A stretch of DNA of 64,000 nt, taken from Bacillus xiapuensis. GTDB lineage: Bacteria; Bacillota; Bacilli; Bacillales; Domibacillaceae. Below, piece by piece: positions 1-64,000 of this stretch. The stretch is from positions 839,828-903,827 of the forward strand of contig NZ_KZ454939.1 in the NCBI RefSeq assembly GCF_002797355.1. The letters are read 5' to 3'. Below the pieces are notes generated by a model. The model ran no database searches. It was given only the letters and a program-made list of their open reading frames with translations, and had not been told where the DNA came from. The position numbers and the translations under genes were made by a program. The stretch's first letter is position 1. The number at the start of each line of letters is the position of its first letter.

Positions 1-558
1 ATGCTTTCCGCTTGAGTTTGGCTGCACTATGTATTTGTAGCCAATTCAGCTATGATGACTGCTTCTGACGATGAATTATATTTTCAAGGTTGTCTCTATA
101 AATTCCTTCTTTTTTTACAACGTTCTTATTTTTGTCTCTTCATCATGGTTAGTGATTTACACAGAACTCTGGCAATAAGATAGTTAAACTGCTGCCTGTT
201 CAAACTCTTTCCTTCTTCACCTCACCTTACAGACTGTCCAGTAGTTGGAAAAGAAGCGGTCAATAGCTTCCCTTGACGATTTTATATCCGAATGCTCGTT
301 ATTTTAGTTTCCTATTTCTGTGATTCATCCCTTCTGTTCTGCCATTCATGACTTCTTAAAAGGTGGGATCGTGCGTTCTTTAATCCTCCTGGTCGTCGTT
401 GATCCCGCATGCAGGATGCCATAAAACTCCCTCATCAAAAATCAAGTGCATGCCCGATTCGTTCAGGACTGCGCGATGCAAACTGAGTGTTGTGATGTAG
501 CCTTTGTTTTTCTTTCAAACAGCAGAGGATGAAAGCCACTGCTGTTTGAAGGGGAAGT
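1..558. other. Gene-free left edge
   Basis: I see no open frame with a believable ribosome binding site here. Positions 1-400 are AT-rich and hold nothing I can name. From about 401 the sequence is a copy of the dispersed intergenic repeat listed separately. The stretch lies downstream of the stop codon of the tetR-type gene. Confidence 0.5.
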
Positions 559-565
559 TTATAAG
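401..565 (+). repeat. Dispersed intergenic repeat, copy A
   Basis: This copy shares an ordered set of blocks with copies at 1455, 21741, 35628, 49740 (reverse) and 53458. The blocks are ATCCCGCATG near the left edge, TGCATGCCCGA in the middle, then GTAGCCTTTGTTTTTCTTT, AACAGCAGAGGATGAAAG and CTGCTGTTTGAAGG, ending AGTTTATAAG. The AACAG and CTGTT blocks can pair as a hairpin. Coordinates are approximate. The copy lies just past the tetR stop codon. I do not recognise it as a named family. Confidence 0.6.
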
Positions 566-1425
566 GAAATTCCGTAAAAATCAGCAATTTCACGGCGGTG
601 TTTGTCAAAATCGGGAGTATCTTTAAGGTTGGACAGCATGCCTTGGATAACGGGAAGGCGCGGCTGGGCTTTGGCGGCTTCTTCCATCATTACATCGAGA
701 GAGATGTCGAGCGCCTCTTTGTCGGGCATCGTTTGCACGTCCTTTTTCATTTCCTTTAGAATCTTTATGACTTTACGGCTGTCTTTCATAAATAACTGCT
801 TGGTTTTATGTTCTAATTCAGCGGCTTTTTCTTTTGAAAGAAGGGGCTGATCATCTAAGCAACCAGCCGCCATACTATCCATTCTTCTCATAATAAATTG
901 AGCGACTTCGTCAAAGGAGAAGCATTCCTGATCGGCCAGAATCACTTGGATATAGGAATGGAGGATGCCTTCGAGAATCAGCGACAGATCCCAGATAAAC
1001 GGCAAGCTTTTCCGTCCGTAGCAAGCGAGCAGTCCATTGCGGTAAAATACGTGAGATTCTCTGCGCATTCGCAAAAGCAATTCCTTCACATCATCATTTA
1101 ACGGGAGTGTCTGTTCTCTTGCTTGGGTAATGATAAACTCCTTGTGTTCGCACAATGATTCAAGCAATACGGTTAGCTGCCGGGTGAATTTCTCCCGCGG
1201 CGGTAATGTTTGCTTTTCTACTTCATTTAGACGCGATTGAATAATCTCAAAGTAATATTGCAGTACGGCATAGAGCAGGGCTTCTTTCGATTTAAAATGC
1301 AAATAGAAGGCTCCTTTGGATATTCCGCTTTCATCGGCGATTTCCTGAATGGACGTTGCTGCAAATCCTTTGATGGCAAACAGCCGAATGGCAGCTCCAA
1401 TAACTGTAATTTCTTTTTCTGTCAT
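559..1425 (-). CDS. TetR/AcrR-family repressor, probable regulator of swrC
   Basis: A DNA-binding repressor of 288 residues. The helix-turn-helix lies near the N-terminus (about residues 10-55), with the typical TSIQEIADESGISKGAFYLHF-like stretch at 24-44. The remaining 230 residues form a ligand-binding domain longer than usual for TetR proteins. I chose the ATG at 1425 because AAAGGAG lies 8-9 nt upstream; the open frame runs to 1647 but the extra N-terminal part has no TetR similarity. The gene is divergent from the RND pump gene at 1752, the same arrangement as yerO-swrC of Bacillus subtilis, so I infer it represses the pump and perhaps itself. A palindromic operator in the shared region supports this. 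It is flanked on both sides by copies of the dispersed repeat. Confidence 0.85.
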   Translation of the reverse strand: MTEKEITVIGAAIRLFAIKGFAATSIQEIADESGISKGAFYLHFKSKEALLYAVLQYYFEIIQSRLNEVEKQTLPPREKFTRQLTVLLESLCEHKEFIITQAREQTLPLNDDVKELLLRMRRESHVFYRNGLLACYGRKSLPFIWDLSLILEGILHSYIQVILADQECFSFDEVAQFIMRRMDSMAAGCLDDQPLLSKEKAAELEHKTKQLFMKDSRKVIKILKEMKKDVQTMPDKEALDISLDVMMEEAAKAQPRLPVIQGMLSNLKDTPDFDKHRREIADFYGISL

Positions 1426-1454
1426 CGTATTTACTCCTTTATTAGAGGTAAGAC

Positions 1455-1625
1455 TCCCCATTAAGAATGAAAAGTCTAAAGGGCTGATCCCAAAATCTAC
1501 ATGCCTGCTGGTTCGTTCGGCCTGCAAGATGCAGGGGGGAAAGGTGCTGCAACAGTAACCCTTGTTCTGCTTTTCAACAGCGGGGAAGAAAAAAGCATTG
1601 TTGTAAGATTCCCTATAGGGTAGCT
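1455..1625 (+). repeat. Dispersed intergenic repeat, copy B (divergent)
   Basis: Located between the tetR start and the swrC promoter, in the same orientation as copy A. The shared blocks are a CTGATCCCA/TGCCTG region, CTTGTTCTGCTTTTCAACAG and GCGGGGAAGAAA. It is more diverged than the other copies, lacks the clean TTTATCCCGC end and ends in a different tail. Coordinates are approximate. Confidence 0.45.
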
Positions 1626-1657
1626 GGAAGAGCGTGCAGACTTCCATTATAAAAAAA

Positions 1658-1686
1658 TTGACGAATGACTGACTGGTCAGTTATAT
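1658..1686 (+). promoter_or_regulatory. swrC promoter with internal TetR operator
   Basis: A sigma-A type promoter with -35 TTGACG (1658-1663) and -10 TTATAT (1681-1686) separated by exactly 17 bp. Inside the spacer sits the perfect inverted repeat ACTGAC-TG-GTCAGT (1668-1681). A TetR dimer bound there would block RNA polymerase directly. The palindrome and hexamers are read from sequence; binding by the adjacent TetR protein is inference. Confidence 0.75.
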
Positions 1687-1751
1687 TTAAACAGTCACAT
1701 TATAAGCGGAAGAAAAATGTAAGTCAACGAGACGAAAGAAGGAGAATACAT

Positions 1752-4700
1752 ATGCAAAACATTATTCAGTTTTCCTTGAAGAATAAATTTGCCGTTTGGC
1801 TGATGACGATCATCGTGGCGGCGGCAGGTTTATATGCCGGGACTACTATGAAGCTGGAAACCATTCCAAATATCAATACGCCGCTCGTGTCCGTCATGAC
1901 CGTGTATCCCGGCGCGGCACCGGAACAAGTAGCTGATAAGGTGTCAGAGCCGATCGAGAAAAGGGTGCAAAATTTGGACGGCGTCACGAACGTCAGCTCT
2001 ACTTCCTTTCAAAATGCTTCCTCGATTCAAATTGAATACAATTTCGATAAAGACATGGAGAAAGCCCAAGCGGAAGTAAAGGAAGAATTAAGCAAGCTGG
2101 AGCTGCCGGAGGGGGTGGAGGAGCCTGAAATCTCCCGCCTTAGCTTAAATGCCTTTCCGATCATGTCTTTAAGTATTTCAGACAGCAAGCAGTCTTTGGA
2201 GGAATTAACCAAAACAGTCGAAGAGACAGTGCTGCCTGAAATTGAAGGGGTTGAAGGGATTTCATCCGCTCAAATCTCAGGACAGGAAGTCAAAGAGGTT
2301 CATATTCAGTTTGACGATCAAAAAATGAAGCAATATGGTCTTCAGGAAGAAACCGTTAAGAATATGATTAAAGGTTCAAGCGTCACGATGCCGCTCGGAT
2401 TATACACGTTTAAGAATACGGAAAAATCGGTCGTTGTTGACGGAAACATTGCTAACCTTGAAGATTTAAAAACTATGAAAATACCGGCTGTGCCATCGGC
2501 TCAAGAGCAGGCGCCGCCAGGGGGGATGTCTCCTTCCAATCCGCCAGCAGCCGGGGATGTCCCGTCAGTGGAACTGCAGGACATTGCTTCAATCGAATTA
2601 ACTGGAGAAGCTGAATCCATTTCACGGACGAATGGGGAAACGTCCATCGGCATGCAAATTGTGAAAGCAGCCGATGCCAATACTGTGGATGTCGTCAATG
2701 CGGTCAAAGAAAAAGTAAAAGAATTAGAGAAAGAGATCGACGGTTTAAAGATCACTACAATTTTTGATCAAGGAGAACCGATTGAGAAATCAGTCGAAAC
2801 GATGCTCAGCAAAGCTATTTTTGGAGCAATCTTTGCGGTTCTCATCATCCTGCTGTTTTTGCGCAATTTCCGCACGACCGTTATTTCTGTCATCTCTATT
2901 CCGCTGTCATTATTGATTGCGATTTTACTGCTAAAGCAAATGGATATTACCCTGAACATGATGACGCTAGGCGCGATGACGGTTGCCATCGGCCGGGTCA
3001 TTGATGACTCAATCGTTGTTATTGAAAATATTTTCCGCCGGATGTCTCTTGCAGATGAAAAGCTGAGCGGCAAAGAGCTGATCGTTGCGGCGACGAAGCA
3101 AATGTTCGTTCCGATCGCTTCGTCGACAATCGTGACGATTGCCGTCTTTCTTCCATTAGGTCTTGTGAAGGGACCGGTCGGAGAAATGTTTTTGCCATTT
3201 GCCTTAACCATTGTCTTTTCTTTGCTGGCTTCGCTATTAATTGCGATTACCATTGTTCCTTTGATGGCACATTCTCTCTTTAAGAAGGAGCTGGCTAAAG
3301 GTCTGACTCAGAAGGAGAAGAAACCGAGCAGACTGGCCGCTTTTTATAAAAGAGTGCTTAATTGGTCGCTGAACCATAAAGTGATTACCTCCGCCATTGC
3401 GGTTCTTCTGCTGGTTGGAAGCCTGGCGCTTGTTCCGATAATCGGCGTCAGCTTCCTGCCTTCCGATGAAGAAAAGATGGTGGTCGCTACGTATAAACCG
3501 GAGCCGGGCCAAACGTTGGATGAGGTCGAAAAGGTAGCCGGAAAAGCAGAGAAGCTGCTGAAGGAGCGCGATCAAGTCGTCACCTACCAATTCTCAGCGG
3601 GTGGAGAAAATCCGATGAATCCGGGTGATTCCAATTCAGCCATGTTCTTCGTAGAATATGACAAGGACACGAAGGATTTTGAGAAAGAAAAAGAAAATGT
3701 GATAAAAGATCTGCAAAAATTGACGGATAAAGGCGAATGGGCGAGCCAGGACTTTAGCGGAATGGGAGCAAGCAACTCATTATCCATGCTTGTGTACGGA
3801 GAGACGGAAGAAGATATTCAGCCGGTTGTAGCTGAATTGGAGGCTGTGTTTCAAGAGCATTCCTCGCTGAAGAATGTGAAAACAAGCTTGTCTGAATCCT
3901 ATGAAGAATACACGCTGAAAGCCAACCAGGAGAAATTAAGCAAGCTCGGCTTAACAGCTGCCCAGATCGGCATGGGACTATCCGACCCGAATAAAAATCA
4001 AGTGTTAACAACAGTGAAGGAAAGCGGCAAAGAAATTGAAGTGTATGTTCAAGCGGACAAAGAAGAATATCAAAGCATCGATGATTTAACGAAGCAAACG
4101 ATTCAGTCGCCGCTTGGAATGGAAGTGCCGATTAAAGAAGTGACCGAAGTAAAAGAAGGCCGCACATCCGATACGGTGACGCGCCGAAACGGCCGGATTT
4201 ACGCCGAAGTAAGCGGAGAAATCACCTCTAAGGACGTAGCAAAAGTCTCCGCAGATATTCAAAAAGAAGCCGATCAATTGAAGCTGCCGGCCAATGTTGA
4301 ATTGTCAATGGGCGGTGTAACGGAAGATATTAATGAATCATTTACACAGCTTGGTCTAGCCATGCTGGCAGCGATTGCGATTGTGTATTTAATTCTTGTC
4401 ATTACGTTCGGAGGAGCATTGGCGCCATTCGCCATTCTGTTCTCTTTGCCATTTACGATTATCGGCGGCCTTGTCGGCTTGCTTGTTGCCGGTGAAACGC
4501 TGAGTGTGTCAGCAATGATCGGCGCGTTAATGCTGATTGGGATTGTGGTTACGAATGCGATTGTGCTTGTGGATCGCGTCATTCATAAAGAAAATGAAGG
4601 AATGTCTACTAGAGAAGCTTTATTGGAGGCAGGAGGTACGCGCTTGCGTCCGATTCTGATGACGGCGATTGCTACTATCGGTGCGCTTGCTCCTCTCGCT

Positions 4701-4853
4701 GTAGGACTCGAAGGAAGCGGCCTTATTTCTAAAGGACTGGGTGTCACGGTCATTGGTGGATTAACCAGCTCTACGCTGTTAACCCTTTTGATCGTTCCAA
4801 TTGTTTACGAAAGCTTAATGAAAGTGAAAAAACGCATAAAGAAAACCAATTGA
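1752..4853 (+). CDS. swrC: RND (AcrB-type) efflux pump, SwrC family
   Basis: A 1033-residue inner-membrane, proton-driven RND transporter. The start MQNIIQFSLKNKFAVWLM gives the usual first membrane helix and has AAGGAG upstream; an in-frame ATG at 1665 lies inside the promoter and is rejected. Features include the IGRVIDDSIVVIENI segment at about residue 415, matching the conserved transmembrane-4 aspartate pair of the family, two halves of similar design each with a large extracytoplasmic loop, and a second membrane bundle from about residue 865. The loop around residues 250-270 is Pro/Gly/Ser-rich. In B. subtilis SwrC exports surfactin and gives self-resistance, supports swarming, and has the same TetR neighbour. 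The substrate here is unknown. No membrane-fusion protein is encoded nearby, as is normal for SwrC. Confidence 0.9.
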   Translation: MQNIIQFSLKNKFAVWLMTIIVAAAGLYAGTTMKLETIPNINTPLVSVMTVYPGAAPEQVADKVSEPIEKRVQNLDGVTNVSSTSFQNASSIQIEYNFDKDMEKAQAEVKEELSKLELPEGVEEPEISRLSLNAFPIMSLSISDSKQSLEELTKTVEETVLPEIEGVEGISSAQISGQEVKEVHIQFDDQKMKQYGLQEETVKNMIKGSSVTMPLGLYTFKNTEKSVVVDGNIANLEDLKTMKIPAVPSAQEQAPPGGMSPSNPPAAGDVPSVELQDIASIELTGEAESISRTNGETSIGMQIVKAADANTVDVVNAVKEKVKELEKEIDGLKITTIFDQGEPIEKSVETMLSKAIFGAIFAVLIILLFLRNFRTTVISVISIPLSLLIAILLLKQMDITLNMMTLGAMTVAIGRVIDDSIVVIENIFRRMSLADEKLSGKELIVAATKQMFVPIASSTIVTIAVFLPLGLVKGPVGEMFLPFALTIVFSLLASLLIAITIVPLMAHSLFKKELAKGLTQKEKKPSRLAAFYKRVLNWSLNHKVITSAIAVLLLVGSLALVPIIGVSFLPSDEEKMVVATYKPEPGQTLDEVEKVAGKAEKLLKERDQVVTYQFSAGGENPMNPGDSNSAMFFVEYDKDTKDFEKEKENVIKDLQKLTDKGEWASQDFSGMGASNSLSMLVYGETEEDIQPVVAELEAVFQEHSSLKNVKTSLSESYEEYTLKANQEKLSKLGLTAAQIGMGLSDPNKNQVLTTVKESGKEIEVYVQADKEEYQSIDDLTKQTIQSPLGMEVPIKEVTEVKEGRTSDTVTRRNGRIYAEVSGEITSKDVAKVSADIQKEADQLKLPANVELSMGGVTEDINESFTQLGLAMLAAIAIVYLILVITFGGALAPFAILFSLPFTIIGGLVGLLVAGETLSVSAMIGALMLIGIVVTNAIVLVDRVIHKENEGMSTREALLEAGGTRLRPILMTAIATIGALAPLAVGLEGSGLISKGLGVTVIGGLTSSTLLTLLIVPIVYESLMKVKKRIKKTN

Positions 4854-4861
4854 TTAACTGA

Positions 4862-4911
4862 AATACAGGCCTCCAGGTCCCGGCGATTACGGGAAGTTGG
4901 AGGCCTGTATT
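4862..4911 (+). terminator. Terminator hairpin after swrC
   Basis: A 14-bp perfect stem: AATACAGGCCTCCA (4862-4875) pairs with TGGAGGCCTGTATT (4898-4911). The T-tract is weak (TAGTTT). It lies between convergent swrC and the small gene at 4957, so it may serve both. Confidence 0.7.
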
Positions 4912-4956
4912 AGTTTGGAGCAAAGCAAAGTCTCCGCATACTTACAAGCCGTTCGC

Positions 4957-5298
4957 TTATTGTTTTTCATAATATAAGTAGGTATAGTGGCTAGTAGGAA
5001 CGGTTTTTTGGATACGGCCATGCCCATCCCGGTAAATTTCATATTCGCGGTACGTCTCAACGATGCGGTGTCCGATTTCTTCTATGTCCACAATTTTTTC
5101 TTCCAGTTCAAACACGGGCGGCTGATACGGAAGCGCTTCTTCGCTTGGCTCAGCTGCAGCAAACATAGAAGCTGGTTTTGGAGCGGCTGCCTCTTTCTCT
5201 TCATCCAACAGCAGGCGAGAAGAGAAGTCTAAGCTTGTGGCAGCGGCAATCAGAATGGCAAGAGCAGGGAATAGAATAAAAATCCGCTTTTGTTTCAT
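4957..5298 (-). CDS. Small membrane-anchored hypothetical protein
   Basis: I do not recognise this 113-residue protein. It starts with MKQKR followed by a single hydrophobic segment (about residues 6-22), so it is probably anchored in the membrane or exported, with most of the chain outside. The middle is Ala/Glu/Pro-rich (residues 30-62) and looks unstructured. The C-terminal 45 residues are rich in Tyr, Ile and charged residues (REYEIYRDGHGRIQ, HYTYLYYEKQ) and look like a folded domain. AGAAGGAG lies at good distance before the ATG. It stands alone between swrC and an SDR gene. Confidence 0.65.
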   Translation of the reverse strand: MKQKRIFILFPALAILIAAATSLDFSSRLLLDEEKEAAAPKPASMFAAAEPSEEALPYQPPVFELEEKIVDIEEIGHRIVETYREYEIYRDGHGRIQKTVPTSHYTYLYYEKQ

Positions 5299-5420
5299 GT
5301 ATAAGGCTCCTTCTGGTCAAACATGAAATTGCTATCATTCTATGAGCATTGTCTCTATAATATTCATCTTGAAACGGGAAAGAACGCTATGTCAGTTATC
5401 TATAGAAAGGTGAGATTGAA

Positions 5421-6182
5421 ATGGATTTGCAATTACAGGATAAAAACGTATTAATCACCGGAGGATCAAAAGGAATCGGCAAGGCGATTGCCCGCGTGTT
5501 TGTGTCTGAGGGAGCGAATGTGGGCATCGCCGCGCGCGATATTCAGGCTTTAGAGAGCGCGAAAGCTGAGCTTGGAGGGAAGGTTGCTGTTTATTCAGCG
5601 GATGTGGCAAAGTCTGAAGAGCGAAAAGAGCTGATTCAATCGTTTGTATCCGAGCATAAAACGGTGGATGTGCTCATTAATAACGCCGGCGGCAGCAGCG
5701 GCGGAGCAGCCACAGAGACAGAGATGGACGTATTTTATCAAGCGATGGAGTTAAATTACTTCTCGGCCGTTCACTTAAGCAAATTAGCCATAGAGCATAT
5801 GAAACGGGCGGGGAAAGGAGCAATCATTAATATTACATCTGTCTTCGGCAGGGAAAGCGGGGGAAAGGTGACTTATAACAATGCCAAGTCTGCGCTGATC
5901 AGCTACACAAAGGCGTTGGCGGACGAAGTGATAGCGGATGGAATTCGCGTGAACAGCATTGCTCCCGGAAGCATCTTACATGAAACGGGCAACTGGAAAA
6001 AGCGCTTCGAGAAAGATCCTGAAAAAATTCGGGCGTTCGTCAAGCGTGAAATTCCTGCGGGTCGATTTGGCACACCGGAAGAAATTGCAAATGTCGCCGC
6101 TTTCCTCGCCTCCGACAAAGCTTCTTGGATCGTTGGAGCTAGCATCAACGTCGATGGCGGACAGTCCAGAATGAATTTTTAA
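5421..6182 (+). CDS. Short-chain dehydrogenase/reductase (FabG-like)
   Basis: A cytosolic NAD(P)-dependent SDR oxidoreductase of 253 residues, the normal length of a classical SDR. The Rossmann glycine motif TGGSKGIG is at residues 13-20, NNAG near 86-89, and the catalytic Ser/Tyr/Lys triad near S139, Y152 and K156 (ITSVFGRESGGKVTYNNAK). The C-terminus ends in the usual VDGG cofactor/tetramer motif. It resembles 3-oxoacyl-ACP reductases but is not in a fatty-acid operon, so the substrate cannot be told. GAAAGGTGAG precedes the ATG. Confidence 0.85.
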   Translation: MDLQLQDKNVLITGGSKGIGKAIARVFVSEGANVGIAARDIQALESAKAELGGKVAVYSADVAKSEERKELIQSFVSEHKTVDVLINNAGGSSGGAATETEMDVFYQAMELNYFSAVHLSKLAIEHMKRAGKGAIINITSVFGRESGGKVTYNNAKSALISYTKALADEVIADGIRVNSIAPGSILHETGNWKKRFEKDPEKIRAFVKREIPAGRFGTPEEIANVAAFLASDKASWIVGASINVDGGQSRMNF

Positions 6183-6189
6183 ACCATCA

Positions 6190-6235
6190 GGGGTTTATCG
6201 CCTAATAGAAAACAGGTGATGAGCTCCTTTTTATT
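6190..6235 (+). terminator. Probable terminator after the SDR gene
   Basis: ATCGCCT pairs with AGGTGAT (one G-U pair), extended by GGGG with CTCC, and is followed by TTTTTATT. It lies between the SDR stop codon and the cas promoter. Confidence 0.5.
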
Positions 6236-6292
6236 ATGAAGAGAATTTTTTCAGTGGAATCTGATTTTTTAGTAATAATTTTTTGTTTGATA

Positions 6293-6323
6293 TTGTAAAA
6301 ATATGATAAAATAGGTCTATAAT
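6293..6323 (+). promoter_or_regulatory. Candidate cas operon promoter
   Basis: A perfect -10 TATAAT at 6318-6323 with a weak -35 TTGTAA at 6293-6298 (19-bp spacing), inside a strongly AT-rich stretch 70 bp before cas3. The first base of the transcript would be near 6330. It is the only good hexamer pair before the seven-gene cas cluster, whose genes are tightly packed. Confidence 0.45.
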
Positions 6324-6393
6324 TGGCGCGAAAGACCATTTTATCCAAAAAAAACGAAAGCTGCTCACAGGATGATAAAGAGGAGGAAGATGA

Positions 6394-8823
6394 GTGGAAT
6401 TTATTGCCCATATCCGGGAGAGAGACCGTCAAGTACAGACCGTTCAGCAGCATTTATTAGAAGTGAAGGATTTAGCGGAATCCTACGGAGAAAAGCTTGG
6501 AATAACCCATATTACCGGGTTAGCTGGAATGCTGCATGATGCAGGCAAGTATACTCAGGAATTCAAACAGTACATAGTAGAAGCAGTCAATAATCCGGAA
6601 GCTCCGCCTAGGAGAGGGAGCGTCGATCATTCTACTGCAGGGGGAAAATTGCTGTATGAGCTATTTCATACTGGAGAGAAGATTCATCCTTATAAAGCGA
6701 TTTTAGCGGAAATTGTGGGGAATGCGATTATCTCCCATCATTCATATTTACAGGATTTTTTAAATCCGGAGCTGAAGTCGAACTATTTATCTAGAGTGCG
6801 AGATAAGGAATTAGCTGAGTTCCGGCTGATAAAGAAAGAATTTTTTGAACATATTATGAGTGAAGAAGAATTTCTGGAATATGTTGATCAGGCTGCGGAA
6901 GAGCTGCAGAGCTTTCTAGCAAAGAAACCGCCTGAACATTATGATAAACAGTTCATGTTTTTGTCGAAGTTTATCTTTAGTGCATTAATTGACGCTGATC
7001 GAACGAATACAAGATGCTTTGAAGAAAATCAGGATAACGAATCAACAGCAAATATCAAAGAGCGGTTCGATTGTTATTATCAAAGATTGCTGGAAAAAAT
7101 TCATTCCTTGCAACAACATCCAAACGCGGATTCACCTATCAATCTTTTAAGAGCGGAGATGTCCAATCAATGTGACGAATTTGCTGAAAAACCATCAGGC
7201 ATTTACACATTGTCAATTCCGACAGGCGGAGGAAAGACATTAGCCAGTTTAAGGTATGCCTTAAAGCACGCCAAGCTTTATGACAAAAAGAGAATCATTT
7301 ATGTCGTTCCGTTTACAACCATTATAGAACAGAATGCCGAGGAAGTAAGGAGCATCTTAAAGGATGATGAGCACATTTTGGAGCATCATTCGAATGTCAT
7401 TGAGGATGCCGGAGATCACGATGAAAATCAAGACGGCTTCACGAATGTTCAACAAAAACTGAAGCTGGCAAAAGATAATTGGGATGCTCCTATTATCTTT
7501 ACAACGATGGTCCAGTTTCTAAATGTGTTCTACGCTAAAGGAAGCCGAAATATCCGAAGGCTTCATAATTTGAGTGAGTCGGTTATTATTTTTGACGAAG
7601 TCCAAAAGGTGCCTGTTTCCTGTGTCAGCTTATTCAATCAGGCGTTAAATTTCTTGAAAAACGATGCGCACTCAAGCCTCGTTCTCTGCACAGCGACTCA
7701 GCCAGCGCTAGACTTTGTGGAACATAAATTGGAGATCAATACAGACGCTGAAATGATTGGCAATTTAGAGGAGGCAGCAAAGAGATTTACTCGTGTGAGA
7801 ATGATTGACCGAGCGACGGGTGAAGCATTCAATACAGACAAGCTTGCGGATTTTATTCAGTCCAAAATGGAAGATGTCCAAAATGTGTTAGCCATTTTAA
7901 ACACGAAAACGGTTGTGAAAGATTTATATAATCAACTCGTCAATCGAAAGCTGGATATCCCTGTTTATCACTTAAGCACATCCATGTGTGCGGCACATAG
8001 AAAGGCGATTTTAGATAAAGTGAGGAATCTTCTGAAGCAGGGAAATAAAGTGATTTGTATAAGCACGCAATTAATTGAAGCGGGTGTGGATGTTAGTTTT
8101 GATTGTGTAATTCGCTCATTGGCGGGATTGGATTCGATTGCGCAAGCGGCCGGCAGATGCAATCGCCACGGAGAGAAGGAAATACAAAATGTTTATGTGA
8201 TCGATCATGCGGAAGAAAATCTCGACCGCTTAAAAGAAATAAAGGCAGGGAAACTCATTTCAAAGAAAATTCTTGCCGATCTTCAGCGCGATGAAACGAA
8301 TCACGGTGGCCATCTTTTATCCATGCAAGCGATGGAGAGGTATTTTAAAGAATATTATACGGAATTTGAATCTGATTTGAATTATTTTATACCAGCACTG
8401 AAAAAGGAAATGACGGAATTATTGACCGCTTCCAAAGCAAGCAGCAGTTATGCCGCAGCCTATTACCGGAAGGAAAAGCAGCCCGTCCCCTTGTTCATTG
8501 TCAACAGCTATTATACAGCAGCAGAGCATTTCCGTGTCATCAATGATCAAACGACATCGGTGCTTGTTCCGTACGGAGAGGGAAAAGAGATCATTGCAGA
8601 ATTCAATAGCAATAGAACGATCGCTGAGCTCTCACAGCTGCTGAAGAAAGCTCAGCCTTACACCGTCAGTCTTTACAGCCATGAAAAAAGCCAATTAGAG
8701 AAAAATGAAGGGATCGTCCGTTATCTTGACGGGAAAATCTTAGCATTAAAAGAAGGCGCTTATCATGTAGACTATGGTCTTGATTTGGCAAATGAAAGCA
8801 AGTCTGGCTCTCTATTTATTTAA
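6394..8823 (+). CDS. cas3: Cas3 helicase-nuclease, type I-C
   Basis: The 809-residue effector nuclease of the type I system, recruited by Cascade to nick and unwind target DNA. The N-terminal HD nuclease domain shows MLHDAGK (HD at 48-49), further histidines in SVDH (about 79) and ISHH. The superfamily 2 helicase follows, with Walker A PTGGGKT near 277, Walker B IIFDEVQ, CTATQPAL (motif III), QLIEAGVDVSFD and QAAGRCNRHG (motif VI). HD and helicase are in one chain, as usual for I-C. The start is GTG at 6394, chosen because AGGAGG lies 7 nt upstream; an ATG at 6390 is in another frame. It is first in the operon, 12 bp before cas5c. Confidence 0.95.
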   Translation: MEFIAHIRERDRQVQTVQQHLLEVKDLAESYGEKLGITHITGLAGMLHDAGKYTQEFKQYIVEAVNNPEAPPRRGSVDHSTAGGKLLYELFHTGEKIHPYKAILAEIVGNAIISHHSYLQDFLNPELKSNYLSRVRDKELAEFRLIKKEFFEHIMSEEEFLEYVDQAAEELQSFLAKKPPEHYDKQFMFLSKFIFSALIDADRTNTRCFEENQDNESTANIKERFDCYYQRLLEKIHSLQQHPNADSPINLLRAEMSNQCDEFAEKPSGIYTLSIPTGGGKTLASLRYALKHAKLYDKKRIIYVVPFTTIIEQNAEEVRSILKDDEHILEHHSNVIEDAGDHDENQDGFTNVQQKLKLAKDNWDAPIIFTTMVQFLNVFYAKGSRNIRRLHNLSESVIIFDEVQKVPVSCVSLFNQALNFLKNDAHSSLVLCTATQPALDFVEHKLEINTDAEMIGNLEEAAKRFTRVRMIDRATGEAFNTDKLADFIQSKMEDVQNVLAILNTKTVVKDLYNQLVNRKLDIPVYHLSTSMCAAHRKAILDKVRNLLKQGNKVICISTQLIEAGVDVSFDCVIRSLAGLDSIAQAAGRCNRHGEKEIQNVYVIDHAEENLDRLKEIKAGKLISKKILADLQRDETNHGGHLLSMQAMERYFKEYYTEFESDLNYFIPALKKEMTELLTASKASSSYAAAYYRKEKQPVPLFIVNSYYTAAEHFRVINDQTTSVLVPYGEGKEIIAEFNSNRTIAELSQLLKKAQPYTVSLYSHEKSQLEKNEGIVRYLDGKILALKEGAYHVDYGLDLANESKSGSLFI

Positions 8824-8835
8824 GGAGGTGAGCAT

Positions 8836-9549
8836 ATGAGAAACGGCATTGAGTTCGAGGTCTTCGGTGATTATGCGCTATTTACCGACCCGCTGACGAA
8901 AATGGGCGGGGAGAAACTATCGTATCAAGTTCCCACGTATCAAGCGTTAAAAGGAATAGTGGAAAGCATCTATTGGAAGCCCACTTTATTAATGATTGTA
9001 GATGAAGTGCGCATCATGAATGCCATTAAAATGGAGTCGAAAGGGATTCGGCCGATGGACTATGGCGGCGGAAATACGTTAGCGAATTACACGTATTTAA
9101 GAGATGTTCGCTACCAGGTGCGGGCTCATTTCATCTTCAATCCCCATCGGCCCGATATGGCCTTTGACCGCAACGAACACAAGCACCATAACATCCTAAA
9201 GCGTTCCCTTAAAGCGGGCGGGCGCCGGGACATTTTTCTCGGAGCGAGGGAATGCCAAGCTTATGTCGAGCCATGTGTGTTTGGCGAAGGGAAAAGCTTT
9301 TATGACCAATACGGTGAGATTCATCTCGGCCCGATGGTGCATGGGATTAATTATCCAGATGAAACGGGAAGGGAAGAAATGGAAGTCCGTCTGTGGAATC
9401 CGGTGATGAAGAATGGAGTCATCCAATTCATCCGGCCGGATCAATGCACGCAAATTCGCAAGATCAGAGAGATGGAAATGAAGCACTTTGACCAAAACAA
9501 CGTGAAATCCGCAGAGGAAGAAGAGAAGCTGGAGATAGGAGGTGAGTAA
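8836..9549 (+). CDS. cas5: Cas5c (Cas5d), crRNA-processing endoribonuclease
   Basis: A 237-residue RAMP protein. In type I-C, which has no Cas6, Cas5 cleaves the pre-crRNA in the repeat and stays on the 5' handle. Family features visible are the N-terminal [21 protein letters not shown] strand region, the central [17 protein letters not shown] segment, [21 protein letters not shown] and the GAREC stretch. AAGGAGGTGAG precedes the ATG. The stop codon directly abuts the cas8c start (TAAATG), which implies translational coupling. Confidence 0.93.
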
Positions 9550-11439
9550 ATGAGCTGGCTATTGAATTTATATGAAACGTATGAAGCAAATCTTGATCAA
9601 GTGGGAGTCATTGAAAAAAAATACAATGATAAGGAGTTCACTTTGCTTCCTATTTCACATACGACGCAAAATGCCCATATTGAAGTAGAAATTACGGAGG
9701 ATGGAGAGTTTCATTCAGCGGCCGTTATTGATAAAAGTGATGCCAGTACGCTGATTCCGTGCACAGAAGAATCCGCTAGCCGAGCAGGAGCCAAGATAGC
9801 CCCTTATCCGCTGCATGATAAATTAAGCTATGTGGCAGGAGACTTCGTCGCTTATGGCGGAAAAATAAAAAAAGAAGAGCCGTTTACCTATTATATTGCC
9901 CAACTAGAAAAATGGGCGAACTCTCCATATGGTCATGACAAGGTGAAAAGCATTTATCAATATTTGAGCAAAAAACAATTAATTCATGATCTAGTGAAAG
10001 AAAAGGTGCTGTTTCTTGATGAAAATGACCGCTTAATTGATAAATGGGAGAAAAAATATGAAGCCTTGCATGGGGACAAGCCCGATATTTTTTCGGTGGT
10101 GAGCGGCGGTCAAGAAAGTGCCTTTATCCGTTTTAATGTGCGTTCACCTAATCAACTGTTAACGAAGGTCTGGAAGGATCAAGACGTATATAACTCTTTC
10201 ATTCATTATTATCATGAGCTGCTGAGTGATGAAGATCTTTGTTACATAACAGGACGAAAACTGCCAAGCACGGAGAGGCACGCCAATAAAATCAGAAATG
10301 CAGCAGATAAAGCAAAGTTAATTTCAGCCAATGATACGAGCGGCTTTACATTCAGAGGACGCTTTAACAGCAGCAAGGAAGTCGCCAATATTAGCTATGA
10401 GGTGTCGCAAAAAGCGCATAATGCTTTGAAATGGCTCATTCATCGCCAAGGAAAAATAGTCGATCAGCGGGTGTTTCTTGTATGGGAAAACGATGAGGCG
10501 AATACGCCGGATCCAACCGAAGATACCTTTTCTCTTGTGCCAGCTGCTGCCGAGAAGAACAAAAAAATATCATTTACCAATCAAGAGTTTGCCGGAGAAA
10601 TGGCTAAGGCGTTTGAAGGTTATAAGAATGACTTAAAGCAGCAAGCAAACATCAATATTATGATTTTAGATTCTGCTACGACAGGCCGTTTAGCTGTACT
10701 CTACTATCGGAACATGGATAAGGAGCTGTATTTAGAACGGCTAGTGAAATGGCACTCTACTTGCGTGTGGCTTCATCGATACCGCAAAAATGGCCAAGGG
10801 GAATTTATTCGTTTCTACGGAGCTCCGGCAACGAAAGATATTGCCTTCGCTGCCTACGGTCCAAAAGCCAATGAAAAAGTCGTGAAGGGGCTTATGGAGC
10901 GGATGCTGCCTTGTATTATAGATCAGCGAAATATTCCGTTAGATATTGTTAAAAGCGCTTTTTATCGAGCGTCCAATCCAGTGTCGATGGAGAAATGGGA
11001 ATGGGAAAAGACGCTCAGCATTGCTTGTGCATTAATCAACAAAAAGGAGGGGTACGATTTGGCATTAGATACCGAAAATAATGACCGCGATTATCTATTT
11101 GGCCGTTTACTGGCCGTTGCGGATGTATTAGAAAGACGCGCTTTAGGAGCGGATGAAACGCGTGCAACCAATGCAATTCGATACATGAATTCGTTTTCCA
11201 AGCATCCAGAGCGCACATGGAAAACAATTCAGGACAGTTTGCAGCCATATCAAGCCAGATTGGGGACAAAGGGACTGTATTTGTCAAAGTTAATTGATGA
11301 AATCGCGTCCAAAATGAATTATGAGGATTTTAATAATAAACCGTTATCAGGAAAGTATTTATTAGGATTTTACAGCCAGCGACATGAATTATACCAAAAG
11401 AAAGAAAACAATAAAGCAACTGATCAGACGGCTAATTAA
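9550..11439 (+). CDS. cas8c: Cas8c (Csd1), large subunit of Cascade
   Basis: The 629-residue large subunit of the I-C surveillance complex, expected to recognise the PAM and help open the target duplex. It shows the Csd1 start (MSWLLNLYETYEANL) and family stretches such as FIRFNVRSPNQ, SGFTFRGRF and the RLAVLYYR region. Length is normal for the family. The cas5c end supplies its ribosome binding site (AGGAGGTGAG). In other I-C systems an internal start within cas8c also makes a small Cas11 subunit. Here an AAAAAGGAGGGG stretch near 11041 precedes a TTG at 11059, a plausible internal start that would give about 126 residues; this last point is inference. Confidence 0.93.
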   Translation: MSWLLNLYETYEANLDQVGVIEKKYNDKEFTLLPISHTTQNAHIEVEITEDGEFHSAAVIDKSDASTLIPCTEESASRAGAKIAPYPLHDKLSYVAGDFVAYGGKIKKEEPFTYYIAQLEKWANSPYGHDKVKSIYQYLSKKQLIHDLVKEKVLFLDENDRLIDKWEKKYEALHGDKPDIFSVVSGGQESAFIRFNVRSPNQLLTKVWKDQDVYNSFIHYYHELLSDEDLCYITGRKLPSTERHANKIRNAADKAKLISANDTSGFTFRGRFNSSKEVANISYEVSQKAHNALKWLIHRQGKIVDQRVFLVWENDEANTPDPTEDTFSLVPAAAEKNKKISFTNQEFAGEMAKAFEGYKNDLKQQANINIMILDSATTGRLAVLYYRNMDKELYLERLVKWHSTCVWLHRYRKNGQGEFIRFYGAPATKDIAFAAYGPKANEKVVKGLMERMLPCIIDQRNIPLDIVKSAFYRASNPVSMEKWEWEKTLSIACALINKKEGYDLALDTENNDRDYLFGRLLAVADVLERRALGADETRATNAIRYMNSFSKHPERTWKTIQDSLQPYQARLGTKGLYLSKLIDEIASKMNYEDFNNKPLSGKYLLGFYSQRHELYQKKENNKATDQTAN

Positions 11440-11458
11440 AAAAAAGGGGGCTATCAAT

Positions 11459-12322
11459 ATGACTATTTTAGATCATAAAATTGATTTTGCTGTTATCTTA
11501 ACTGTCAACAAAGCGAATCCCAATGGAGATCCGCTAAATGGAAACCGTCCGCGGCAAAACTATGACGGCTATGGGGAAATATCCGATGTAGCGATAAAAA
11601 GAAAGATCAGAAACCGCCTTCAAGACATGGGCGAAGCCATTTTCGTCCAATCCAATGATCGAACAACCGACCAGTTTAAGAGCTTAAAAGAACGGGCCGA
11701 AGCGGTCGAGGAATTACAGAAAATACTAAAGTCAAAAGAGAGCTCACCGGATGCCTTTGCGACACTTGCCTGCCAAACATGGCTGGACGTTCGCAGCTTT
11801 GGACAAGTCTTTGCTTTTAAAGGATCCGGAAAGGGGAATGGTGTCTCAGTCGGGGTCAGAGGCCCGGTGTCCATTCACACGGCTACAAGCGTGGACCCTA
11901 TTGATATTACCAGCATGCAAATTACGAAGAGCGTCAATTCGGAACCCGGAAAGGAAAAAAGCTCTGATACGATGGGAATGAAGCATCGAGTAGACTTTGG
12001 TGTGTATGTTTTTTACGGGAGCATAAACACACAATTGGCAGAGAAAACCGGGTTCACGTTGGAGGATGCCGAGAAGATCAAACAAGCGCTTGTCACTTTA
12101 TTCGAAAATGACGCTTCCGCGGCGCGCCCGGAAGGCAGTATGGAGGTCAACAAGGTCTATTGGTGGGAGCATAACTCCAAGCTGGGGCAATACTCCTCTG
12201 CTAAAGTCCATCGCTCCCTTACGATCAGCAGCAAGGTGGAAGAGCCGAAATCACTGGACGATTATACGATCACACTTCAAGAGCTGGATGGTCTGCGTGC
12301 AGAGGCAATAGATGGCCTATAA
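11459..12322 (+). CDS. cas7c: Cas7c (Csd2), Cascade backbone
   Basis: The 287-residue backbone subunit, several copies of which coat the crRNA spacer. The start region ILDHKIDFAVILTVNKANPNGDP and the GNRPRQNYDGYGEISDVAIKRKIRNRLQD segment are characteristic of Csd2/Cas7 I-C. I start at ATG 11459 because AAAAGGGGG precedes it; an in-frame ATG at 11384 overlaps cas8c without need. The 3' end overlaps cas4 by 11 bp. Confidence 0.95.
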   Translation: MTILDHKIDFAVILTVNKANPNGDPLNGNRPRQNYDGYGEISDVAIKRKIRNRLQDMGEAIFVQSNDRTTDQFKSLKERAEAVEELQKILKSKESSPDAFATLACQTWLDVRSFGQVFAFKGSGKGNGVSVGVRGPVSIHTATSVDPIDITSMQITKSVNSEPGKEKSSDTMGMKHRVDFGVYVFYGSINTQLAEKTGFTLEDAEKIKQALVTLFENDASAARPEGSMEVNKVYWWEHNSKLGQYSSAKVHRSLTISSKVEEPKSLDDYTITLQELDGLRAEAIDGL

Positions 12323-12971
12323 TGAGGAAGACGACGATCTCATGCTGTCCGGCATCCAGCATTTTCAGTTTTGCAGGAGGCAATGGGCGCTCATTCATAT
12401 TGAACAGCAGTGGGCAGAAAATGTGCGGACAATTGAAGGCCAGCATCTTCATACAAAAGCGGATCAGCCATTTTTAAGAGAAAAGCGAGGTGCCAAGCTG
12501 ATTGTCCGCGGCATGCCTGTGAAATCAAACGAGTTACGCATCACTGGCATTTGTGATGTAGTGGAATTTATTCAAGATCGAAATGGGGTAGAAATCAGCG
12601 GGGCGGAAGGCAAATATGCCGCCTTCCCCGTGGAATATAAGCGAGGGAAGCCCAAAAAGAATGACTCCGATATCCTGCAACTAACAGCTCAAGCGCTCTG
12701 TTTAGAAGAAATGCTGCTTTGTGAAATAAACACAGGGTACGTGTACTATCATGAGATCAAACACCGCGTTGAAGTGCCGATCACGGCAGAGCATAAACAG
12801 AAAGTGAAGTCTGTGGTGGCAGAAATGCAAGGCTATTATCAGCGAAAGCATACCCCTAAAGTAAAAACAGGAGCCTTCTGCAACAGCTGTTCCCTTCAAA
12901 ATATTTGCTTACCAGCGCTAATGAATAAACGGTCGGTAAAAAGCTATATTGAAGGGAAGATCAGCGAATGA
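12312..12971 (+). CDS. cas4: Cas4 exonuclease, spacer acquisition
   Basis: A 219-residue RecB-like nuclease with an iron-sulfur cluster that trims and orients prespacers by their PAM. An N-terminal Cys is in QFCRRQW (about residue 23), the catalytic PVEYKRG motif is near residue 111, and three C-terminal cysteines are in FCNSCSLQNICLP (about 192-201). The start overlaps the cas7c end and the stop overlaps the cas1 start (ATGA), so the adaptation genes are translationally coupled. Confidence 0.94.
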   Translation: MAYNEEDDDLMLSGIQHFQFCRRQWALIHIEQQWAENVRTIEGQHLHTKADQPFLREKRGAKLIVRGMPVKSNELRITGICDVVEFIQDRNGVEISGAEGKYAAFPVEYKRGKPKKNDSDILQLTAQALCLEEMLLCEINTGYVYYHEIKHRVEVPITAEHKQKVKSVVAEMQGYYQRKHTPKVKTGAFCNSCSLQNICLPALMNKRSVKSYIEGKISE

Positions 12972-13999
12972 AAAAACTATTGAATACACTGTTTGTCATT
13001 CAGCCCGATGCTTACTTATCATTAGACGGTGATAATATTGTTGTTTTAAAAGAACAAGAGAAAATGGGAAGAGTGCCGCTGCATAATATAGAATCTATCG
13101 TCACGTTTGGGTACACAGGGGCAAGTCCCGCTTTAATGGGCTACTGCGCAGATCGGCATATCTCCTTAGTGTTTATGACGAAAAACGGCCGTTTTCTAGC
13201 CAGAGTCATTGGACAAAGCAAAGGGAATGTCCACTTAAGAAAAAGGCAATATCGCATATCAGAAGATGAAGAAGCTTCGGCCAAAATAGCCAGGAACTTT
13301 ATCGTTGGCAAAATATATAATCAAAAATGGATGATTGAAAGAATGACAAGAGATCACCCTTTGCGAGTGGATACAGCTCAGCTGAAAGAAGTGTCCAAAC
13401 AGCTTACCTCTATCCTTTTAGAGGTAAGATCATGTGACAGCTTAGAAAACTTGCGAGGCTGGGAAGGACAAGCTGCTGTCAGCTACAATAAAATCTTCAA
13501 TCAAATGATTTTACAACAAAAAGAGGATTTCTATTTTCACCTGCGTTCAAGAAGACCTCCCCTGGATAACGTGAATGCCATGTTATCATTCGCTTATACA
13601 TTATTAGCCAATGATATGGCTGCGGCCCTGGAAGGTGTCGGTTTGGATGCATATGTTGGTTTCCTGCACCGGGATCGGCCAGGAAGAGCCTCTTTAGCTT
13701 TAGACGTAATGGAAGAATTAAGAGGCATATACGCCGATCGTTTTGTCTTGTCCCTAATCAATAAAAAAAAGATGAACAAAGACGACTTTTTCAAAAAAGA
13801 GAATGGAGCCGTGATCATGACGGACGAAGCAAGGAAAAAGTTTCTGGCTGATTGGCATAATAAAAAGCTAGACCAAATCACGCACCCATATCTGGGAGAA
13901 AAGATCTCCTGGGGATTAGTCCCCCACGCACAAGCCCTATTATTGGCGCGTTTTTTACGCAATGACCTTGACGAATACCCGCCATTCTTATGGAAGTAG
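12968..13999 (+). CDS. cas1: Cas1 integrase, type I-C
   Basis: The 343-residue metal-dependent integrase that inserts new spacers at the leader end with Cas2. The catalytic metal site is represented by the Glu in LRGWEGQAA (about residue 161), the His in GFLHRDRPGRASLALDVMEELR (about residue 225) and downstream Glu/Asp of that segment. Length and order match Cas1 of subtype I-C. The ATGA overlap with cas4 and immediate abutment with cas2 support one transcript. Confidence 0.95.
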   Translation: MKKLLNTLFVIQPDAYLSLDGDNIVVLKEQEKMGRVPLHNIESIVTFGYTGASPALMGYCADRHISLVFMTKNGRFLARVIGQSKGNVHLRKRQYRISEDEEASAKIARNFIVGKIYNQKWMIERMTRDHPLRVDTAQLKEVSKQLTSILLEVRSCDSLENLRGWEGQAAVSYNKIFNQMILQQKEDFYFHLRSRRPPLDNVNAMLSFAYTLLANDMAAALEGVGLDAYVGFLHRDRPGRASLALDVMEELRGIYADRFVLSLINKKKMNKDDFFKKENGAVIMTDEARKKFLADWHNKKLDQITHPYLGEKISWGLVPHAQALLLARFLRNDLDEYPPFLWK

Positions 14000-14299
14000 G
14001 TGAGAAATTTGCTAGTCCTCATCACTTATGACGTCAGCACAGCCCACAGCTCTGGGAACAAGCGATTACGCAAAGTAGCAAAAACATGTCAAAACTACGG
14101 CCAGCGAGTCCAAAACTCAGTATTTGAATGCATCGTAGACGCCGCCCAGCTAGCTGCCCTAAAAATAGAACTAACTAGCATCATCGACAAAGATCAAGAC
14201 AGCCTCAGATTTTACAAACTAGGCAATAACTATAAAAATAAAGTAGAGCACATAGGCGCCAAAGAATCCATCGACCTAGAAGGACCTTTAATACTCTAG
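14000..14299 (+). CDS. cas2: Cas2, spacer acquisition
   Basis: A 99-residue ferredoxin-fold protein that bridges two Cas1 dimers. The N-terminal LLVLITYDVST holds the conserved Asp, and YGQRVQNSVFEC and SLRFYKLGNNY are typical of I-C Cas2. The start is uncertain. GTG at 14000 directly follows the cas1 stop, but AGGTGAG at 13998-14004 would better serve a TTG at 14009, giving a protein that starts at LVLITYDVS like many homologues. It is the last cas gene, 167 bp before the array. Confidence 0.92.
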   Translation: MRNLLVLITYDVSTAHSSGNKRLRKVAKTCQNYGQRVQNSVFECIVDAAQLAALKIELTSIIDKDQDSLRFYKLGNNYKNKVEHIGAKESIDLEGPLIL

Positions 14300-14466
14300 T
14301 GCGAACCTGAAGTGCACACGAAATCCCTGAAGCATTCGCACCTGAAATTCTCAGATTTCCTTATAAATTTTGTAATATTTGTAACATTGGTCCTTGCTTT
14401 CTTGAGGAAATAGCGTGTTTTTGAGCAAAAAACACTTCTTTCACCCCTTTTTGCCCAAAAATCGCT
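14300..14466 (+). promoter_or_regulatory. CRISPR leader
   Basis: The AT-rich stretch between cas2 and the first repeat, the expected site of array promoter and spacer integration. It holds an inverted repeat GTGCGAA (14299-14305) with TTCGCAC (14335-14341), three CCTGAA direct repeats, and a hairpin GTGTTTTT (14415-14422) with AAAAACAC (14428-14435). These are seen in sequence; a role in leader recognition is inference. Confidence 0.7.
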
Positions 14467-16953
14467 GTCGCACTCTACATGAGTGCGTGGATTGAAATTC
14501 ATCATTTGTCCCTCCTATTTTTTAATAAAAGCGTCGCACTCTACATGAGTGCGTGGATTGAAATAATAGCTTTTTGAGCGCCAGCCTTTTCGCTTTCTGG
14601 TCGCACTCTACATGAGTGCGTGGATTGAAATAGCTTGTAAATGGTTAAAATAAACGTTAAACATGTCGCACTCTACATGAGTGCGTGGATTGAAATATTT
14701 AGTAACTTATCAAAACAAAATATTGTATGATCGTCGCACTCTACATGAGTGCGTGGATTGAAATTACAACCGAGGTGTACGATTTGAAAGCGGAGGACCC
14801 AGTCGCACTCTACATGAGTGCGTGGATTGAAATTATTTTAACTATGGAATTACAAGAAGTTGAAGAGTCGCACTCTACATGAGTGCGTGGATTGAAATCT
14901 CTGCACGCTTATGCAGTTTATCGCCGTATTCCTGTCGCACTCTACATGAGTGCGTGGATTGAAATCGTCATGAATAAAGCATCTGATTTATCAGTATTAG
15001 TCGCACTCTACATGAGTGCGTGGATTGAAATCACACTTAATATTCCACATATCCTACACATACATTAGTCGCACTCTACATGAGTGCGTGGATTGAAATA
15101 TCGCTAAGTATCGGGCGAAGCCCCTCAAGCACGGTCGCACTCTACATGAGTGCGTGGATTGAAATTATCCCGTTTAACTCATAATTTAATTGATATGTGT
15201 CGCACTCTACATGAGTGCGTGGATTGAAATTATTGCCTACTTTATAGGTTGTATCTGTTGTTTGTGTCGCACTCTACATGAGTGCGTGGATTGAAATGCT
15301 ATCAACTCCTCCGAAGCATCCTCGCAAACAACGTCGCACTCTACATGAGTGCGTGGATTGAAATCGTTATTGTACGTAACATTGAATCAACTGACTCAGT
15401 CGCACTCTACATGAGTGCGTGGATTGAAATCAATTGGCCACGTTACATCTTGCTTGTAAGTCCGCGTCGCACTCTACATGAGTGCGTGGATTGAAATTTT
15501 GTTGTGATCCCGTTTAGATTGTCTAAATATCGTCGCACTCTACATGAGTGCGTGGATTGAAATTTTTTAACCATCAAACCAATATAAGCCTTTGCAGTCG
15601 CACTCTACATGAGTGCGTGGATTGAAATCACACGGTCAATAAATTTATTGACTTTTGACATGTCGCACTCTACATGAGTGCGTGGATTGAAATATTCGTC
15701 ATGCTAGGATGACGAGAAGATATAACCATGTCGCACTCTACATGAGTGCGTGGATTGAAATAAACTGAATCAACTAACAACGATGCACAAACAAATGTCG
15801 CACTCTACATGAGTGCGTGGATTGAAATACTATGGTTTGTTTTCTTTGTTCTCATAATCCAAGTCGCACTCTACATGAGTGCGTGGATTGAAATGTGTTT
15901 CGGGTTTCGGTTTTTGTACTGCAACCTGGTCGCACTCTACATGAGTGCGTGGATTGAAATCACATGCAAATGGGGAGTTTTTTCGTCCATGTGGTCGCAC
16001 TCTACATGAGTGCGTGGATTGAAATGGGTCAGCGGAATCAAAACAACATCAGATTTGCGTCGCACTCTACATGAGTGCGTGGATTGAAATTCGTTAGGGT
16101 ACTCGCCGAATCTCTCGTAATATCGTCGCACTCTACATGAGTGCGTGGATTGAAATATATGCTCTTTAAGACGCTTAGTGACCTTATCATTGTCGCACTC
16201 TACATGAGTGCGTGGATTGAAATACAAACTCCAATAGGTTAATTGAATCAGCGTTTTCAGTCGCACTCTACATGAGTGCGTGGATTGAAATGCAATGGTC
16301 GTGATGAAAAAGTTTACGAAATTGCGTCGCACTCTACATGAGTGCGTGGATTGAAATAAGGAAGCCATGACGAAATTTAAGAATGGCGAAGTCGCACTCT
16401 ATATGAGTGCGTGGATTGAAATCGAACGCTATGGCGAGCAAAATATTGCTTATGCGTCGCACTCTACATGAGTGCGTGGATTGAAATATCTGCAAAATCG
16501 ATGATCGGGCAGAGGCAGACCGTCGCACTCTACATGAGTGCGTGGATTGAAATAACCTAGAGCAAGACGACACTTTGTCGATGGTCAACGTCGCACTCTA
16601 CATGAGTGCGCGGATTGAAATGGGAGCAAGCATTTGAGGTTGTAGAGTGCCGTACTTGTCGCACTCTACATGAGTGCGTGGATTGAAATACCCCTTTAGC
16701 TTTGAGTTTATCAACATATTTTTTGTCGCACTCTACATGAGTGCGTGGATTGAAATAAGGCGCCAAATGGCGAAATCCTTACAGAATGTTGTCGCACTCT
16801 ACATGAGTGCGTGGATTGAAATTACGTCCGTAACAACGTAAAGGCTTCTCAATTGCGTCGCACTCTACATGAGTGCGTGGATTGAAATGTACCACTGCTG
16901 ACCTGGTTGAAGATACTCAAGGTCGCACTCTACATGAGTGCGTGGATTGAAAT
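14467..16953 (+). CRISPR. Type I-C CRISPR array, 38 repeats and 37 spacers
   Basis: The repeat is 32 nt, starts GTCGCACTCTAC, ends GCGTGGATTGAAAT, and carries an internal stem CGCACTC/GAGTGCG with a TACAT loop, as in subtype I-C. Repeat starts run from 14467 to 16922 at 65-69-nt intervals, giving spacers of 33-37 nt. All repeats look identical except number 30 (16391, one C to T in the loop) and number 33 (16590, T to C in GCGTGG). Both variants are in the leader-distal part, consistent with leader-end growth. The last repeat is intact. I saw no duplicated spacer by eye. The array is transcribed in the same direction as cas3-cas2. Confidence 0.98.
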
Positions 16954-17071
16954 TAGAGCTAAAAGGGATCGTCTGGGAGACGGAGCGGCATACGATTTGT
17001 ATTTGACGCACGACGTGTTGTTTCAGCTGTCACACATTATCAAAACCATGCAGTAAAAAGGCTTAAAAACA

Positions 17072-17584
17072 GTGGACTACCAACGCTTTCTTATAAGTAA
17101 CAGTAAATTGGCAGATAGTTCAGGGTATGGGGCTACAGCCGGAGTCTGCGCCGCCCTACCCAATGAATCCATTGAAGATAGAGAGATAGAAAGCGTAAAT
17201 AGGGTTCACTACCCTAAATCATTAAAAACTTCCTATTCTCTATTGGATAACGCTAAAAACGAAACCGAAAAGAGGAAAACGCAAATACGAAAGAACGTGC
17301 TGAATAACTGGCTTAAAAACTATTACGCTATGAAAATGCAAGCCAAAGCCGTTCATGCCAAAAACAGCGGCGAAAGCACCAAAACCAAAGCAGAAAGAGC
17401 CGCCGAGTGGCTGACGTATTTTCATGAACGCCTTCAAGGGCTGCTCGAAATGGAACGAAACATGATCAAAAAGAAATACTTGGAAGTCGAAAAGATCGGG
17501 CAATATCCAACCGATGATATCGTGATCAGCGAACTCTTTATCGGCCAGCGGCGGACAGACCAAAACGCAGCGGGAACCGATTAA
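17072..17584 (+). CDS. Phage-like protein, possible ArpU/RinA-type regulator remnant
   Basis: A 170-residue basic, helical protein of uncertain function with a GTG start and only a weak AAAAGG site. Residues about 125-150 (MERNMIKKKYLEVEK, then PTDDIVISEL) resemble the sigma-factor-like C-terminal region of phage late regulators such as the ArpU/RinA group. The C-terminus stops in IGQRRTDQNAAGTD, where such proteins usually continue for another 20-30 residues, so it may be truncated or frameshifted. Between the last repeat and this gene, 16954-17056 reads as an open tail (ending in HIIKTMQ) of another, decapitated phage-like frame. The pair looks like a small prophage fragment abutting the array. 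The family assignment is inference. Confidence 0.4.
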   Translation: MDYQRFLISNSKLADSSGYGATAGVCAALPNESIEDREIESVNRVHYPKSLKTSYSLLDNAKNETEKRKTQIRKNVLNNWLKNYYAMKMQAKAVHAKNSGESTKTKAERAAEWLTYFHERLQGLLEMERNMIKKKYLEVEKIGQYPTDDIVISELFIGQRRTDQNAAGTD

Positions 17585-18028
17585 GATTCGTATTCCATAA
17601 CCATGTAAAGGATGTGCGCTGCCCTTCTCTGGAAACTGGAGCTACCGCCTTATTGTTTTCGCTAATATACTTTGCGTTTTCCGTTTTAAATTTTTCTTCG
17701 AATTGTTTAGCCGCGCAGATACACCTCGATACAGTTGATTTATTTGTGATAACAAGCATCCGACCATCCTACCTCAAGGGCTTGTCTGATCCTTAAACAC
17801 CTCTCCGTTCACCGCCTAATAACCTTCCGAATTCACCGAGCGCTTCCGCATGGCGGCCCGTTTCATATGGGAACATGCGGTCTTAAACAATGTCCCATTT
17901 AATATAGGCCCCCAGTTTTGCCGGCAAAATAGTTTATTCAAGGAAAAATTGGGGAAAGTTAAGATGAATTTATTTTTAAGATTGGGTCTGCGATTAGTTT
18001 GGCGGAAATTAATAAGGAGGTTCTCACA
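17585..18028. other. Gene-free region before fdhA
   Basis: No convincing gene. The region holds the end of the phage-like remnant, a mixed stretch without ribosome binding sites, and near its right end the palindrome listed at 17916. The fdhA transcript probably starts here. Confidence 0.4.
17916..17929. promoter_or_regulatory. 14-bp palindrome upstream of fdhA
   Basis: TTTTGCCGGCAAAA is a perfect palindrome 100 bp before the fdhA start. Its symmetry and place suggest a regulator binding site, but I cannot name the protein. Confidence 0.3.
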
Positions 18029-20986
18029 ATGACGCAGTATGTGGATGTGACAATTAATGGACAGAAAGTAAAGGTGCCTAGCCAGTCTTCTGTCATGCAG
18101 GCTGTTCAGGAGCAGGAGATTGAAGTGCCGAATGTCTGTTATCATCCGGGCCTTGGTGCCATCGAAACCTGTGATACATGTATCGTGGAGGTGAACGGGG
18201 AATTTGTTCGGTCCTGCTCTGCGACTGTGCAAAACGGGGATGTGATTAACACAGCCTCACCAGAAGTGAAGCGGGCGCAGAATATCGCGATGGACCGGAT
18301 TTTATATAATCATGAGCTATATTGTACGGTGTGTGACTATAACAACGGCCGGTGTGAAATACATAACACAGTCAAGGAAATGAAAATTGAACACCAGAGC
18401 GAACCGTTTACGCCGAAGCCGCATGAAGTGGATCGGAGCAACCCGTTCTACCGATACGATCCCGATCAATGTATTTTATGCGGCCGCTGTGTGGAAGCGT
18501 GTCAGGACGTGCAGGTGACGGAAACGCTGTCTATTGACTGGAGTCTTAAACGGCCCCGTGTCATTTGGGATAATGGCGTAAGCATCAATGAATCTTCCTG
18601 CGTATCCTGCGGCCATTGTTCGACAGTGTGTCCGTGCAATGCCATGATGGAAAAAGGAATGGAAGGGGAAGCGGGCTATTTAACCGGCATCGACAAGAAA
18701 ACGCTTCGTCCAATGATTGAAATCACGAAAAATGTTGAAACGGGATACAGCTCCATCATGGCCATTTCTGACATGGAAGCGGCAATGCGGGAAGCGCGGG
18801 TAAGAAAGACGAAGACCGTTTGTACGTATTGCGGCGTGGGCTGCAGCTTTGAAGTGTGGACGAAAGACCGAGAGATATTAAAGGTTGAACCGCTGATGGA
18901 AGCACCTGCAAATGGCATTTCCACCTGCGTGAAAGGAAAATTCGGCTGGGATTTTGTCAATAGCAAAGAGCGGCTGACCAAGCCGCTCATCCGTGAAGGC
19001 GATACCTTCCGTGAAGCGGAATGGGAAGAGGCCCTCAATTTGATTGCTAAAAAGTTCACCGAAGCGAAGGAGACGTACGGACCGGATTCGCTCGCTTTTA
19101 TCAGCTCCTCTAAATGTACGAATGAGGAATCGTATTTGATGCAAAAGCTGAGCCGGGCGGTCGTGGGTACGAATAACATCGACAACTGTTCCCGCTACTG
19201 CCAAACGCCGGCTACGGTCGGGCTGTTCCGCACGGTTGGCTACGGAGGAGATTCCGGAACGATTAAAGATATCGAAAAAGCCGCTCTTGTGCTGGTGGTA
19301 GGATCAAACACATCTGAATCCCATCCCGTTTTAGCTACGAGAGTAAAACGGGCCCACAAGCTGAATGGCCAAAAGCTGATTGTGGCTGATCTGCGCAAGC
19401 ATGAAATGGCGGATCGCTCGGATCTGTTTATTCAGCCGAAGCCGGGAACGGATCTCGTCTGGATTTCAGCTGTTGCAAAATACATCCTTGATAACCAAAT
19501 GGAAGACAAAGAATTTTTGAAAACGCGTGTGAATGGGCTGGATGAATATATTCAAAGTCTTGAACCGTATACGATGGAATACGCTGAGAAGGTGACGGGG
19601 GTAGCGAAAGAAGAGCTCATTCAAATCGCTGAAGCTATTCACCAAGCGCCTTCCACTTGCATCCTTTGGGCGATGGGGGTTACCCAGCATGTCGGGGGAA
19701 GCGATACAAGCACAGCCATTTCAAATTTGCTGCTGATCACCGGAAACTATGGAAAACCGGGAGCGGGCAGTTACCCGCTGCGGGGCCATAACAACGTACA
19801 GGGAGCCGGCGATTTTGGAGCCATGCCGGATCGATTGCCAGGATATGAGAAAATAACGGATGAAGCCGTGCGCCGCAAGTATGAAAAAGCCTGGAACGTG
19901 AAGCTGCCAAAAGAACCGGGAATGAATAATCATGAAATGGTTGCGGGCATTCACTCTGGAGATGTCAAGGTTATGTACTTAAAAGGGGAAGAAATGGGCA
20001 TGGTGGATTCAAACTTAAACTATGTTCATGAAGCTTTCGAGAAGCTGGATTTCTTCGTCGTACAAGACATTTTCTTTTCGAAGACAGCTCAATACGCGGA
20101 TGTTGTGCTGCCGGCGGCTCCTTCCTTTGAAAAAGAGGGAACCTTCACCAACACCGAGCGCCGGATTCAGCGCCTGTATGAAGTGTTTGAGCCGCTGGGT
20201 GAGTCCAAGCCGGACTGGCAAATCATTATGGAAGTGGCCAACAGCTTAGGTGCCGGCTGGGAGTATCAGCACCCAGGCGAGATTATGGAAGAAGCCGCAA
20301 GCTTGATAGAGCTTTATGCCGGTGTCACTTATGAACGCTTAGAAGGCTTTAACAGCCTGATGTGGCCGGTAGCTGAGGACGGCACAGACACTCCGCTTCT
20401 ATTCACCGACCGCTTCCCGTTTCCTGATGGAAAAGCGAGATTGTATCCTGTGAAATGGACCGAACCGATCCAATATGAAGAGGAATACGATTTGCATGTC
20501 AATAACGGGCGCATGCTGGAGCACTTCCACGAAGGCAATTTGACATATAAATCGGAAGGCATCACTTCGAAAACGCCGAGTGTTTTCCTAGAGGTTTCGC
20601 CGGAATTGGCGAAAGAGAGAGGGCTTGAAGACGGAACGGTCGTACGTCTGACGTCTCCATACGGAAATGTAAAAGTGCCGTGCGTCGTAACGGATCGGGT
20701 AAAAGGAAAAGAAGTGTACTTGCCGATGAACGACTCTGGAGAAGGAGCGGTCAACTACTTAACGAGCAGCTATGCCGATAAGGACACGGATACGCCTGCG
20801 TATAAAGAAGTGAAGGCCAAAATGGAAATACTGCAAGCGAAAGGTGAAAATCCGCTTCCGCGCATCAATCATCGCCGCGGAAATCCAAACCCCCAAATCG
20901 GCGTAGAAGTGGAGAAAAAGTGGGCGCGGCCTGATTACATCTTCCCAGGGGATCTTGTTAAGAAGGGAGTGAAAAAAGGTGGCTAG
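18029..20986 (+). CDS. Formate dehydrogenase, alpha subunit (Mo/W-bis-MGD)
   Basis: A 985-residue cytosolic formate dehydrogenase like YrhE/YjgC of B. subtilis, oxidising formate to CO2. Domains in order: an N-terminal [2Fe-2S] domain (C37, C48, C51, C63); a His-Cys3 [4Fe-4S] motif HELYCTVCDYNNGRC near 93-107; two ferredoxin clusters (CILCGRCVEAC and CVSCGHCSTVCPC); then the molybdopterin domain with [4Fe-4S] site CTYCGVGC near 264. The catalytic position lies in NCSRYCQTP and is Cys, not selenocysteine. The C-terminal dinucleotide-binding domain follows (VRLTSPYGNVKVP). No twin-arginine signal is present, so it is soluble. Start ATG 18029 with AAGGAGG. Its partner follows with an 8-bp overlap. 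moaB and moeA elsewhere in the window make its cofactor. Confidence 0.93.
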   Translation: MTQYVDVTINGQKVKVPSQSSVMQAVQEQEIEVPNVCYHPGLGAIETCDTCIVEVNGEFVRSCSATVQNGDVINTASPEVKRAQNIAMDRILYNHELYCTVCDYNNGRCEIHNTVKEMKIEHQSEPFTPKPHEVDRSNPFYRYDPDQCILCGRCVEACQDVQVTETLSIDWSLKRPRVIWDNGVSINESSCVSCGHCSTVCPCNAMMEKGMEGEAGYLTGIDKKTLRPMIEITKNVETGYSSIMAISDMEAAMREARVRKTKTVCTYCGVGCSFEVWTKDREILKVEPLMEAPANGISTCVKGKFGWDFVNSKERLTKPLIREGDTFREAEWEEALNLIAKKFTEAKETYGPDSLAFISSSKCTNEESYLMQKLSRAVVGTNNIDNCSRYCQTPATVGLFRTVGYGGDSGTIKDIEKAALVLVVGSNTSESHPVLATRVKRAHKLNGQKLIVADLRKHEMADRSDLFIQPKPGTDLVWISAVAKYILDNQMEDKEFLKTRVNGLDEYIQSLEPYTMEYAEKVTGVAKEELIQIAEAIHQAPSTCILWAMGVTQHVGGSDTSTAISNLLLITGNYGKPGAGSYPLRGHNNVQGAGDFGAMPDRLPGYEKITDEAVRRKYEKAWNVKLPKEPGMNNHEMVAGIHSGDVKVMYLKGEEMGMVDSNLNYVHEAFEKLDFFVVQDIFFSKTAQYADVVLPAAPSFEKEGTFTNTERRIQRLYEVFEPLGESKPDWQIIMEVANSLGAGWEYQHPGEIMEEAASLIELYAGVTYERLEGFNSLMWPVAEDGTDTPLLFTDRFPFPDGKARLYPVKWTEPIQYEEEYDLHVNNGRMLEHFHEGNLTYKSEGITSKTPSVFLEVSPELAKERGLEDGTVVRLTSPYGNVKVPCVVTDRVKGKEVYLPMNDSGEGAVNYLTSSYADKDTDTPAYKEVKAKMEILQAKGENPLPRINHRRGNPNPQIGVEVEKKWARPDYIFPGDLVKKGVKKGG

Positions 20987-21527
20987 AGCAATCACTCAGA
21001 TCCAGCGCGCCGAAATAACGGAAGAAGAGCAGCGGCTCCAGGACTTACAAGAAATCGAAGCCATTTTGATTGAACATAAGGATTCATTGAGAGCTTTTCT
21101 TGAAGTGCTTGAAAAAGTGAATGAACGGGGCGGATTAGATTTAGCTTCCGGTTTGTTTGAACGCGGGGATGAAGTTCTCCACGTGCTTGTGAAAGCGGCT
21201 GATCATCCGGGAGCGACGAATATATTGAAAAACGGCTTGCTTTTAATCGGAGCGCTCGGCCGGCTAAACATCGAGAAGATGATGCCTATTATTGAAAAGC
21301 TAAACGGCGGCATTGAGCAGGCTTCTGAATGGAGCGAAGGAGAGCGTTCTCTTATAAGTCTGATTGGCCAAACCAATTGGAAGGAGAACCTAATGTTTTT
21401 AATGGCTTTTCTAAAGGGAATCGGTGGTTCCAAAGAAAAGCAAGGAGAAGAAAAGAACAAAAGCGGATGGCTGATTGCAGCGGCCGGCCTATCTCTGGCG
21501 GGGCTGATGCTGCTGAGAAGAAGATGA
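20979..21527 (+). CDS. DUF1641 protein, formate dehydrogenase partner (YrhD-like)
   Basis: A 182-residue protein with a GTG start that overlaps the end of the formate dehydrogenase gene, served by AAGGGAG. The central part, about residues 60-115 (ADHPGATNILKNGLLLIGALGRLNIEKMMPIIEKL), matches the DUF1641 family, which regularly sits after YrhE/YjgC-type dehydrogenases. The C-terminus has a single hydrophobic helix followed by Arg residues (WLIAAAGLSLAGLMLLRRR), suggesting a tail anchor that could hold the dehydrogenase at the membrane. That role is inference; the family has no firmly known activity. Confidence 0.82.
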   Translation: MARAITQIQRAEITEEEQRLQDLQEIEAILIEHKDSLRAFLEVLEKVNERGGLDLASGLFERGDEVLHVLVKAADHPGATNILKNGLLLIGALGRLNIEKMMPIIEKLNGGIEQASEWSEGERSLISLIGQTNWKENLMFLMAFLKGIGGSKEKQGEEKNKSGWLIAAAGLSLAGLMLLRRR

Positions 21528-21536
21528 AGAAGATTA

Positions 21537-21575
21537 GGGGATGTTCCGTTTAAAGCGGAACATCCCCCTTTGCTT
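21537..21575 (+). terminator. Terminator of the formate dehydrogenase operon
   Basis: A strong 12-bp stem: GGGGATGTTCCG (21537-21548) pairs with CGGAACATCCCC (21556-21567), followed by CTTTGCTTT. Confidence 0.85.
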
Positions 21576-21594
21576 TAAAGTGCGGGTAAGGCCG

Positions 21595-21726
21595 TTACTC
21601 AATCGGCTTACCGGCTTCCCCTTCTTTTTCAAACCTCGCTGAACCTGGATAATGCAGCGATTGGTCCCGGTCAGATTCTGTTTTTTTCTGATGCTTGAGT
21701 TTCTTTTCTTGGCGATCCTTTCCCAT
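21595..21726 (-). CDS. Small hydrophilic protein, possibly YpzI-like
   Basis: A 43-residue, highly charged protein starting MGKDRQEKKLKHQKK and ending EAGKPIE. The start ATG 21726 has GGAGG 8 nt upstream; an ATG at 21732 is too close to that site. The MGKDRQEKKL...ESDRDQSLHYPG pattern recalls small Bacillus proteins annotated YpzI, but I hold that loosely. The upstream side is immediately occupied by repeat copy C, so the repeat lies in its 5' untranslated region. Confidence 0.6.
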   Translation of the reverse strand: MGKDRQEKKLKHQKKTESDRDQSLHYPGSARFEKEGEAGKPIE

Positions 21727-21740
21727 TTTCATCACCTCCC

Positions 21741-21930
21741 TTTATCCCGCATGGAAGATGCCGCAAGACTTCTCTTCAAGAAGGGAGCGGGGAACCCAAC
21801 GACTTAAGGAGGATTCCGGCACCTGCATGCCCGATGACAAAGGCGCTGTAGCAGGAAACTGCGATGGCAGCCTTTGTCCGTCTTTTTAACAGCGGGGGAT
21901 GAGCCCCCCCTGCTACTTTATAAGCTCTCC
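21741..21930 (+). repeat. Dispersed intergenic repeat, copy C
   Basis: One of the best-preserved copies. It starts TTTATCCCGCATGGAAGATG, has TGCATGCCCGATGACAAAGG in the middle, then GGCAGCCTTTGTCCGTCTTT, AACAGCGGGGGATGAGCC and CTTTATAA at the end. The left TTTATCCCGC can pair with the right GCGGGGGATGA. It begins directly at the ribosome binding site of the leftward small gene at 21726. Confidence 0.75.
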
Positions 21931-22041
21931 ATTTGAAAGGCATTCATTCTTGCTGCATTAGAACAAATGAAAGTCATAATTGCTTTTATCTCAGGAGACA
22001 ATAAAAAAGCAAGCGATCAACGGGTAAAGGGAGTGAATAGA

Positions 22042-22221
22042 ATGGGGCAAAGCCATCAGTTTAAACCGGGGCAAAAGGCGCCGAATAATGGAAATTACGT
22101 TGAAATCGGCGAAACCGGCAGCACAGTCAACAACCCGAAAAAAGTGAAATTGCATGCCGGCGATACGTTCCCGGATACAACGAATAAAGATCGCGTCTGG
22201 ATGTATCAGCGCAAACCGTAA
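22042..22221 (+). CDS. yjzC: YjzC family protein
   Basis: A 59-residue protein starting MGQSHQFKPGQKAPNNG, with VEIGETGSTVNNP and a basic tail WMYQRKP. This is the pattern of YjzC of B. subtilis, a small conserved protein of unknown function found in Bacillus. Start ATG 22042 has AAAGGGAG upstream. It precedes the SspK-like gene by 14 bp, so the two may be co-transcribed during sporulation. Confidence 0.8.
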   Translation: MGQSHQFKPGQKAPNNGNYVEIGETGSTVNNPKKVKLHAGDTFPDTTNKDRVWMYQRKP

Positions 22222-22235
22222 GAGGAGGACTAAGG

Positions 22236-22397
22236 ATGAGAAACAAAGCAAAAAATCTTTCTCAAGATATGAATGTGGAGGCCGGAAAAGCGCGGGCAAA
22301 GGCTCAATATGCTTCCAAAAGAGCCAACGGCACCAATCAAACGAACCCGCAAGAGCGGATGATAGCTTCCAATCAGCGAGAATCCAATGATACATGA
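22236..22397 (+). CDS. sspK: Small acid-soluble spore protein, SspK-like
   Basis: A 53-residue basic protein starting MRNKAKNLSQDMN. The segment KARAKAQYASKRANGTNQTN followed by PQERMIASNQRE closely follows the SspK pattern ([23 protein letters not shown]). SspK is a minor spore-core protein made in the forespore. AGAGGAGG precedes the ATG. A strong terminator follows at 22411. Confidence 0.8.
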   Translation: MRNKAKNLSQDMNVEAGKARAKAQYASKRANGTNQTNPQERMIASNQRESNDT

Positions 22398-22410
22398 GGA
22401 CAGATCGTCT

Positions 22411-22440
22411 AAAAACCAGCCGAATTGGCTGGTTTTTTTA
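22411..22440 (+). terminator. Terminator after sspK
   Basis: AAAAACCAGCC pairs with GGCTGGTTTTT around a GAATT loop, with a run of seven T. It is a textbook intrinsic terminator. Confidence 0.9.
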
Positions 22441-22565
22441 TAAAAAAGTTAATATAAAATCATTGACTGTTAACGAATGTGTATGTTATTATTATAAATT
22501 TGTTAAAAACCATGAACTATGTTATCCTTGTATTAAGAAGGTTCGAATACTTGGAGGTTGATGGT

Positions 22566-23045
22566 ATGTTTCAAATAGGCGATTATATCGTGTATCCGCT
22601 GCATGGAGCCGGGGTAATTGAAGCGATTGAAGAAAAGGAAGTGCTGGGGAAGAAACGGGAGTATTGTGTGATGAACTTTCTGATTAATCAGTTGCGGGTC
22701 ATGATCCCGATTGAACGGATGTCTCAAGCCTGCGTGCGGAAGGTGGCAGACACGGAAACGATGAAAGAAGTGCTGAAGCGTGTATGTTCAGGAACGACCG
22801 ATCCATCCATTCCGTATAAACAAAGATATAAAGTGAATATGGAGAAGCTAAAAACAGGCCGCCTGGAAGAAGAAGCGGAAGTTATTCGCGATCTCATGCG
22901 GATGGACAAAGAGAAAAAGCTGAATTCAAGCGAAAAGACGATGCTGCGAGATGCACAAAGATATGTAGTGAGCGAAGTGGAATTAATTAAAGGGGTTACA
23001 GAAGAGGAAGCGGCGAAACTATTGAGAAAACGAATGACGGTTTAA
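22566..23045 (+). CDS. CarD/CdnL-family transcription regulator
   Basis: A 159-residue protein with an N-terminal Tudor-like RNA-polymerase-interaction domain (MFQIGDYIVYPLHGAGVIEAIEEKEVLG) and a helical C-terminal half (about 60-159) with LKTGRLEEEAEVIRDLMRMD and a positively charged end. This is the CarD/CdnL fold, which binds the RNA polymerase beta subunit and stabilises open complexes; the B. subtilis homologue is YdeB. The start ATG 22566 follows GGAGGTTGATGGT. The open frame extends upstream to 22479 but without a ribosome binding site. It is monocistronic. Confidence 0.88.
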   Translation: MFQIGDYIVYPLHGAGVIEAIEEKEVLGKKREYCVMNFLINQLRVMIPIERMSQACVRKVADTETMKEVLKRVCSGTTDPSIPYKQRYKVNMEKLKTGRLEEEAEVIRDLMRMDKEKKLNSSEKTMLRDAQRYVVSEVELIKGVTEEEAAKLLRKRMTV

Positions 23046-23142
23046 CGGGGCGGAGAAAAGAAAACAGGCGTGGCCTCATTCGTTGTATAAGGACTGCTGA
23101 ATTGTTATTCTTATTACGAACAATAAACGAGAGGTGTTTCAT

Positions 23143-23376
23143 GTGGGAAAATGTCAAATCGATCATTCGCTGGAGGATGTAAAACGGAAATTAGCCAGTC
23201 AGCAAAATTTTTTATCTGGTGAGTTATATCAAGATCTTCAAGTGTTTCTTCAGAAAACTCCAACTCAAGCGGAACTTAATGAAGCGTTTCACCTTTTAAA
23301 GAAGTATGATCTGTCTCCTGAAGAAGAACAAGAGCGCAGAAATCAAGCATTTCGTCAGCTGATGAACCGCCAATGA
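23143..23376 (+). CDS. Small hypothetical protein
   Basis: A 77-residue soluble, mostly helical protein (IDHSLEDVKRKLASQQ, then LNEAFHLLKKYDLSPEEEQERR). The GTG at 23143 is chosen because GAGAGGTG lies 7 nt before it; a GTG at 23134 is inside that site. I know similar small proteins only as uncharacterised Bacillus proteins. A terminator follows. Confidence 0.6.
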   Translation: MGKCQIDHSLEDVKRKLASQQNFLSGELYQDLQVFLQKTPTQAELNEAFHLLKKYDLSPEEEQERRNQAFRQLMNRQ

Positions 23377-23434
23377 AGCAGAGGGGCGGCCATGTTAGCT
23401 GCAAGAAGAAGGGGTTACCGGTCTTCTTAAATGC

Positions 23435-23486
23435 AAAAGGGCATCCGGCAGTCAAAGAATGGACTTGCTGGAAAGCCCTTTTTTTT
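23435..23486 (+). terminator. Terminator before gltA
   Basis: AAAAGGGC (from 23435) pairs with GCCCTTTT, with an inner imperfect stem (GGCAGTC/GACTTGCT) and eight T. Confidence 0.8.
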
Positions 23487-23542
23487 GTTGAGAAAATGGT
23501 GTTTCACTTAGCGGCAATAATGTGCTGATCATTTATTGGATT

Positions 23543-23613
23543 AATCATTCTTAAAAAGTGATTGATTTGATATGAACAATATATTGTTTAGATGAACAAA
23601 AGAACACTATAAT
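23543..23613 (+). promoter_or_regulatory. gltA promoter with LysR-type box
   Basis: The -10 is TATAAT (23608-23613) and the -35 TTGTTT (23584-23589), with 18-bp spacing. Upstream, AATCA (23543-23547) and TGATT (23559-23563) form an inverted repeat with an 11-bp gap, the T-N11-A layout of LysR-type sites, centred about 67 bp before the predicted start. That matches where GltC-type activators bind on gltA promoters. No gltC gene is adjacent. The hexamers are seen; the regulator is inferred. Confidence 0.5.
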
Positions 23614-23706
23614 GAATTACAAGCTCAATGATGAATGGTTAATTAAAATTAAAATATTCCCAATATTAAGTTTTTTATAACGAGCGAAACAAGGAAGGGT
23701 GATCAC

Positions 23707-26700
23707 ATGAACCAGATAAAGCCGCCTAAGCAGCAAGGACTCTACCATCCAGCATTTGAACATGATGCCTGCGGAATTGGGTTCGTTGCCAATATAAAAG
23801 GTAAGTCTTCTCGGGAAATCATTAAGCAGGGCATTATGATGCTTTGCCGGCTGGAACATCGCGGCGGTCAAGGGGATGATCCAGAAACAGGAGACGGAGC
23901 GGGAATCATGGTGCAAATTCCACATCCATTTTTTCAAGAGGCATGTTCAGAATTTCACATTCCTGCCCCTGGAGCGTACGGCGTGGGAATGCTGTTCTTG
24001 CCTCAAAGTTTACAGTCCCGGACTCAATGTGAAGAGCTATTCAATCAAATCATTGAAGAAGAAGGCCAGACATTGCTGGGCTGGAGAACGGTACCGGTGG
24101 ATGACACGGCAATAGGGGAATCAGGCAAACAAAGCCAGCCGTGTATTCGCCAAGTGTTTATTGCTAAAGCGAATGCTGAAATGGATGAGCAGGCGTTCGA
24201 GCGCAAGCTGTATGTGATTCGCAAGCGCGCTGAACAAGCGGTTGCTTCAGAAATGCTGGCGGGGGAGGAGAGCTTCTATGTTGCCAGTCTATCCACACGG
24301 ACGATTGTGTATAAAGGGATGCTGACACCTGGACAATTGGATATGTATTACTTGGATCTGCAGCATAGCGCCTTTACATCCGCTTTTGCCCTTGTCCATT
24401 CACGCTTTAGCACAAATACCTTTCCGACCTGGGAAAGAGCGCATCCAAATCGCTACTTGATTCACAACGGCGAGATTAACACCCTAAAGGGCAATGTGAA
24501 TTGGATGAAAGCCCGCGAACAGCTGTTAGAATCGAGTTCTTTTGGTGAAGACCTGAAGAAAGTTCTGCCGATTATCGATCTTTCAGGCAGCGATTCATCC
24601 ATGTTTGATAATTGCTTTGAATTCCTCGTTCTTTCGGGCCGTCCGCTGGTTCATGCGGCGATGATGATGATCCCTGAGCCTTGGGATCAAAATGAATTGA
24701 TGGATGATCAGCTGCGGGCTTTCTATGAATATCACAGTCACTTGATGGAGCCTTGGGACGGTCCGGCGGCTATGGCATTTACCGATGGCAGACAAATTGG
24801 AGCAATGCTGGACCGCAATGGGCTTCGGCCGGCCAGATATTATGTGACAAGCGATGATATGATCATTTTTGCTTCAGAGGTGGGCGTGCTTGATATTCCG
24901 CCCGAAAATGTGGTGGAAAAAGGAAGGTTAAGCCCGGGAAAGCTGCTTCTCGTTGACTTAACTGCCGGAGAGCTGCTGACGAATGAACAGATTAAGCGCA
25001 GCATAGCGGCTGCCAAGCCGTATAATCAATGGCTGGAAGAGAACTTGATTCACATCGATGATCTGAAAGCAGAAGGGGAGGTAAGCGAGCAAGAGCTGGA
25101 CTCTCTCACTGCCTGTCAGAAAGCTTTTCTCTATACGTATGAGGAAGTGGATAAGCAGCTCAAGCCTATGGCCAGCGAAGGCAAAGAACCGATCGGATCG
25201 ATGGGGAATGATACGCCATTAGCGGTGCTGTCGAATCAGCCGCAGCTGTTATACCATTATTTTCAGCAGCAATTCGCGCAAGTGACGAATCCTCCAATTG
25301 ATGCGCTTCGGGAGCAGTTTGTTACCTCCACGGTTACATGGCTGGGAGGAGAAGGGAATTTGCTTGAGCCTTCGGAAAAGAACTGCCGGCGAATCCGTCT
25401 GGAAACCCCGATTTGTACAAATGAGCAGCTGGCTAAGCTGCATCAGCAGCTTCATCCTGAATTTCGCACACTTACCGTATCCGCTCTTTTTGAAGCAAAC
25501 AAGGGGGAAGAAGCGTTAGAGGAAGCATTGCAGCGCTTATTTCAAAGAGCTGATCAGGCGATTGAGAAAGGCGCCCGCTTGATTGTGCTGTCGGATCGCG
25601 GAATGGATCCTGATTGGGCGGCCATCCCTTCTTTGCTGGCTGTTAGCGGATTGCATCATCATCTGGTGCGGCAAGGAACGCGCACAAAGGTAAGCATTAT
25701 CGCGGAAACAGGAGAAGCGCGGAACGTCCATCAATTTTGTCTGCTGCTCGGCTATGGAGCAGATGCGATTAATCCATATCTGGCTTTGGCTGCCGTTAAA
25801 GAAATGGTCGCCGCTGGACAAATTCAGCATCCGACCTATGAGGAAGCGGAAAAGACTTATATTCAGGCTGCGACAAGCGGAATCGTCAAAGTTCTATCCA
25901 AAATGGGTATTTCCACTGTGCAAAGCTACCGCGGCGCGCAAATATTTGAAGCAATCGGAATTGGCCGTGAGGTGATTGACAAGTACTTCACGGGCACAGT
26001 TTCCCAATTGGGCGGCATAACGATAGAAACGATCGCCAAAGAAACGCTGCTGCGGCACAGACAGGCGTTTCATGCGAACAGCAGTCAGGAACTGGAGCCG
26101 GGGAGCGACTTTCAATGGCGTCATCATGGCGAACACCATGCGTTTCGCCCGACAACCATTCACACTCTGCAGCATGCTTGCCGGACGAATGATTATATAC
26201 TTTATAAAAAGTATGCTGAGATGGCGAATGAAGAACAGCTTATTTTTCTCCGCAGCTTGTTTCAGTTCAAGGAAACCGAATCGATTGCGATCGAAGATGT
26301 GGAATCGGTGGAATCGATTTGCCGCCGCTTTAAAACGGGCGCAATGTCCTATGGCTCTTTAAGCAAGGAAGCGCATGAAACGCTGGCAATCGCCATGAAC
26401 CGCCTCGGCGGCAAGAGCAACAGCGGAGAAGGGGGAGAGCATCCAAGCCGCTATCTTCCTGATGAAAACGGCGATTTGCGCCGAAGTGCGATTAAGCAAG
26501 TTGCTTCCGGCCGCTTCGGTGTAACTAGCCATTACCTAGTCAACGCTGATGAGATCCAAATCAAGATGGCTCAAGGTGCGAAGCCGGGAGAGGGAGGTCA
26601 GCTGCCCGGGGAGAAAGTTTATCCATGGATTGCCGAAGTTCGAGGCTCCACTCCCGGCGTAGGACTGATTTCACCTCCGCCGCACCACGATATTTATTCT

Positions 26701-28287
26701 ATTGAAGATTTGGCTCAGCTGATTCACGACGTGAAAAACGCCAATCCGAACGCGAGGGTCAGTGTAAAGCTGGTGGCCAAAGCTGGCGTGGGAACCATTG
26801 CAGCCGGTGTGGCTAAGGGGTTGGCAGATGTCATTCTAATCAGCGGCTATGAAGGAGGCACTGGAGCATCTCCTCGAACGAGTATTAAGCATGCCGGAAT
26901 TCCATGGGAACTGGGCCTGGCAGAAACTCATCAGACGCTGGTGCTCAATAAATTGCGTGATCGGGTTGTACTGGAAGCGGATGGGAAGATGATGACGGGC
27001 CGCGATGTTGTGATCGCTGCATTGCTGGGCGCGGAGGAGTTCGGCTTCGCCACGGCACCGCTGGTTGTTTTAGGCTGTGTGCTCATGCGGGTTTGCCATC
27101 TTAATACGTGTCCGGTCGGTGTAGCTACGCAAAATCCGGAGCTGAGAAAGAAGTTTATGGGCTCGCCTGAGCATGTGGAGAATTTCATGCGTTTTATCGC
27201 GCAGGATGTCCGTGAGATCATGGCAAGATTAGGGTTTAAAACAATGGATGAAATGATAGGGCGCACAGATGTCTTAACGATAAATGAGAAAGTGAAGTCC
27301 CATTGGAAGGCGCAATATTTAGACTTGTCGCCGCTTTTGCATCAGCCAGCCGGGGATGGAAAAGTCGGAATGTTCAATCAAATTTCTCAAAATCATCGGT
27401 TGGACGAATCACTTGACCGGAGAGAAGTAATTCCTCTTTGCCAGCCGGCTATTGAGAGACAGCAAAGAGTTTATGGCCAGTTGCCGATCCAAAATGTTGA
27501 CCGCACAGTCGGGACGATTCTCGGCTATGAAATTACTAAGAAGTACGGTCAGGAAGGGCTTCCCGCTGGTACCATCCAGCTTGAATTTAACGGATCGGCC
27601 GGTCAAAGCTTCGGTGCCTTTTTGCCGAAAGGAGCCGTGTTCACGATCAATGGCGATGCCAACGACTATGTAGGCAAAGGATTATCCGGCGGAACAATCA
27701 TTGTGAAGCCTCCGGAGAAGTCGAATTATCAGCCTGAAGAAAACAGCATAATTGGAAATGTTGCTTTCTACGGCGGGACATCCGGCGAGGCATATATACA
27801 CGGTTTAGCCGGTGAGCGCTTCTGTGTCCGAAACAGCGGAGTGACTGCGGTGGTAGAGGGCATTGGCGACCATGGATGTGAGTATATGACAGGCGGACAT
27901 GTGGTCGTGCTTGGTTCCGTCGGAAAAAACTTCGCCGCTGGAATGTCCGGAGGAACGGCTTATGTGTTTGCCGGCGATCAAGACCTCTTTAGACATTTAT
28001 GCAATAGGGAAATGGTTCTCCTAGAGCCGTTAGAGCAGCTTGATGACCAAGAGAAAGTCAAGCAGATACTGCAAAATCATTACAAATATACGAATAGCCC
28101 GAAAGCTTGCCGCATTCTCAATGATTGGGAGAAATGTTTGCCGCAGTGGGTGAAAGTAATTCCAAAAGAATATAAGCAGATGATCGAATCGATTGAACAA
28201 ATGCGCCAAGCCGGTCTTCAGCAAGAGGAGGCGCTATTGTCCGCTTTTACTGAAAGGCTGAAGCCGAAAAACCTAGAGCTTGCATAA
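23707..28287 (+). CDS. gltA: Glutamate synthase (NADPH), large subunit
   Basis: The 1526-residue GOGAT alpha subunit, which makes two glutamates from glutamine and 2-oxoglutarate. The chain starts with a short propeptide before the nucleophile Cys22 (HDACGIGFVANIKG), the class II glutaminase catalytic residue. The central domain and the FMN/2-oxoglutarate synthase domain follow (SGEGGEHPSRY, SVKLVAKAGVGTIAAGVAKG, GYEGGTGASP). The [3Fe-4S] site is CHLNTCPVGVATQ with the preceding Cys. The C-terminal beta-helix (GGTIIVKPP, GGHVVVLG) is complete. Length equals the Bacillus GltA norm. GGAAGGGTGATC precedes the ATG. It is first in gltA-gltB-glnA-amt. Confidence 0.97.
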   Translation: MNQIKPPKQQGLYHPAFEHDACGIGFVANIKGKSSREIIKQGIMMLCRLEHRGGQGDDPETGDGAGIMVQIPHPFFQEACSEFHIPAPGAYGVGMLFLPQSLQSRTQCEELFNQIIEEEGQTLLGWRTVPVDDTAIGESGKQSQPCIRQVFIAKANAEMDEQAFERKLYVIRKRAEQAVASEMLAGEESFYVASLSTRTIVYKGMLTPGQLDMYYLDLQHSAFTSAFALVHSRFSTNTFPTWERAHPNRYLIHNGEINTLKGNVNWMKAREQLLESSSFGEDLKKVLPIIDLSGSDSSMFDNCFEFLVLSGRPLVHAAMMMIPEPWDQNELMDDQLRAFYEYHSHLMEPWDGPAAMAFTDGRQIGAMLDRNGLRPARYYVTSDDMIIFASEVGVLDIPPENVVEKGRLSPGKLLLVDLTAGELLTNEQIKRSIAAAKPYNQWLEENLIHIDDLKAEGEVSEQELDSLTACQKAFLYTYEEVDKQLKPMASEGKEPIGSMGNDTPLAVLSNQPQLLYHYFQQQFAQVTNPPIDALREQFVTSTVTWLGGEGNLLEPSEKNCRRIRLETPICTNEQLAKLHQQLHPEFRTLTVSALFEANKGEEALEEALQRLFQRADQAIEKGARLIVLSDRGMDPDWAAIPSLLAVSGLHHHLVRQGTRTKVSIIAETGEARNVHQFCLLLGYGADAINPYLALAAVKEMVAAGQIQHPTYEEAEKTYIQAATSGIVKVLSKMGISTVQSYRGAQIFEAIGIGREVIDKYFTGTVSQLGGITIETIAKETLLRHRQAFHANSSQELEPGSDFQWRHHGEHHAFRPTTIHTLQHACRTNDYILYKKYAEMANEEQLIFLRSLFQFKETESIAIEDVESVESICRRFKTGAMSYGSLSKEAHETLAIAMNRLGGKSNSGEGGEHPSRYLPDENGDLRRSAIKQVASGRFGVTSHYLVNADEIQIKMAQGAKPGEGGQLPGEKVYPWIAEVRGSTPGVGLISPPPHHDIYSIEDLAQLIHDVKNANPNARVSVKLVAKAGVGTIAAGVAKGLADVILISGYEGGTGASPRTSIKHAGIPWELGLAETHQTLVLNKLRDRVVLEADGKMMTGRDVVIAALLGAEEFGFATAPLVVLGCVLMRVCHLNTCPVGVATQNPELRKKFMGSPEHVENFMRFIAQDVREIMARLGFKTMDEMIGRTDVLTINEKVKSHWKAQYLDLSPLLHQPAGDGKVGMFNQISQNHRLDESLDRREVIPLCQPAIERQQRVYGQLPIQNVDRTVGTILGYEITKKYGQEGLPAGTIQLEFNGSAGQSFGAFLPKGAVFTINGDANDYVGKGLSGGTIIVKPPEKSNYQPEENSIIGNVAFYGGTSGEAYIHGLAGERFCVRNSGVTAVVEGIGDHGCEYMTGGHVVVLGSVGKNFAAGMSGGTAYVFAGDQDLFRHLCNREMVLLEPLEQLDDQEKVKQILQNHYKYTNSPKACRILNDWEKCLPQWVKVIPKEYKQMIESIEQMRQAGLQQEEALLSAFTERLKPKNLELA

Positions 28288-28305
28288 GAAGGATGTGAAC
28301 AAAGC

Positions 28306-29790
28306 GTGGGGAAAGCAACAGGATTTATAGACTATCCAAGAGAATTGCCGCCGGAGAGGGAACCGAAGAAGCGCATCGGGGACTGGAAGGAGCATAACCA
28401 AGCATGGCCGGAAGAAAAATGGCGGCAGCAAGGCGCGCGCTGCATGGATTGCGGAACGCCATTTTGCCACACGGGCATTCAATATGAAGGAGCGGCGCTG
28501 GGATGTCCATTGTATAACTTGATTCCGGAGTGGAACGATCTTGTGTACCGGGGCCGCTGGAAGGAGGCCCTGAGCCGGTTATTAAAGACAAATAACTTCC
28601 CGGAGTTCACCGGCCGGGTATGCCCCGCTCCTTGCGAGGGCTCCTGTACAGTAGGGATTTACGATCCGCCCGTTGCCATCAAAGGGATCGAGCGGATGAT
28701 TGTTGATAAAGGATTTGCTGAAGGATGGATCGTTCCATCCCCTCCAAAGAAACGCACAGGAAAAAAAGCAGCGGTCGTTGGGTCAGGGCCGGCCGGGCTA
28801 GCTTGCGCGGATCAATTAAACAAAGCGGGACATTCCGTAACTGTCTTTGAGCGAGCAGATCGCATCGGCGGACTGCTGATGTATGGCATTCCGAACATGA
28901 AGCTTGAAAAAGAAATCGTTGACCGGCGAATCCGGCTGCTTCAAGAAGAAGGCATTCAATTTGTTACCAATACGGAAGTGGGTAAGGATATTCTTCCAGA
29001 GCAGCTGCGCTCGCAATATGATGCAGTTATTCTTTGCACAGGCGCTCAAAACCAGCGGGATTTGAACATCCCTGGGCGAGAGCTGCAAGGCATTCATCTG
29101 GCGATGGAGTATTTAACCTTAAATACGAAAAGCCTGCTCGACTCCAATTTGGAAAACGGAGAGTATATTTCGGCGAAAGGAAAGGATGTCATTGTAATTG
29201 GCGGCGGGGATACCGGAGCGGATTGCGTCGCCACCGCCCTGCGGCACGGCTGCCGGTCCATCGTTCAGTTCGGCAAGCACCCTAAGCTGCCGTCCGAACG
29301 CAGCGCCGCCAATCCTTGGCCGCAGTTCCCGCAGGTTTTTTCTCTTGATTACGCTTATCAGGAAGCGCTGGAGCAAACGGGGAAGGATCCGCGTGAGTAC
29401 TCCGTTTTAACAAAGCGGTTTTCCGGGGATTCAAACGGCCAAGTTCAAGCTCTTCATACCGTCCAAATGAAGAAAATAATCGGAGAAGACGGGCGCGCGG
29501 ATTTTCAGGAAATCCCGGGAACAGAAAAAACTTGGCCGGCTCAGCTCGTGCTGATTGCTGTCGGCTTCCGCGGACCGGAGAGAGAGGTGATGGACGCATT
29601 CGGACTCGACTATGATAACCGCTGCCGTGTCAAGGCCTCATTCGGCAAATATACCACGAATATCCCTGGTGTATTTGCGGCCGGAGATGCACGCAGAGGC
29701 CAAAGCTTAATTGTCTGGGCGATTAATGAAGGGCGCGGGGCTGCGCGCGAATGTGACCGCTATTTAATGGGAGACACCATTTTACCTTAG
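28306..29790 (+). CDS. gltB: Glutamate synthase (NADPH), small subunit
   Basis: The 494-residue FAD/[4Fe-4S] subunit that passes electrons from NADPH to the large subunit. N-terminal cluster cysteines are in [17 protein letters not shown] and CPAPCEGSC. The FAD motif [15 protein letters not shown] is near 153-167 and the NADPH motif [16 protein letters not shown] near 295. The end [19 protein letters not shown] is the family FAD-binding signature. The GTG start at 28306 has AAGGATG upstream and lies 18 bp after gltA. Confidence 0.96.
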
Positions 29791-29809
29791 ACAGAAAAGG
29801 AGATCTATT

Positions 29810-31144
29810 ATGAAATCATACAATAAAGATGAAATTATTCGTTTAGTTCGTGAAGAAAATGTGAAATTTATCCGCCTGCAGTTTACCGATATTCTGGGAA
29901 CGATTAAAAATGTGGAAATTCCATCCTCCCAGCTGGAGAAAGCTTTGAGCAATAAGATGATGTTCGACGGCTCTTCCATTGAAGGCTTTGTCCGCATTGA
30001 GGAATCGGATATGTATCTGTATCCGGACTTGGATACTTTTGTTATTTTTCCTTGGACGGCTGAGAAAGGCAAAGTGGCCCGATTGATTTGTGACATCTAT
30101 CATCCGAATGGCCAGCCGTTTGAAGGGGATACGCGCAGCAATTTAAAACGGGTGTTGCAAGAGATGAAAGAACTGGGGTTCACAGAGTTTAATTTAGGGC
30201 CAGAGCCGGAGTTTTTCCTGTTTAAGCTGAGTGAGAAAGGAGAGCCCACTTTAGAGCTGAATGATCAGGGCGGTTATTTTGACCTGGCTCCGACGGATTT
30301 AGGCGAGAACTGCCGGCGTGATATTGTGTTGGAATTAGAAGAAATGGGCTTTGAAATTGAAGCTTCTCATCATGAAGTAGCTCCGGGCCAGCATGAAATT
30401 GATTTCAAATACAAGGATGCTGTTCAGGCGTGCGATGATATTCAAACATTCAAGCTTGTCGTGAAGACCATCGCACGGAAGCACGGACTGCACGCGACCT
30501 TCATGCCAAAGCCGCTGTTTGGTGTGAACGGTTCAGGAATGCATTGCAATCTCTCTTTATTTAAAGATGGCCAAAATGCGTTTTATGACGAAAGCGGCGA
30601 TCTTGGCTTAAGTGATACAGCCAGACAATTTATCGCTGGGATCATAAAGCATGCTGCCGGTTTTACCGCGGTAACGAACCCGACAGTCAACTCCTATAAA
30701 CGGCTTGTTCCCGGATATGAAGCTCCTTGCTACGTGGCTTGGTCTGCACGGAACAGAAGTCCATTGATCCGCATACCAGCGTCCAGAGGCATGAGTACGC
30801 GGGTGGAAGTTCGCAGCGTCGATCCAGCAGCCAATCCTTATTTAGCCCTAGCCGCACTGCTTTCTGCCGGACTGGACGGTATTAAAAATCAATTAACGCC
30901 GCCGCAGCCCGTTGACCAAAATATTTATGTGATGTCAAAAGAAGAGCGGGTGGAGAATGGCATCATCGATTTGCCGGCTACATTGGCCGAAGCGCTTGAG
31001 CAATTAAAGGCGGATGAAGTCATTAGCCGCTCTTTAGGAAGCCATCTGTTTGAGCATTTCGTTGAAGCGAAACAGATTGAATGGGATATGTTCAGAACGC
31101 AAGTACATCCGTGGGAGCGCGAGCAATATCTTACGCAGTATTAA
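29810..31144 (+). CDS. glnA: Glutamine synthetase type I (GSI-alpha)
   Basis: A 444-residue glutamine synthetase, very close to Bacillus GlnA along its whole length. The beta-grasp start [40 protein letters not shown] (with the Arg of the feedback loop), [11 protein letters not shown], the ATP region [12 protein letters not shown] and [19 protein letters not shown] are all present. There is no adenylylation-type Tyr motif, as expected for GSI-alpha. Bacilli normally keep glnA with glnR; here no glnR is present and the gene follows gltAB, so this copy may be an extra GS or may have lost the usual context. AAAAGGAGAT precedes the ATG. Confidence 0.95.
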
Positions 31145-31153
31145 TAGAAAAAG

Positions 31154-31180
31154 AGCCTGATCTTTTTGAAAGATCAGGCT
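31154..31180 (+). other. Intercistronic hairpin between glnA and amt
   Basis: A perfect 12-bp stem with a 3-nt loop: AGCCTGATCTTT (31154-31165) and AAAGATCAGGCT (31169-31180). There is no T-tract; the ribosome binding site GAAGGAGG of amt comes 11 nt later. It could protect the upstream mRNA end or partly uncouple amt expression from gltAB-glnA. Confidence 0.65.
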
Positions 31181-31206
31181 AAACCAAAAAGAAGGAGGCG
31201 TACGGG

Positions 31207-32472
31207 ATGGATGCCGTGTATTTATTAAACAGTGTATGGATTGCGCTGGGAGCCGTTTTAGTTATATTTATGCAAGGCGGATTTATTTTACTTGAAGCGG
31301 GTTCTACGCGGATGAAAAATGCCGGGCATATTGCCGGAAAGACTATATTTACTTTCGGTCTTGCTTCTCTTGTGTTTTGGGCGGTAGGATATGGATTTAT
31401 TTTCGGTGAAAAAGGGAACTTTTTTGTCGGCATGACCGATTTCTTCTATTCCGGAATAGAAGAGGAGGGCTCCGGCTATTCCACAGCCGCCTTCTTTATG
31501 TTCCAGCTAGCCTTTGCTGGAATTGCTTTAACGATTGCCTTTGGAGGATTTGCTGAGCGGGCCAAGCTTTCTGTTTACCTGATTTTCTCTTTACTGTTTT
31601 CCGCGCTGGTGTATCCTGTCGTAGCTCATTGGATCTGGGGGGGCGGCTGGCTTGCTGAGCATGGGAAACAAGATTTTGCCGGGTCAACAGTCGTACACCT
31701 GACAGGAGCGATGGCAGCTTTTGCAGCAACAATTCTTTTGAAGCCCCGAATCGGCAAGTACAATGGGGACGGCACGGTCAACCCCATTCATGGGCATAAC
31801 CAAGTATTTACCGCGCTGGGCGTTCTTATTTTATGGATTGGATGGTTTGGGTTCAACGCAGGCAGTACGCTTGGTGTGGCAGATGGCTTTTTTGGATTCG
31901 TCGCATTAAATACTAATATGGCGGCAGCGGCCGGTGCTGTGAGTGCGTTAATGGTTTCATGGGCTGTACAGGGCAAAGCGGATATACCAACAATGCTAAA
32001 CGGAGCATTAGCAGGACTTGTCGCCATTACAGCTTCCTGTGCCTTCGTGGAAACTTGGGCCGCGGTAGTGATCGGATTGATAGCGGGTGTGGCCGTATTC
32101 TATAGCATCAAGTTCTTTGAAAGGATGAAAGTCGATGACCCGATCTATGCATTGTCCGTTCATGGAGTGGCTGGCATATGGGGGACGTTGTCGACCGGAT
32201 TGTTTGCTGCACCGGAATTAGCTACTGTAGGCTTGCCTGGCCTGTTTTACGGAGGCGGATTCACCCAGCTCGGCGTTCAAGCGATGGGCGTTGCGGTATC
32301 TGGAGCGTATGCTTTTGCCGTTTCCTTTATCGTGCTGAGGGGAATGAAAATCATCCTGAAGGGCTTGCGGGTGACAGAGGAAGAAGAGTTAATCGGCTTG
32401 GATTTGAGCGAGCATGGCAGCTACGGCTATCCGGAAGCGTTCACTGACAAGGATCAAAAAATCGCCAATTAG
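31207..32472 (+). CDS. amt: Ammonium transporter
   Basis: A 421-residue Amt/MEP/Rh family channel with about 11 membrane helices. The N-terminal helix (LLNSVWIALGAVLVIFMQGG), FILLEAGSTRMKN, AFGGFAERAK, the pore His region in DFAGSTVVHLTGAMAA and SVHGVAGIWGTLSTG, and a cytosolic C-tail ending LGLDLSEHGSYGYPE-type (IGLDLSEHGSYGYPEAF) are all present. The first pore His (VVHLTG) and second (SVHGV) are kept. No glnK/PII gene follows, unlike the common amt-glnK pair; instead a GlnD-like nucleotidyltransferase gene does. Confidence 0.95.
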   Translation: MDAVYLLNSVWIALGAVLVIFMQGGFILLEAGSTRMKNAGHIAGKTIFTFGLASLVFWAVGYGFIFGEKGNFFVGMTDFFYSGIEEEGSGYSTAAFFMFQLAFAGIALTIAFGGFAERAKLSVYLIFSLLFSALVYPVVAHWIWGGGWLAEHGKQDFAGSTVVHLTGAMAAFAATILLKPRIGKYNGDGTVNPIHGHNQVFTALGVLILWIGWFGFNAGSTLGVADGFFGFVALNTNMAAAAGAVSALMVSWAVQGKADIPTMLNGALAGLVAITASCAFVETWAAVVIGLIAGVAVFYSIKFFERMKVDDPIYALSVHGVAGIWGTLSTGLFAAPELATVGLPGLFYGGGFTQLGVQAMGVAVSGAYAFAVSFIVLRGMKIILKGLRVTEEEELIGLDLSEHGSYGYPEAFTDKDQKIAN

Positions 32473-32564
32473 TAATCAGATACAGTCAAGGAAGAGGCTG
32501 TTTCTGGAACAAAATGAACAATGAGCTGGCTTCTTATAAGTAAGAACGATAAGGAAGTGGGAAG

Positions 32565-33527
32565 ATGGCACCGGAATTCACTTCGTTTCAAGCGTTGAGA
32601 AGGTGGAGAGACGAACAGCATCAAACTCATCAGTCACCGGCTGATGAGTTTGATGCCTTTCATGAAAGAATGATGGCGGCTGCTCTGGCTATTGCACTGA
32701 AGGAGATGAATAGGGAATATGGCCCGCCGCCATGCCGCTTTGCTTGGTTTCTGACAGGCAGCGCCGGAAGGAGGGAGAGGACAGCGGATAGCGACCAAGA
32801 CCACGGGATCATTTATGACCAGGCGACGGATGCTGCAGCGGCGTATTTTCTGGCGTTCGGAGATAAAATCTCAAGAGGGCTGGACGTGACCGGGTATCCT
32901 TATTGCACCGGGAAAGTTATGAGCTCTAACCCGCTCTGGTGCCAGTCATTTGAGGGCTGGTCGCTTCAATTAGACAATTGGATCATGGAGGAGAGCTGGG
33001 AGTCAATTCGCTATTTGCTAATTTTTTATGATGCGAGAGCACTAGCGGGGGAAACGAAGCAAATTCTAATGCTCAAACAGCAAATGCTGGGCCGCATCCG
33101 GCAATATCCGCATCTTCTTGGGCGCCTATTAGATAACACGAGATATAGAAAAAAGGCGGTTGGCATCTTCGGACAGCTGTTAACGGAGACCGCTGGGCGG
33201 CATCAGGGGTGCGTGGACTTGAAAACGGCGGCTTTTTTTCCTTACGTGAATTCTATCCGGCTGCTGGCAATTAAAGAAATGATCACGTGCACCTCCACCT
33301 TGTCCCGGCTAAAGGAGCTTATGCAGAGGTCTTCGCATCAACAAGAGCTTGATCACTATTATAAGAATTTCAGGAGACTGCTGCAGTATCGTTTGCAAAA
33401 GGGGCGCTTTCTTTGTGTAAAGAGTTTAAGCCGCAGCGAAAAATCAGAAATAAAACATCTCCTTACAGATGGCAAAAGGCTGAGCCTCTATACCGAAAAG
33501 GCTGTGACAAGGGCGATGCATCCATGA
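32565..33527 (+). CDS. DUF294 GlnD-like nucleotidyltransferase
   Basis: A 320-residue cytosolic protein with a putative nucleotidyltransferase domain: FLTGSAGRRERTADSDQDHG at about 61-81 carries the GS...D-x-D signature also found at the start of GlnD uridylyltransferases. The C-terminal half (about 170-310) matches the helical DUF294_C type. Longer relatives carry N-terminal CBS domains, which are missing here. AAGGAAGTGGGAAG precedes the ATG. The stop overlaps the start of an exonuclease gene (ATGA), a pairing I know from other bacteria, often beside a solute or acetate transporter. Placed after amt, a role in nitrogen or transporter signalling is plausible but unproven. Confidence 0.75.
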   Translation: MAPEFTSFQALRRWRDEQHQTHQSPADEFDAFHERMMAAALAIALKEMNREYGPPPCRFAWFLTGSAGRRERTADSDQDHGIIYDQATDAAAAYFLAFGDKISRGLDVTGYPYCTGKVMSSNPLWCQSFEGWSLQLDNWIMEESWESIRYLLIFYDARALAGETKQILMLKQQMLGRIRQYPHLLGRLLDNTRYRKKAVGIFGQLLTETAGRHQGCVDLKTAAFFPYVNSIRLLAIKEMITCTSTLSRLKELMQRSSHQQELDHYYKNFRRLLQYRLQKGRFLCVKSLSRSEKSEIKHLLTDGKRLSLYTEKAVTRAMHP

Positions 33528-34267
33528 AATTCGAGCCGATTATCCGCTGGATGCGGCAATTAAACGGGCGTTCCAATTCAGCTCTTTATGCCCCGCTGCT
33601 TAAGAATCATAACTCGCAGCATCTGGCTTTTATCAGGCATTTAGAGAAAGAAATAAAAGCGGAGAAGAGTTTATTCACTCCGCTCCGAGAATTGGATGTT
33701 ACGGTGCTGGACTTGGAAACTAGCGGTTTTTCTCCTGAAGAAGGAGACCGGATTCTGTCCATCGGAGCGGTGAAAGTGAGCGGCGGGAGGATTCTTCATG
33801 ATCAGACCTTTTATTCGCTTGTCCATTATGATGGCCGGCTTTCGCCGCGGGTGCAGCGCTTAACCGGAATTACGGAAGAACAGCTGAAGAATGCCCCGCC
33901 TTTATTAGAGGTGCTGATGCAATTTTACCGGTTCGCTAATGGTAAGAATTTGGTCGCTCATCATGCTGGGCATGAGAAGAAGTTTCTGCAGCACGCGAAC
34001 AGGAGCCTTTTGAACATTTCGTTTCATCATCGCATCATAGATACCGTTTGGTTAGTGAAGACGACGGAAACCAATCTATCATCCATTCGCTTGGAGGATT
34101 GCTGTTCTAAGCTAGGGATTGATACGGCCAATCGCCATCATGCATTAGCGGATGCTATGATGACAGCTCATCTGTGGAGGAGCTGCATCATGAAGCTGTC
34201 CGAAAACGGCTGTCATCATTTGTACGATGTATACGAGCGGATTGGGAGAAAGCAAGAACGCGGTTGA
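33524..34267 (+). CDS. DEDDh 3'-5' exonuclease domain protein (DnaQ-like)
   Basis: A 247-residue protein with an N-terminal 55-residue extension and a DnaQ-type exonuclease fold. Motif I is TVLDLETSGF (D63, E65). Motif II is in LVAHHAGHEKKFL, where the usual Asp is replaced by Glu151. Motif III is HHALADAMMTA (His206, Asp210). The Asp-to-Glu change is conservative, but activity should not be assumed. It starts in the ATGA overlap with the nucleotidyltransferase gene, so the two are translationally coupled and likely functional partners. The substrate is unknown; RNA, DNA or a nucleotide tag are all possible. Confidence 0.75.
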   Translation: MKFEPIIRWMRQLNGRSNSALYAPLLKNHNSQHLAFIRHLEKEIKAEKSLFTPLRELDVTVLDLETSGFSPEEGDRILSIGAVKVSGGRILHDQTFYSLVHYDGRLSPRVQRLTGITEEQLKNAPPLLEVLMQFYRFANGKNLVAHHAGHEKKFLQHANRSLLNISFHHRIIDTVWLVKTTETNLSSIRLEDCCSKLGIDTANRHHALADAMMTAHLWRSCIMKLSENGCHHLYDVYERIGRKQERG

Positions 34268-34387
34268 GTTGCAGACGTTATTGGAAACGGGAGGGCTCTC
34301 TACCTGGATTGTCTGTCAGAAAGAAGGGGAACAATAGTTTTCGGAACAGCTTAATGGTGAAAGGGGCGGAGCAGCAAGACTGCGAGA

Positions 34388-34414
34388 TCCTGATCCGTAT
34401 AAAAAGGATCAGGA
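34388..34414 (+). terminator. Candidate terminator of the amt-exonuclease unit
   Basis: TCCTGATCC pairs with GGATCAGGA around GTATAAAAA. The following CTCTCTTCATT is only moderately T-rich, so strength is uncertain. Confidence 0.5.
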
Positions 34415-34442
34415 CTCTCTTCATTCACAAGAATTGTTTATC

Positions 34443-34541
34443 CTAGTAATAGCTTACATAAGATGCACCGATGATAATCAACAAGATAAACAAGACAACA
34501 ATCAGCGCAAAGCCAGCGCCGTAGCCTCCTTGGTAGCCCAT
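34443..34541 (-). CDS. YjcZ-family sporulation small protein
   Basis: A 32-residue protein: MGYQGGYGAGFALIVVLFIL then a second part of the same helix and YVSYY. The Gly/Tyr-rich head and single hydrophobic helix are the hallmark of the YjcZ/sporulation small membrane protein family. AAAAGGAGGTGG lies upstream at a good distance. It is too short for many gene finders. Confidence 0.8.
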   Translation of the reverse strand: MGYQGGYGAGFALIVVLFILLIIIGASYVSYY

Positions 34542-35230
34542 TCTATTCCACCTCCTTTTAAAAGAATTAGTACATAGTATGAAAGAAGCCAGCAAATGTT
34601 TAGATGAAACTCATGGATTTAACAGGACGGTCTTCTATAATGATCAATGGAGAGTCCGAGGCGCGGGACAGGAACCAACACCATCATTTTGTGAGAGCTT
34701 TTGCTTTTTTGCCGCATTTCTAAGTGGATTCGTTATATTATGAGAGATTGATAAGAATGGAGAGGAAAAGAGGCGATTGGTTATTCAGCCTAATGGCAAA
34801 AAAACAAATGGTGCTTCTTCCTAAAAAAACAAAGAAAGTTCTGGAATCACTTAGATATTCCTATTGAAAACCAGCAAGACTGAACAAAGTCTATGAATTT
34901 GCTTCATTGCCAAAGGCAGGGGAAAGCTTTTGAATCAAAATGCTGCATGATCCAACATGAACAATTCTAAAAGACAGCTGATGAATCTATACTTCTATGA
35001 ACGCGAAATTGTCCGGTGCTGCAGACTGGTGCCGCGCTGGTGGTTTGATAAAGGACCGGTTAGCAGCTGCTGTATTTCTGGCCATTGCCGCCGCTTCTGA
35101 GTATATTCCGGTAGCCAAAGGCCAAGAGTGGGCGCGAAAACAGAGCGCATAGCTGCAATAATTAACATGAGTGAAGCCGACAGCGGCAGGGCAGCACGGA
35201 TCAGCAAGAAGCGATGATCAAGACAAGAAC
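34542..35230. other. Gene-poor stretch
   Basis: About 690 bp without a confident gene. It contains one short Cys-rich frame (34981-35100), listed separately, and stretches that look like decayed coding sequence. No repeat copy, tRNA or clear promoter was seen. Confidence 0.4.
34981..35100 (+). CDS. Doubtful 39-residue Cys-rich frame
   Basis: It starts MNLYFYEREIVRCCRLVPRW and has two CC pairs and a GHC near the end (VSSCCISGHCRRF). The upstream sequence AAAGACAGCTG is a poor ribosome binding site. The pattern could be a small metal-binding protein or the remains of a longer gene. I do not recognise it. Confidence 0.2.
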   Translation: MNLYFYEREIVRCCRLVPRWWFDKGPVSSCCISGHCRRF

Positions 35231-35270
35231 ATCCGGCTTGCCGGCAGAGAGGATAACTGGCAAGCCGGAT
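35231..35270. terminator. Hairpin downstream of ytzC
   Basis: ATCCGGCTTGCC (35231-35242) pairs with GGCAAGCCGGAT (35259-35270), a perfect 12-bp stem next to the ytzC stop codon. Read leftwards it is followed by GTTCTTGTCTT, a weak T-tract. Confidence 0.6.
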
Positions 35271-35274
35271 CCTT

Positions 35275-35538
35275 CTAATGATCCAATAAGATCATTTGAT
35301 TTTGCTGCTGCTGCAATTGCAGTCTCATGCGATGCAGCTGTTCCCTTTGCTGGGCATTTGCACTTTGTGTCATCTTTTCGAGATCTTTTAGGGCCTGTTC
35401 AACTTTTAATTGAGACTGATTAAAGGCAAAGTCATTATCATGCTCCTGTGCGGAAGCTCCCCGATACTGTTCTTTTGCCAGTTCAAGGGCGTCTCCGCAT
35501 AACTGCAGGCATTCCTCAACAGATTGTCTCGTAGCCAT
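35275..35538 (-). CDS. ytzC: DUF2524 family protein, YtzC-like
   Basis: An 87-residue helical protein starting MATRQSVEECLQLCGDALEL. The C-terminus QQREQLHRMRLQLQQQQNQM followed by ILLDH is nearly the YtzC ending known from B. subtilis. A coiled coil is likely from about residue 50 on (Gln-rich). The function is unknown; it is a conserved Bacillus protein. GGGGGGAAC upstream is a modest ribosome binding site. Confidence 0.8.
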   Translation of the reverse strand: MATRQSVEECLQLCGDALELAKEQYRGASAQEHDNDFAFNQSQLKVEQALKDLEKMTQSANAQQREQLHRMRLQLQQQQNQMILLDH

Positions 35539-35627
35539 TTTGTTCCCCCCAGCGTCCGTGATGAAGGATAAAAATCATCCCTCTTTAGTGTGGCCGCCTT
35601 TTGCGCACATTATTTATCCCGCAAGTA

Positions 35628-35755
35628 AGGTTCCTTCATCTCCCGTTTTGAGAATAATGAAGCGGGGCATAAACGCCTGTGCAATGTCCGCGTTTATTTT
35701 GTTCTTCACAGCGGAGATAAAGGCAAGCTCCGCTGTCTGTTCAGGGGAAAAATTT
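35628..35755 (+). repeat. Dispersed intergenic repeat, copy E (shortened)
   Basis: It starts TTTATCCCGCAAGTAAGGTT, and later has TTTTGTTCTTCACAGCGGAG and CTCCGCTGTCTGTTC. Compared with copies C and D the middle is shorter and the ATGCCCGATG block is degraded. It lies upstream of sspL. Confidence 0.5.
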
Positions 35756-35807
35756 CCTTACTGCCGCTTGTGTATTAAGCGCATGATAAGGGCAGGAGGT
35801 GTTCTGA

Positions 35808-35945
35808 ATGGGAAAGAATAAGAATAAAGGCAATGCAGCGATTAGCGGTGTGACTCCTCAAGGATATGCCGGAGGAGGAAAGGGAGATACAAGCCCGAAA
35901 TCCCAGCTTGAAGAGGCGGCCAAGCATAGCCACACGAAAAGATGA
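35808..35945 (+). CDS. sspL: Small acid-soluble spore protein, SspL-like
   Basis: A 45-residue protein: MGKNKNKGNAAISGVTPQGY, then a Gly-rich linker and SQLEEAAKHSHTKR. The GVTPQG and LEE-AK-S-TKR elements match SspL of B. subtilis (GGVTPQG...ELEERAKKSNTKR). It would be a minor spore-core protein expressed in the forespore. GGCAGGAGGTG precedes the ATG. Confidence 0.8.
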   Translation: MGKNKNKGNAAISGVTPQGYAGGGKGDTSPKSQLEEAAKHSHTKR

Positions 35946-36035
35946 AGAAGGATGATGCTTGCTTTCCGGCCAGCGGAAGGGATGAAAAGAAATAACTGCA
36001 AACTGCGGGAAAGTCTTCTGAATCAAGCTTACATC

Positions 36036-36077
36036 CAGAAAAGGCCGTCCATCTCAGCGAGAGGAGGGCCTTTTCTG
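36036..36077. terminator. Bidirectional terminator
   Basis: CAGAAAAGGCC pairs with GGCCTTTTCTG. It lies between sspL and the convergent ABC permease gene and has T/A runs built into the stem on both sides. Confidence 0.7.
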
Positions 36078-36107
36078 AAGCAATGGCTTCATGAGTGATT
36101 TTTCTGC

Positions 36108-37337
36108 TTAATGCGCACGCATCCACTTCCAAATTTCTTTTGGCGTAGCGTTTTTGCCATACATTAAAATGCCTACTTTAAAAATCTTTCCTGCCAGCTT
36201 CATGAAAAGCCAGATGCTTGCCAGCAGAATGATGAGCGAGATAATAATTTCTATCCAAGGCCATTCATCAAGAATAGATAGACGAATGAGCAGCACACTT
36301 GGTGAAGTAAACGGAATAAAGGAGCTGACTTGCGCAACTATTCCGTCAGGGTCACTCATAATCGGGCTGATTAAGACGAATGGCAGGAACGGCAGCATAA
36401 AGACTAAACTTTGAAAGTTGCCGGCTGTGGTCATGTCTTCCACTGTTGCTCCAAGACCAACGAAAATAGCAGCAAACAGCAGATAACCGGCAATAGCGAT
36501 CAGCAGAAAGAGCAAGAACTCGGGAACGAATAAGTACTCGAGAACAGGAATATCGATTTTCCAAATGATCAGTGGAATGGCAAAGCTCAGCCATACGAGA
36601 ACCTGTGTGAGACCGAGAACAAAATAACCGATAATCTTCCCTTGCATTAAATCTGCTGGTGTCAGGGAGGAGAGGATGATTTCGGCTACTTTTTCTTTCT
36701 TTTCCTGTGACGCGCTTTGAAAAATCATCATTCCTGTCAAAACGATGGAAAAGAAAATGATGCCGGCAGCCAGCCCGGGAACGATCCGTTTGAGTGGAGC
36801 GATGCTGCTTTCTTGCTTCGATTCAGTAGGGTGATTGGCTTCAGTTGCTGACATGGCTTTAAAGTGAATGCCTTGCGAGATCAGCTTCATTTGTTCAGCG
36901 GTTAATCCCATCTGCTCTATTTGAAACTGCCGCAATGGCTGTTTTAAAACATTGACTTTTTCCATAAAATCATCGCTCATATCCTCACTTTGATAAATAG
37001 GAATGATTCCTTGCGCTAAAGAGGTTTTCGTCAAGGGAATATAAACCGTATTTTCCGCCTCATTCAAGTGTTTCAACATCTCTGTTTCACTCTTTGTTGT
37101 TTTCTTAATCTTCCAGTCGAGGGCTTTCGCCGTCTTTTGAATATCATTCCAAATATGCAACTCATCCGAAATGTAGACATTGACAGGTTTCGGCTCGCTC
37201 TTAAAGTTATCAAATAATGACGGCAATGTGCTGAATAGAATGAACATGAGCGGAGTTAAAAACAGCGAGATGAGAAAGGATTTGTTCTTGATATTCTTTT
37301 TTATTTCCCACTTGGCTACTTTAAGACTATTGCGCAT
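36108..37337 (-). CDS. ABC-2 type exporter permease (YhaP/NatB-like)
   Basis: A permease of about 409 residues. A first membrane helix (SFLISLFLTPLMFILFSTLP) is followed by a large extracytoplasmic domain of about 150 residues and then five C-terminal helices. This is the NatB/YhaP design. The start at 37337 (MRNSLKVAKWEIKKN) is preferred because GGAG lies 9 nt upstream; an ATG at 37352 has a poorer site. Either start lies within or next to the end of the ATPase gene, so the two are coupled. In B. subtilis NatAB exports sodium; the substrate of this pair cannot be told from sequence. Confidence 0.85.
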   Translation of the reverse strand: MRNSLKVAKWEIKKNIKNKSFLISLFLTPLMFILFSTLPSLFDNFKSEPKPVNVYISDELHIWNDIQKTAKALDWKIKKTTKSETEMLKHLNEAENTVYIPLTKTSLAQGIIPIYQSEDMSDDFMEKVNVLKQPLRQFQIEQMGLTAEQMKLISQGIHFKAMSATEANHPTESKQESSIAPLKRIVPGLAAGIIFFSIVLTGMMIFQSASQEKKEKVAEIILSSLTPADLMQGKIIGYFVLGLTQVLVWLSFAIPLIIWKIDIPVLEYLFVPEFLLFLLIAIAGYLLFAAIFVGLGATVEDMTTAGNFQSLVFMLPFLPFVLISPIMSDPDGIVAQVSSFIPFTSPSVLLIRLSILDEWPWIEIIISLIILLASIWLFMKLAGKIFKVGILMYGKNATPKEIWKWMRAH

Positions 37338-38277
37338 GGGAATCAGCTCCATTCTTTAATAGATGTTTATCGGCGGCGATGTCAATAAAGATTTCATGCA
37401 AGGAGATGCGGTCGATGGAAAGCTCCTGTATATCGAGATGGTCTGGTAGACATTTGATCCAGTGAGGCATCTGGACATCCGGCTTTAAATATATGACAGA
37501 TAGATCATTCTCTTGATCAATGCGCTGCACATCCGGTAATTGTTCCAGCAAGTCCCGAGTGTTATGTCCGCGAATGCTGCACTTGAAATTGGCGTATTCC
37601 GCTTTCACTTCATCCATTGTTCCGTAGAGGACTTTTTGCCCGCGATGAATCATAAAAAGACGGTCGCATAATTCTTCTACTACATTCATTTGATGAGAGG
37701 AAAGCAGAATGGAAGTTCCTCTCTCGGCGAGCATCCGGATTTCTTTTTTAAACAGTTCTTGGCTGACAGGATCCAATCCGGAAAACGGCTCATCTAAAAT
37801 TAACAGCTCAGGCTCGTGAATAATGGAAGCGATGAACTGTACTTTCTGCCCCATTCCTTTTGACAGTTCTTCGATGACTGCGTTTTCCTTCCCTTCCAGG
37901 CCGAATTTTTTCAAATAATCTAAAGCTCGTTGTCTCGCTTTTTTGGCAGGGTAGTTCTTCAAATCGGCTAAGTAAAGCAAGACATCCATGATCTTCACAT
38001 TTTTATATAGCCCGCGTTCTTCTGGCAAGTAGCCGATTTTGTGACGGGGGATTTCTTGAGAAGAATGATGATGAAAGGTGACCGAGCCTTCATCGGGATA
38101 TAGAATGCCCATTATGCAGCGGATGGTTGTAGATTTTCCGGCGCCATTAGGCCCGAGCACTGCCAGGATTTCGCCTTTATGAACTTCTAAAGAAACATTG
38201 TCGATGATGCGTTTGTCTTTGAAGGATTTTCCTAATTTACGGACGGATAATACCGGTTCTTTCGGCAATGACTTCAT
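37327..38277 (-). CDS. ABC transporter ATP-binding protein (YhaQ/NatA-like)
   Basis: A 316-residue ATPase partner of the permease downstream. Walker A GPNGAGKST is near residue 42-50, the Q-loop region is IGYLPEERGLY, the signature is ELSKGMGQ (a SKGMGQK variant typical of this subgroup), Walker B LLILDEPFSG and the switch His is in LLSSHQMN. A C-terminal extension of about 80 residues (from about 235) is usual for the Nat/Yha type. The ATG at 38277 sits immediately after AGAAAGGA, unusually close; a TTG a few codons in would have better spacing. Confidence 0.87.
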   Translation of the reverse strand: MKSLPKEPVLSVRKLGKSFKDKRIIDNVSLEVHKGEILAVLGPNGAGKSTTIRCIMGILYPDEGSVTFHHHSSQEIPRHKIGYLPEERGLYKNVKIMDVLLYLADLKNYPAKKARQRALDYLKKFGLEGKENAVIEELSKGMGQKVQFIASIIHEPELLILDEPFSGLDPVSQELFKKEIRMLAERGTSILLSSHQMNVVEELCDRLFMIHRGQKVLYGTMDEVKAEYANFKCSIRGHNTRDLLEQLPDVQRIDQENDLSVIYLKPDVQMPHWIKCLPDHLDIQELSIDRISLHEIFIDIAADKHLLKNGADSHAQ

Positions 38278-38384
38278 TCCTTTCTGATATGGTGTTTATG
38301 TTTATATATACACTATAACGGGAATAACAGGAAAAAACAAGGTGGGTTTTGCAATATATGAAAAAAAGAGAAGGCGGGGAAGCA

Positions 38385-38424
38385 GAAAAAAACCGCCAAC
38401 CGATTGCCGGTAGGCGGTTTTTTT
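38385..38424. terminator. Bidirectional terminator between qoxD and the ABC operon
   Basis: AAAACCGCC and GGCGGTTTT form the stem, flanked by A-runs on the left and T-runs on the right, so it works on both strands. It ends the qox operon on the minus strand. Confidence 0.85.
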
Positions 38425-38435
38425 GAATGGGGCTT

Positions 38436-38723
38436 TTACATATACCCCCAAATCATTGTAAACAGCGTTCCTATAATAGTGACAACACCAACAAACAGCG
38501 CGTAGGCGATATTTGTATAGAGGGTTGCACGATCCGAAGTTTCACCGATATGCATGAACAGCAGCAATTGAACGCTGGCCTGTGCAATTGCGGTAATTAA
38601 TAAGATCGTCATGCCAGCAGTAAAGGACATGTCAAAGTAAAGAACAGCTAGAGCAACGAGTGAAAGGACTAGTGAGAAAACGAATCCCATCACATGATGT
38701 CTTGGGAATAGTTGTTTCATCAT
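38436..38723 (-). CDS. qoxD: Cytochrome aa3 quinol oxidase, subunit IV
   Basis: A 95-residue membrane protein with three hydrophobic helices (VMGFVFSLVLSLVALAVLYF, ILLITAIAQASVQLLLFMHI, LFVGVVTIIGTLFTMIWGYM). This is the subunit IV of heme-copper quinol oxidases. The start MMKQLF at 38723 overlaps the qoxC stop by one base (TAATG), with GAAAGGA upstream; the longer open frame upstream is only qoxC read in another frame. It is last in qoxABCD. Confidence 0.9.
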   Translation of the reverse strand: MMKQLFPRHHVMGFVFSLVLSLVALAVLYFDMSFTAGMTILLITAIAQASVQLLLFMHIGETSDRATLYTNIAYALFVGVVTIIGTLFTMIWGYM

Positions 38724-39319
38724 TACATCATTCCTTTCAAATAAACGAAGCTGAAGATAAAGATCCATACGACATCAAGGAAATGCCAGTACAGTGAAAA
38801 GATAAACGATTTATTCGCTGTTTCAGGTGTAAGACCGTGCTTTTTCACTTGCATTAAAATGGCAATTCCCCACAGAAGGCCGAAAGTTACGTGAAGGCCG
38901 TGAGTACCCAGCAGCGTAAATAAGCTGGATAGGAAGGCGCTGGTTTGTATCGTTGCACCTTCATTAACGTAGGTGACAAACTCGAAGATTTCCACTCCTA
39001 AAAAGGCTAAGCCTAGAATAAGAGTGATAATAAAGAATGTCATCATCGCTTTTTTTGCACCAAGGCGCATCGCGTTAATGCCAAGTCCTATAGTGAAGCT
39101 GCTTGTTAATAACAAGATCGTTTCCAGCATGACAGGAGGCAGTTCAAAAATCTGCTGGCCTGTAGGACCGTTCCCCGTCCGGTTTGCCAATGTGAAGTAC
39201 ACGGCAAAGAGGGTGGAGAAGAGGGCAATTTCTGCCCCTAAAAAGATCCAAAACCCTACTATTTTTAATCTGTTTTCCTCTGTGCTGTATTCAAGAGGCA
39301 GCGAGTTATCCACTTTCAT
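38723..39319 (-). CDS. qoxC: Cytochrome aa3 quinol oxidase, subunit III
   Basis: A 198-residue subunit III with five membrane helices. It shows IVGFWIFLGAEIALFSTLFAV, a LLLTSSFTIGLGINAM helix, and the conserved GTHGLHVTFGLLWG near residue 140. The end DVVWIFIFSFVYLKGMM is typical. Its start overlaps the qoxB stop by one base, so all qox genes are translationally coupled. The role is structural, stabilising the catalytic subunit. Confidence 0.93.
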   Translation of the reverse strand: MKVDNSLPLEYSTEENRLKIVGFWIFLGAEIALFSTLFAVYFTLANRTGNGPTGQQIFELPPVMLETILLLTSSFTIGLGINAMRLGAKKAMMTFFIITLILGLAFLGVEIFEFVTYVNEGATIQTSAFLSSLFTLLGTHGLHVTFGLLWGIAILMQVKKHGLTPETANKSFIFSLYWHFLDVVWIFIFSFVYLKGMM

Positions 39320-41262
39320 TATTTGTCACCTCGCAATGCTTTTTCAGTCTGTTCAATTTCTTCTACTGAGATGTAATAACCGTGATCACGCTCGAAAGTA
39401 CGGTAAGTCATTGTTCCAAGTACAATTAATCCGGCAATGATGGCTGGAGTCCACCAGCTAAAGACTGCAAAGAATCCTAAGAAGAAGAAGGCAACCCCCA
39501 TAATGAACGGCTGACCGCTGTTGCTAGGCATGTGAATCGGTTCATATGGGCCATCATCTGTAAGCGGTTTGTTGTTTTTCTTAGAGAACCAGTAAGCATC
39601 AAGAGAATTAACTGTTGGCACTTTTGCAAAGTTATAGACAGGAACAGGGCTGTGTGTGCTCCATTCCAAAGATCTTGCATCCCAAGGGTCGCCGTTTTCA
39701 TCCCGAGGGCTGTAGCGAATGCTCCAGTAAATATTGTACACAAGGACAAGGAATCCGATTGCTAATCCGAGAGCACCGATAAAGGAAAGCATATTTAACG
39801 GGCCGTAGCCAGTGCTTTCTGAGTATGTGTACATACGGCGTGTGTAACCATCCAGTCCCAAAATAAATAGAGGGAAGAAGGTAACGTTAAAGCTGACAGC
39901 AATCAGCCAGAAGCCTAATTTACCAAGGCGCTCGTTTAAACGGAATCCGAACACTTTCGGGAACCAGAAATGGAATCCGGCAATAACAGCAAAGACGGTT
40001 CCTGGAATTAATACGTAATGGAAGTGAGCGACAAGGAACATCGTATTATGATATTGATAATCGGCACTTGCCATTGCAAGCATAACTCCGGTTACCCCAC
40101 CGATTGTGAAAATCGGAATAAAGGCGAGCGAGTAAAGCATCGGAGTAGTAAATGTGATCTTTCCTTTACGCAAAGTAAAGAGCCAGTTGAAGATCTTAAC
40201 CCCGGTTGGAATCGCAATCGCCATTGTTGTAATGGAGAAGACGTTGTTAACCATAGCTCCATGACCCATTGTATAGAAATGGTGCGCCCATACAAGGAAG
40301 GAAAGCATGGAGATGACGACCATACTAGCAACCATTGATTTGTAGCCATAAAGATTTTTTCTAGCGAAAGCAGAGATGATTTCGCTGTAAATACCGAAGG
40401 CAGGAAGGATAACAATATAGACTTCAGGATGTCCCCATACCCAGAAGAGGTTGGCCCAAAGCATGTCCATTCCGCCGTTTGCCATTGAGAAGAACTGTGT
40501 GCCGAATTGGCGGTCCAGCATCATTAAAGCAAGCGCTACTGTTAATACAGGGAAAGCGAAAACAATAATAACGTTAGTGATTAATACAGACCAAGTAAAC
40601 ATTGGCATTTTCATTAACGTCATGCCAGGCGCCCGCATTTTTAAAATAGTGACGATAAAGTTAATACCTGTCATTAAAGTACCAAGTCCTGCAATTTGCA
40701 AGGAAATGGAGTAGTAGTTGTTTCCGACTGTTTCACTAAACTCTGGTCCGGCTAACGGGAAATAAGCCGTCCATCCAGCATCAGGCGATCCCCCGATGAC
40801 AAAGGAGATATTTAGGAGCATAGCTCCGAAAAAGAATAACCAAAAGCTGACGGCGTTTAATCTTGGGAAAGCAACATCCCGCGCGCCGATTTGCAGCGGA
40901 ATTACCACGTTCATTAAACCGATAATAAATGGCATCGCCATAAATAGAATCATGATAAGTCCGTGGGTAGTAAAGATTTCATTGTAATGCTGCGCATTAA
41001 GCAAACCGTTCTCTGGTACGGCTGTCTGCGCCCGCATCAATAACGCATCGACTCCTCCGCGGAAAAGCATGAGAAGGGCTGCGATAATATACATGACACC
41101 AATTTTTTTATGATCAACAGTGGTTAACCATTCATTCCAAAGGTAACCCCACTTTTTAAAATAGGTTAGACCCGCAACTATGGCGACGGAAACGAGGACA
41201 ATGCTAGCCATCGCAGCGTAAATCATCGGTTCGCCGGTTACGAAAAATTCGTCCCATTTCAT
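39319..41262 (-). CDS. qoxB: Cytochrome aa3 quinol oxidase, subunit I
   Basis: The 647-residue catalytic subunit with the heme a / heme a3-CuB centre, reducing oxygen to water with menaquinol and pumping protons. Key elements are the low-spin heme His in [14 protein letters not shown], the [17 protein letters not shown] motif holding a CuB His and the cross-linked Tyr, WAHHFYTMG with the two CuB histidines, and [12 protein letters not shown] with heme ligands. About 14 hydrophobic helices are visible. It lies 62 bp after qoxA. Confidence 0.96.
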
Positions 41263-41324
41263 AGGTTTTTGACTCCTTTCATGTTAGGTTCCTGACAAAA
41301 TCCATTGAACATCCTTCGGTTGGA

Positions 41325-42332
41325 TTAATGGTGAGCCTCCTGAGCGTTTGAAGCGCCTTCATCTTTGGAGCCTTGATTGCTCTCGTGGCCTTGATGTTTA
41401 GCATCTTGACTGCTTTCATGTCCCTGATGTTCAGCATCTTGGCTGCCTTCATGCCCCTGATGTTCAGTCTCTTGATTGCCCCCATGATTATGTCCGCCAT
41501 TTTCTCCTTCAGGAGCAGGACGGAAATCCAAGTGGGTAGAATTATATGTTTTGCGTCCGACATGATGAGCTTTTAACAGACCATCAAACTCTTGTTCAGT
41601 TAATTTTGGCGCTGTTTCTTTAACGTCATTGACCCATTCTTGATAATCGGCCGGTGTCATCGCTTGTGCTTCAAATTCCATTTCTGCGAATCCTTTACCG
41701 TTAAAGTTTGAGTTCTTACCCATGTAAGATCCTGGTGTATCAGCGACAAGGTTGATTCTTGTCACCATATCACTCATTGCATATTTCTGTCCGGCAAGCT
41801 GCGGAATCCAGAAGCTTGTAATAGGTCCAAATGAATACAAGCGGAACTGCACTGAACGGTCAACAGGCAAGTTTACATAGTTGACTGTTTCAATTCCTTC
41901 CTCCGGATAGCTGAAATGCCATTTCCAGTTGGAAGAGGAGGCATAAATAATCAGCGGTTTGTCTTTTTCATATCCTTTTGGTACACTTTCCACTTCACCT
42001 GTAGAGCGGACCGTAACAACGGATAAGAAGATAACGATAATGACCGGAATAAGAGTCCAAATAATTTCCAGCCATTTGTTCCCTTCCTCGTGCGGCGGTT
42101 CATAATCCGCATCCAGTTTAGAAGCGCGGTATTTTGTAAGCACAAAGGCATAAAGGATATATACCACTAGCAAAATACCAGCCATAGTAAATATTGAGAG
42201 TATGATTGTATCAGAGAGAGTTTTGGATTGAGGACCTTTAGGATCCAAAACTAATAAAGGATTTTCACAGCCTGTAAGCACAGTAGAAATAGTGAAAATC
42301 GCAAATAAGAACAGCCATCTCATTTTCTTCAT
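41325..42332 (-). CDS. qoxA: Cytochrome aa3 quinol oxidase, subunit II, His-rich tail
   Basis: A 335-residue lipoprotein subunit II. The signal peptide ends in the lipobox VLTGC (Cys about 22), followed by two membrane helices and the extracytoplasmic cupredoxin domain (SSNWKWHFSYPEEGIETVNY...SFWIPQLAGQKYAM). The CuA ligands are absent, as expected for a quinol oxidase. Unusually the C-terminus carries a His/Gln/Glu-rich tail of about 57 residues, with three 11-residue tandem units of the form [E/K]HQGHE-x-x-Q-D-A (41367-41465) and flanking GGHNHGG and EAHH. That could bind metal ions at the outer membrane surface. AAAGGGG precedes the ATG; the first of four qox genes. Confidence 0.93.
   Translation of the reverse strand: MKKMRWLFLFAIFTISTVLTGCENPLLVLDPKGPQSKTLSDTIILSIFTMAGILLVVYILYAFVLTKYRASKLDADYEPPHEEGNKWLEIIWTLIPVIIVIFLSVVTVRSTGEVESVPKGYEKDKPLIIYASSSNWKWHFSYPEEGIETVNYVNLPVDRSVQFRLYSFGPITSFWIPQLAGQKYAMSDMVTRINLVADTPGSYMGKNSNFNGKGFAEMEFEAQAMTPADYQEWVNDVKETAPKLTEQEFDGLLKAHHVGRKTYNSTHLDFRPAPEGENGGHNHGGNQETEHQGHEGSQDAEHQGHESSQDAKHQGHESNQGSKDEGASNAQEAHH
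41367..41465 (-). repeat. Three 33-bp tandem repeats in qoxA
   Basis: Three in-frame 33-bp units (41465-41433, 41432-41400, 41399-41367) encode EHQGHEGSQDA, EHQGHESSQDA and KHQGHESNQGS. They are close but not identical, consistent with expansion by slippage followed by drift. Confidence 0.85.
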
Positions 42333-42373
42333 AATGTACCCCTTTCTTCTATAAATAGGAATTATTGCTGATA

Positions 42374-42401
42374 TGAAATATTGTTGTTGTTCAATATTTC
42401 A
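42374..42401. promoter_or_regulatory. Inverted repeat in the qoxA 5' region
   Basis: TGAAATATTG (42374-42383) and CAATATTTCA (42392-42401) form a perfect 10-bp inverted repeat with an 8-bp gap, 42-70 bp before qoxA. It could be an operator or an mRNA 5' hairpin. I cannot assign a regulator. Confidence 0.55.
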
Positions 42402-42460
42402 CAATAACTCTACATTAGGAGAATAAATGTGATTTATTCATGGAACCTATTGCGAGTCCT

Positions 42461-42489
42461 ATGATATTCTGTCTGGGAAGAAAACACAA
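42461..42489 (-). promoter_or_regulatory. Candidate qoxABCD promoter
   Basis: On the minus strand TTGTGT (42489-42484) and TATCAT (42466-42461) are separated by 17 bp. Transcription would begin near 42454, giving a leader of about 120 nt that contains the inverted repeat at 42374-42401. Confidence 0.4.
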
Positions 42490-42584
42490 TTGAATTCGAA
42501 TGTTGTCACAAAAAGTTCAATTATGGAAGTAAATGAATGGAAAAACAACAAATCTTATGGAAATAAAAAGAAGTTTCATCAGCG

Positions 42585-42675
42585 GGTGATGAAAAAAATC
42601 AGACAGGAGAATGAGAGAAGCGCTCCTGTCCGTCATTTAGTATATATATAATAATGAAAGGTTTTGTAAAATAGG
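42585..42675 (-). ncRNA. Possible short leftward transcript
   Basis: On the minus strand a promoter-like TTTACA (about 42674) and TATATA (about 42650) precede a hairpin CTCCTGTC/GACAGGAG (42602-42630, perfect 8-bp stem) followed by TGATTTTTTTC. The hairpin plus T-run is a good intrinsic terminator. It either ends a very short RNA of 50-60 nt or acts as an attenuator upstream of qox. Confidence 0.3.
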
Positions 42676-42780
42676 AATAGCTGAAGAGGCAGATCGGTCC
42701 TTTGCTTGAGTTTTGGTAGCTATCGCCAAAACAAAGAATAATTTGTCGATATTCCGCAAATTGTTATTTTGGATGCGGGT

Positions 42781-42903
42781 ATGGAAGGAATTCTGAAGTG
42801 CGATTCGAATATTAGACGGTACGGCTGCCGCGGAAAGTCTCTTGAAGTGACAGCTGGCGGCGAAAAAGCTACACTTGTATCAAAAGCAGGCGGAAAGGAG
42901 TGA
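42781..42903 (+). pseudogene. Short coding-like frame before moaB
   Basis: The frame reads MEGILKCDSNIRRYGCRGKS followed by 20 more residues ending LVSKAGGKE, and stays open upstream to about 42742 without a start. Codon use looks coding, but there is no good ribosome binding site. It ends 5 bp before moaB, whose ribosome binding site it contains. It may be the C-terminal remnant of a lost gene in the molybdenum cofactor operon or a small protein. I do not recognise it. Confidence 0.3.
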
Positions 42904-42908
42904 AAGAG

Positions 42909-43418
42909 ATGTCACAGCATTTTCAATTAAAAAAGGAAGTAAGCATTGCTGTTTTGACCGTAAGCGATACGAGGACTGAGACAACCGATAAAGGGGGAGC
43001 GCTCGTCCGAAAGCTAGCTGCTGAAGCAGGATTTACAGTGAAGGAATCGGCGATAGTGGCGGATGATCTTAGCGCTATTCAAGAACAAGTCTCCCGATGG
43101 CTGAGCCGGGAAGATGTCGATGCCATCATTACAACGGGCGGCACTGGTATTGCCAAGCGGGATGTGACGCTTGAGGCGGTGCGTCCTTTATATGAAAAAG
43201 AGATCGACGGATTTGGCGAGCTTTTCCGTTATTTAAGTTTTACGGAGGATGTGGGAACGCGAGCTCTTCTAAGCCGGGCGAGCGCCGGTGTTGTTGGGGA
43301 GAAAGTAATCTTTGCGCTTCCAGGATCAACAGGGGCAGTCAAATTAGCCATGAACAAATTGATTTCTTTAGAATTAGAGCATATCGTTTACGAAATAACG
43401 AAGCATAGAATGGAGTAA
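42909..43418 (+). CDS. moaB: MoaB, molybdopterin adenylyltransferase family
   Basis: A 169-residue MoaB/Mog-fold protein that activates molybdopterin with ATP before metal insertion. The fold signature TVSDTRTETTDKGG is near residue 17 and TTGGTGIAKRDVTLEAV near 78-94; the end of the active-site loop is FALPGSTGAVKLAM. The ATG at 42909 has GGAG 9 nt upstream; a GTG at 42900 is inside that site. It is 29 bp before moeA. Confidence 0.93.
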   Translation: MSQHFQLKKEVSIAVLTVSDTRTETTDKGGALVRKLAAEAGFTVKESAIVADDLSAIQEQVSRWLSREDVDAIITTGGTGIAKRDVTLEAVRPLYEKEIDGFGELFRYLSFTEDVGTRALLSRASAGVVGEKVIFALPGSTGAVKLAMNKLISLELEHIVYEITKHRME

Positions 43419-43447
43419 GAAAACTTACATAGCAAGGAGATATATAA

Positions 43448-44704
43448 ATGGTAGAGAAAAGAAAGCCGATACCGGTACGCGATGCGATTGAAGCCATTAT
43501 GACAAGAGTGAAGCCGCTGCGGGCAGAAACGGTTTCGTTAGAGGAGAGCTATGGGCGGATACTGGCTGAGCCGATTATTGCCACAGAGGATGTACCAGCT
43601 TTTACGCGCTCTCCATACGACGGATTCGCGATCCGCGCAGAGGATTCAGAAGGAGCCTCCGGTGAGTATCGCAAGCAATTTACAGTCATCGACCATATTG
43701 GAGCGGGAGAGGTTTGCCGTAAGCCCTTAGCTAAAGGAGAAGCGGTGCGGATTATGACTGGCGCTCCATTGCCTGACGATGCGAACGCCGTCGTGATGCT
43801 TGAACAAACGGTGGAGAGCGGAAATACCTTTACGGTCCGTAAAGCTTTTCACGCGAATGAAAACGTATCGATGCGGGGTGAAGAAGCGAAGAAGGGTGAG
43901 GTCTTACTGGACGCAGGCCATTTTATCCATCCCGGAGTTATCGCGCTATTAGCTACTTTCGGCTATGACAGAGTGAAGGTGTCCGCAAAGCCGCTTGTCG
44001 GCATTTTAGCTACAGGCAGTGAGCTTGTCGATGTCAGCCAGCCATTAGAGCCGGGAAAAATAAGAAATAGCAACGGTCCCATGATCGCTGCCCAGTTAAA
44101 GAGAATTGGAGTTGAGAGCCGCTCGTATGGCATGAAAGAAGATGATTTGGAAGCTTGCCTGCAAATCGTCAAAACCGCCTTGGAAGAAGCCGACTGTTTA
44201 ATTACGACAGGGGGCGTATCTGTTGGTGACTTTGATTATCTCCCAGAGATTTATAAGCGGTTGGGCGCCGAAGTGCTATTTAATAAAGTGGCGATGCGTC
44301 CGGGCAGCGTGACAACCGTAACGCATGCAGACGGCAAACTGTTATTCGGCCTTTCCGGAAACCCATCCGCCTGCTTCAGCGGGTTTGAATTGTTTGCCCG
44401 TCCGGCCTTGCTGAAAATGATGGGGTCGCGCAAACCGTTCCTGCCTTATGCCAAAGCTGTGCTAGCTGAAGATTTCACCAAAGCCAATCCGTTTACGAGA
44501 TTTGTCCGGGCGGTGTATCAAGAAACACCAGAAGGAGCGAAGGTCGCGCCCGCGGGGTTCAATAAATCCAGCGCGGTCTCCTCGATTGCCAAGGGAAATG
44601 CAATGATTGTTCTGCCGGGCGGAACGAGAGGCTTCCAGGCGGGAGATGAGGTAGACGTTTTACTGCTCGGTCTGGATGAAGGGGCAGAGAACTGGATGAT
44701 CTAA
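43448..44704 (+). CDS. moeA: MoeA, molybdopterin molybdenumtransferase
   Basis: A 418-residue enzyme inserting molybdate into adenylylated molybdopterin. Domain features are FTRSPYDGFAIRAED near 58-72, RIMTGAPLPDDANAVVMLEQ, the linker domain, GILATGSELVD, and the MoaB-like domain ITTGGVSVGDFDYLPEI. SGNPSACFSGFELF and the C-terminal beta-barrel domain are complete. AAGGAGATATATAA precedes the ATG. Together with moaB it should supply the cofactor for the formate dehydrogenase. Confidence 0.94.
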   Translation: MVEKRKPIPVRDAIEAIMTRVKPLRAETVSLEESYGRILAEPIIATEDVPAFTRSPYDGFAIRAEDSEGASGEYRKQFTVIDHIGAGEVCRKPLAKGEAVRIMTGAPLPDDANAVVMLEQTVESGNTFTVRKAFHANENVSMRGEEAKKGEVLLDAGHFIHPGVIALLATFGYDRVKVSAKPLVGILATGSELVDVSQPLEPGKIRNSNGPMIAAQLKRIGVESRSYGMKEDDLEACLQIVKTALEEADCLITTGGVSVGDFDYLPEIYKRLGAEVLFNKVAMRPGSVTTVTHADGKLLFGLSGNPSACFSGFELFARPALLKMMGSRKPFLPYAKAVLAEDFTKANPFTRFVRAVYQETPEGAKVAPAGFNKSSAVSSIAKGNAMIVLPGGTRGFQAGDEVDVLLLGLDEGAENWMI

Positions 44705-44721
44705 TTTGCTTGTTTGGAATG

Positions 44722-44757
44722 AAAAGCCGCCAGAGAGGGACTCTCTCGGCGGCTTTT
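44722..44757 (+). terminator. Terminator after moeA
   Basis: AAAAGCCGCC pairs with GGCGGCTTTT, extended by AGAGAG/CTCTCT in the inner part. It lies between convergent moeA and the nrnB remnant. Confidence 0.85.
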
Positions 44758-45265
44758 GGCTTGAAGGGGTCAGCAGCTTTTTCACGCATATTTCTTTGAT
44801 TTTACGGTGCCGCCCAATGATTTTTGCTGCGGCTCATTAAATAATGGACAAACTCATCATCTTTTGCCAACCAAGCGCTGAATTGTCTTTTTAAGAAATG
44901 TTCTCCTTCGAAGAAATTTGCAAAGGTTTCGCTGATCGCTGAGCGGCTGTGCTCAATTGCCCACTTCTGCTGATTGATCGGGTACAGCAGAAAAGTTTCT
45001 TTCTCTTGATTTTCGTAGAGTGAGCCAAAGAGAGATTCCTTTACATTATAGCGATTTCTTTTGGCATCCTCCCGCAGCGGCTTCAAATGAAAAGTATCGT
45101 TAACAAATGTTTGATACACATCCTCTGTCAATAAACAGCCGGATGCTTTAGCATGGCCACCGCCTCCATACACGCCGGCAATTTTGGAGACGTCGATATA
45201 GTCATGAATCGTCCGCAGCCCCATTCGTTTGCCGCCCATATTTAGAATAGCGATATATGTATAGA

Positions 45266-45287
45266 AATAATAAAGTTGTTTAATTTC
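45266..45287 (+). repeat. Putative TnsB site L1
   Basis: AATAATAAAGTTGTTTAATT-type motif just inside the left terminus, in inward orientation. Confidence 0.65.
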
Positions 45288-45300
45288 ATCCCGAAAAATT

Positions 45301-45337
45301 AATAATCATCTATCTGATAAGTCGATAGATGATTATT
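45301..45337 (-). terminator. Terminator of the element's cargo genes
   Basis: AATAATCATCTATC (45301-45314) and GATAGATGATTATT (45324-45337) form a perfect 14-bp stem. On the minus strand it is followed by AATTTTTCG, so it ends the leftward cargo transcript inside the element. Confidence 0.7.
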
Positions 45338-45386
45338 AGATTTGTTTAAAAAAATTTGATTTTCTTGTATCTTACGCCTATTTAAG

Positions 45387-45408
45387 CACAATAAAGTTGA
45401 TTAATTTC
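45387..45408 (+). repeat. Putative TnsB site L2
   Basis: CACAATAAAGTTGATTAATT, the second inward-facing copy in the left end, 120 bp from L1. Confidence 0.6.
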
Positions 45409-45442
45409 GGAAAGCGAATCGTTAAACATACACCCGGCGATA

Positions 45443-46480
45443 CTATCCCATATTATTTTTAATATGCATTTTCAGTTCACTAGGAGCATCTGATTTAATT
45501 GCTACATAATTATATTCTTTTTCAAATCCCATAAAAAGTATCACTTTTTGTGGGGTTTTCATTTTTAAAATCACATCTGGATATACCTTTTCAAAATCAC
45601 GTATCACAAAGTCAATAGTATCCTTTGTCAGTTTACGTTCTAAAACAGCTGAATCCTCAATCATACATTCAACATTAGAATAGTCAATTTTTGCACGTTT
45701 CATTAAACCTAATGACAGATAAAATGATTCGTTAGCGAAATAAATTGGATTTAAACGCAAAGCTTGTATGTCCGCTAAGAAAAAAATAACCGAGTAAATA
45801 TTTAAAGCTAATAAAATTATCGATAAAATTGGCGCTTTTTCATGTAGCCAATAATGTACCCCTATCGTTTCTACTATAATGGCGTGCATCATCATGATTT
45901 GAAATGCAATAAAGTTCGATTTTTTATACATAGTAATTCCTATTGGTTCTGTATTTTTCCAGCTACTGAATGCATAATAGAGCATAAGCAATTCAGAACA
46001 GATCATTTGGATAATTGAGTTATTTCGCACGTATTGCTCTACTGCTTGCGAGAAGGAAAAAGCGACAGGGAGAGTACTTTTCTTTACTTCATTTAATATC
46101 TTCGGCATATAACGAACAAATGTGATGATTAATAAAAGCTCTAAAAGAATAATACAACCTTCTACAATGATGCCAATCCAAACAATCATTTCATAAGGCC
46201 CTAACAACGAAGGGGGTATAAGAAAACGAATTAAAATACACCCTAGTGCCGATAAAATAATTGCTGATTTGAATGTGAATTTATCGCGATATAGCATAAT
46301 GAATAAAGGCAATAAAATAATAAAATCTAACATTGAACCTAGCACAATAGATTGCGTATCTTCGGGTAAAATCTTTGATCCGACTGAAGTTTGATATACC
46401 ATAAAGTTACTACAAATAATTAAAGCGAGCATAAAGAGCCACATTGGCTTTGCTTTCCCAATCCAAATCATTTTATTCAT
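45443..46480 (-). CDS. Polytopic membrane protein of unknown function (element cargo)
   Basis: A 345-residue protein with about seven membrane helices (for example MWLFMLALIICSNFMVYQ, FIILLPLFIMLY, VWIGIIVEGCIILLELLLII, QIMMMHAIIVETIGVHYWL) and a cytosolic C-terminal domain of about 100 residues (from about 245, RAKIDYSNVECMIEDSAVLE). Related Bacillus proteins are sometimes labelled beta-carotene monooxygenase, which I think is unsupported. Its start overlaps the MarR gene by 8 bp, so the pair is coupled. It is AT-rich compared with the flanking nrnB pieces, consistent with transfer. I cannot name a function; a sensor or transport-related role regulated by the MarR protein is possible. Confidence 0.75.
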   Translation of the reverse strand: MNKMIWIGKAKPMWLFMLALIICSNFMVYQTSVGSKILPEDTQSIVLGSMLDFIILLPLFIMLYRDKFTFKSAIILSALGCILIRFLIPPSLLGPYEMIVWIGIIVEGCIILLELLLIITFVRYMPKILNEVKKSTLPVAFSFSQAVEQYVRNNSIIQMICSELLMLYYAFSSWKNTEPIGITMYKKSNFIAFQIMMMHAIIVETIGVHYWLHEKAPILSIILLALNIYSVIFFLADIQALRLNPIYFANESFYLSLGLMKRAKIDYSNVECMIEDSAVLERKLTKDTIDFVIRDFEKVYPDVILKMKTPQKVILFMGFEKEYNYVAIKSDAPSELKMHIKNNMG

Positions 46481-46895
46481 CTCCCGCTAGCTTTATCAAT
46501 TGTTCAAGTATACGTGCTAAATGCTGTAAATCTTCTATTGGTAGTAGCCCATATAGATTTTCATTCATTTCTTTTTCTAGTAATATCATTTGCTCAAAAT
46601 ACTTTTCACTTTTCTCAGTTAATTGGAGTTTTATTTTTCTTCGATTTTCTTTGTCAATTGTTCTAATAATATACTCATGAGCTTCGAGCTTGTTTAATAA
46701 TTGACTGACCGCACTCGTTGAAACGTTTAAGCTATCTGCCAAATCTTTTGTTGAAGTAACACCAGAGCGAATTAATTCTAATACTAACACTTGTTTTGCT
46801 GTTAATTGATTATCGATATGCTTCTCATATTTACTTGCTAATTGCATATTCAACTGTGCTTGTAAACTATTTATTTTTCCAACAAGTTCTTTCAA
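46473..46895 (-). CDS. MarR-family regulator (element cargo)
   Basis: A 140-residue winged-helix repressor. Helix-turn-helix and wing: VTSTKDLADSLNVSTSAVSQ near 48-67, then LLNKLEAHEYIIRTIDKENR. N- and C-terminal helices form the dimer interface. The start is TTG at 46895; AAAGGGTGG lies 7 nt upstream, inside the right arm of a 44-bp perfect palindrome (46901-46944). Such a palindrome is a likely self-binding site and could also hide the ribosome binding site as an RNA hairpin. It overlaps and probably controls the membrane protein gene. Confidence 0.85.
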   Translation of the reverse strand: MKELVGKINSLQAQLNMQLASKYEKHIDNQLTAKQVLVLELIRSGVTSTKDLADSLNVSTSAVSQLLNKLEAHEYIIRTIDKENRRKIKLQLTEKSEKYFEQMILLEKEMNENLYGLLPIEDLQHLARILEQLIKLAGDE

Positions 46896-46900
46896 TACGA

Positions 46901-46944
46901 AACCACCCTTTATTATTAAGTTAACTTAATAATAAAGGGTGGTT
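46901..46944. promoter_or_regulatory. 44-bp perfect palindrome over the MarR gene start region
   Basis: The left arm AACCACCCTTTATTATTAAG plus TT mirrors exactly onto AACTTAATAATAAAGGGTGG plus TT, with no gap. The centre TTAAGTTAACTTAA is a plausible MarR operator and the right arm holds the ribosome binding site. As RNA it would form a 20-bp-plus hairpin. Both operator and translational-control readings are inference. Confidence 0.8.
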
Positions 46945-47060
46945 AATTAAATTGCAATAATAACTATCTACGCTTTTTTACACTTTAATAATATTTAAAT
47001 ATTATTTCTTTTATTACAAAACGAAAGAAATAATTGGTGTAAATTGCTAACATTGCGCCG

Positions 47061-47083
47061 ATTTTTCAAACTACTTTATTTGT
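47061..47083 (-). repeat. Putative TnsB site R2
   Basis: On the minus strand ACAAATAAAGTAGTTTGAAA, facing inward from the right end. Confidence 0.55.
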
Positions 47084-47102
47084 TTTTAAACGACATTATT
47101 GT

Positions 47103-47123
47103 AAATTTAACAACTTTATTGTC
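47103..47123 (-). repeat. Putative TnsB site R1
   Basis: On the minus strand GACAATAAAGTTGTTAAATT, next to the right terminus and closest to the Tn7 repeat. Confidence 0.7.
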
Positions 47124-47698
47124 AATCAACAATATAATCCAGATAGGGACATTCTTTACCCAGTTCATTTCCAAGCTCGGAATGATAGGACTCCGCGTAA
47201 ACGATGTCGGCGAGATGTTCGCCTACGGATGCTTGAATGAGTTCTCTCCGCTTGCGGCGAATATAGCGCTCGATTTTCTTTTCCTCCATATCCAGCAGGC
47301 TTTGTTCAAAGTCATCAAAGAAGAAATGTTCCTGCGTTGTCAGCCGGCTGATCATTCTTTCTTCAAATTCATCGATGGAAACTAAAAAGAAAAAAGCGTT
47401 CAGTCTTTTGGCTGCTTGATTATCGTTTTTCTCCCATTCCCATGTATCATACTGCCTAATGAGTTCGACAAACTCGGTGATGGCCTGCGAAGGTTCCAGC
47501 AGTTTTCGGGAAAGGAGGAACTCGTAAAGCAAGGAGGCAGCTGATGCCGGGGTTCCTTCCTCTTCCGCTGAAATATGCGCCCAATCATATGCATTCAAAT
47601 GCCATGCGGACTGATGATGATCAAGTAATTGCACTTGGCCGCCGCTTTGATAAAATTCCTCGAGCTTTTTTTCATTTTCTTCATTAACAGACAGGTCG

Positions 47699-47880
47699 TT
47701 GAGACTCCCACGTCTAAAGACGCAAGCCCTAAACCTTACGGTTAAACGGGTGGGATTCTTGAATGACTAAGCGTTCGCAGTCCATTTCTGTTTTGAACAG
47801 CCTTCAAGATGAGGGCATCTCATTGCCCCTCATAGGGCAGAACCTATAGTTCCCTATGCTGATTGACTATTACCATCAAT
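47699..47880 (-). ncRNA. Predicted omega RNA (reRNA) of TnpB
   Basis: The stretch from the end of tnpB to the right terminus is where IS605 elements encode the guide RNA. The 3' part is structured (CCCACCCG...GTGGGAG with an inner CGTCTTTAGACG hairpin) and ends in TCTCAA, after which the guide would read into nrnB, starting CGACCTGTCTG. The position follows the known layout of the family; the exact 5' end is not determined. Confidence 0.6.
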
Positions 47881-48930
47881 CACAGGTGCACATCGAATAT
47901 TCATAGCACCTACTAGATCACGATGTTTCTCGAATCCGCATTTACACTTGTATTTACGGTCTTGTGCTTTGTTCTTTTCAGAACAGTGAGGACATGTTTG
48001 ACTCGTATAAACAGGATTCACATATTCAACCTTAATGCCTTCTAACTTGGCCTTGTACTCAATAAATTGAGATAGACGATAAAAGGACCATGTATGCAAA
48101 TTCTTTTCGTTTTTACGACTTGTTCTTGTCGTCTGTCTGATATTCGCTAATTGTTCTATACGAATGACAGAGATTTCATTTTCTTTAGCAAAATTAACAA
48201 TCGCACGACTTACTTTATGGTCTTGATCTTTCATCCAACGCTGTTCCTTGTTTTTTGAACTGCGGATAGCATTTAATTTTTTCTTTTTGCCTAATGCTTT
48301 ACGAACAGAACGAAACTTTCTCTTTTTATATTTATTCTGTCTGCCGTTACCAAAGAAACGCACTTTTCCGTCATCAGTTACTGCAACAGCCGGAACTTTT
48401 AAACCTAAGTCAACTCCCATAACCTTGAATCCCGTTTTTTGAGGAGTAGGCGTAGTGACAGAAATTTGTGCGATCCATTTATTTGACTTTTTCGTGATAC
48501 GCAATGTGCCTAACTTATGTTTCAGCAAATTGAAATTTCGATTTTCCTTATCAATTAATAAAGCCCGAATAGGCGTTTTCTTGGCTTTACCGTCAATCAT
48601 GATCGGCAGTGAAATATGAGTGAAGTCCAAAGAGTAGTTTTGGTTGTTCCAGATACACGTAGGTTTCTTTAAGACTGGAATGGTTTCAAGTTTTGTTTTC
48701 TTTGCCTTCTTGAAAACACTTTTCGCATCTTTAATTGCTTGGTTTTTCACCGCACTGGGCAAAGAAGCACCAATGTTTTTACTTGTTTTCTTAGTGCTTT
48801 TCTTTTCTTTTACCATTTCAGACACAAGATCGTTGATTGTTGAAATGTATGTTTTACTCATTTCGGTCAAAGTCAAATCCTGTTCTTTAGTAGGTAGCAA
48901 TTTGATTTTTACAGTGATTGTTTGTGACAT
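47854..48930 (-). CDS. tnpB: TnpB, RNA-guided endonuclease
   Basis: A 358-residue TnpB. The RuvC-like catalytic residues are in GVDLGLKVP (Asp near 173), RIEQL (Glu near 269) and HRDLVGAMNI (Asp near 342). A zinc ribbon is present (CPHC...CKCG). The middle is Lys/Arg-rich for RNA binding. The start is ATG 48930 with AAGGGGGTG upstream; a longer start at 48963 is unlikely. TnpB of this group cuts DNA guided by the omega RNA next to a target motif like the insertion site (here TTAC), which keeps the element from being lost. Confidence 0.93.
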   Translation of the reverse strand: MSQTITVKIKLLPTKEQDLTLTEMSKTYISTINDLVSEMVKEKKSTKKTSKNIGASLPSAVKNQAIKDAKSVFKKAKKTKLETIPVLKKPTCIWNNQNYSLDFTHISLPIMIDGKAKKTPIRALLIDKENRNFNLLKHKLGTLRITKKSNKWIAQISVTTPTPQKTGFKVMGVDLGLKVPAVAVTDDGKVRFFGNGRQNKYKKRKFRSVRKALGKKKKLNAIRSSKNKEQRWMKDQDHKVSRAIVNFAKENEISVIRIEQLANIRQTTRTSRKNEKNLHTWSFYRLSQFIEYKAKLEGIKVEYVNPVYTSQTCPHCSEKNKAQDRKYKCKCGFEKHRDLVGAMNIRCAPVIDGNSQSA

Positions 48931-48934
48931 GATT

Positions 48935-49333
48935 TCACCCCCTTGTTTTTTGTTGTTCAACATATCGCTTTATAGTTTGACTTGATACGTTTCCAGCAGT
49001 AGAAACAAAATAAGAACGTGTCCACAAACTTGGCAGGTGTCGCAGGTGCGGAAATTCTTCTCGCAACTGTTTAGATGTCACTCCTTTGATTTTTGCCATG
49101 ATGTTTGCAGGGCTTAGTGTAGGTAGTACATTGAGAAACATGTGTGCATGGTCTTTGTCACATTCTAAAGCAATCACTTGTATTTTTAGTGGTTCGCATA
49201 TTTCGTGCACCATTTCTTTGAATCTCTTTTCTACCTTGTTGTCAAGAAATATTTTTCTTCTGTATCGAGGACAAAACACAAAATGATAGTTAATGAATGA
49301 TACGGTTGTAGTAGTTCTTCTATAATCTTCCAT
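48935..49333 (-). CDS. tnpA: TnpA, Y1 HUH transposase of IS200/IS605
   Basis: A 132-residue single-strand transposase. The HUH motif is in CDKDHAHMFLNV (His-x-His) and the catalytic Tyr in QTIKRYVEQQ near the C-terminus. SFINYHFVFCPRYRRKIF at the start is typical. I start at ATG 49333 (MEDYRRTTTT); an in-frame ATG at 49405 would add 24 unrelated residues. The ribosome binding site is weak, as often in this family. tnpB begins 4 bp after its stop. Confidence 0.92.
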   Translation of the reverse strand: MEDYRRTTTTVSFINYHFVFCPRYRRKIFLDNKVEKRFKEMVHEICEPLKIQVIALECDKDHAHMFLNVLPTLSPANIMAKIKGVTSKQLREEFPHLRHLPSLWTRSYFVSTAGNVSSQTIKRYVEQQKTRG

Positions 49334-49739
49334 ACTTATATTTTTATCAGTTTTCACTATAAACGACAACAAATATATAAAAATAAATATAGTGGAGTTT
49401 TCCAATACTTGAAGTACCGCAAAACCTTACGGTTAAATGCGGTACTCCGTATTTGACCTCACTATCATCCCACGTCTCAAGACGGTCTGCGACCTGTGTG
49501 GGCTTTCTTGTTCGAAAACCTGTAATCAGTAAAAACGTATTCTTATCGCCGTGATCTAAAAACCATTTAACTTCATGGTCAAGCCCGGATACTGAGTTAT
49601 AACGGACGTGGACTTTTTCCCGAAAGCGATTTTGGCTAAAATGCCGCAGCCCACGCCGTCTAAATCATTATGAGACAGCAGTCGATACATGCTCTTCACC
49701 TCTTCTAAATAGTATGGCATGATTCGCGGAAAATAATAA

Positions 49740-49860
49740 AGTGAACCTGCAAACAGCACAGATGTTTCTCCCCGCTGTTAAAAAGAGGAACAAAGGCTGC
49801 CAGCGCTTTTGCCGCCTGAACCGGGCATGTAGGCGCCGGAACTTCTAGGCGGAACAAAAA
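49740..49860 (-). repeat. Dispersed intergenic repeat, copy F (reverse)
   Basis: Read on the minus strand: TACATGCCCGGTTCAGGCGG, then GGCAGCCTTTGTTCCTCTTT, AACAGCGGGGAGAAAC and GCTGTTTGCAGGTTCACTTT. The last block matches copy D almost base for base. It lies just upstream of the nrnB start, so it is in that gene's 5' region. Confidence 0.65.
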
Positions 49861-49898
49861 ACGGGTAAAAAAGCAGCACTTGCTTTCTTACCCGTTTT
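49857..49898 (-). terminator. Terminator after the DUF3817 gene
   Basis: AAACGGGTAA pairs with TTACCCGTTT, with an inner AGCA/TGCT part; on the minus strand it ends in TTTTTTG. Confidence 0.8.
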
Positions 49899-49917
49899 CC
49901 GAAATATTCATATCTGG

Positions 49918-50214
49918 TTACTTTGCGTCCAGCTCGCGCAGTTTCTTGTCCAGAATAAAGTTGCCGAATGGAATAAAGGCAACGATAACGGAAACTGCCG
50001 CCCAAATTATATCCCATTTGATTTTTAAGGTAACGTAGGCAATCACCAGACAATACACGATAAATAACGCGCCATGAATGGAGCCGACAATTCGGACGGC
50101 TTCAGGCATATCGGCTCCGTACTTAAGCGGCATAGCGATAAATAACAAGATTAAGAGAGAGATGCCTTCAAAATAGCCCATAAACCTTAATTTCCCTATA
50201 GGTGTCTTTAGCAT
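49918..50214 (-). CDS. DUF3817 integral membrane protein
   Basis: A 98-residue membrane protein with about three helices. The start MLKTPIGKLRFMGYFEGISL and the later GSIHGALFIVYCLVIAYV are typical of DUF3817 (YdzA-type) proteins, found widely in Gram-positive bacteria; function unknown. The AGGAGG is 11 nt before ATG 50214; an upstream ATG at 50241 is less likely on family grounds. It ends in a strong terminator. Confidence 0.8.
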   Translation of the reverse strand: MLKTPIGKLRFMGYFEGISLLILLFIAMPLKYGADMPEAVRIVGSIHGALFIVYCLVIAYVTLKIKWDIIWAAVSVIVAFIPFGNFILDKKLRELDAK

Positions 50215-50305
50215 GAAGATCTTGTCCTCCTGTCCAATCAAAAGATATCATGATATAAACATACCGGAACAAGATTGAAATTTCATCTTTTTTCTCTTCA
50301 TCGTC

Positions 50306-50932
50306 TTAAAAAAGCTTGGCGGTTTCGGACGCTGTTTGGATGCCGTCCGCAATAATATCGGCTGCTTTATCGGGGAATTGATTATGTCCTTCCACGATCA
50401 CAGTAGTAATATCGTGAATGCCCATGAAGGACAGAAGCGTCTTCACATAATGGAGGGACATTTCCGAAGCAGCTGCCGGTCCTTTCGAATAGATGCCTCC
50501 TCTGGCATTTAATAGAGCGACTTTTTTGTCGGAAAGCAGGCCGACCGGTCCTTCCGCTGTGTAGCGGAACGTCTTGCCTGCTTGGCATAAATAGTCAAAA
50601 TAGGTGTGCAAGACAGCCGGTACCGAGAAGTTCCACAGTGGGAAAGCGATGACCACTTTATCCGCTGCAAGAAATTGATTCAGATACTTATTGACAATCG
50701 CAGCGGCTTTCTCTTCTTCTGGTGTTAATTCCAGTCCTTTTGCAAGCTTAAACATCCCGTTAATTTTGTCGGTATCATAGTAGGGAAGGTTTTCTTTAAA
50801 TAAATCGAGCTCTGTGACGGACGCCTCCGGATGAGAGGCCTTGAAGTTTTCAAGAAAGGCTTGGTAAAGTTGAACACTTACGGCCTGGTCTGCGGGCCGG
50901 GAATTTGCTTTAATAAATAATATGTTTTCCAT
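50306..50932 (-). CDS. azoR: FMN-dependent NADH:quinone/azo reductase (AzoR)
   Basis: A 208-residue flavodoxin-fold oxidoreductase that reduces quinones and azo dyes with NADH. It shows the phosphate-binding start ILFIKANSRPADQAVS, AFPLWNFSVPAVLHTYFDYL near 95-115 (FMN contacts and dimer), and LNARGGIYSKGPAAASEM. B. subtilis has two such enzymes, AzoR1 and AzoR2, under MarR-type control. AATGGAGGAAAC precedes the ATG at 50932. A broken MarR gene lies immediately upstream, so this gene may now be unregulated. Confidence 0.9.
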   Translation of the reverse strand: MENILFIKANSRPADQAVSVQLYQAFLENFKASHPEASVTELDLFKENLPYYDTDKINGMFKLAKGLELTPEEEKAAAIVNKYLNQFLAADKVVIAFPLWNFSVPAVLHTYFDYLCQAGKTFRYTAEGPVGLLSDKKVALLNARGGIYSKGPAAASEMSLHYVKTLLSFMGIHDITTVIVEGHNQFPDKAADIIADGIQTASETAKLF

Positions 50933-51020
50933 ACTGTTTCCTCCATTTGAGCAATTGCTGGATCGAGGCACTATCTGGCAAAAAAAGGTTGCTGCAGCAA
51001 CCTTTACAGCAAAAAGTGAT

Positions 51021-51451
51021 TTATTGAATATATTGTTGCATTTTCATTAGAATTCTTCTAAGCTCCCGTAATTCTGCTGCGGTGAGGCCTTTAAAGAAGC
51101 CCGTTCACTTTATTCGCACTGGGAATCATATCAGTGCTCAGTCCGGTGTCTTTATCGGTTAAATAAATGTTCAAAGAGCGGCGGTCTCTGTGATTATAAA
51201 CCTTGCGAATAAGCTCTTTTTGCTCAAGGTTAACGGCCATATGGGCAACATTTGTTTTATCTTTATTCGGCCTTTTGGCAATTTCTTGCTGGGATAATCC
51301 ATCTAGTTGCCGGAGCAGCATCAGTACTAAATTTTGCTCTGGGGCGAGATTAAAAGGCGCCGGCCTTTTTGACATAGCTAGTGATCATTAAAGCCGTCTG
51401 GTGGATAAAGATACTGATATATTCATCTAAAGGTCGCTTCATATCGATCAT
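51021..51451 (-). pseudogene. MarR-family regulator with two frameshifts
   Basis: Three segments in different frames join into one MarR protein of about 143 residues: MIDMKRPLDEYISIFIHQTA...TSYVK, then RPAPFNLAPEQNLVLMLLRQ...SANKVNG, then FKGLTAAELRELRRILMKMQ. The breaks are one extra A in the A5 run near 51368 and one extra G in the GGG near 51104. The winged-helix core is in the middle segment. It probably once repressed the azoreductase gene downstream. Both changes are single-base indels in homopolymers, so sequencing error must be excluded before calling it dead. Confidence 0.8.
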
Positions 51452-51562
51452 CCTGCAATTGCTGCTTCGTATTGATTGCCCACTCATTGTATGGAACCGT
51501 AAAAACATTGTCAAAGGATTTGTTTCAAATCAGTTTATGGCTTGGCTAATCATGAGAGCGGA

Positions 51563-52171
51563 TCAGGAATTCTCTTTTTTAGGTGGGGTTTGGCTGTTTT
51601 GTTCGCCGCTTTCAGCAGGCGGCGCTTTCGTTTGTTCAGCGGCTGAAGCGGGCCCGTTAACCGCTCCGATATACAGCCTGCCGTTTAGCTCTTTGATGCC
51701 TAACTGCCCCAAATTATTCGTCAATTCATATTTATCGAGATACAAGGTGTTAATATTAAATTCCTGATAAATGATAGGCTGTCCGCTTTTAGAGGAGCCC
51801 GTACTCTCAGGGCATTGGAGCAAGCGCTTTTCAAACTGCATGAGCTGATCTTCTAATTGGAGACGGCTCTTCATCATTTTTGCCGTCAGGCCTTCCAATT
51901 GATGAAGGGCAGTGATGGACTGGCTCAGCTGCTCTGAGAATGAAGCGTTGGAGATGGCCGCATTTTCCGTTTGACTGGAAGGAGAGTGGGGGCGGCGAAT
52001 GATAATTGCTTCATTTGTTTGCTCTTTCAGCTGAAGGATTTGCTTCTTGATTTCCTGTATTTGCTCGAATTGCTCCTTCAGCTGAGAGCATGGCTGCAGC
52101 TTGTGTTTCAGCTCTTTCATTTCACTTTGAATCGTTTCCGTTATCTTGTCTTTATCGAAATTAATCTTCAT
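51563..52171 (-). CDS. Coiled-coil protein, GerPC-like
   Basis: A 202-residue protein: an N-terminal coiled coil (LKHKLQPCSQLKEQFEQIQE, then IKKQILQLKEQ), a second helical part (LTAKMMKSRLQLEDQLMQFE), and a C-terminal beta segment (TLYLDKYELTNNLGQLGIKE) with a Pro/Ala/Glu-rich tail. The organisation resembles GerPC, a coat-associated germination protein. It ends a leftward gene group with two Hsp20-like and GerPA/PF-like genes, which supports a spore-coat role. I am unsure of the family. Confidence 0.6.
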   Translation of the reverse strand: MKINFDKDKITETIQSEMKELKHKLQPCSQLKEQFEQIQEIKKQILQLKEQTNEAIIIRRPHSPSSQTENAAISNASFSEQLSQSITALHQLEGLTAKMMKSRLQLEDQLMQFEKRLLQCPESTGSSKSGQPIIYQEFNINTLYLDKYELTNNLGQLGIKELNGRLYIGAVNGPASAAEQTKAPPAESGEQNSQTPPKKENS

Positions 52172-52212
52172 TGCAAAAACTCCCTCACGCTTTATTTGGC
52201 AGAAGAGGGAGG

Positions 52213-52650
52213 CTAGTCGATAAAAATAGGTTCCTCCCGGGCATATGAACGATAATAACTAAGTATAAGAAGACCGTGGTAAAATTTTGCGGATACATTT
52301 TTGCTTTCAACCGGTTCCGGGAGTTGAATCGTTCGCTTGAATTCACCATAATAGCGCTCATTTAGCAGAAATTCTCCGTTAAGCATTTGTTTCACTTGCC
52401 CTTGAATCGTCAGTGTGTTCCCGGTAACCGATAATTGCACATCTTCTTTTGTCAGGCCAGGGAGCTCAATGATCAGCACAATCTGAGAATTATCTGCGAA
52501 AATGTCAACAGCAGGGACGGATTCCGCTTGCTTTCGGACACTCGGTTTAGGTTGTACCTGCTCAAAGACAGAGTTCCAAAATTCGCCTGAATGATATTGC
52601 TGGGCGACATTCATCCATTGCTTGAACTTTTCTATATCCAAGGGTCGCAC
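52213..52650 (-). CDS. Hsp20/alpha-crystallin family protein (1)
   Basis: A 145-residue protein. The alpha-crystallin domain spans about residues 48-140 (AVDIFADNSQIVLIIELPGL, then TKEDVQLSVTGNTLTIQGQV and the GLLILSYYRS end). The C-terminal I-x-I motif is only weakly present (EEPIFID). The N-terminal 45 residues differ from general small heat-shock proteins. Sporulation-specific Hsp20 relatives in Bacillus include CotM and CotP; the neighbours suggest a similar coat role here. AGGAGGTG precedes the ATG. Confidence 0.8.
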   Translation of the reverse strand: MRPLDIEKFKQWMNVAQQYHSGEFWNSVFEQVQPKPSVRKQAESVPAVDIFADNSQIVLIIELPGLTKEDVQLSVTGNTLTIQGQVKQMLNGEFLLNERYYGEFKRTIQLPEPVESKNVSAKFYHGLLILSYYRSYAREEPIFID

Positions 52651-52686
52651 CTCCTTGCCTAACCTGCTAATGAAGGCTGTTTATGT

Positions 52687-53184
52687 TTATTCTTCTAATT
52701 CGCTTACATCGATTTCAGAGTATTGCAAATCAATTTCTTTCGGTATTTTCAGTTGAAGGATGCCATCTTTAAAATTAGCGGTTGCGCCTTTTTTCTTTAC
52801 AACCGCCGGCAATATGACGATCTTTTTGTCTTCTGTTCCCGGGAGTCCTTCTAAAATCGTTTGATTGGAGGTATGGTATATTTTTAAACTGGATAAGGCT
52901 GCCGGATCTTGTAATGGAATTTTCACATAGACGTCCTCATGGGTTTCAAAGACCGAAATATGAATGGGGGGAGGGCTGTTGTCTGGGATCACTTCTTGAT
53001 CTTGTGCAGGAGAAAACGGAGCGTTCTTTAAAAAGTCGAAATGCTTTTGATGGGCTTGCAGCGAATCGGGCAGAGTTTTGGCCAGCACATCCTGAACATA
53101 CCGTTCAATTTCGCCATCATTGAATTGATTCACCCATTTTTGCCACTCCTTATTTGAGGAGAATGGGGGTTTAAAAGGAAACAT
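52687..53184 (-). CDS. Hsp20-like protein (2), diverged
   Basis: A 165-residue protein with an N-terminal helical region (NKEWQKWVNQFNDGEIERYV) and a diverged alpha-crystallin domain at about 73-160 (HISVFETHEDVYVKIPLQDP, ILPAVVKKKGATANFKDGIL, QLKIPKE). The FKDGILQLKIPK end is a good Hsp20 signature. AAAGGAGGAAC precedes the ATG. It is 18 bp from the upstream GerPA/PF-like gene, so they are probably one operon. Confidence 0.75.
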   Translation of the reverse strand: MFPFKPPFSSNKEWQKWVNQFNDGEIERYVQDVLAKTLPDSLQAHQKHFDFLKNAPFSPAQDQEVIPDNSPPPIHISVFETHEDVYVKIPLQDPAALSSLKIYHTSNQTILEGLPGTEDKKIVILPAVVKKKGATANFKDGILQLKIPKEIDLQYSEIDVSELEE

Positions 53185-53202
53185 GACCGTTCCTCCTTTC
53201 GG

Positions 53203-53445
53203 TTAGATTTGGTAGGTCATTGGCAAGGATGGATTCATAATTTGATCCTGATCACTCACATCCGTATCAAGCATTTGATTGCCCATCAAAGAATTAGAAA
53301 ATGAACAATCTCCTAATGATATATTTCCGCCGACAAATTTTGTATTGGCGGTATGGCTGTTATGAACAGTAGCGCCGATATCAATATTTCCGTTTTGAGT
53401 CACTCCGTTCGTCTTCATGTTCAGTATATTAATCATAAAAGGCAT
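53203..53445 (-). CDS. GerPA/GerPF-like spore protein (1)
   Basis: An 80-residue protein: MINILNMKTNGVTQNGNIDI, GATVHNSHTANTKFVGGNIS, LGDCSFSNSLMGNQMLDTDV. The pattern G-x-I-x-[I/F]-G-[D/A] followed by S-x-x-[T/S]-x-K and a D-P/T-D-V-x-D-x-D end matches GerPA/GerPF proteins, which help germinants pass the spore coat. AAAGGAGGAAATC precedes the ATG. Repeat copy D begins directly upstream of this site. Confidence 0.75.
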   Translation of the reverse strand: MPFMINILNMKTNGVTQNGNIDIGATVHNSHTANTKFVGGNISLGDCSFSNSLMGNQMLDTDVSDQDQIMNPSLPMTYQI

Positions 53446-53457
53446 AGAGATTTCCTC

Positions 53458-53665
53458 CTTTATCCCGCTTGTTTGGTGCCGTCAGATTCCCCTTCAGGAA
53501 TGGAGTGAAAAACCCAAAATCTAAGTGGGGATCATGGTAGAGAAATATTCGATCCGTCCGGGCCTGCCCGATGCAGATGACAAAGGCATGGCAGCCTTTG
53601 TTCTTCTTTTCATCAGCGGGGGATGAAAGAAAAACCCACTGTTTGAAGGTTCACTTTATACGGCT
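53458..53665 (+). repeat. Dispersed intergenic repeat, copy D
   Basis: It starts TTTATCCCGCTTGTTTGGTG, has CCTGCCCGATGCAGATGACA, then GGCAGCCTTTGTTCTTCTTT, ATCAGCGGGGGATGAAAG, CCCACTGTTTGAAGG and TTCACTTTATA. CAGCGGG and CCCACTG can pair as a hairpin at the right end. It separates the two GerPA/PF-like genes. Confidence 0.75.
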
Positions 53666-53708
53666 ACTCATTATTGTATGAAATATAATGAAAAAGGGGC
53701 ATTCAGAA

Positions 53709-53951
53709 CTAAAGCTGGGCCGCATTGACATTTGCCGGGTTGGCGATATCGCCCATATCATTTACGTCTGGATCGATAAAGACGTTTTCCATATTCGATT
53801 CAGTCGGAGAAATGTCACCAAATGATGAATTGGCTCCTTGCGATTTTGTATTGGCGGTATGAGAATTGTGCAAAGCGTCTCCAATATTAATGGAACCATT
53901 GTTGGATATGTTATTAATTTTTAAGCTGTAGATATTAATAATAGACGGCAT
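53709..53951 (-). CDS. GerPA/GerPF-like spore protein (2)
   Basis: An 80-residue paralogue of the gene at 53203: MPSIINIYSLKINNISNNGS, INIGDALHNSHTANTKSQGA, then NSSFGDISPTESNMENVFID. HNSHTANTK is identical in both. The start at 53951 has GGGAGGAGA upstream; the open frame begins five codons earlier. It is probably expressed in the mother cell during coat formation; no sigma-K promoter was securely identified. Confidence 0.78.
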   Translation of the reverse strand: MPSIINIYSLKINNISNNGSINIGDALHNSHTANTKSQGANSSFGDISPTESNMENVFIDPDVNDMGDIANPANVNAAQL

Positions 53952-54121
53952 AATCTCTCCTCCCATAACTCGGCTGACACTAATTTATGCAATAGCTTGT
54001 AGCGGTATGACCTGATACGCAGAAACATCAGTGATCTCGCCCTAAATGATCGGGCATTCAGTGTATGTTCTTCGCTGCTTTGTGGTATGATTAAGTATTC
54101 TTCGAAAAAGGAAGTGTGAAA

Positions 54122-55009
54122 ATGGAAATTCGTCAATTTGTCTACTTTACGGAAGTAGCCAAGCTGCAAAGTTTTACAAAGGCGGCAGAGAGTCTTCATG
54201 TTTCGCAGCCGGCGTTGAGTAAAATGGTCAAGAACTTAGAAGAAGAAATGGGGGTGCAGCTGCTTGATCGCAAAAACCTCAAGCTGACGGACGCGGGAAA
54301 AATTGTTTATGATAAAGCCAGAAACATTTTACAGCAGGTGAATGACTTATCTTCTTCGCTGTCCGATCTGACGAAATTAAAAAAAGGAACTCTTCATATC
54401 GGGATTCCATCGATTATCGGCACGCTGTTCTTTCCGACGATTATCGCGCAATTTCGCCGCCTTTATCCGGGAATCACGATTAAAATGAGCGAGCATGGAG
54501 CGCGAACGGTTGAAAAAAGGCTGGAGGAGGATTTAATCGAGCTGGGCATTGCTGTATTGCCGGTCGATGAGCAATCTTTTGAAACCGTGCCTTTTATTGA
54601 AGAAGATATCATGGTGATTATGCGAAAGAACCATCCGTTGTCCCATCGCCAAAGCTTAACGCTGAAGGATGTCCAAAAGGAGGATTTTGTTTTCTTTCAG
54701 GAGGACTTTACTCTTCATGGCCTGCTGAAGAAAGCTTGCAGGCGGGAAGGATTCGAAGCGTCCATCGTTCTTGAAAGCAATCAGTGGGATTTCGTGGCGG
54801 AAATGGTGGAGGCCGACCTTGGCATCAGCTTCTTTCCTTACTCCTTAAGTAAGCGGCTCGACCCTGAACGCATCAGTCTTGTGCCGCTCGATAACGACTT
54901 GCTGAAGTGGAAGCTTGCTGTGATTTTAAAGAAAAACCGCTACATCTCCTTTGCCGCCCGGGAGTTTTTGAAGCTGATCATCCGGGAATCCCCTCACTAT
55001 AACAAATAG
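54122..55009 (+). CDS. LysR-family regulator of cidAB
   Basis: A 295-residue LysR-type regulator. The N-terminal winged helix is FVYFTEVAKLQSFTKAAESL, HVSQPALSKMVKNLEEEMGV (residues about 6-45), and the periplasmic-binding-like effector domain follows (HIGIPSIIGTLFFPTIIAQF...). It is upstream of and codirectional with cidA and cidB, 93 bp away, the same order as ywbI-ywbH-ywbG in B. subtilis and cidR-cidABC in staphylococci, where CidR responds to acetate. GGAAGTGTGAAA precedes ATG 54122. Confidence 0.88.
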   Translation: MEIRQFVYFTEVAKLQSFTKAAESLHVSQPALSKMVKNLEEEMGVQLLDRKNLKLTDAGKIVYDKARNILQQVNDLSSSLSDLTKLKKGTLHIGIPSIIGTLFFPTIIAQFRRLYPGITIKMSEHGARTVEKRLEEDLIELGIAVLPVDEQSFETVPFIEEDIMVIMRKNHPLSHRQSLTLKDVQKEDFVFFQEDFTLHGLLKKACRREGFEASIVLESNQWDFVAEMVEADLGISFFPYSLSKRLDPERISLVPLDNDLLKWKLAVILKKNRYISFAAREFLKLIIRESPHYNK

Positions 55010-55102
55010 TTATAAAGTGAATAAAAACTATGTATTTTACGAATAAGGGCAACAGAGGTATGATAACCATACAAATGAATAAAAGATAGAGGTGAACATG
55101 GT

Positions 55103-55471
55103 TTGAAAAAGCTGTCCAAGTTAGTTGTGCAAATCAGTATCATTACCGTGTTTTTTTTGATCGGCCAGCTTATTTCCGACCAATTCCATCTTAAGATTCC
55201 AGGAAGCATCATTGGGATGGGGATCCTGTTTTTGATGCTTCGTTTTCATCTTATTCCATTGGAGTGGGTGGACGTAGGCGCCACTTTTTTAAGCGCGGAA
55301 CTATTATTGTTTTTCATTCCGTCAGCTGTGGGCATAGTGAATTATCCTGAATTATTCGGTCTCTCAGGAGTGGAAGTAATTCTTGTGATTATAGCCAGCA
55401 CAGTAGTCGTTCTGGGAGTGACCGGGTGGACGGCGGAATATCTTTATAAAAGAAGGGAGGAGCGCGCATGA
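55103..55471 (+). CDS. cidA: CidA/LrgA-family holin-like protein
   Basis: A 122-residue membrane protein with four helices (LVVQISIITVFFLIGQLISD, LKIPGSIIGMGILFLMLRFH, FLSAELLLFFIPSAVGIVNY, VILVIIASTVVVLGVTGWTA). The motif KIPGSIIGM and FIPSAVGI are family signatures. The start is TTG at 55103, with GAGGTG 8 nt upstream; an ATG at 55098 is followed at once by a stop. The gene overlaps cidB by 4 bp. CidA proteins influence murein hydrolase activity, cell lysis and small-metabolite export. Confidence 0.9.
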   Translation: MKKLSKLVVQISIITVFFLIGQLISDQFHLKIPGSIIGMGILFLMLRFHLIPLEWVDVGATFLSAELLLFFIPSAVGIVNYPELFGLSGVEVILVIIASTVVVLGVTGWTAEYLYKRREERA

Positions 55472-56154
55472 TGACCATTGTTTGGTGTTTGACCACTATT
55501 CTTGTGTATGTGCTGAGCAAGCGGGTTAATCAACGGTATAATCATGTACTGCTTCACCCGCTGTTAATCAGTCCTTTGTTTTTGATCGTTCTGATAACAG
55601 CCGCACAGATTTCACCGGAGCAATACGCAGAAGGAACTAAGTTGCTTACATATGGCCTTGGTCCGGCAACGGTAGCATTCGCCGTACCTATTTATAAACA
55701 TTTGCCGCTTATTAAGAAGCATTTATCGGAAGTGTTTTTCAGCATTATGGTTGGGACTGTTTTTTCCATCGTATCCTCCGCGGTTTTCTCTCATTTCATT
55801 CATCTGAGTCAATCATTTATTAACAGCCTAATGCCCCGATCCATTACGACTCCTATCGCGATCGAAATATCGGAAGAAATTGGCGGTCTTCCCGCTTTGA
55901 CTGCGGTGTTTGTTATTTGTACAGGAATTACCGGAGCAGTCGTGGGACCGTCCTTAATTAAACTATTTGCTTTTCGTTCTTCCGTTGCTAAGGGAATGAT
56001 GATGGGAGTGGCGGCTCACGGAACGGGCACAGCTAAAGCGTTTGAATACGGGAATCAAGAAGGAACCTTCTCAAGCATCGCCATGGTTTTATGTGCGGTT
56101 ATCACGATGATATGGGCGAATTCTTGGATTCCATATTTCCAGCATTTCTTTTAA
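55468..56154 (+). CDS. cidB: CidB/LrgB-family membrane protein
   Basis: A 228-residue LrgB-type protein with about six to seven helices. LGPATVAFAVPIYKHLPLIK near 65, MPRSITTPIAIEISEEIGGL near 130 and AAHGTGTAKAFEYGNQEGTF near 185 are strongly conserved in the family. It starts in an ATGA overlap with cidA, so the two are made together. The pair is linked to pyruvate, acetate or nucleoside transport and programmed lysis in other Firmicutes. Confidence 0.92.
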   Translation: MMTIVWCLTTILVYVLSKRVNQRYNHVLLHPLLISPLFLIVLITAAQISPEQYAEGTKLLTYGLGPATVAFAVPIYKHLPLIKKHLSEVFFSIMVGTVFSIVSSAVFSHFIHLSQSFINSLMPRSITTPIAIEISEEIGGLPALTAVFVICTGITGAVVGPSLIKLFAFRSSVAKGMMMGVAAHGTGTAKAFEYGNQEGTFSSIAMVLCAVITMIWANSWIPYFQHFF

Positions 56155-56177
56155 AACGAGTTTGTTCATAAGAAGAG

Positions 56178-56211
56178 CAAAAAGGGCCATTTCCTGGAAA
56201 TGGCCTTTTTT
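56178..56211 (+). terminator. Terminator after cidB
   Basis: AAAAAGGGCCATTTCC pairs with GGAAATGGCCTTTTTT, a strong stem with T-run. Confidence 0.92.
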
Positions 56212-56554
56212 GTGTGCTTTTTTACTTGCGCATTGCCGGCTTTTTGCAAGCGCTCAGATCCTATCTTTCTACTGAAGGCAGCACATCGCCAAGCGAAGAC
56301 ACGCTGCAGGCTATTGAAAGAAAATTAGAACAATGGTCGATCAGGTTAAAAAGCGTCCTTTTTCTGTTATACTATGTCGAGAGGAAGAAATATATAATTG
56401 AAAGCGGTTGCAAATATAAAAGAAAAGGAGCTGCTTGCACCGGCTGATAAGAAGAAATGAATCGAAAGTATATAGGTAATGTCAAGCACAGTTTGGGAGA
56501 AAAATAGAGATTGCCCAGTTCTGCTATCTGAAGCAATCTCATGAGGGGGTATAA
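56212..56554. other. Gene-free stretch before the YerD-like gene
   Basis: An open frame of 77 codons at 56214-56447 begins directly on the cidB terminator without a ribosome binding site. Its middle (RSYLSTEGSTSPSEDTLQAI) looks faintly coding and may be a remnant. Otherwise I see only AT-rich sequence with likely promoter elements for the next gene. Confidence 0.35.
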
Positions 56555-58174
56555 GTGATGATGTCATTAGAAGCTATAATATTCGTCATTCTGTCCGTTA
56601 TTTTATTAGCCATTGCCGCATTAGCTGTTCTATTCGTTTATCTATGGATTACAGATCATAAACAAAATCAGCATGCCATCTTGCGCAACTTCCCTGTGCT
56701 TGGGAAAGTCCGCTACTTGTTTGAAATGATCGGACCGGAATTTCGGCAGTATTTTTTTGATGCAGACAATGAAAGCAAACCGTATTCACGCGTGGACTTC
56801 CTGAATGTAGTGCTGCCTTCCAAATATTTAAATCACGTCATTCCATTTGGATCCAAGCGGGATTTTGACAAAGAAGGCTATTATATTCGCAATGCGATGT
56901 TTCCAAAGCAAAAAACAGAGCTGGCAGTGGATAACAGCAAGCTGGTACCTACGAAAAAATATGTCATTGATAAAGAAACGATTACAAACCGCAAAGAGCA
57001 TGTCGAGGCGGCAGCGGCTCAGCCCTGGCTTTTGAAAGAGGAGGATTCCATAATCATTGGGCCGCAGAGAAGACATCCGTTCTTTGTGCGGGGGCAAATC
57101 GGCATGAGCGGCATGAGCTATGGTGCGCTGGGGGAGAACGCCATCTCAGCTCTTTCAGAAGGAATAGGCATTGCCGGAGGATCGTGGATGAATACGGGTG
57201 AGGGGGGCGTATCTCCTTATCATTTGCGGGGCGATACAGATATTATTATGCAAATTGGCCCGGGTCTGTTTGGGGTGCGCGACACAGCCGGGAACTTTTC
57301 CTGGGAAAAGTTCAAGGAAAAAAGTGAAAACGATCAGATTAAAGCATTTGAAATAAAATTAGGGCAAGGAGCCAAAATTCGCGGCGGTCACATTGAGGGC
57401 ATTAAGGTTACGCCCAAAATAGCGGAAATACGCGGGGTCGAACCCTATAAAACAGTTGATAGCCCTAACCGTTTTAATGAGTTCCATGATTTGCCATCGT
57501 TATTTTCTTTCATTGAAGAAATGCAGCAAGTCGGCGGAAAGCCGGTCGGCATTAAAATTGTAGTTGGCAGCCATGACACAGTCGATGAGCTGGCTCAATA
57601 CATGAAAAACAGCAGAAAGGGCCCTGACTTTATTACGGTTGATGGCGGAGAAGGCGGAACAGGCGCCACCTATCAGGAGCTGGCGGATAGCGTCGGCTTG
57701 CCGATCAAAAGTGCGCTGCTCTTGCTCGATAAAGCTTTGCGCAAGCATGGGGTGCGCAATCAAGTGAAAATCTTCGCCTCCGGAAAGCTGTTCACCCCAG
57801 ACCGTGTAGCGGTTGCTCTCGGGATGGGCGCTGATTTAGTGAATATTGCCCGCGGATTTATGTTTTCAGTCGGCTGTATTAATGCTCAGCATTGCCATAC
57901 AAACAAATGCCCGGTCGGGGTCGCCACAACCGATCCGGAGCTGCAGCGCGCACTCGTTGTGGATGAGAAGAAATATCGTGTCGCCAATTATGTAATCGCT
58001 ATGAGAAAAGGACTGTATAATATCGCGGCGGCAGCCGGTCTTGACAATCCGACTCAGTTTGCTCCGCAGCATATTATTTTTAAAGATTCGTATGGCCGAA
58101 CCTTATCTGTTCAAGAGCTTCTTGATAAAGAACAAGCAGAAAGAGAAGAGAAGAATCATTTGGTTGTTATGTAA
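56555..58174 (+). CDS. GltS-domain FMN oxidoreductase, YerD-like
   Basis: A 539-residue protein with one N-terminal membrane helix (IFVILSVILLAIAALAVLFV) and a glutamate-synthase central domain. The conserved GMSYGALGENAISALSEG, NTGEGGVSPYH, KLGQGAKIRGGHIEG, TVDGGEGGTGATY and the iron-sulfur signature CHTNKCPVGVATTDPELQ are present. It lacks the amidotransferase and beta-helix domains of GltA, so it is not a full GOGAT. The homologue YerD of B. subtilis has no firmly known role. GAGGGGG precedes the ATG. It stands alone with its own terminator. Confidence 0.88.
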   Translation: MMMSLEAIIFVILSVILLAIAALAVLFVYLWITDHKQNQHAILRNFPVLGKVRYLFEMIGPEFRQYFFDADNESKPYSRVDFLNVVLPSKYLNHVIPFGSKRDFDKEGYYIRNAMFPKQKTELAVDNSKLVPTKKYVIDKETITNRKEHVEAAAAQPWLLKEEDSIIIGPQRRHPFFVRGQIGMSGMSYGALGENAISALSEGIGIAGGSWMNTGEGGVSPYHLRGDTDIIMQIGPGLFGVRDTAGNFSWEKFKEKSENDQIKAFEIKLGQGAKIRGGHIEGIKVTPKIAEIRGVEPYKTVDSPNRFNEFHDLPSLFSFIEEMQQVGGKPVGIKIVVGSHDTVDELAQYMKNSRKGPDFITVDGGEGGTGATYQELADSVGLPIKSALLLLDKALRKHGVRNQVKIFASGKLFTPDRVAVALGMGADLVNIARGFMFSVGCINAQHCHTNKCPVGVATTDPELQRALVVDEKKYRVANYVIAMRKGLYNIAAAAGLDNPTQFAPQHIIFKDSYGRTLSVQELLDKEQAEREEKNHLVVM

Positions 58175-58189
58175 GAGCCATCCTCTTTT

Positions 58190-58221
58190 TAACCGCAGGC
58201 ACGCATGGGATGCCTGCGGCT
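58190..58221 (+). terminator. Terminator after the YerD-like gene
   Basis: CCGCAGGCA pairs with TGCCTGCGG around CGCATGGGA, followed by CTTTTTC. Confidence 0.85.
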
Positions 58222-58375
58222 TTTTCTGCATAGTTGTGCCTTTTGCAAGGAAAGTCGCAATTTGCAGAAAGTTTTCTTGTTTCAATGAAGAGAAAAGACG
58301 GTATAAGTAGAATATCGACAACACTAAGCTCGCACTTCAACGAACCTATCCATTTCCGTAAAGGTGGGATGCTGC

Positions 58376-58477
58376 ATGAATATTAAAGTGAGAAGCTGGA
58401 GGATGTTAACTGTGCAAGATAAGCTTTGGATTTTAAAAAAAGTCAGCCGCCGCACTCGATTGCAACAAGGCGCATAG
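58376..58477 (+). CDS. Possible 33-residue basic peptide
   Basis: It reads MNIKVRSWRMLTVQDKLWIL followed by KKVSRRTRLQQGA, with AAAGGTGG upstream at usable distance. It is basic and short, with no family I recognise. It could be a real small protein or chance. Confidence 0.25.
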   Translation: MNIKVRSWRMLTVQDKLWILKKVSRRTRLQQGA

Positions 58478-58540
58478 GTTTGTGTAATTTTTGAAAAGAG
58501 CGAGTATTCAGCAGAGAAGGTTGATTATTTAGGGGCTTAA

Positions 58541-58744
58541 ATGTATATTTTGATTAATGATTTATTCATAGAGATTGGAGGAGAAGCGGGCTGGCAGTTT
58601 GTTCAGCAGCTGATCATCCGCGTTGCTGAAATCGAAGGTCTGATCCTGCTTAGAGCCGGAACTTATAGAATGCTTTTCACTTCCGAGTTTTTAATGGAGC
58701 TTCAAGAAAGGCAAAACGGCGCTCTTCCCTTGGCCTCTGGCTAG
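58541..58744 (+). CDS. Possible 67-residue protein
   Basis: It reads MYILINDLFIEIGGEAGWQF, VQQLIIRVAEIEGLILLRAG, then a polar end. The alternation looks like a small alpha/beta protein, but the ribosome binding site (TAGGGGC) is poor. I do not recognise it. Confidence 0.3.
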   Translation: MYILINDLFIEIGGEAGWQFVQQLIIRVAEIEGLILLRAGTYRMLFTSEFLMELQERQNGALPLASG

Positions 58745-59222
58745 GAAGAGAACAGGGGATGCTAGCTGCTGAGCTGTGGACACTTTCATTCACGGGCTAA
58801 CTAGCACCAGCGGGATTCTCACTCTAAAGATCAGGTGCATTTCTGCTGCGGTTGACGTGCAAGATGGCGGTATGCCATTACGGCTTCCGCGGCAGGCCCT
58901 ATAGGTTTGCGGGTTGCGCGCGGTTGCCATACCGTACAGATTGGCTGCTTGAAAATATTTTAGCGTCTTGTGCCGGAGGGATGCTTGTCTGCGCTAAGGA
59001 TAGCCTGTTTGATGCCTCAGCGTTTCCGATCTTGCTGTCATCGGTGCCTAAAGGCGGTCTAAAGGTCTTTATGGGCTTTCTCACTCGGACAATTTGTAAA
59101 CGATTCCCCTCTATGTTGAGAAACTGGTATAAACGGGAGCAGAGATCGGACGTGAATAAGGGGCCTGACATGTTTGCGGAATTATTCAGCATCCGAAGTG
59201 ATCTAATTTGGAGGGATTGATG

Positions 59223-60704
59223 ATGGAGAGAAGATATAACGACGACGGGCTGGCATTGCACACAGATTTGTATCAAATCAATATGGCTGAAACATATTGG
59301 AATGATGGAGTGCATAATAAAAAAGCTGTTTTTGAGCTGTACTTCAGAAAGCTCCCTTTTGGGAATGGATACGCCATTTTTGCCGGTCTTGAACGAATCG
59401 CAGACTACATACGCCATTTTAAATTCACTGCAAGTGATATCCAATATTTGCGGGATGAACTCGGTTACAAGGACGACTTCTTGGATTATTTAGCGAATAT
59501 GTCTTTCACGGGAACGATCCGTTCCATGAAAGAAGGAGAACTTGTTTTCGGCAATGAGCCGATCCTTCGGGTGGAAGCTCCTTTAGCAGAAGCGCAAATT
59601 ATTGAAACGGCGCTGTTGAATATTGTCAACTATCAAACACTAATTGCAACGAAGGCGTCCCGGATTAAACAAGTGATTAATGATGAGCCAGCGATGGAAT
59701 TCGGCAGCCGCCGTGCGCATGAAATGGACGCTGCGGTTTGGGGAACGAGAGCAGCCTTCATCGGAGGATTTGATGGCACAAGCAATGTCAGAGCGGGGAA
59801 GATGTTTAACATTCCTGTCACCGGCACTCATGCACATGCTTTAGTGCAAACCTATAAAGATGAGTATACCGCTTTCCACAAATACGCAGAACGGCATAAA
59901 AACTGTGTCTTTTTAGTCGATACATATGATACGTTAAAATCGGGTGTTCCCACAGCTATTAAAGTAGCGAAGGAGCTTGGCGACCGCATTCACTTCATTG
60001 GCATCCGGCTGGACAGCGGCGATCTTGCTTACTTATCCAAAGAGGCCAGAAAGATGCTGGATGAAGCGGGATTTCCAGATGCAAAGATCATTGCCTCAAA
60101 CGATCTGGATGAGTACACGATTATGAATTTGAAAGCGGAAGGCGCTAAAATAGACAGCTGGGGAATTGGGACGAAGCTGATTACCGCTTATGATCAAGCT
60201 GCTCTCGGTGCTGTGTACAAGCTTGTTGCCATTGAAAATGATAGAGGGGAAATGGAAGATACTATCAAAATTTCCGGAAACCCGGAAAAGGTAACCACCC
60301 CAGGGCTAAAGAAAGTTTACCGAATCATTAATAAGAAGAATAACAAAGCGGAAGGCGATTACATCGCCATGGAAGAGGAGAAGCCTCAGGAAGAGGAAAA
60401 GCTGAAGATGTTTCATCCGGTGCATACGTTCATTAGTAAATTTGTCACTGATTTTGAAGCAAAGGATCTCCATGAAACCATCTTTGTCGATGGCCGCCAA
60501 GTCTATTCATTGCCAAGCCTGCAAGAGATTCAATTATATGCGAAAGAAAATTTGCAGCTTTTATGGAATGAATATAAACGTCCGTTGAACCCTGAGGAAT
60601 ATCCGGTAGACTTAAGCCAAGCCTGCTGGGACAATAAAATGAAAAATATAGAAGAAGTGCGGGAGAAAGTGAACCAATTGAAAGCGGGCGGGAAAGCAGA
60701 ATAG
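59223..60704 (+). CDS. pncB: Nicotinate phosphoribosyltransferase
   Basis: A 493-residue enzyme of NAD salvage, making nicotinate mononucleotide from nicotinate and PRPP. Motifs: DGLALHTDLYQINMAETYW near 8-26, ELYFRKLPFGNGYAIFAGLE, the active-site segment EFGSRRAHEMDAA, GGFDGTSNVRAG, GTHAHALVQTY (catalytic His), FIGIRLDSGDLAYLSK and DSWGIGTKLITAYDQ. The C-terminal part is complete. ATG 59223 has GGAGGG 7 nt upstream; ATG 59220 is equally in frame. Confidence 0.95.
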   Translation: MERRYNDDGLALHTDLYQINMAETYWNDGVHNKKAVFELYFRKLPFGNGYAIFAGLERIADYIRHFKFTASDIQYLRDELGYKDDFLDYLANMSFTGTIRSMKEGELVFGNEPILRVEAPLAEAQIIETALLNIVNYQTLIATKASRIKQVINDEPAMEFGSRRAHEMDAAVWGTRAAFIGGFDGTSNVRAGKMFNIPVTGTHAHALVQTYKDEYTAFHKYAERHKNCVFLVDTYDTLKSGVPTAIKVAKELGDRIHFIGIRLDSGDLAYLSKEARKMLDEAGFPDAKIIASNDLDEYTIMNLKAEGAKIDSWGIGTKLITAYDQAALGAVYKLVAIENDRGEMEDTIKISGNPEKVTTPGLKKVYRIINKKNNKAEGDYIAMEEEKPQEEEKLKMFHPVHTFISKFVTDFEAKDLHETIFVDGRQVYSLPSLQEIQLYAKENLQLLWNEYKRPLNPEEYPVDLSQACWDNKMKNIEEVREKVNQLKAGGKAE

Positions 60705-60716
60705 CCTTCCTGCATC

Positions 60717-60751
60717 AGAGTGCAGACGAACCTTGTCCGCACTCTTTTTTT
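60717..60751 (+). terminator. Terminator after pncB
   Basis: AGAGTGC (60717-60723) pairs with GCACTCT (60739-60745), followed by TTTTTT. Confidence 0.85.
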
Positions 60752-60938
60752 ATAGGGAAACGGAAGAGGACGAGCGAGGCAGGGCATATGCGAGTGTTTG
60801 CCGGTGAACTGCTCTTCCTTCCTGTGTTGTGTACTTTTACTTTGGTTAGAAGGTGAACCCTTTCCAAAAAAGAAAAATACATATATTATTAGATGAAATA
60901 TAATTCAGAAAATTTAAATAAGTAAAAGGAGAGAGGAA

Positions 60939-62132
60939 ATGGCTAAATCACTTAAAAATATGGAAACAGCCGTTATTCATGCCGGTTACAACGCAAAGGA
61001 TCATGCAGGAAGTTTGGCAACTCCGATTTATCAGACATCGACCTTTATATTTGATAATGCTGAACAAGGGGAAAGGCGATTTGCCGGCGAGGAGGAAGGA
61101 TATATTTACTCGCGGCTGGGCAATCCGACCGTACGGGCATTGGAGGAGCGTATGGCAGAACTGGAAGATGCCGAAGCGGCTCTTGCCTTTTCATCTGGCA
61201 TGGCAGCGGTGTCAGCCGTTTTGCTTGCCATGACGAAAGCTGAAGATCACATCATTTGTTCTCAAGGGGTATATGGGTGTACCTTCAGCTTGTTAGAATG
61301 GATGGAAGCTAATCACCAAATATCATTTGAACTGTGTGCAATGGAAACAGAAGAGCAAATTCAACAAATGATTCGTCCGGACACAGCATGTATATACGTG
61401 GAAACACCGATTAATCCAACCATGAAACTAATTGATCTTGAGATGGTGACACAAGCAGCAAGCCAGCATGGCATCCCTGTTGTCGTGGACAATACATTCT
61501 CCTCGCCATATTTGCAGCGGCCGCTGACAACTGGATGTGATGTCGTCGTTCATAGTGCAACTAAATATATTAGCGGTCATGGCGATGTGGTAGCTGGCAT
61601 CGCGGCTGGAAGCAGTAAGTGGATCAATCAGATAGCCCAATCCACTTTAAAGGACATCGGCGGAGTGATTTCTCCTTTTGATGCTTGGCTGCTGTTAAGA
61701 GGATTGAAAACGCTTCCTATACGTATGGATCGCCATTGTGAGAATGCTGCTTACATTGCGCAGCAGCTAAAGAAGCATTCGCTCGTTCAAAACGTGCACT
61801 ACCCGGGAGATCAAGACCATGCGGATTATCGTATTATGAAAAAGCAAATGAAGAAAGGAGGCGGTTTAATTTCCTTCGAATTGGACGGAACGAAAGAACA
61901 AGTCCAGAAGTTTTTGAACGAATTATCGCTTATCCGTATAGCTGTCAGCTTGGGGGATGCAGAGACGCTGATTCAGCACCCCGCTACGATGACCCATTCA
62001 GCTGTTCCAGAAGAAATGAGAAGTAAGATGGGAATAACCGATCAGCTGATCCGTCTTTCTGTCGGGTTGGAAGCCAAACAAGATATTTGGCAGGACCTTG
62101 AGCGCGCCCTAAATGCTTTCCAAAAAGGATGA
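60939..62132 (+). CDS. Methionine gamma-lyase (Cys/Met metabolism PLP enzyme)
   Basis: A 397-residue PLP enzyme. PLP Lys209 is in DVVVHSATKYISGHGDVVAG. The segment VYGCTFSLLEWM has Cys114 two residues after Tyr112, the arrangement of methionine gamma-lyases (Cys116 in Pseudomonas) that separates them from cystathionine enzymes. YSRLGNPTVRALEERMAELE and SLGDAETLIQHPATMTHS are also typical. The reaction is methionine to methanethiol, ammonia and 2-oxobutyrate. AAAAGGAGAGAGG precedes the ATG. I saw no SAM riboswitch or T-box upstream. Confidence 0.88.
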   Translation: MAKSLKNMETAVIHAGYNAKDHAGSLATPIYQTSTFIFDNAEQGERRFAGEEEGYIYSRLGNPTVRALEERMAELEDAEAALAFSSGMAAVSAVLLAMTKAEDHIICSQGVYGCTFSLLEWMEANHQISFELCAMETEEQIQQMIRPDTACIYVETPINPTMKLIDLEMVTQAASQHGIPVVVDNTFSSPYLQRPLTTGCDVVVHSATKYISGHGDVVAGIAAGSSKWINQIAQSTLKDIGGVISPFDAWLLLRGLKTLPIRMDRHCENAAYIAQQLKKHSLVQNVHYPGDQDHADYRIMKKQMKKGGGLISFELDGTKEQVQKFLNELSLIRIAVSLGDAETLIQHPATMTHSAVPEEMRSKMGITDQLIRLSVGLEAKQDIWQDLERALNAFQKG

Positions 62133-62311
62133 CTTCATGGAAATAAGAATGGTACTGCTCTCACTTAACGCCCTTACAAGCTGTTTGAAGCGGAATTCCT
62201 TTGCCGGGAACGGATAAAGAGACATTTAAGCGCTAAGCTTCTAGCAGCCGGCTGTCTCTTTTCTGTTCAACGACGGATGCTTGTTAGGGGCTAGGTGCTT
62301 TACCAGTTGCC

Positions 62312-62450
62312 TTACTGAGTGCTGAATGCGGTTTCATGGCATTCCGGGCAAGGGTGGCAGCCGGTCTTTATCTTTGTCAAGTGTCAGTGTTTCCCTGCAA
62401 TTTTCACATGTATATTTGCCTTTTCCCGGAGTTTCGCCTGTATCCGGCAT
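62312..62450 (-). pseudogene. Small zinc-ribbon protein with a frameshift
   Basis: From ATG 62450 (AGGAGGTG upstream) the frame reads MPDTGETPGKGKYTCENCRE, then TLTLDKDKDRLPP and a premature LPGMP end. Removing one C from the CCC near 62355 changes the end to PPCPECHETAFSTQ, restoring the second CxxC of a zinc ribbon and a stop at 62312. The intact protein would have about 45 residues. The change is a homopolymer indel, so it may be an error rather than decay. Confidence 0.7.
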
Positions 62451-62556
62451 AAAAGCACCTCCTGCATGAGTGGATGCTGTTTGTATACCCGTTTTCACCA
62501 TTCGGTGAAGTTTATGCAGATATAAGCTGGGAACTGGAGGCCACAACGGCAAATGC

Positions 62557-64000
62557 CTACTGTTCAGAGGCTTTGCCGCTGTCTTCCATTGTTCTTGGCA
62601 GCTGGATGGCGACGGTTGTTCCTTGGCCGAGTTCGGAATGAACGGTCACGCTGGCATCATGGAGAAGCGCAATTTGTCTGGCAATGTTCATTCCTAAGCC
62701 AGCCCCTTCAATTCTTTCTTCTGTATTCGTTCCCCGGTAATAACGATCGAATAATTTGTTCACCGTTTCCTCGTCCATTCCAACGCCCGTGTCTTCGATT
62801 TGGATGGTAACATACTCAGCGGAAGGAATAATGCGGACGGTGATGGCCGTTCCGCTCGGATTATGCTTAATTGCATTAAAGAGTATATTGTCCATCATGC
62901 GTTCAAACCATTTCCTGTCTGCTTCTATTAAAGGGCGGTCGGTCGCCGGATGAAAATGAAATCGATAATCAGAAAGCGTACGGTCAAGAATAAATTTATC
63001 CACAATTGCTTTCAGAAGATGATTGGCTGGGCATATTTCTTTGGAAAGAACGAGTCTGTTGTTTTTTAGCTGAAAGGTCAGAGAAAAGTCTTCTATTAGA
63101 TGCAGCATGTATTCGCCTTTCTCGCGAATCGTTTGTCCCACTTCTTTTAGTTCTTCAGCTGTCCACTGATAATGTCCGCTCTCCAATAAATGGCCGTATC
63201 CTTGAATCGTCGACAGCGGGGTCCGGAGATCATGGGAGATCCCTGTCATCCATTCCTCTCTTGTCTTTTCCAGCTTTGCCCGTTCTTTCACCGACTCGTC
63301 CAGCTTTTCGGTCATGTTATAAAAAGCGTTAATGACTTCCCTATATAAACGGTAACGAGCTTTGACTTTGCCGTTTTTTCGAAAGATTTTTTTTCGTTCT
63401 TTTTTCGTCAGCACTTCATCATATTTTCCCTGTTCCATTCTTTTTAGCCAGCCAGTAAAAAGAAAGAGCGGACGGCCGTAACGGAAACCGTTCCAAAAGG
63501 AGAGAAGCAAAGTAATCAGGAGCGCGATAAACCCGACAAGACCGAAGCCGAGAATATATTCTTCCATTACGGTAATGCTTTGAATCTTATCCTTTTTCTT
63601 TGGTGTGTGTAAAACCCATGTATACCCGCCAGCGGGCACTTGCTGAACAGATATGCTGGTTGAATGGATTCCAGGCATTTGCTTATTGGATAGAATGTCG
63701 AGCGGTTTGTATTGTTGAATGGCCAGCGGCTTTCCGAAAGCTTCGATGATGTCTCCGTTCGGGTTGATAATATGGAGCGTGCCATCTATAGGTTTAAGCC
63801 TTCCTTCAAGCGCTTGTCTCTTTTCTGCTTTGATCCGTCCGCGATCGCTGTAGGCGGCAACGAGATGTTGTAAAGCAGGGAGCTGATCCTTGTAGCCAAC
63901 GAGAAAAACATAAGGCTTATCATAAGTATGGTCCAGTTCCGCTAGCACCTTATAATCGAGAAAACGTTGATTCTTCTCGACTTGCAGCAGATCATTCACA
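62557..64000 (-). CDS. Sensor histidine kinase (partial, runs off the window)
   Basis: The last 480 residues of a membrane sensor kinase; the N-terminus, probably with the first membrane helix, lies beyond 64000. An extracytoplasmic sensing region is followed by a membrane helix (LGFGLVGFIALLITLLLSFW), a HAMP-like linker, HisKA with the phosphoacceptor His in GISHDLRTPLSTIQGYGHLL, and HATPase_c with the N-box NILFNAIKHNPSG, G1 IEDTGVGMDE and G2 GAGLGMNIARQ. No response regulator lies downstream in the window; it is likely upstream, outside. The signal is unknown. Confidence 0.88.
   Translation of the reverse strand, partial: VNDLLQVEKNQRFLDYKVLAELDHTYDKPYVFLVGYKDQLPALQHLVAAYSDRGRIKAEKRQALEGRLKPIDGTLHIINPNGDIIEAFGKPLAIQQYKPLDILSNKQMPGIHSTSISVQQVPAGGYTWVLHTPKKKDKIQSITVMEEYILGFGLVGFIALLITLLLSFWNGFRYGRPLFLFTGWLKRMEQGKYDEVLTKKERKKIFRKNGKVKARYRLYREVINAFYNMTEKLDESVKERAKLEKTREEWMTGISHDLRTPLSTIQGYGHLLESGHYQWTAEELKEVGQTIREKGEYMLHLIEDFSLTFQLKNNRLVLSKEICPANHLLKAIVDKFILDRTLSDYRFHFHPATDRPLIEADRKWFERMMDNILFNAIKHNPSGTAITVRIIPSAEYVTIQIEDTGVGMDEETVNKLFDRYYRGTNTEERIEGAGLGMNIARQIALLHDASVTVHSELGQGTTVAIQLPRTMEDSGKASEQ

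What the first reader, a model, noticed from the sequence alone, without database searches (positions are those of the whole stretch)
45258..47131. Minimal Tn7-like element with only a MarR-membrane protein pair as cargo
Seen: TGT/ACA termini, inward repeated motifs in both ends with GACAATAAAGT as in Tn7 TnsB sites, 5-bp duplication ATATA, and exact restoration of the host reading frame on removal. Known: Tn7 superfamily transposons make 5-bp duplications and carry several TnsB sites per end. Unusual: no tns gene, just two genes in 1.9 kb. It is either mobilised in trans or a deletion derivative, and it carries a compact regulated membrane module that I cannot assign to any known system.
Basis: partly seen in the sequence, partly recalled or inferred. 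Interest (0 to 1): 0.85.

Follow-up and report, generated by a model that had tools for sequence, protein, structure and literature searches.

The report
Mini Tn7-like transposon lacking transposase genes
A 1.9-kb piece of foreign DNA carrying one regulator and one membrane protein sits in a broken gene between the ends of a Tn7-type jumping element but without the jumping enzymes, and similar helper-dependent elements turn up in other bacteria of the same order.

Summary
45258-47131 (1874 bp, 30% GC in a 44% GC region) is a TGT/ACA element flanked by ATATA. Removing it restores the nrnB frame there; the gene is unbroken at that point in 20 of 20 relatives aligned. The ends are Tn7-like: left sites at +12/+78/+133 with a hairpin, right sites at +12/+32/+52, each the best of about 128,000 positions in the window. 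The element encodes no tns gene. The host's one tnsABCD cluster lies on another contig beside sites with a different 3' half. Such tips occur in 24 of 397 genomes of the order; eight further short tns-less elements were found, six with exact 5-bp duplications. Best reading: a non-autonomous, trans-mobilised Tn7-type cassette, single copy and probably stranded. Cargo: a probably autoregulated MarR-membrane protein operon, the latter of a family common in the host's relatives. New variant of a known kind; movement is inferred, not shown.

The parts
45253..45257 (.). left copy of the 5-bp target duplication ATATA
   Evidence: empty site in 20 of 20 relatives
45258..45407 (+). Tn7-like left end (tip TGT at 45258)
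   Evidence: three TnsB-type sites at +12, +78, +133; offsets 12/78/133 in G335 and 12/79/134 in G070; weak by a profile built without the window
45269..45283 (+). left-end site 1, AATAAAGTTGTTTAA (15 of 15)
45295..45343 (+). hairpin between left-end sites 1 and 2 (20-nt arms, 90% complementary)
   Evidence: I4; folding z -5.2 against base-shuffled controls, hairpins in 12 of 15 family left ends
45335..45349 (+). left-end site 2, degenerate (12 of 15)
45390..45404 (+). left-end site 3 (14 of 15)
45443..46480 (-). 345-aa membrane protein; relatives labelled 'beta-carotene 15,15'-monooxygenase' in RefSeq plasmids; helical part plus possible PH-like C-terminal domain
46473..46895 (-). MarR-family regulator, 140 aa, TTG start; overlaps the membrane gene by 8 nt
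   Evidence: Pfam MarR E 5.7e-11; 62-64% identical to the MarR beside the homologous membrane gene in G002
46901..46944 (.). perfect 44-nt palindrome 5 nt before the MarR start, probable operator (core TTAAGTTAACTTAA)
   Evidence: (I2); core kept at 13 of 14 positions before the G002 MarR
47065..47131 (-). Tn7-like right end (tip ACA at 47131); sites every 20 bp at 47120-47106, 47100-47086, 47080-47066
   Evidence: profile built without the window, E 8.3e-13
47132..47136 (.). right copy of the target duplication ATATA
44802..45252 (-). 3' part of the interrupted nrnB
47137..47690 (-). middle part of nrnB, on the other side of the element; its 5' end lies beyond a second, IS200/IS605-type insertion (approximate end)

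Best explanation
A non-autonomous Tn7-like transposon ('natural mini-Tn7'). Shown: left and right ends with the site layout of Tn7-like elements whose TnsB sites read about AATAAAGT-YGTTTAA, a 5-bp target duplication, an exact empty site, no tns gene inside, single copy in the genome. Inferred: TnsA+TnsB of that group, supplied in trans with TnsC by an autonomous element not found in this genome (or on a past plasmid), cut it from a donor and inserted it into nrnB, inside a gene rather than at a safe site. It brought a two-gene operon from a low-GC relative. The MarR protein probably binds the 44-nt palindrome before its own gene and, on sensing an unknown ligand, derepresses itself and the overlapping membrane gene, whose conserved Glu/His residues suggest a metal- or lipid-dependent membrane activity, perhaps with a PH-like tail. 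With no matching TnsB detected, the copy is probably stranded but still mobilisable.
For: Sharp insertion. End geometry best of the window; right-end profile built without the window, E 8.3e-13. Same layout in elements with tns genes: G335 (TnsA, TnsB, TnsC, TnsD by Pfam; AGAAA on both sides; left-end offsets 12/78/133) and G070 (left-end profile E 5.8e-12, right-end 7.8e-6; TAGAT on both sides; TnsA, TnsB). TnsB of G070, G335 and G364 group together (99/97) and their right ends have GTTGTTT sites; the host C3 TnsB falls outside. Family: the strict tip pattern in 24 of 397 genomes and 17 of 135 genera, reversed-pattern control in 1 listed genome; nine short elements with both ends, window included, seven with exact 5-bp TSD; 0 of 17 right ends has a TnsA/TnsB match within 3 kb inward, 14 of the 17 having 3 kb to look in; of 24 pattern-positive genomes 19 have no match to the G335 TnsB and 5 match at 34-43% identity. 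Single copy. Foreign base make-up: 29.8% against 44% GC. Operon and palindrome.
Against: No donor, transposition event or second copy of this cassette was seen. A left-end profile without the window is weak there (E 0.03), so the left end rests on spacing and motif. No genome was found that holds both a short element of this kind and a TnsB of the G070/G335/G364 group; the closest is one genus (g19) with tns elements in G364/G286 and short elements in G170/G345. The link between half-site and TnsB clade was judged by eye, rests on three distinct TnsB for this group, and is not clean elsewhere: inside one supported TnsB clade (L145-L160) neighbouring rows have different half-sites. The host does hold another Tn7 system (C3; TnsB 44% identical to that of G335). 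Ligand, operator and activity of the cargo are inference only.
Confidence: 0.77

Rival explanations
1. Deletion derivative formed in place: a complete Tn7-like element entered nrnB and later lost its tns genes and most cargo by internal deletion, leaving ends plus two genes.
For: Tn7-like elements carry very variable cargo (PMC8649781, passages and discussion section); the element is a single copy in this genome and the second left-end site is degenerate.
Against: Both ends, the duplication and a two-gene operon with its palindrome are preserved with little spare DNA; short tns-less elements with the same ends and unrelated cargo, down to 388 bp with an exact duplication (L082), recur in other genera, which is simplest if such cassettes themselves move.
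Confidence: 0.12
2. Cross-mobilised by the host's own Tn7-like system on contig C3 (tnsABCD).
For: C3 encodes TnsA, TnsB, TnsC and TnsD, its TnsB is 44% identical to that of G335, and the AATAAAGT core is shared; TTTGC-type ends like those beside it recur at the ends of contigs C1 and C2. Half-sites differ even within one TnsB clade, so a half-site difference alone does not rule this out.
Against: Sites beside C3 read AGAATAAAGTTTGC, not AATAAAGTTGTTTAA; GTTGTTT right ends were seen with a TnsB group that C3 TnsB does not belong to. Only the cassette's own three sites match its motif at 0-1 mismatch in the genome.
Confidence: 0.13
3. Ends recognised by an unrelated, undescribed transposase.
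For: In 19 of 24 pattern-positive genomes nothing matches the G335 TnsB at E 1e-3.
Against: In 32 loci, ORFs of 140 aa or more gave six clusters shared by three or more genera, all of housekeeping type by eye (ABC ATPases, two-component systems, metabolic enzymes); elements with tns genes have the same end layout and duplication length.
Confidence: 0.04

Closest known systems
   Same: TGT-type tips (G335's left tip reads TGA), left sites at 12/78/133 or 12/79/134, right sites about every 20 bp, AATAAAGT/AAAAAAGT-YGTTT motif, 5-bp duplication in G335 and G070
   Different: They carry tns genes and, in G335 and G070, span about 17.6 and 20 kb; this element is 1.9 kb, has none and lies inside a coding sequence
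Prototype Tn7 and engineered mini-Tn7
   Same: Review PMC11406308 (passages): four overlapping 22-bp TnsB sites at the right end, spaced sites at the left, TGT/ACA tips; the ACAATAAAGT core of Tn7 is recalled. Laboratory mini-Tn7 (recalled) is likewise ends plus cargo moved in trans
   Different: Natural, other half-site, 20-bp spacing, three right-end sites recognised, not beside a known attachment site
Mobile insertion cassettes (MIC231) and MITEs of Bacillus
   Same: Mobile element classes listed in PMC6542083 (passages); that they lack a transposase and that MICs bear passenger genes is recalled
   Different: MIC231 has IS231 (IS4-family) ends (recalled), not Tn7 ends; no matching autonomous partner of this element was found in the genome
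Surveyed Tn7-like transposons (PMC8649781)
   Same: Inverted-repeat ends and diverse cargo
   Different: That survey had tnsB as a minimal requirement (passage), so tns-less elements could not appear in it

Membership tests
Tn7-like transposon | TGT/ACA tips | tested here: met
Tn7-like transposon | several TnsB sites, overlapping at the right end and spaced at the left | tested here: met
   layout as in PMC11406308 (passages). Binding by TnsB not tested
Tn7-like transposon | 5-bp target duplication | tested here: met
   ATATA
Tn7-like transposon | encodes TnsB transposase (and normally TnsC, TnsD) | tested here: not met
   only the MarR and membrane genes have support inside; the only Mu-transpos_C match in the genome is on contig C3. 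Hence filed as a non-autonomous element with Tn7-like ends, not as a complete Tn7-like transposon
Tn7-like transposon | insertion at a TnsD-chosen attachment site | tested here: inconclusive
   lies inside the nrnB coding frame; seven duplications show no common sequence by eye, but TnsD targets were not tested
Tn7-like transposon | movement by TnsABC | not testable with these tools
   needs binding and excision assays
MITE / mobile insertion cassette | element with transposon ends and duplication but no transposase | tested here: met
MITE / mobile insertion cassette | matching autonomous partner in the same genome | tested here: not met
   one Mu-transpos_C protein in G000, on C3, whose TnsB falls outside the G335/G364/G070 group
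MarR regulators | MarR winged-helix domain | tested here: met
   PF01047 E 5.7e-11
beta-carotene 15,15'-monooxygenase (database label of relatives of the membrane protein) | carotenoid oxygenase domain | tested here: not met
   no Pfam family for the window protein; none of the six weak families over 14 homologues is a carotenoid oxygenase
bacterial PH-like domain | seven-stranded barrel with C-terminal helix | tested here: inconclusive

The most novel reading that the evidence does not exclude
The host's order (probably Bacillales in the broad sense) harbours a dispersed class of natural, transposase-free 'mini-Tn7' cassettes that keep the Tn7-type left end (sites near 12/78/133 with a hairpin) and right end (20-bp-spaced sites). 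They move in trans to scattered, non-attachment sites and carry single regulator-effector modules, insertion-sequence genes or nothing recognisable, usually in genomes without the matching TnsB. tnsB-based surveys could not have seen them.
Probability: 0.6. Interest if true: 0.66.

Novelty: new variant of a known kind. Interest (0 to 1): 0.56.

Why it matters
A large survey of Tn7-like transposons found them through tnsB (PMC8649781, passage). Elements with Tn7-type ends and no tns gene, here in this window and eight further loci, mean that the reach of Tn7 machinery may be larger than tns-based counts show, and that cargo may travel without the large parent element and outside attachment sites. 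The ends give ready-made natural substrates to test TnsB half-site specificity, trans-mobilisation and untargeted insertion. The MarR-membrane operon is a concrete compact cargo worth a functional test.

Tried and rejected
Other transposase near the ends: clustering of ORFs of 140 aa or more in 32 loci gave six clusters in three or more genera, all housekeeping by eye. Weak TnsB-like match in L061: a 481-aa transposase with an AAA protein and resolvases beside it, 25-28% identical to fused TnsAB; taken as a separate Tn552-like element (label recalled). L055 has a fused TnsAB cluster beginning just outside an end that faces away from it, so it is not that element's own. L062's TnsA match is 28 residues lying next to and over the end itself and was set aside as chance.

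G364 as a complete matching element: its right end and a left-end match 19 kb away were found, but the flanking 5-mers differ (TTTTT against ACATG), so it is used only for TnsB and right-end motif; its three right-end sites are not uniform (GTTGTTTC, GTCTTTTC, GTTGTTTC). The sister TnsB group (L139, L140, L144, L161) gave one readable right end, L139, with GTTGTAT and GTTCTTT half-sites. L073 has both ends but no duplication and L080 a 4-of-5 one. Two pairs (L059 and the longer L084 pair) rested on poor ends and were dropped; a weak 185-bp end pair in L059 was also left out.

Foldseek on the membrane protein gave nothing significant. Promoter-like sites were no more than in shuffles (12 against 12.0); terminator-like 2 against 0.7. 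One search repeated part and added nothing. Papers: searches showed no report of natural tns-less Tn7-end cassettes in the listings; two searches listed nothing; of the papers listed I opened only PMC8649781 and PMC11406308, and PMC6542083. Only openly licensed PMC papers are searchable, so this is not proof of absence.

Cautions: six of the seven exact duplications came out of a scan that required one; the end profiles were trained on the elements they then find; hairpin z-scores use simple base shuffles, five of the 15 left ends come from two genomes of one genus, and L053's left end is interrupted by its insertion-sequence cargo. Of the 114 TnsA match rows, 80 besides the host's own were examined for right ends. 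On re-checking, the half-site/TnsB link proved less clean than first written; for that reason confidence in the best explanation was lowered from 0.80 to 0.77 and rival 2 raised from 0.10 to 0.13.
Full report
What was checked. With one ATATA and the element removed in a script, nrnB reads through this point. A search with the 3' part of nrnB matched 21 of 24 genomes of the family, the host included; in all 20 others the frame is open (397-472 aa) and the residues across the junction are conserved. Element GC is 29.8% against 44% in flanking DNA. It is a single copy in the host genome of 3.26 Mb in 3 contigs; the only second match is a fragment of its own palindrome. A motif scan of the host genome finds only its own three sites at 0-1 mismatch.

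Ends. The left end carries AATAAAGTTGTTTAA-type sites at +12 (15 of 15), +78 (12 of 15) and +133 (14 of 15), with a hairpin between the first two. The right end carries sites at +12, +32 and +52 (14, 13, 13 of 15). Over both strands of the window no other start scores near these (41 and 40 of 45; next 29 and 32). This is the arrangement described for Tn7: overlapping sites right, spaced sites left, TGT/ACA tips (PMC11406308, passages only). Against: a left-end profile trained without the window reaches only E 0.03 there; the right-end profile reaches 8.3e-13.

Are these ends found with tns genes? Yes, in two cases with a duplication. Of 397 genomes of the order, 91 have a TnsA match (114 match rows); I read the DNA around 80 rows besides the host's own. 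In G335 a cluster of TnsA, TnsB, TnsC and TnsD (Pfam; TnsB matches solved Tn7 TnsB at 1e-109) starts just inside a right end with four sites, three GTTGTTT and one GTTCTTT. About 17.6 kb away lies a left end with sites at 12/78/133, and AGAAA stands outside both tips (read); its left tip reads TGA rather than TGT. In G070 two such elements lie in tandem; the first has left-end profile E 5.8e-12, right-end 7.8e-6, left sites at 12/79/134, a palindrome between sites 1 and 2 by eye, and TAGAT outside both tips (read); its tnsB is frame-broken near the start. TnsB of G070, G335 and G364 group together (99/97) apart from the host's C3 TnsB (wider tree). By eye, right ends share AATAAAGT or AAAAAAGT while the following half-site differs between TnsB groups (GTTGTTT, GTTGTACCGT, GTTGCGATGT, GTTTGATTAA, GTCGGTAACT, GTTTGC). 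This is not clean: in the supported clade holding L145-L160, rows with GTACCGT, GCGATGT and TAACCGT half-sites are intermingled. I assign the cassette to the G335/G364/G070 group because GTTGTTT right ends were seen only there, in 5 loci of 4 genomes (G335, G364, G286, G070). That assignment is inference.

Is it one of a kind? No. The strict tip pattern TGT-N4-10-ACAATAAAGTNGNTTAA, which misses the window's own ends, occurs in 24 of 397 genomes (17 of 135 genera); the reversed control pattern appears in 1 listed genome. I fetched 32 loci around these hits. End profiles find nine elements with convergent right and left ends, window included, 388-2902 bp long. Seven of nine have exact 5-bp duplications (ATATA, TTAAG, GTAAA, GAGTT, GTTGT, CCTCG, ACAAA), one 4 of 5, one none; six of the seven, the window's among them, came out of a scan that required a duplication, so beyond the window the independent support is GTAAA (L056) and the 4-of-5 case. 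Cargo by Pfam: TnpA/TnpB of IS200/IS605 type (L053), DUF3888 and DUF3231 proteins (L072), ASCH and SUKH proteins (L073), two acetyltransferases (L084), a recombinase fragment (L078), a YppG-like ORF (L056); L080 has only overlapping low-complexity ORFs of 87-127 aa and L082 no ORF of 70 aa. Of 17 right ends scoring 37 bits or more, window included, 0 has a TnsA/TnsB match within 3 kb inward, 14 having 3 kb of sequence to look in. With G335 TnsB as query, 19 of the 24 genomes show no match and 5 show 34-43% identity (one a fragment, one with a stop); four of four control genomes match. In 12 of 15 left ends the region between sites 1 and 2 folds better than base-shuffled controls (z -2 or lower; window -5.2; exceptions L082, L083, L056).

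Cargo. MarR (46473-46895) and the membrane gene overlap by 8 nt. A perfect 44-nt palindrome (46901-46944) lies just before MarR; in G002 the homologous pair (MarR 62-64%, membrane 61%) keeps the 14-nt core at 13 positions. The membrane protein has relatives in 14 of 24 family genomes, host included, but among 16 homologue loci searched, most with 1.5-kb flanks, only G002's has a match to this MarR; other relatives sit near other regulators (by eye). Of six plasmid records with a match, four call it beta-carotene 15,15'-monooxygenase, which no Pfam hit supports. Fourteen homologues (one partial) share invariant residues including E114, E163, H199, E204, H209, H213. A prediction (pLDDT 79) shows long helices and a C-terminal beta domain that aligns at middling Z with several PH domains, but unrelated rows score as high. 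Function beyond this is inference.

Host context. The host has one tnsABCD cluster, on 28.8-kb contig C3, with AGAATAAAGTTTGC-type sites. C1 and C3 agree from base 11 to 119, up to a left-type tip; C2 and C3 share 119 bases from a right-type tip to the contig end; the flanks on C2 and C1 both read TGTGG: a second kind of Tn7-type end, duplicated in this genome, and not the cassette's kind.

Verdict. The element is best filed as a non-autonomous element with Tn7-like ends, a new variant of a known kind. It fails the membership test for a complete Tn7-like transposon because it encodes no TnsB. Mobilisation in trans is the favoured mechanism but was not observed. In the listings of the paper searches I saw no report of such natural cassettes, and the main cargo survey required tnsB (PMC8649781, passages and discussion section).

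Noticed in passing
G000 contig C3 (L021, L022): 28.8-kb contig with tnsABCD followed by a CBASS-type operon (cyclase, E1-E2, JAB, 1TM effector), a type I restriction system and a GajB-like helicase (PADLOC models), then heavy-metal-type genes by eye.
   Followed up: partly
G000:C1 start, C2 end, C3 both ends: Contig ends are shared TTTGC-type Tn7 tips; flanks on C2 and C1 both read TGTGG, flanks on C3 do not match. The tns genes lie just outside a left tip, suggesting C3 sits between two copies of a short element or is a separate circle.
   Followed up: partly
L174 3797-6601 (G280); L118; L127/L055: An end that faces away from the tns genes lies just upstream of tnsA or its neighbour; in G280 it closes a 2.8-kb interval beside tnsABCD with one ORF of 150 aa or more and no matching 5-mers outside. 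Why tns genes lie outside nearby ends is unexplained.
   Followed up: partly
window 47694-49700 (approximate): nrnB is also split by an IS200/IS605-type element (TnpB 47854-48963, TnpA 48935-49405) and has a frame shift near its start, so the gene is broken more than once.
   Followed up: partly
L053 326-2263 (G096): A short element with Tn7-type ends and TTAAG duplication carries IS200/IS605 TnpA and TnpB as its main genes.
   Followed up: partly
L229/L230 (G070:C8): Two Tn7-like elements in tandem, the left tip of one 4-5 bp from the right tip of the next; tnsB is broken in both.
   Followed up: partly
80 TnsA loci: Right-end sites keep AATAAAGT or AAAAAAGT while the next half-site varies widely between TnsB groups, and in one clade within it; a possible recognition code, judged by eye only.
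   Followed up: partly
L005 2607 (G002): A solitary ACAATAAAGTTGTTTAA site lies about 63 bp after the homologous membrane gene in G002, in the opposite orientation to the window's left end; another such site is 6.3 kb away and a broken tnsA about 38 kb away.
   Followed up: partly
L076 2304-12999 (G204): Two similar left-type ends face each other 10.7 kb apart with no right end found by the profile; genes between include, by eye, an SDR/TetR pair and a two-component system.
   Followed up: no
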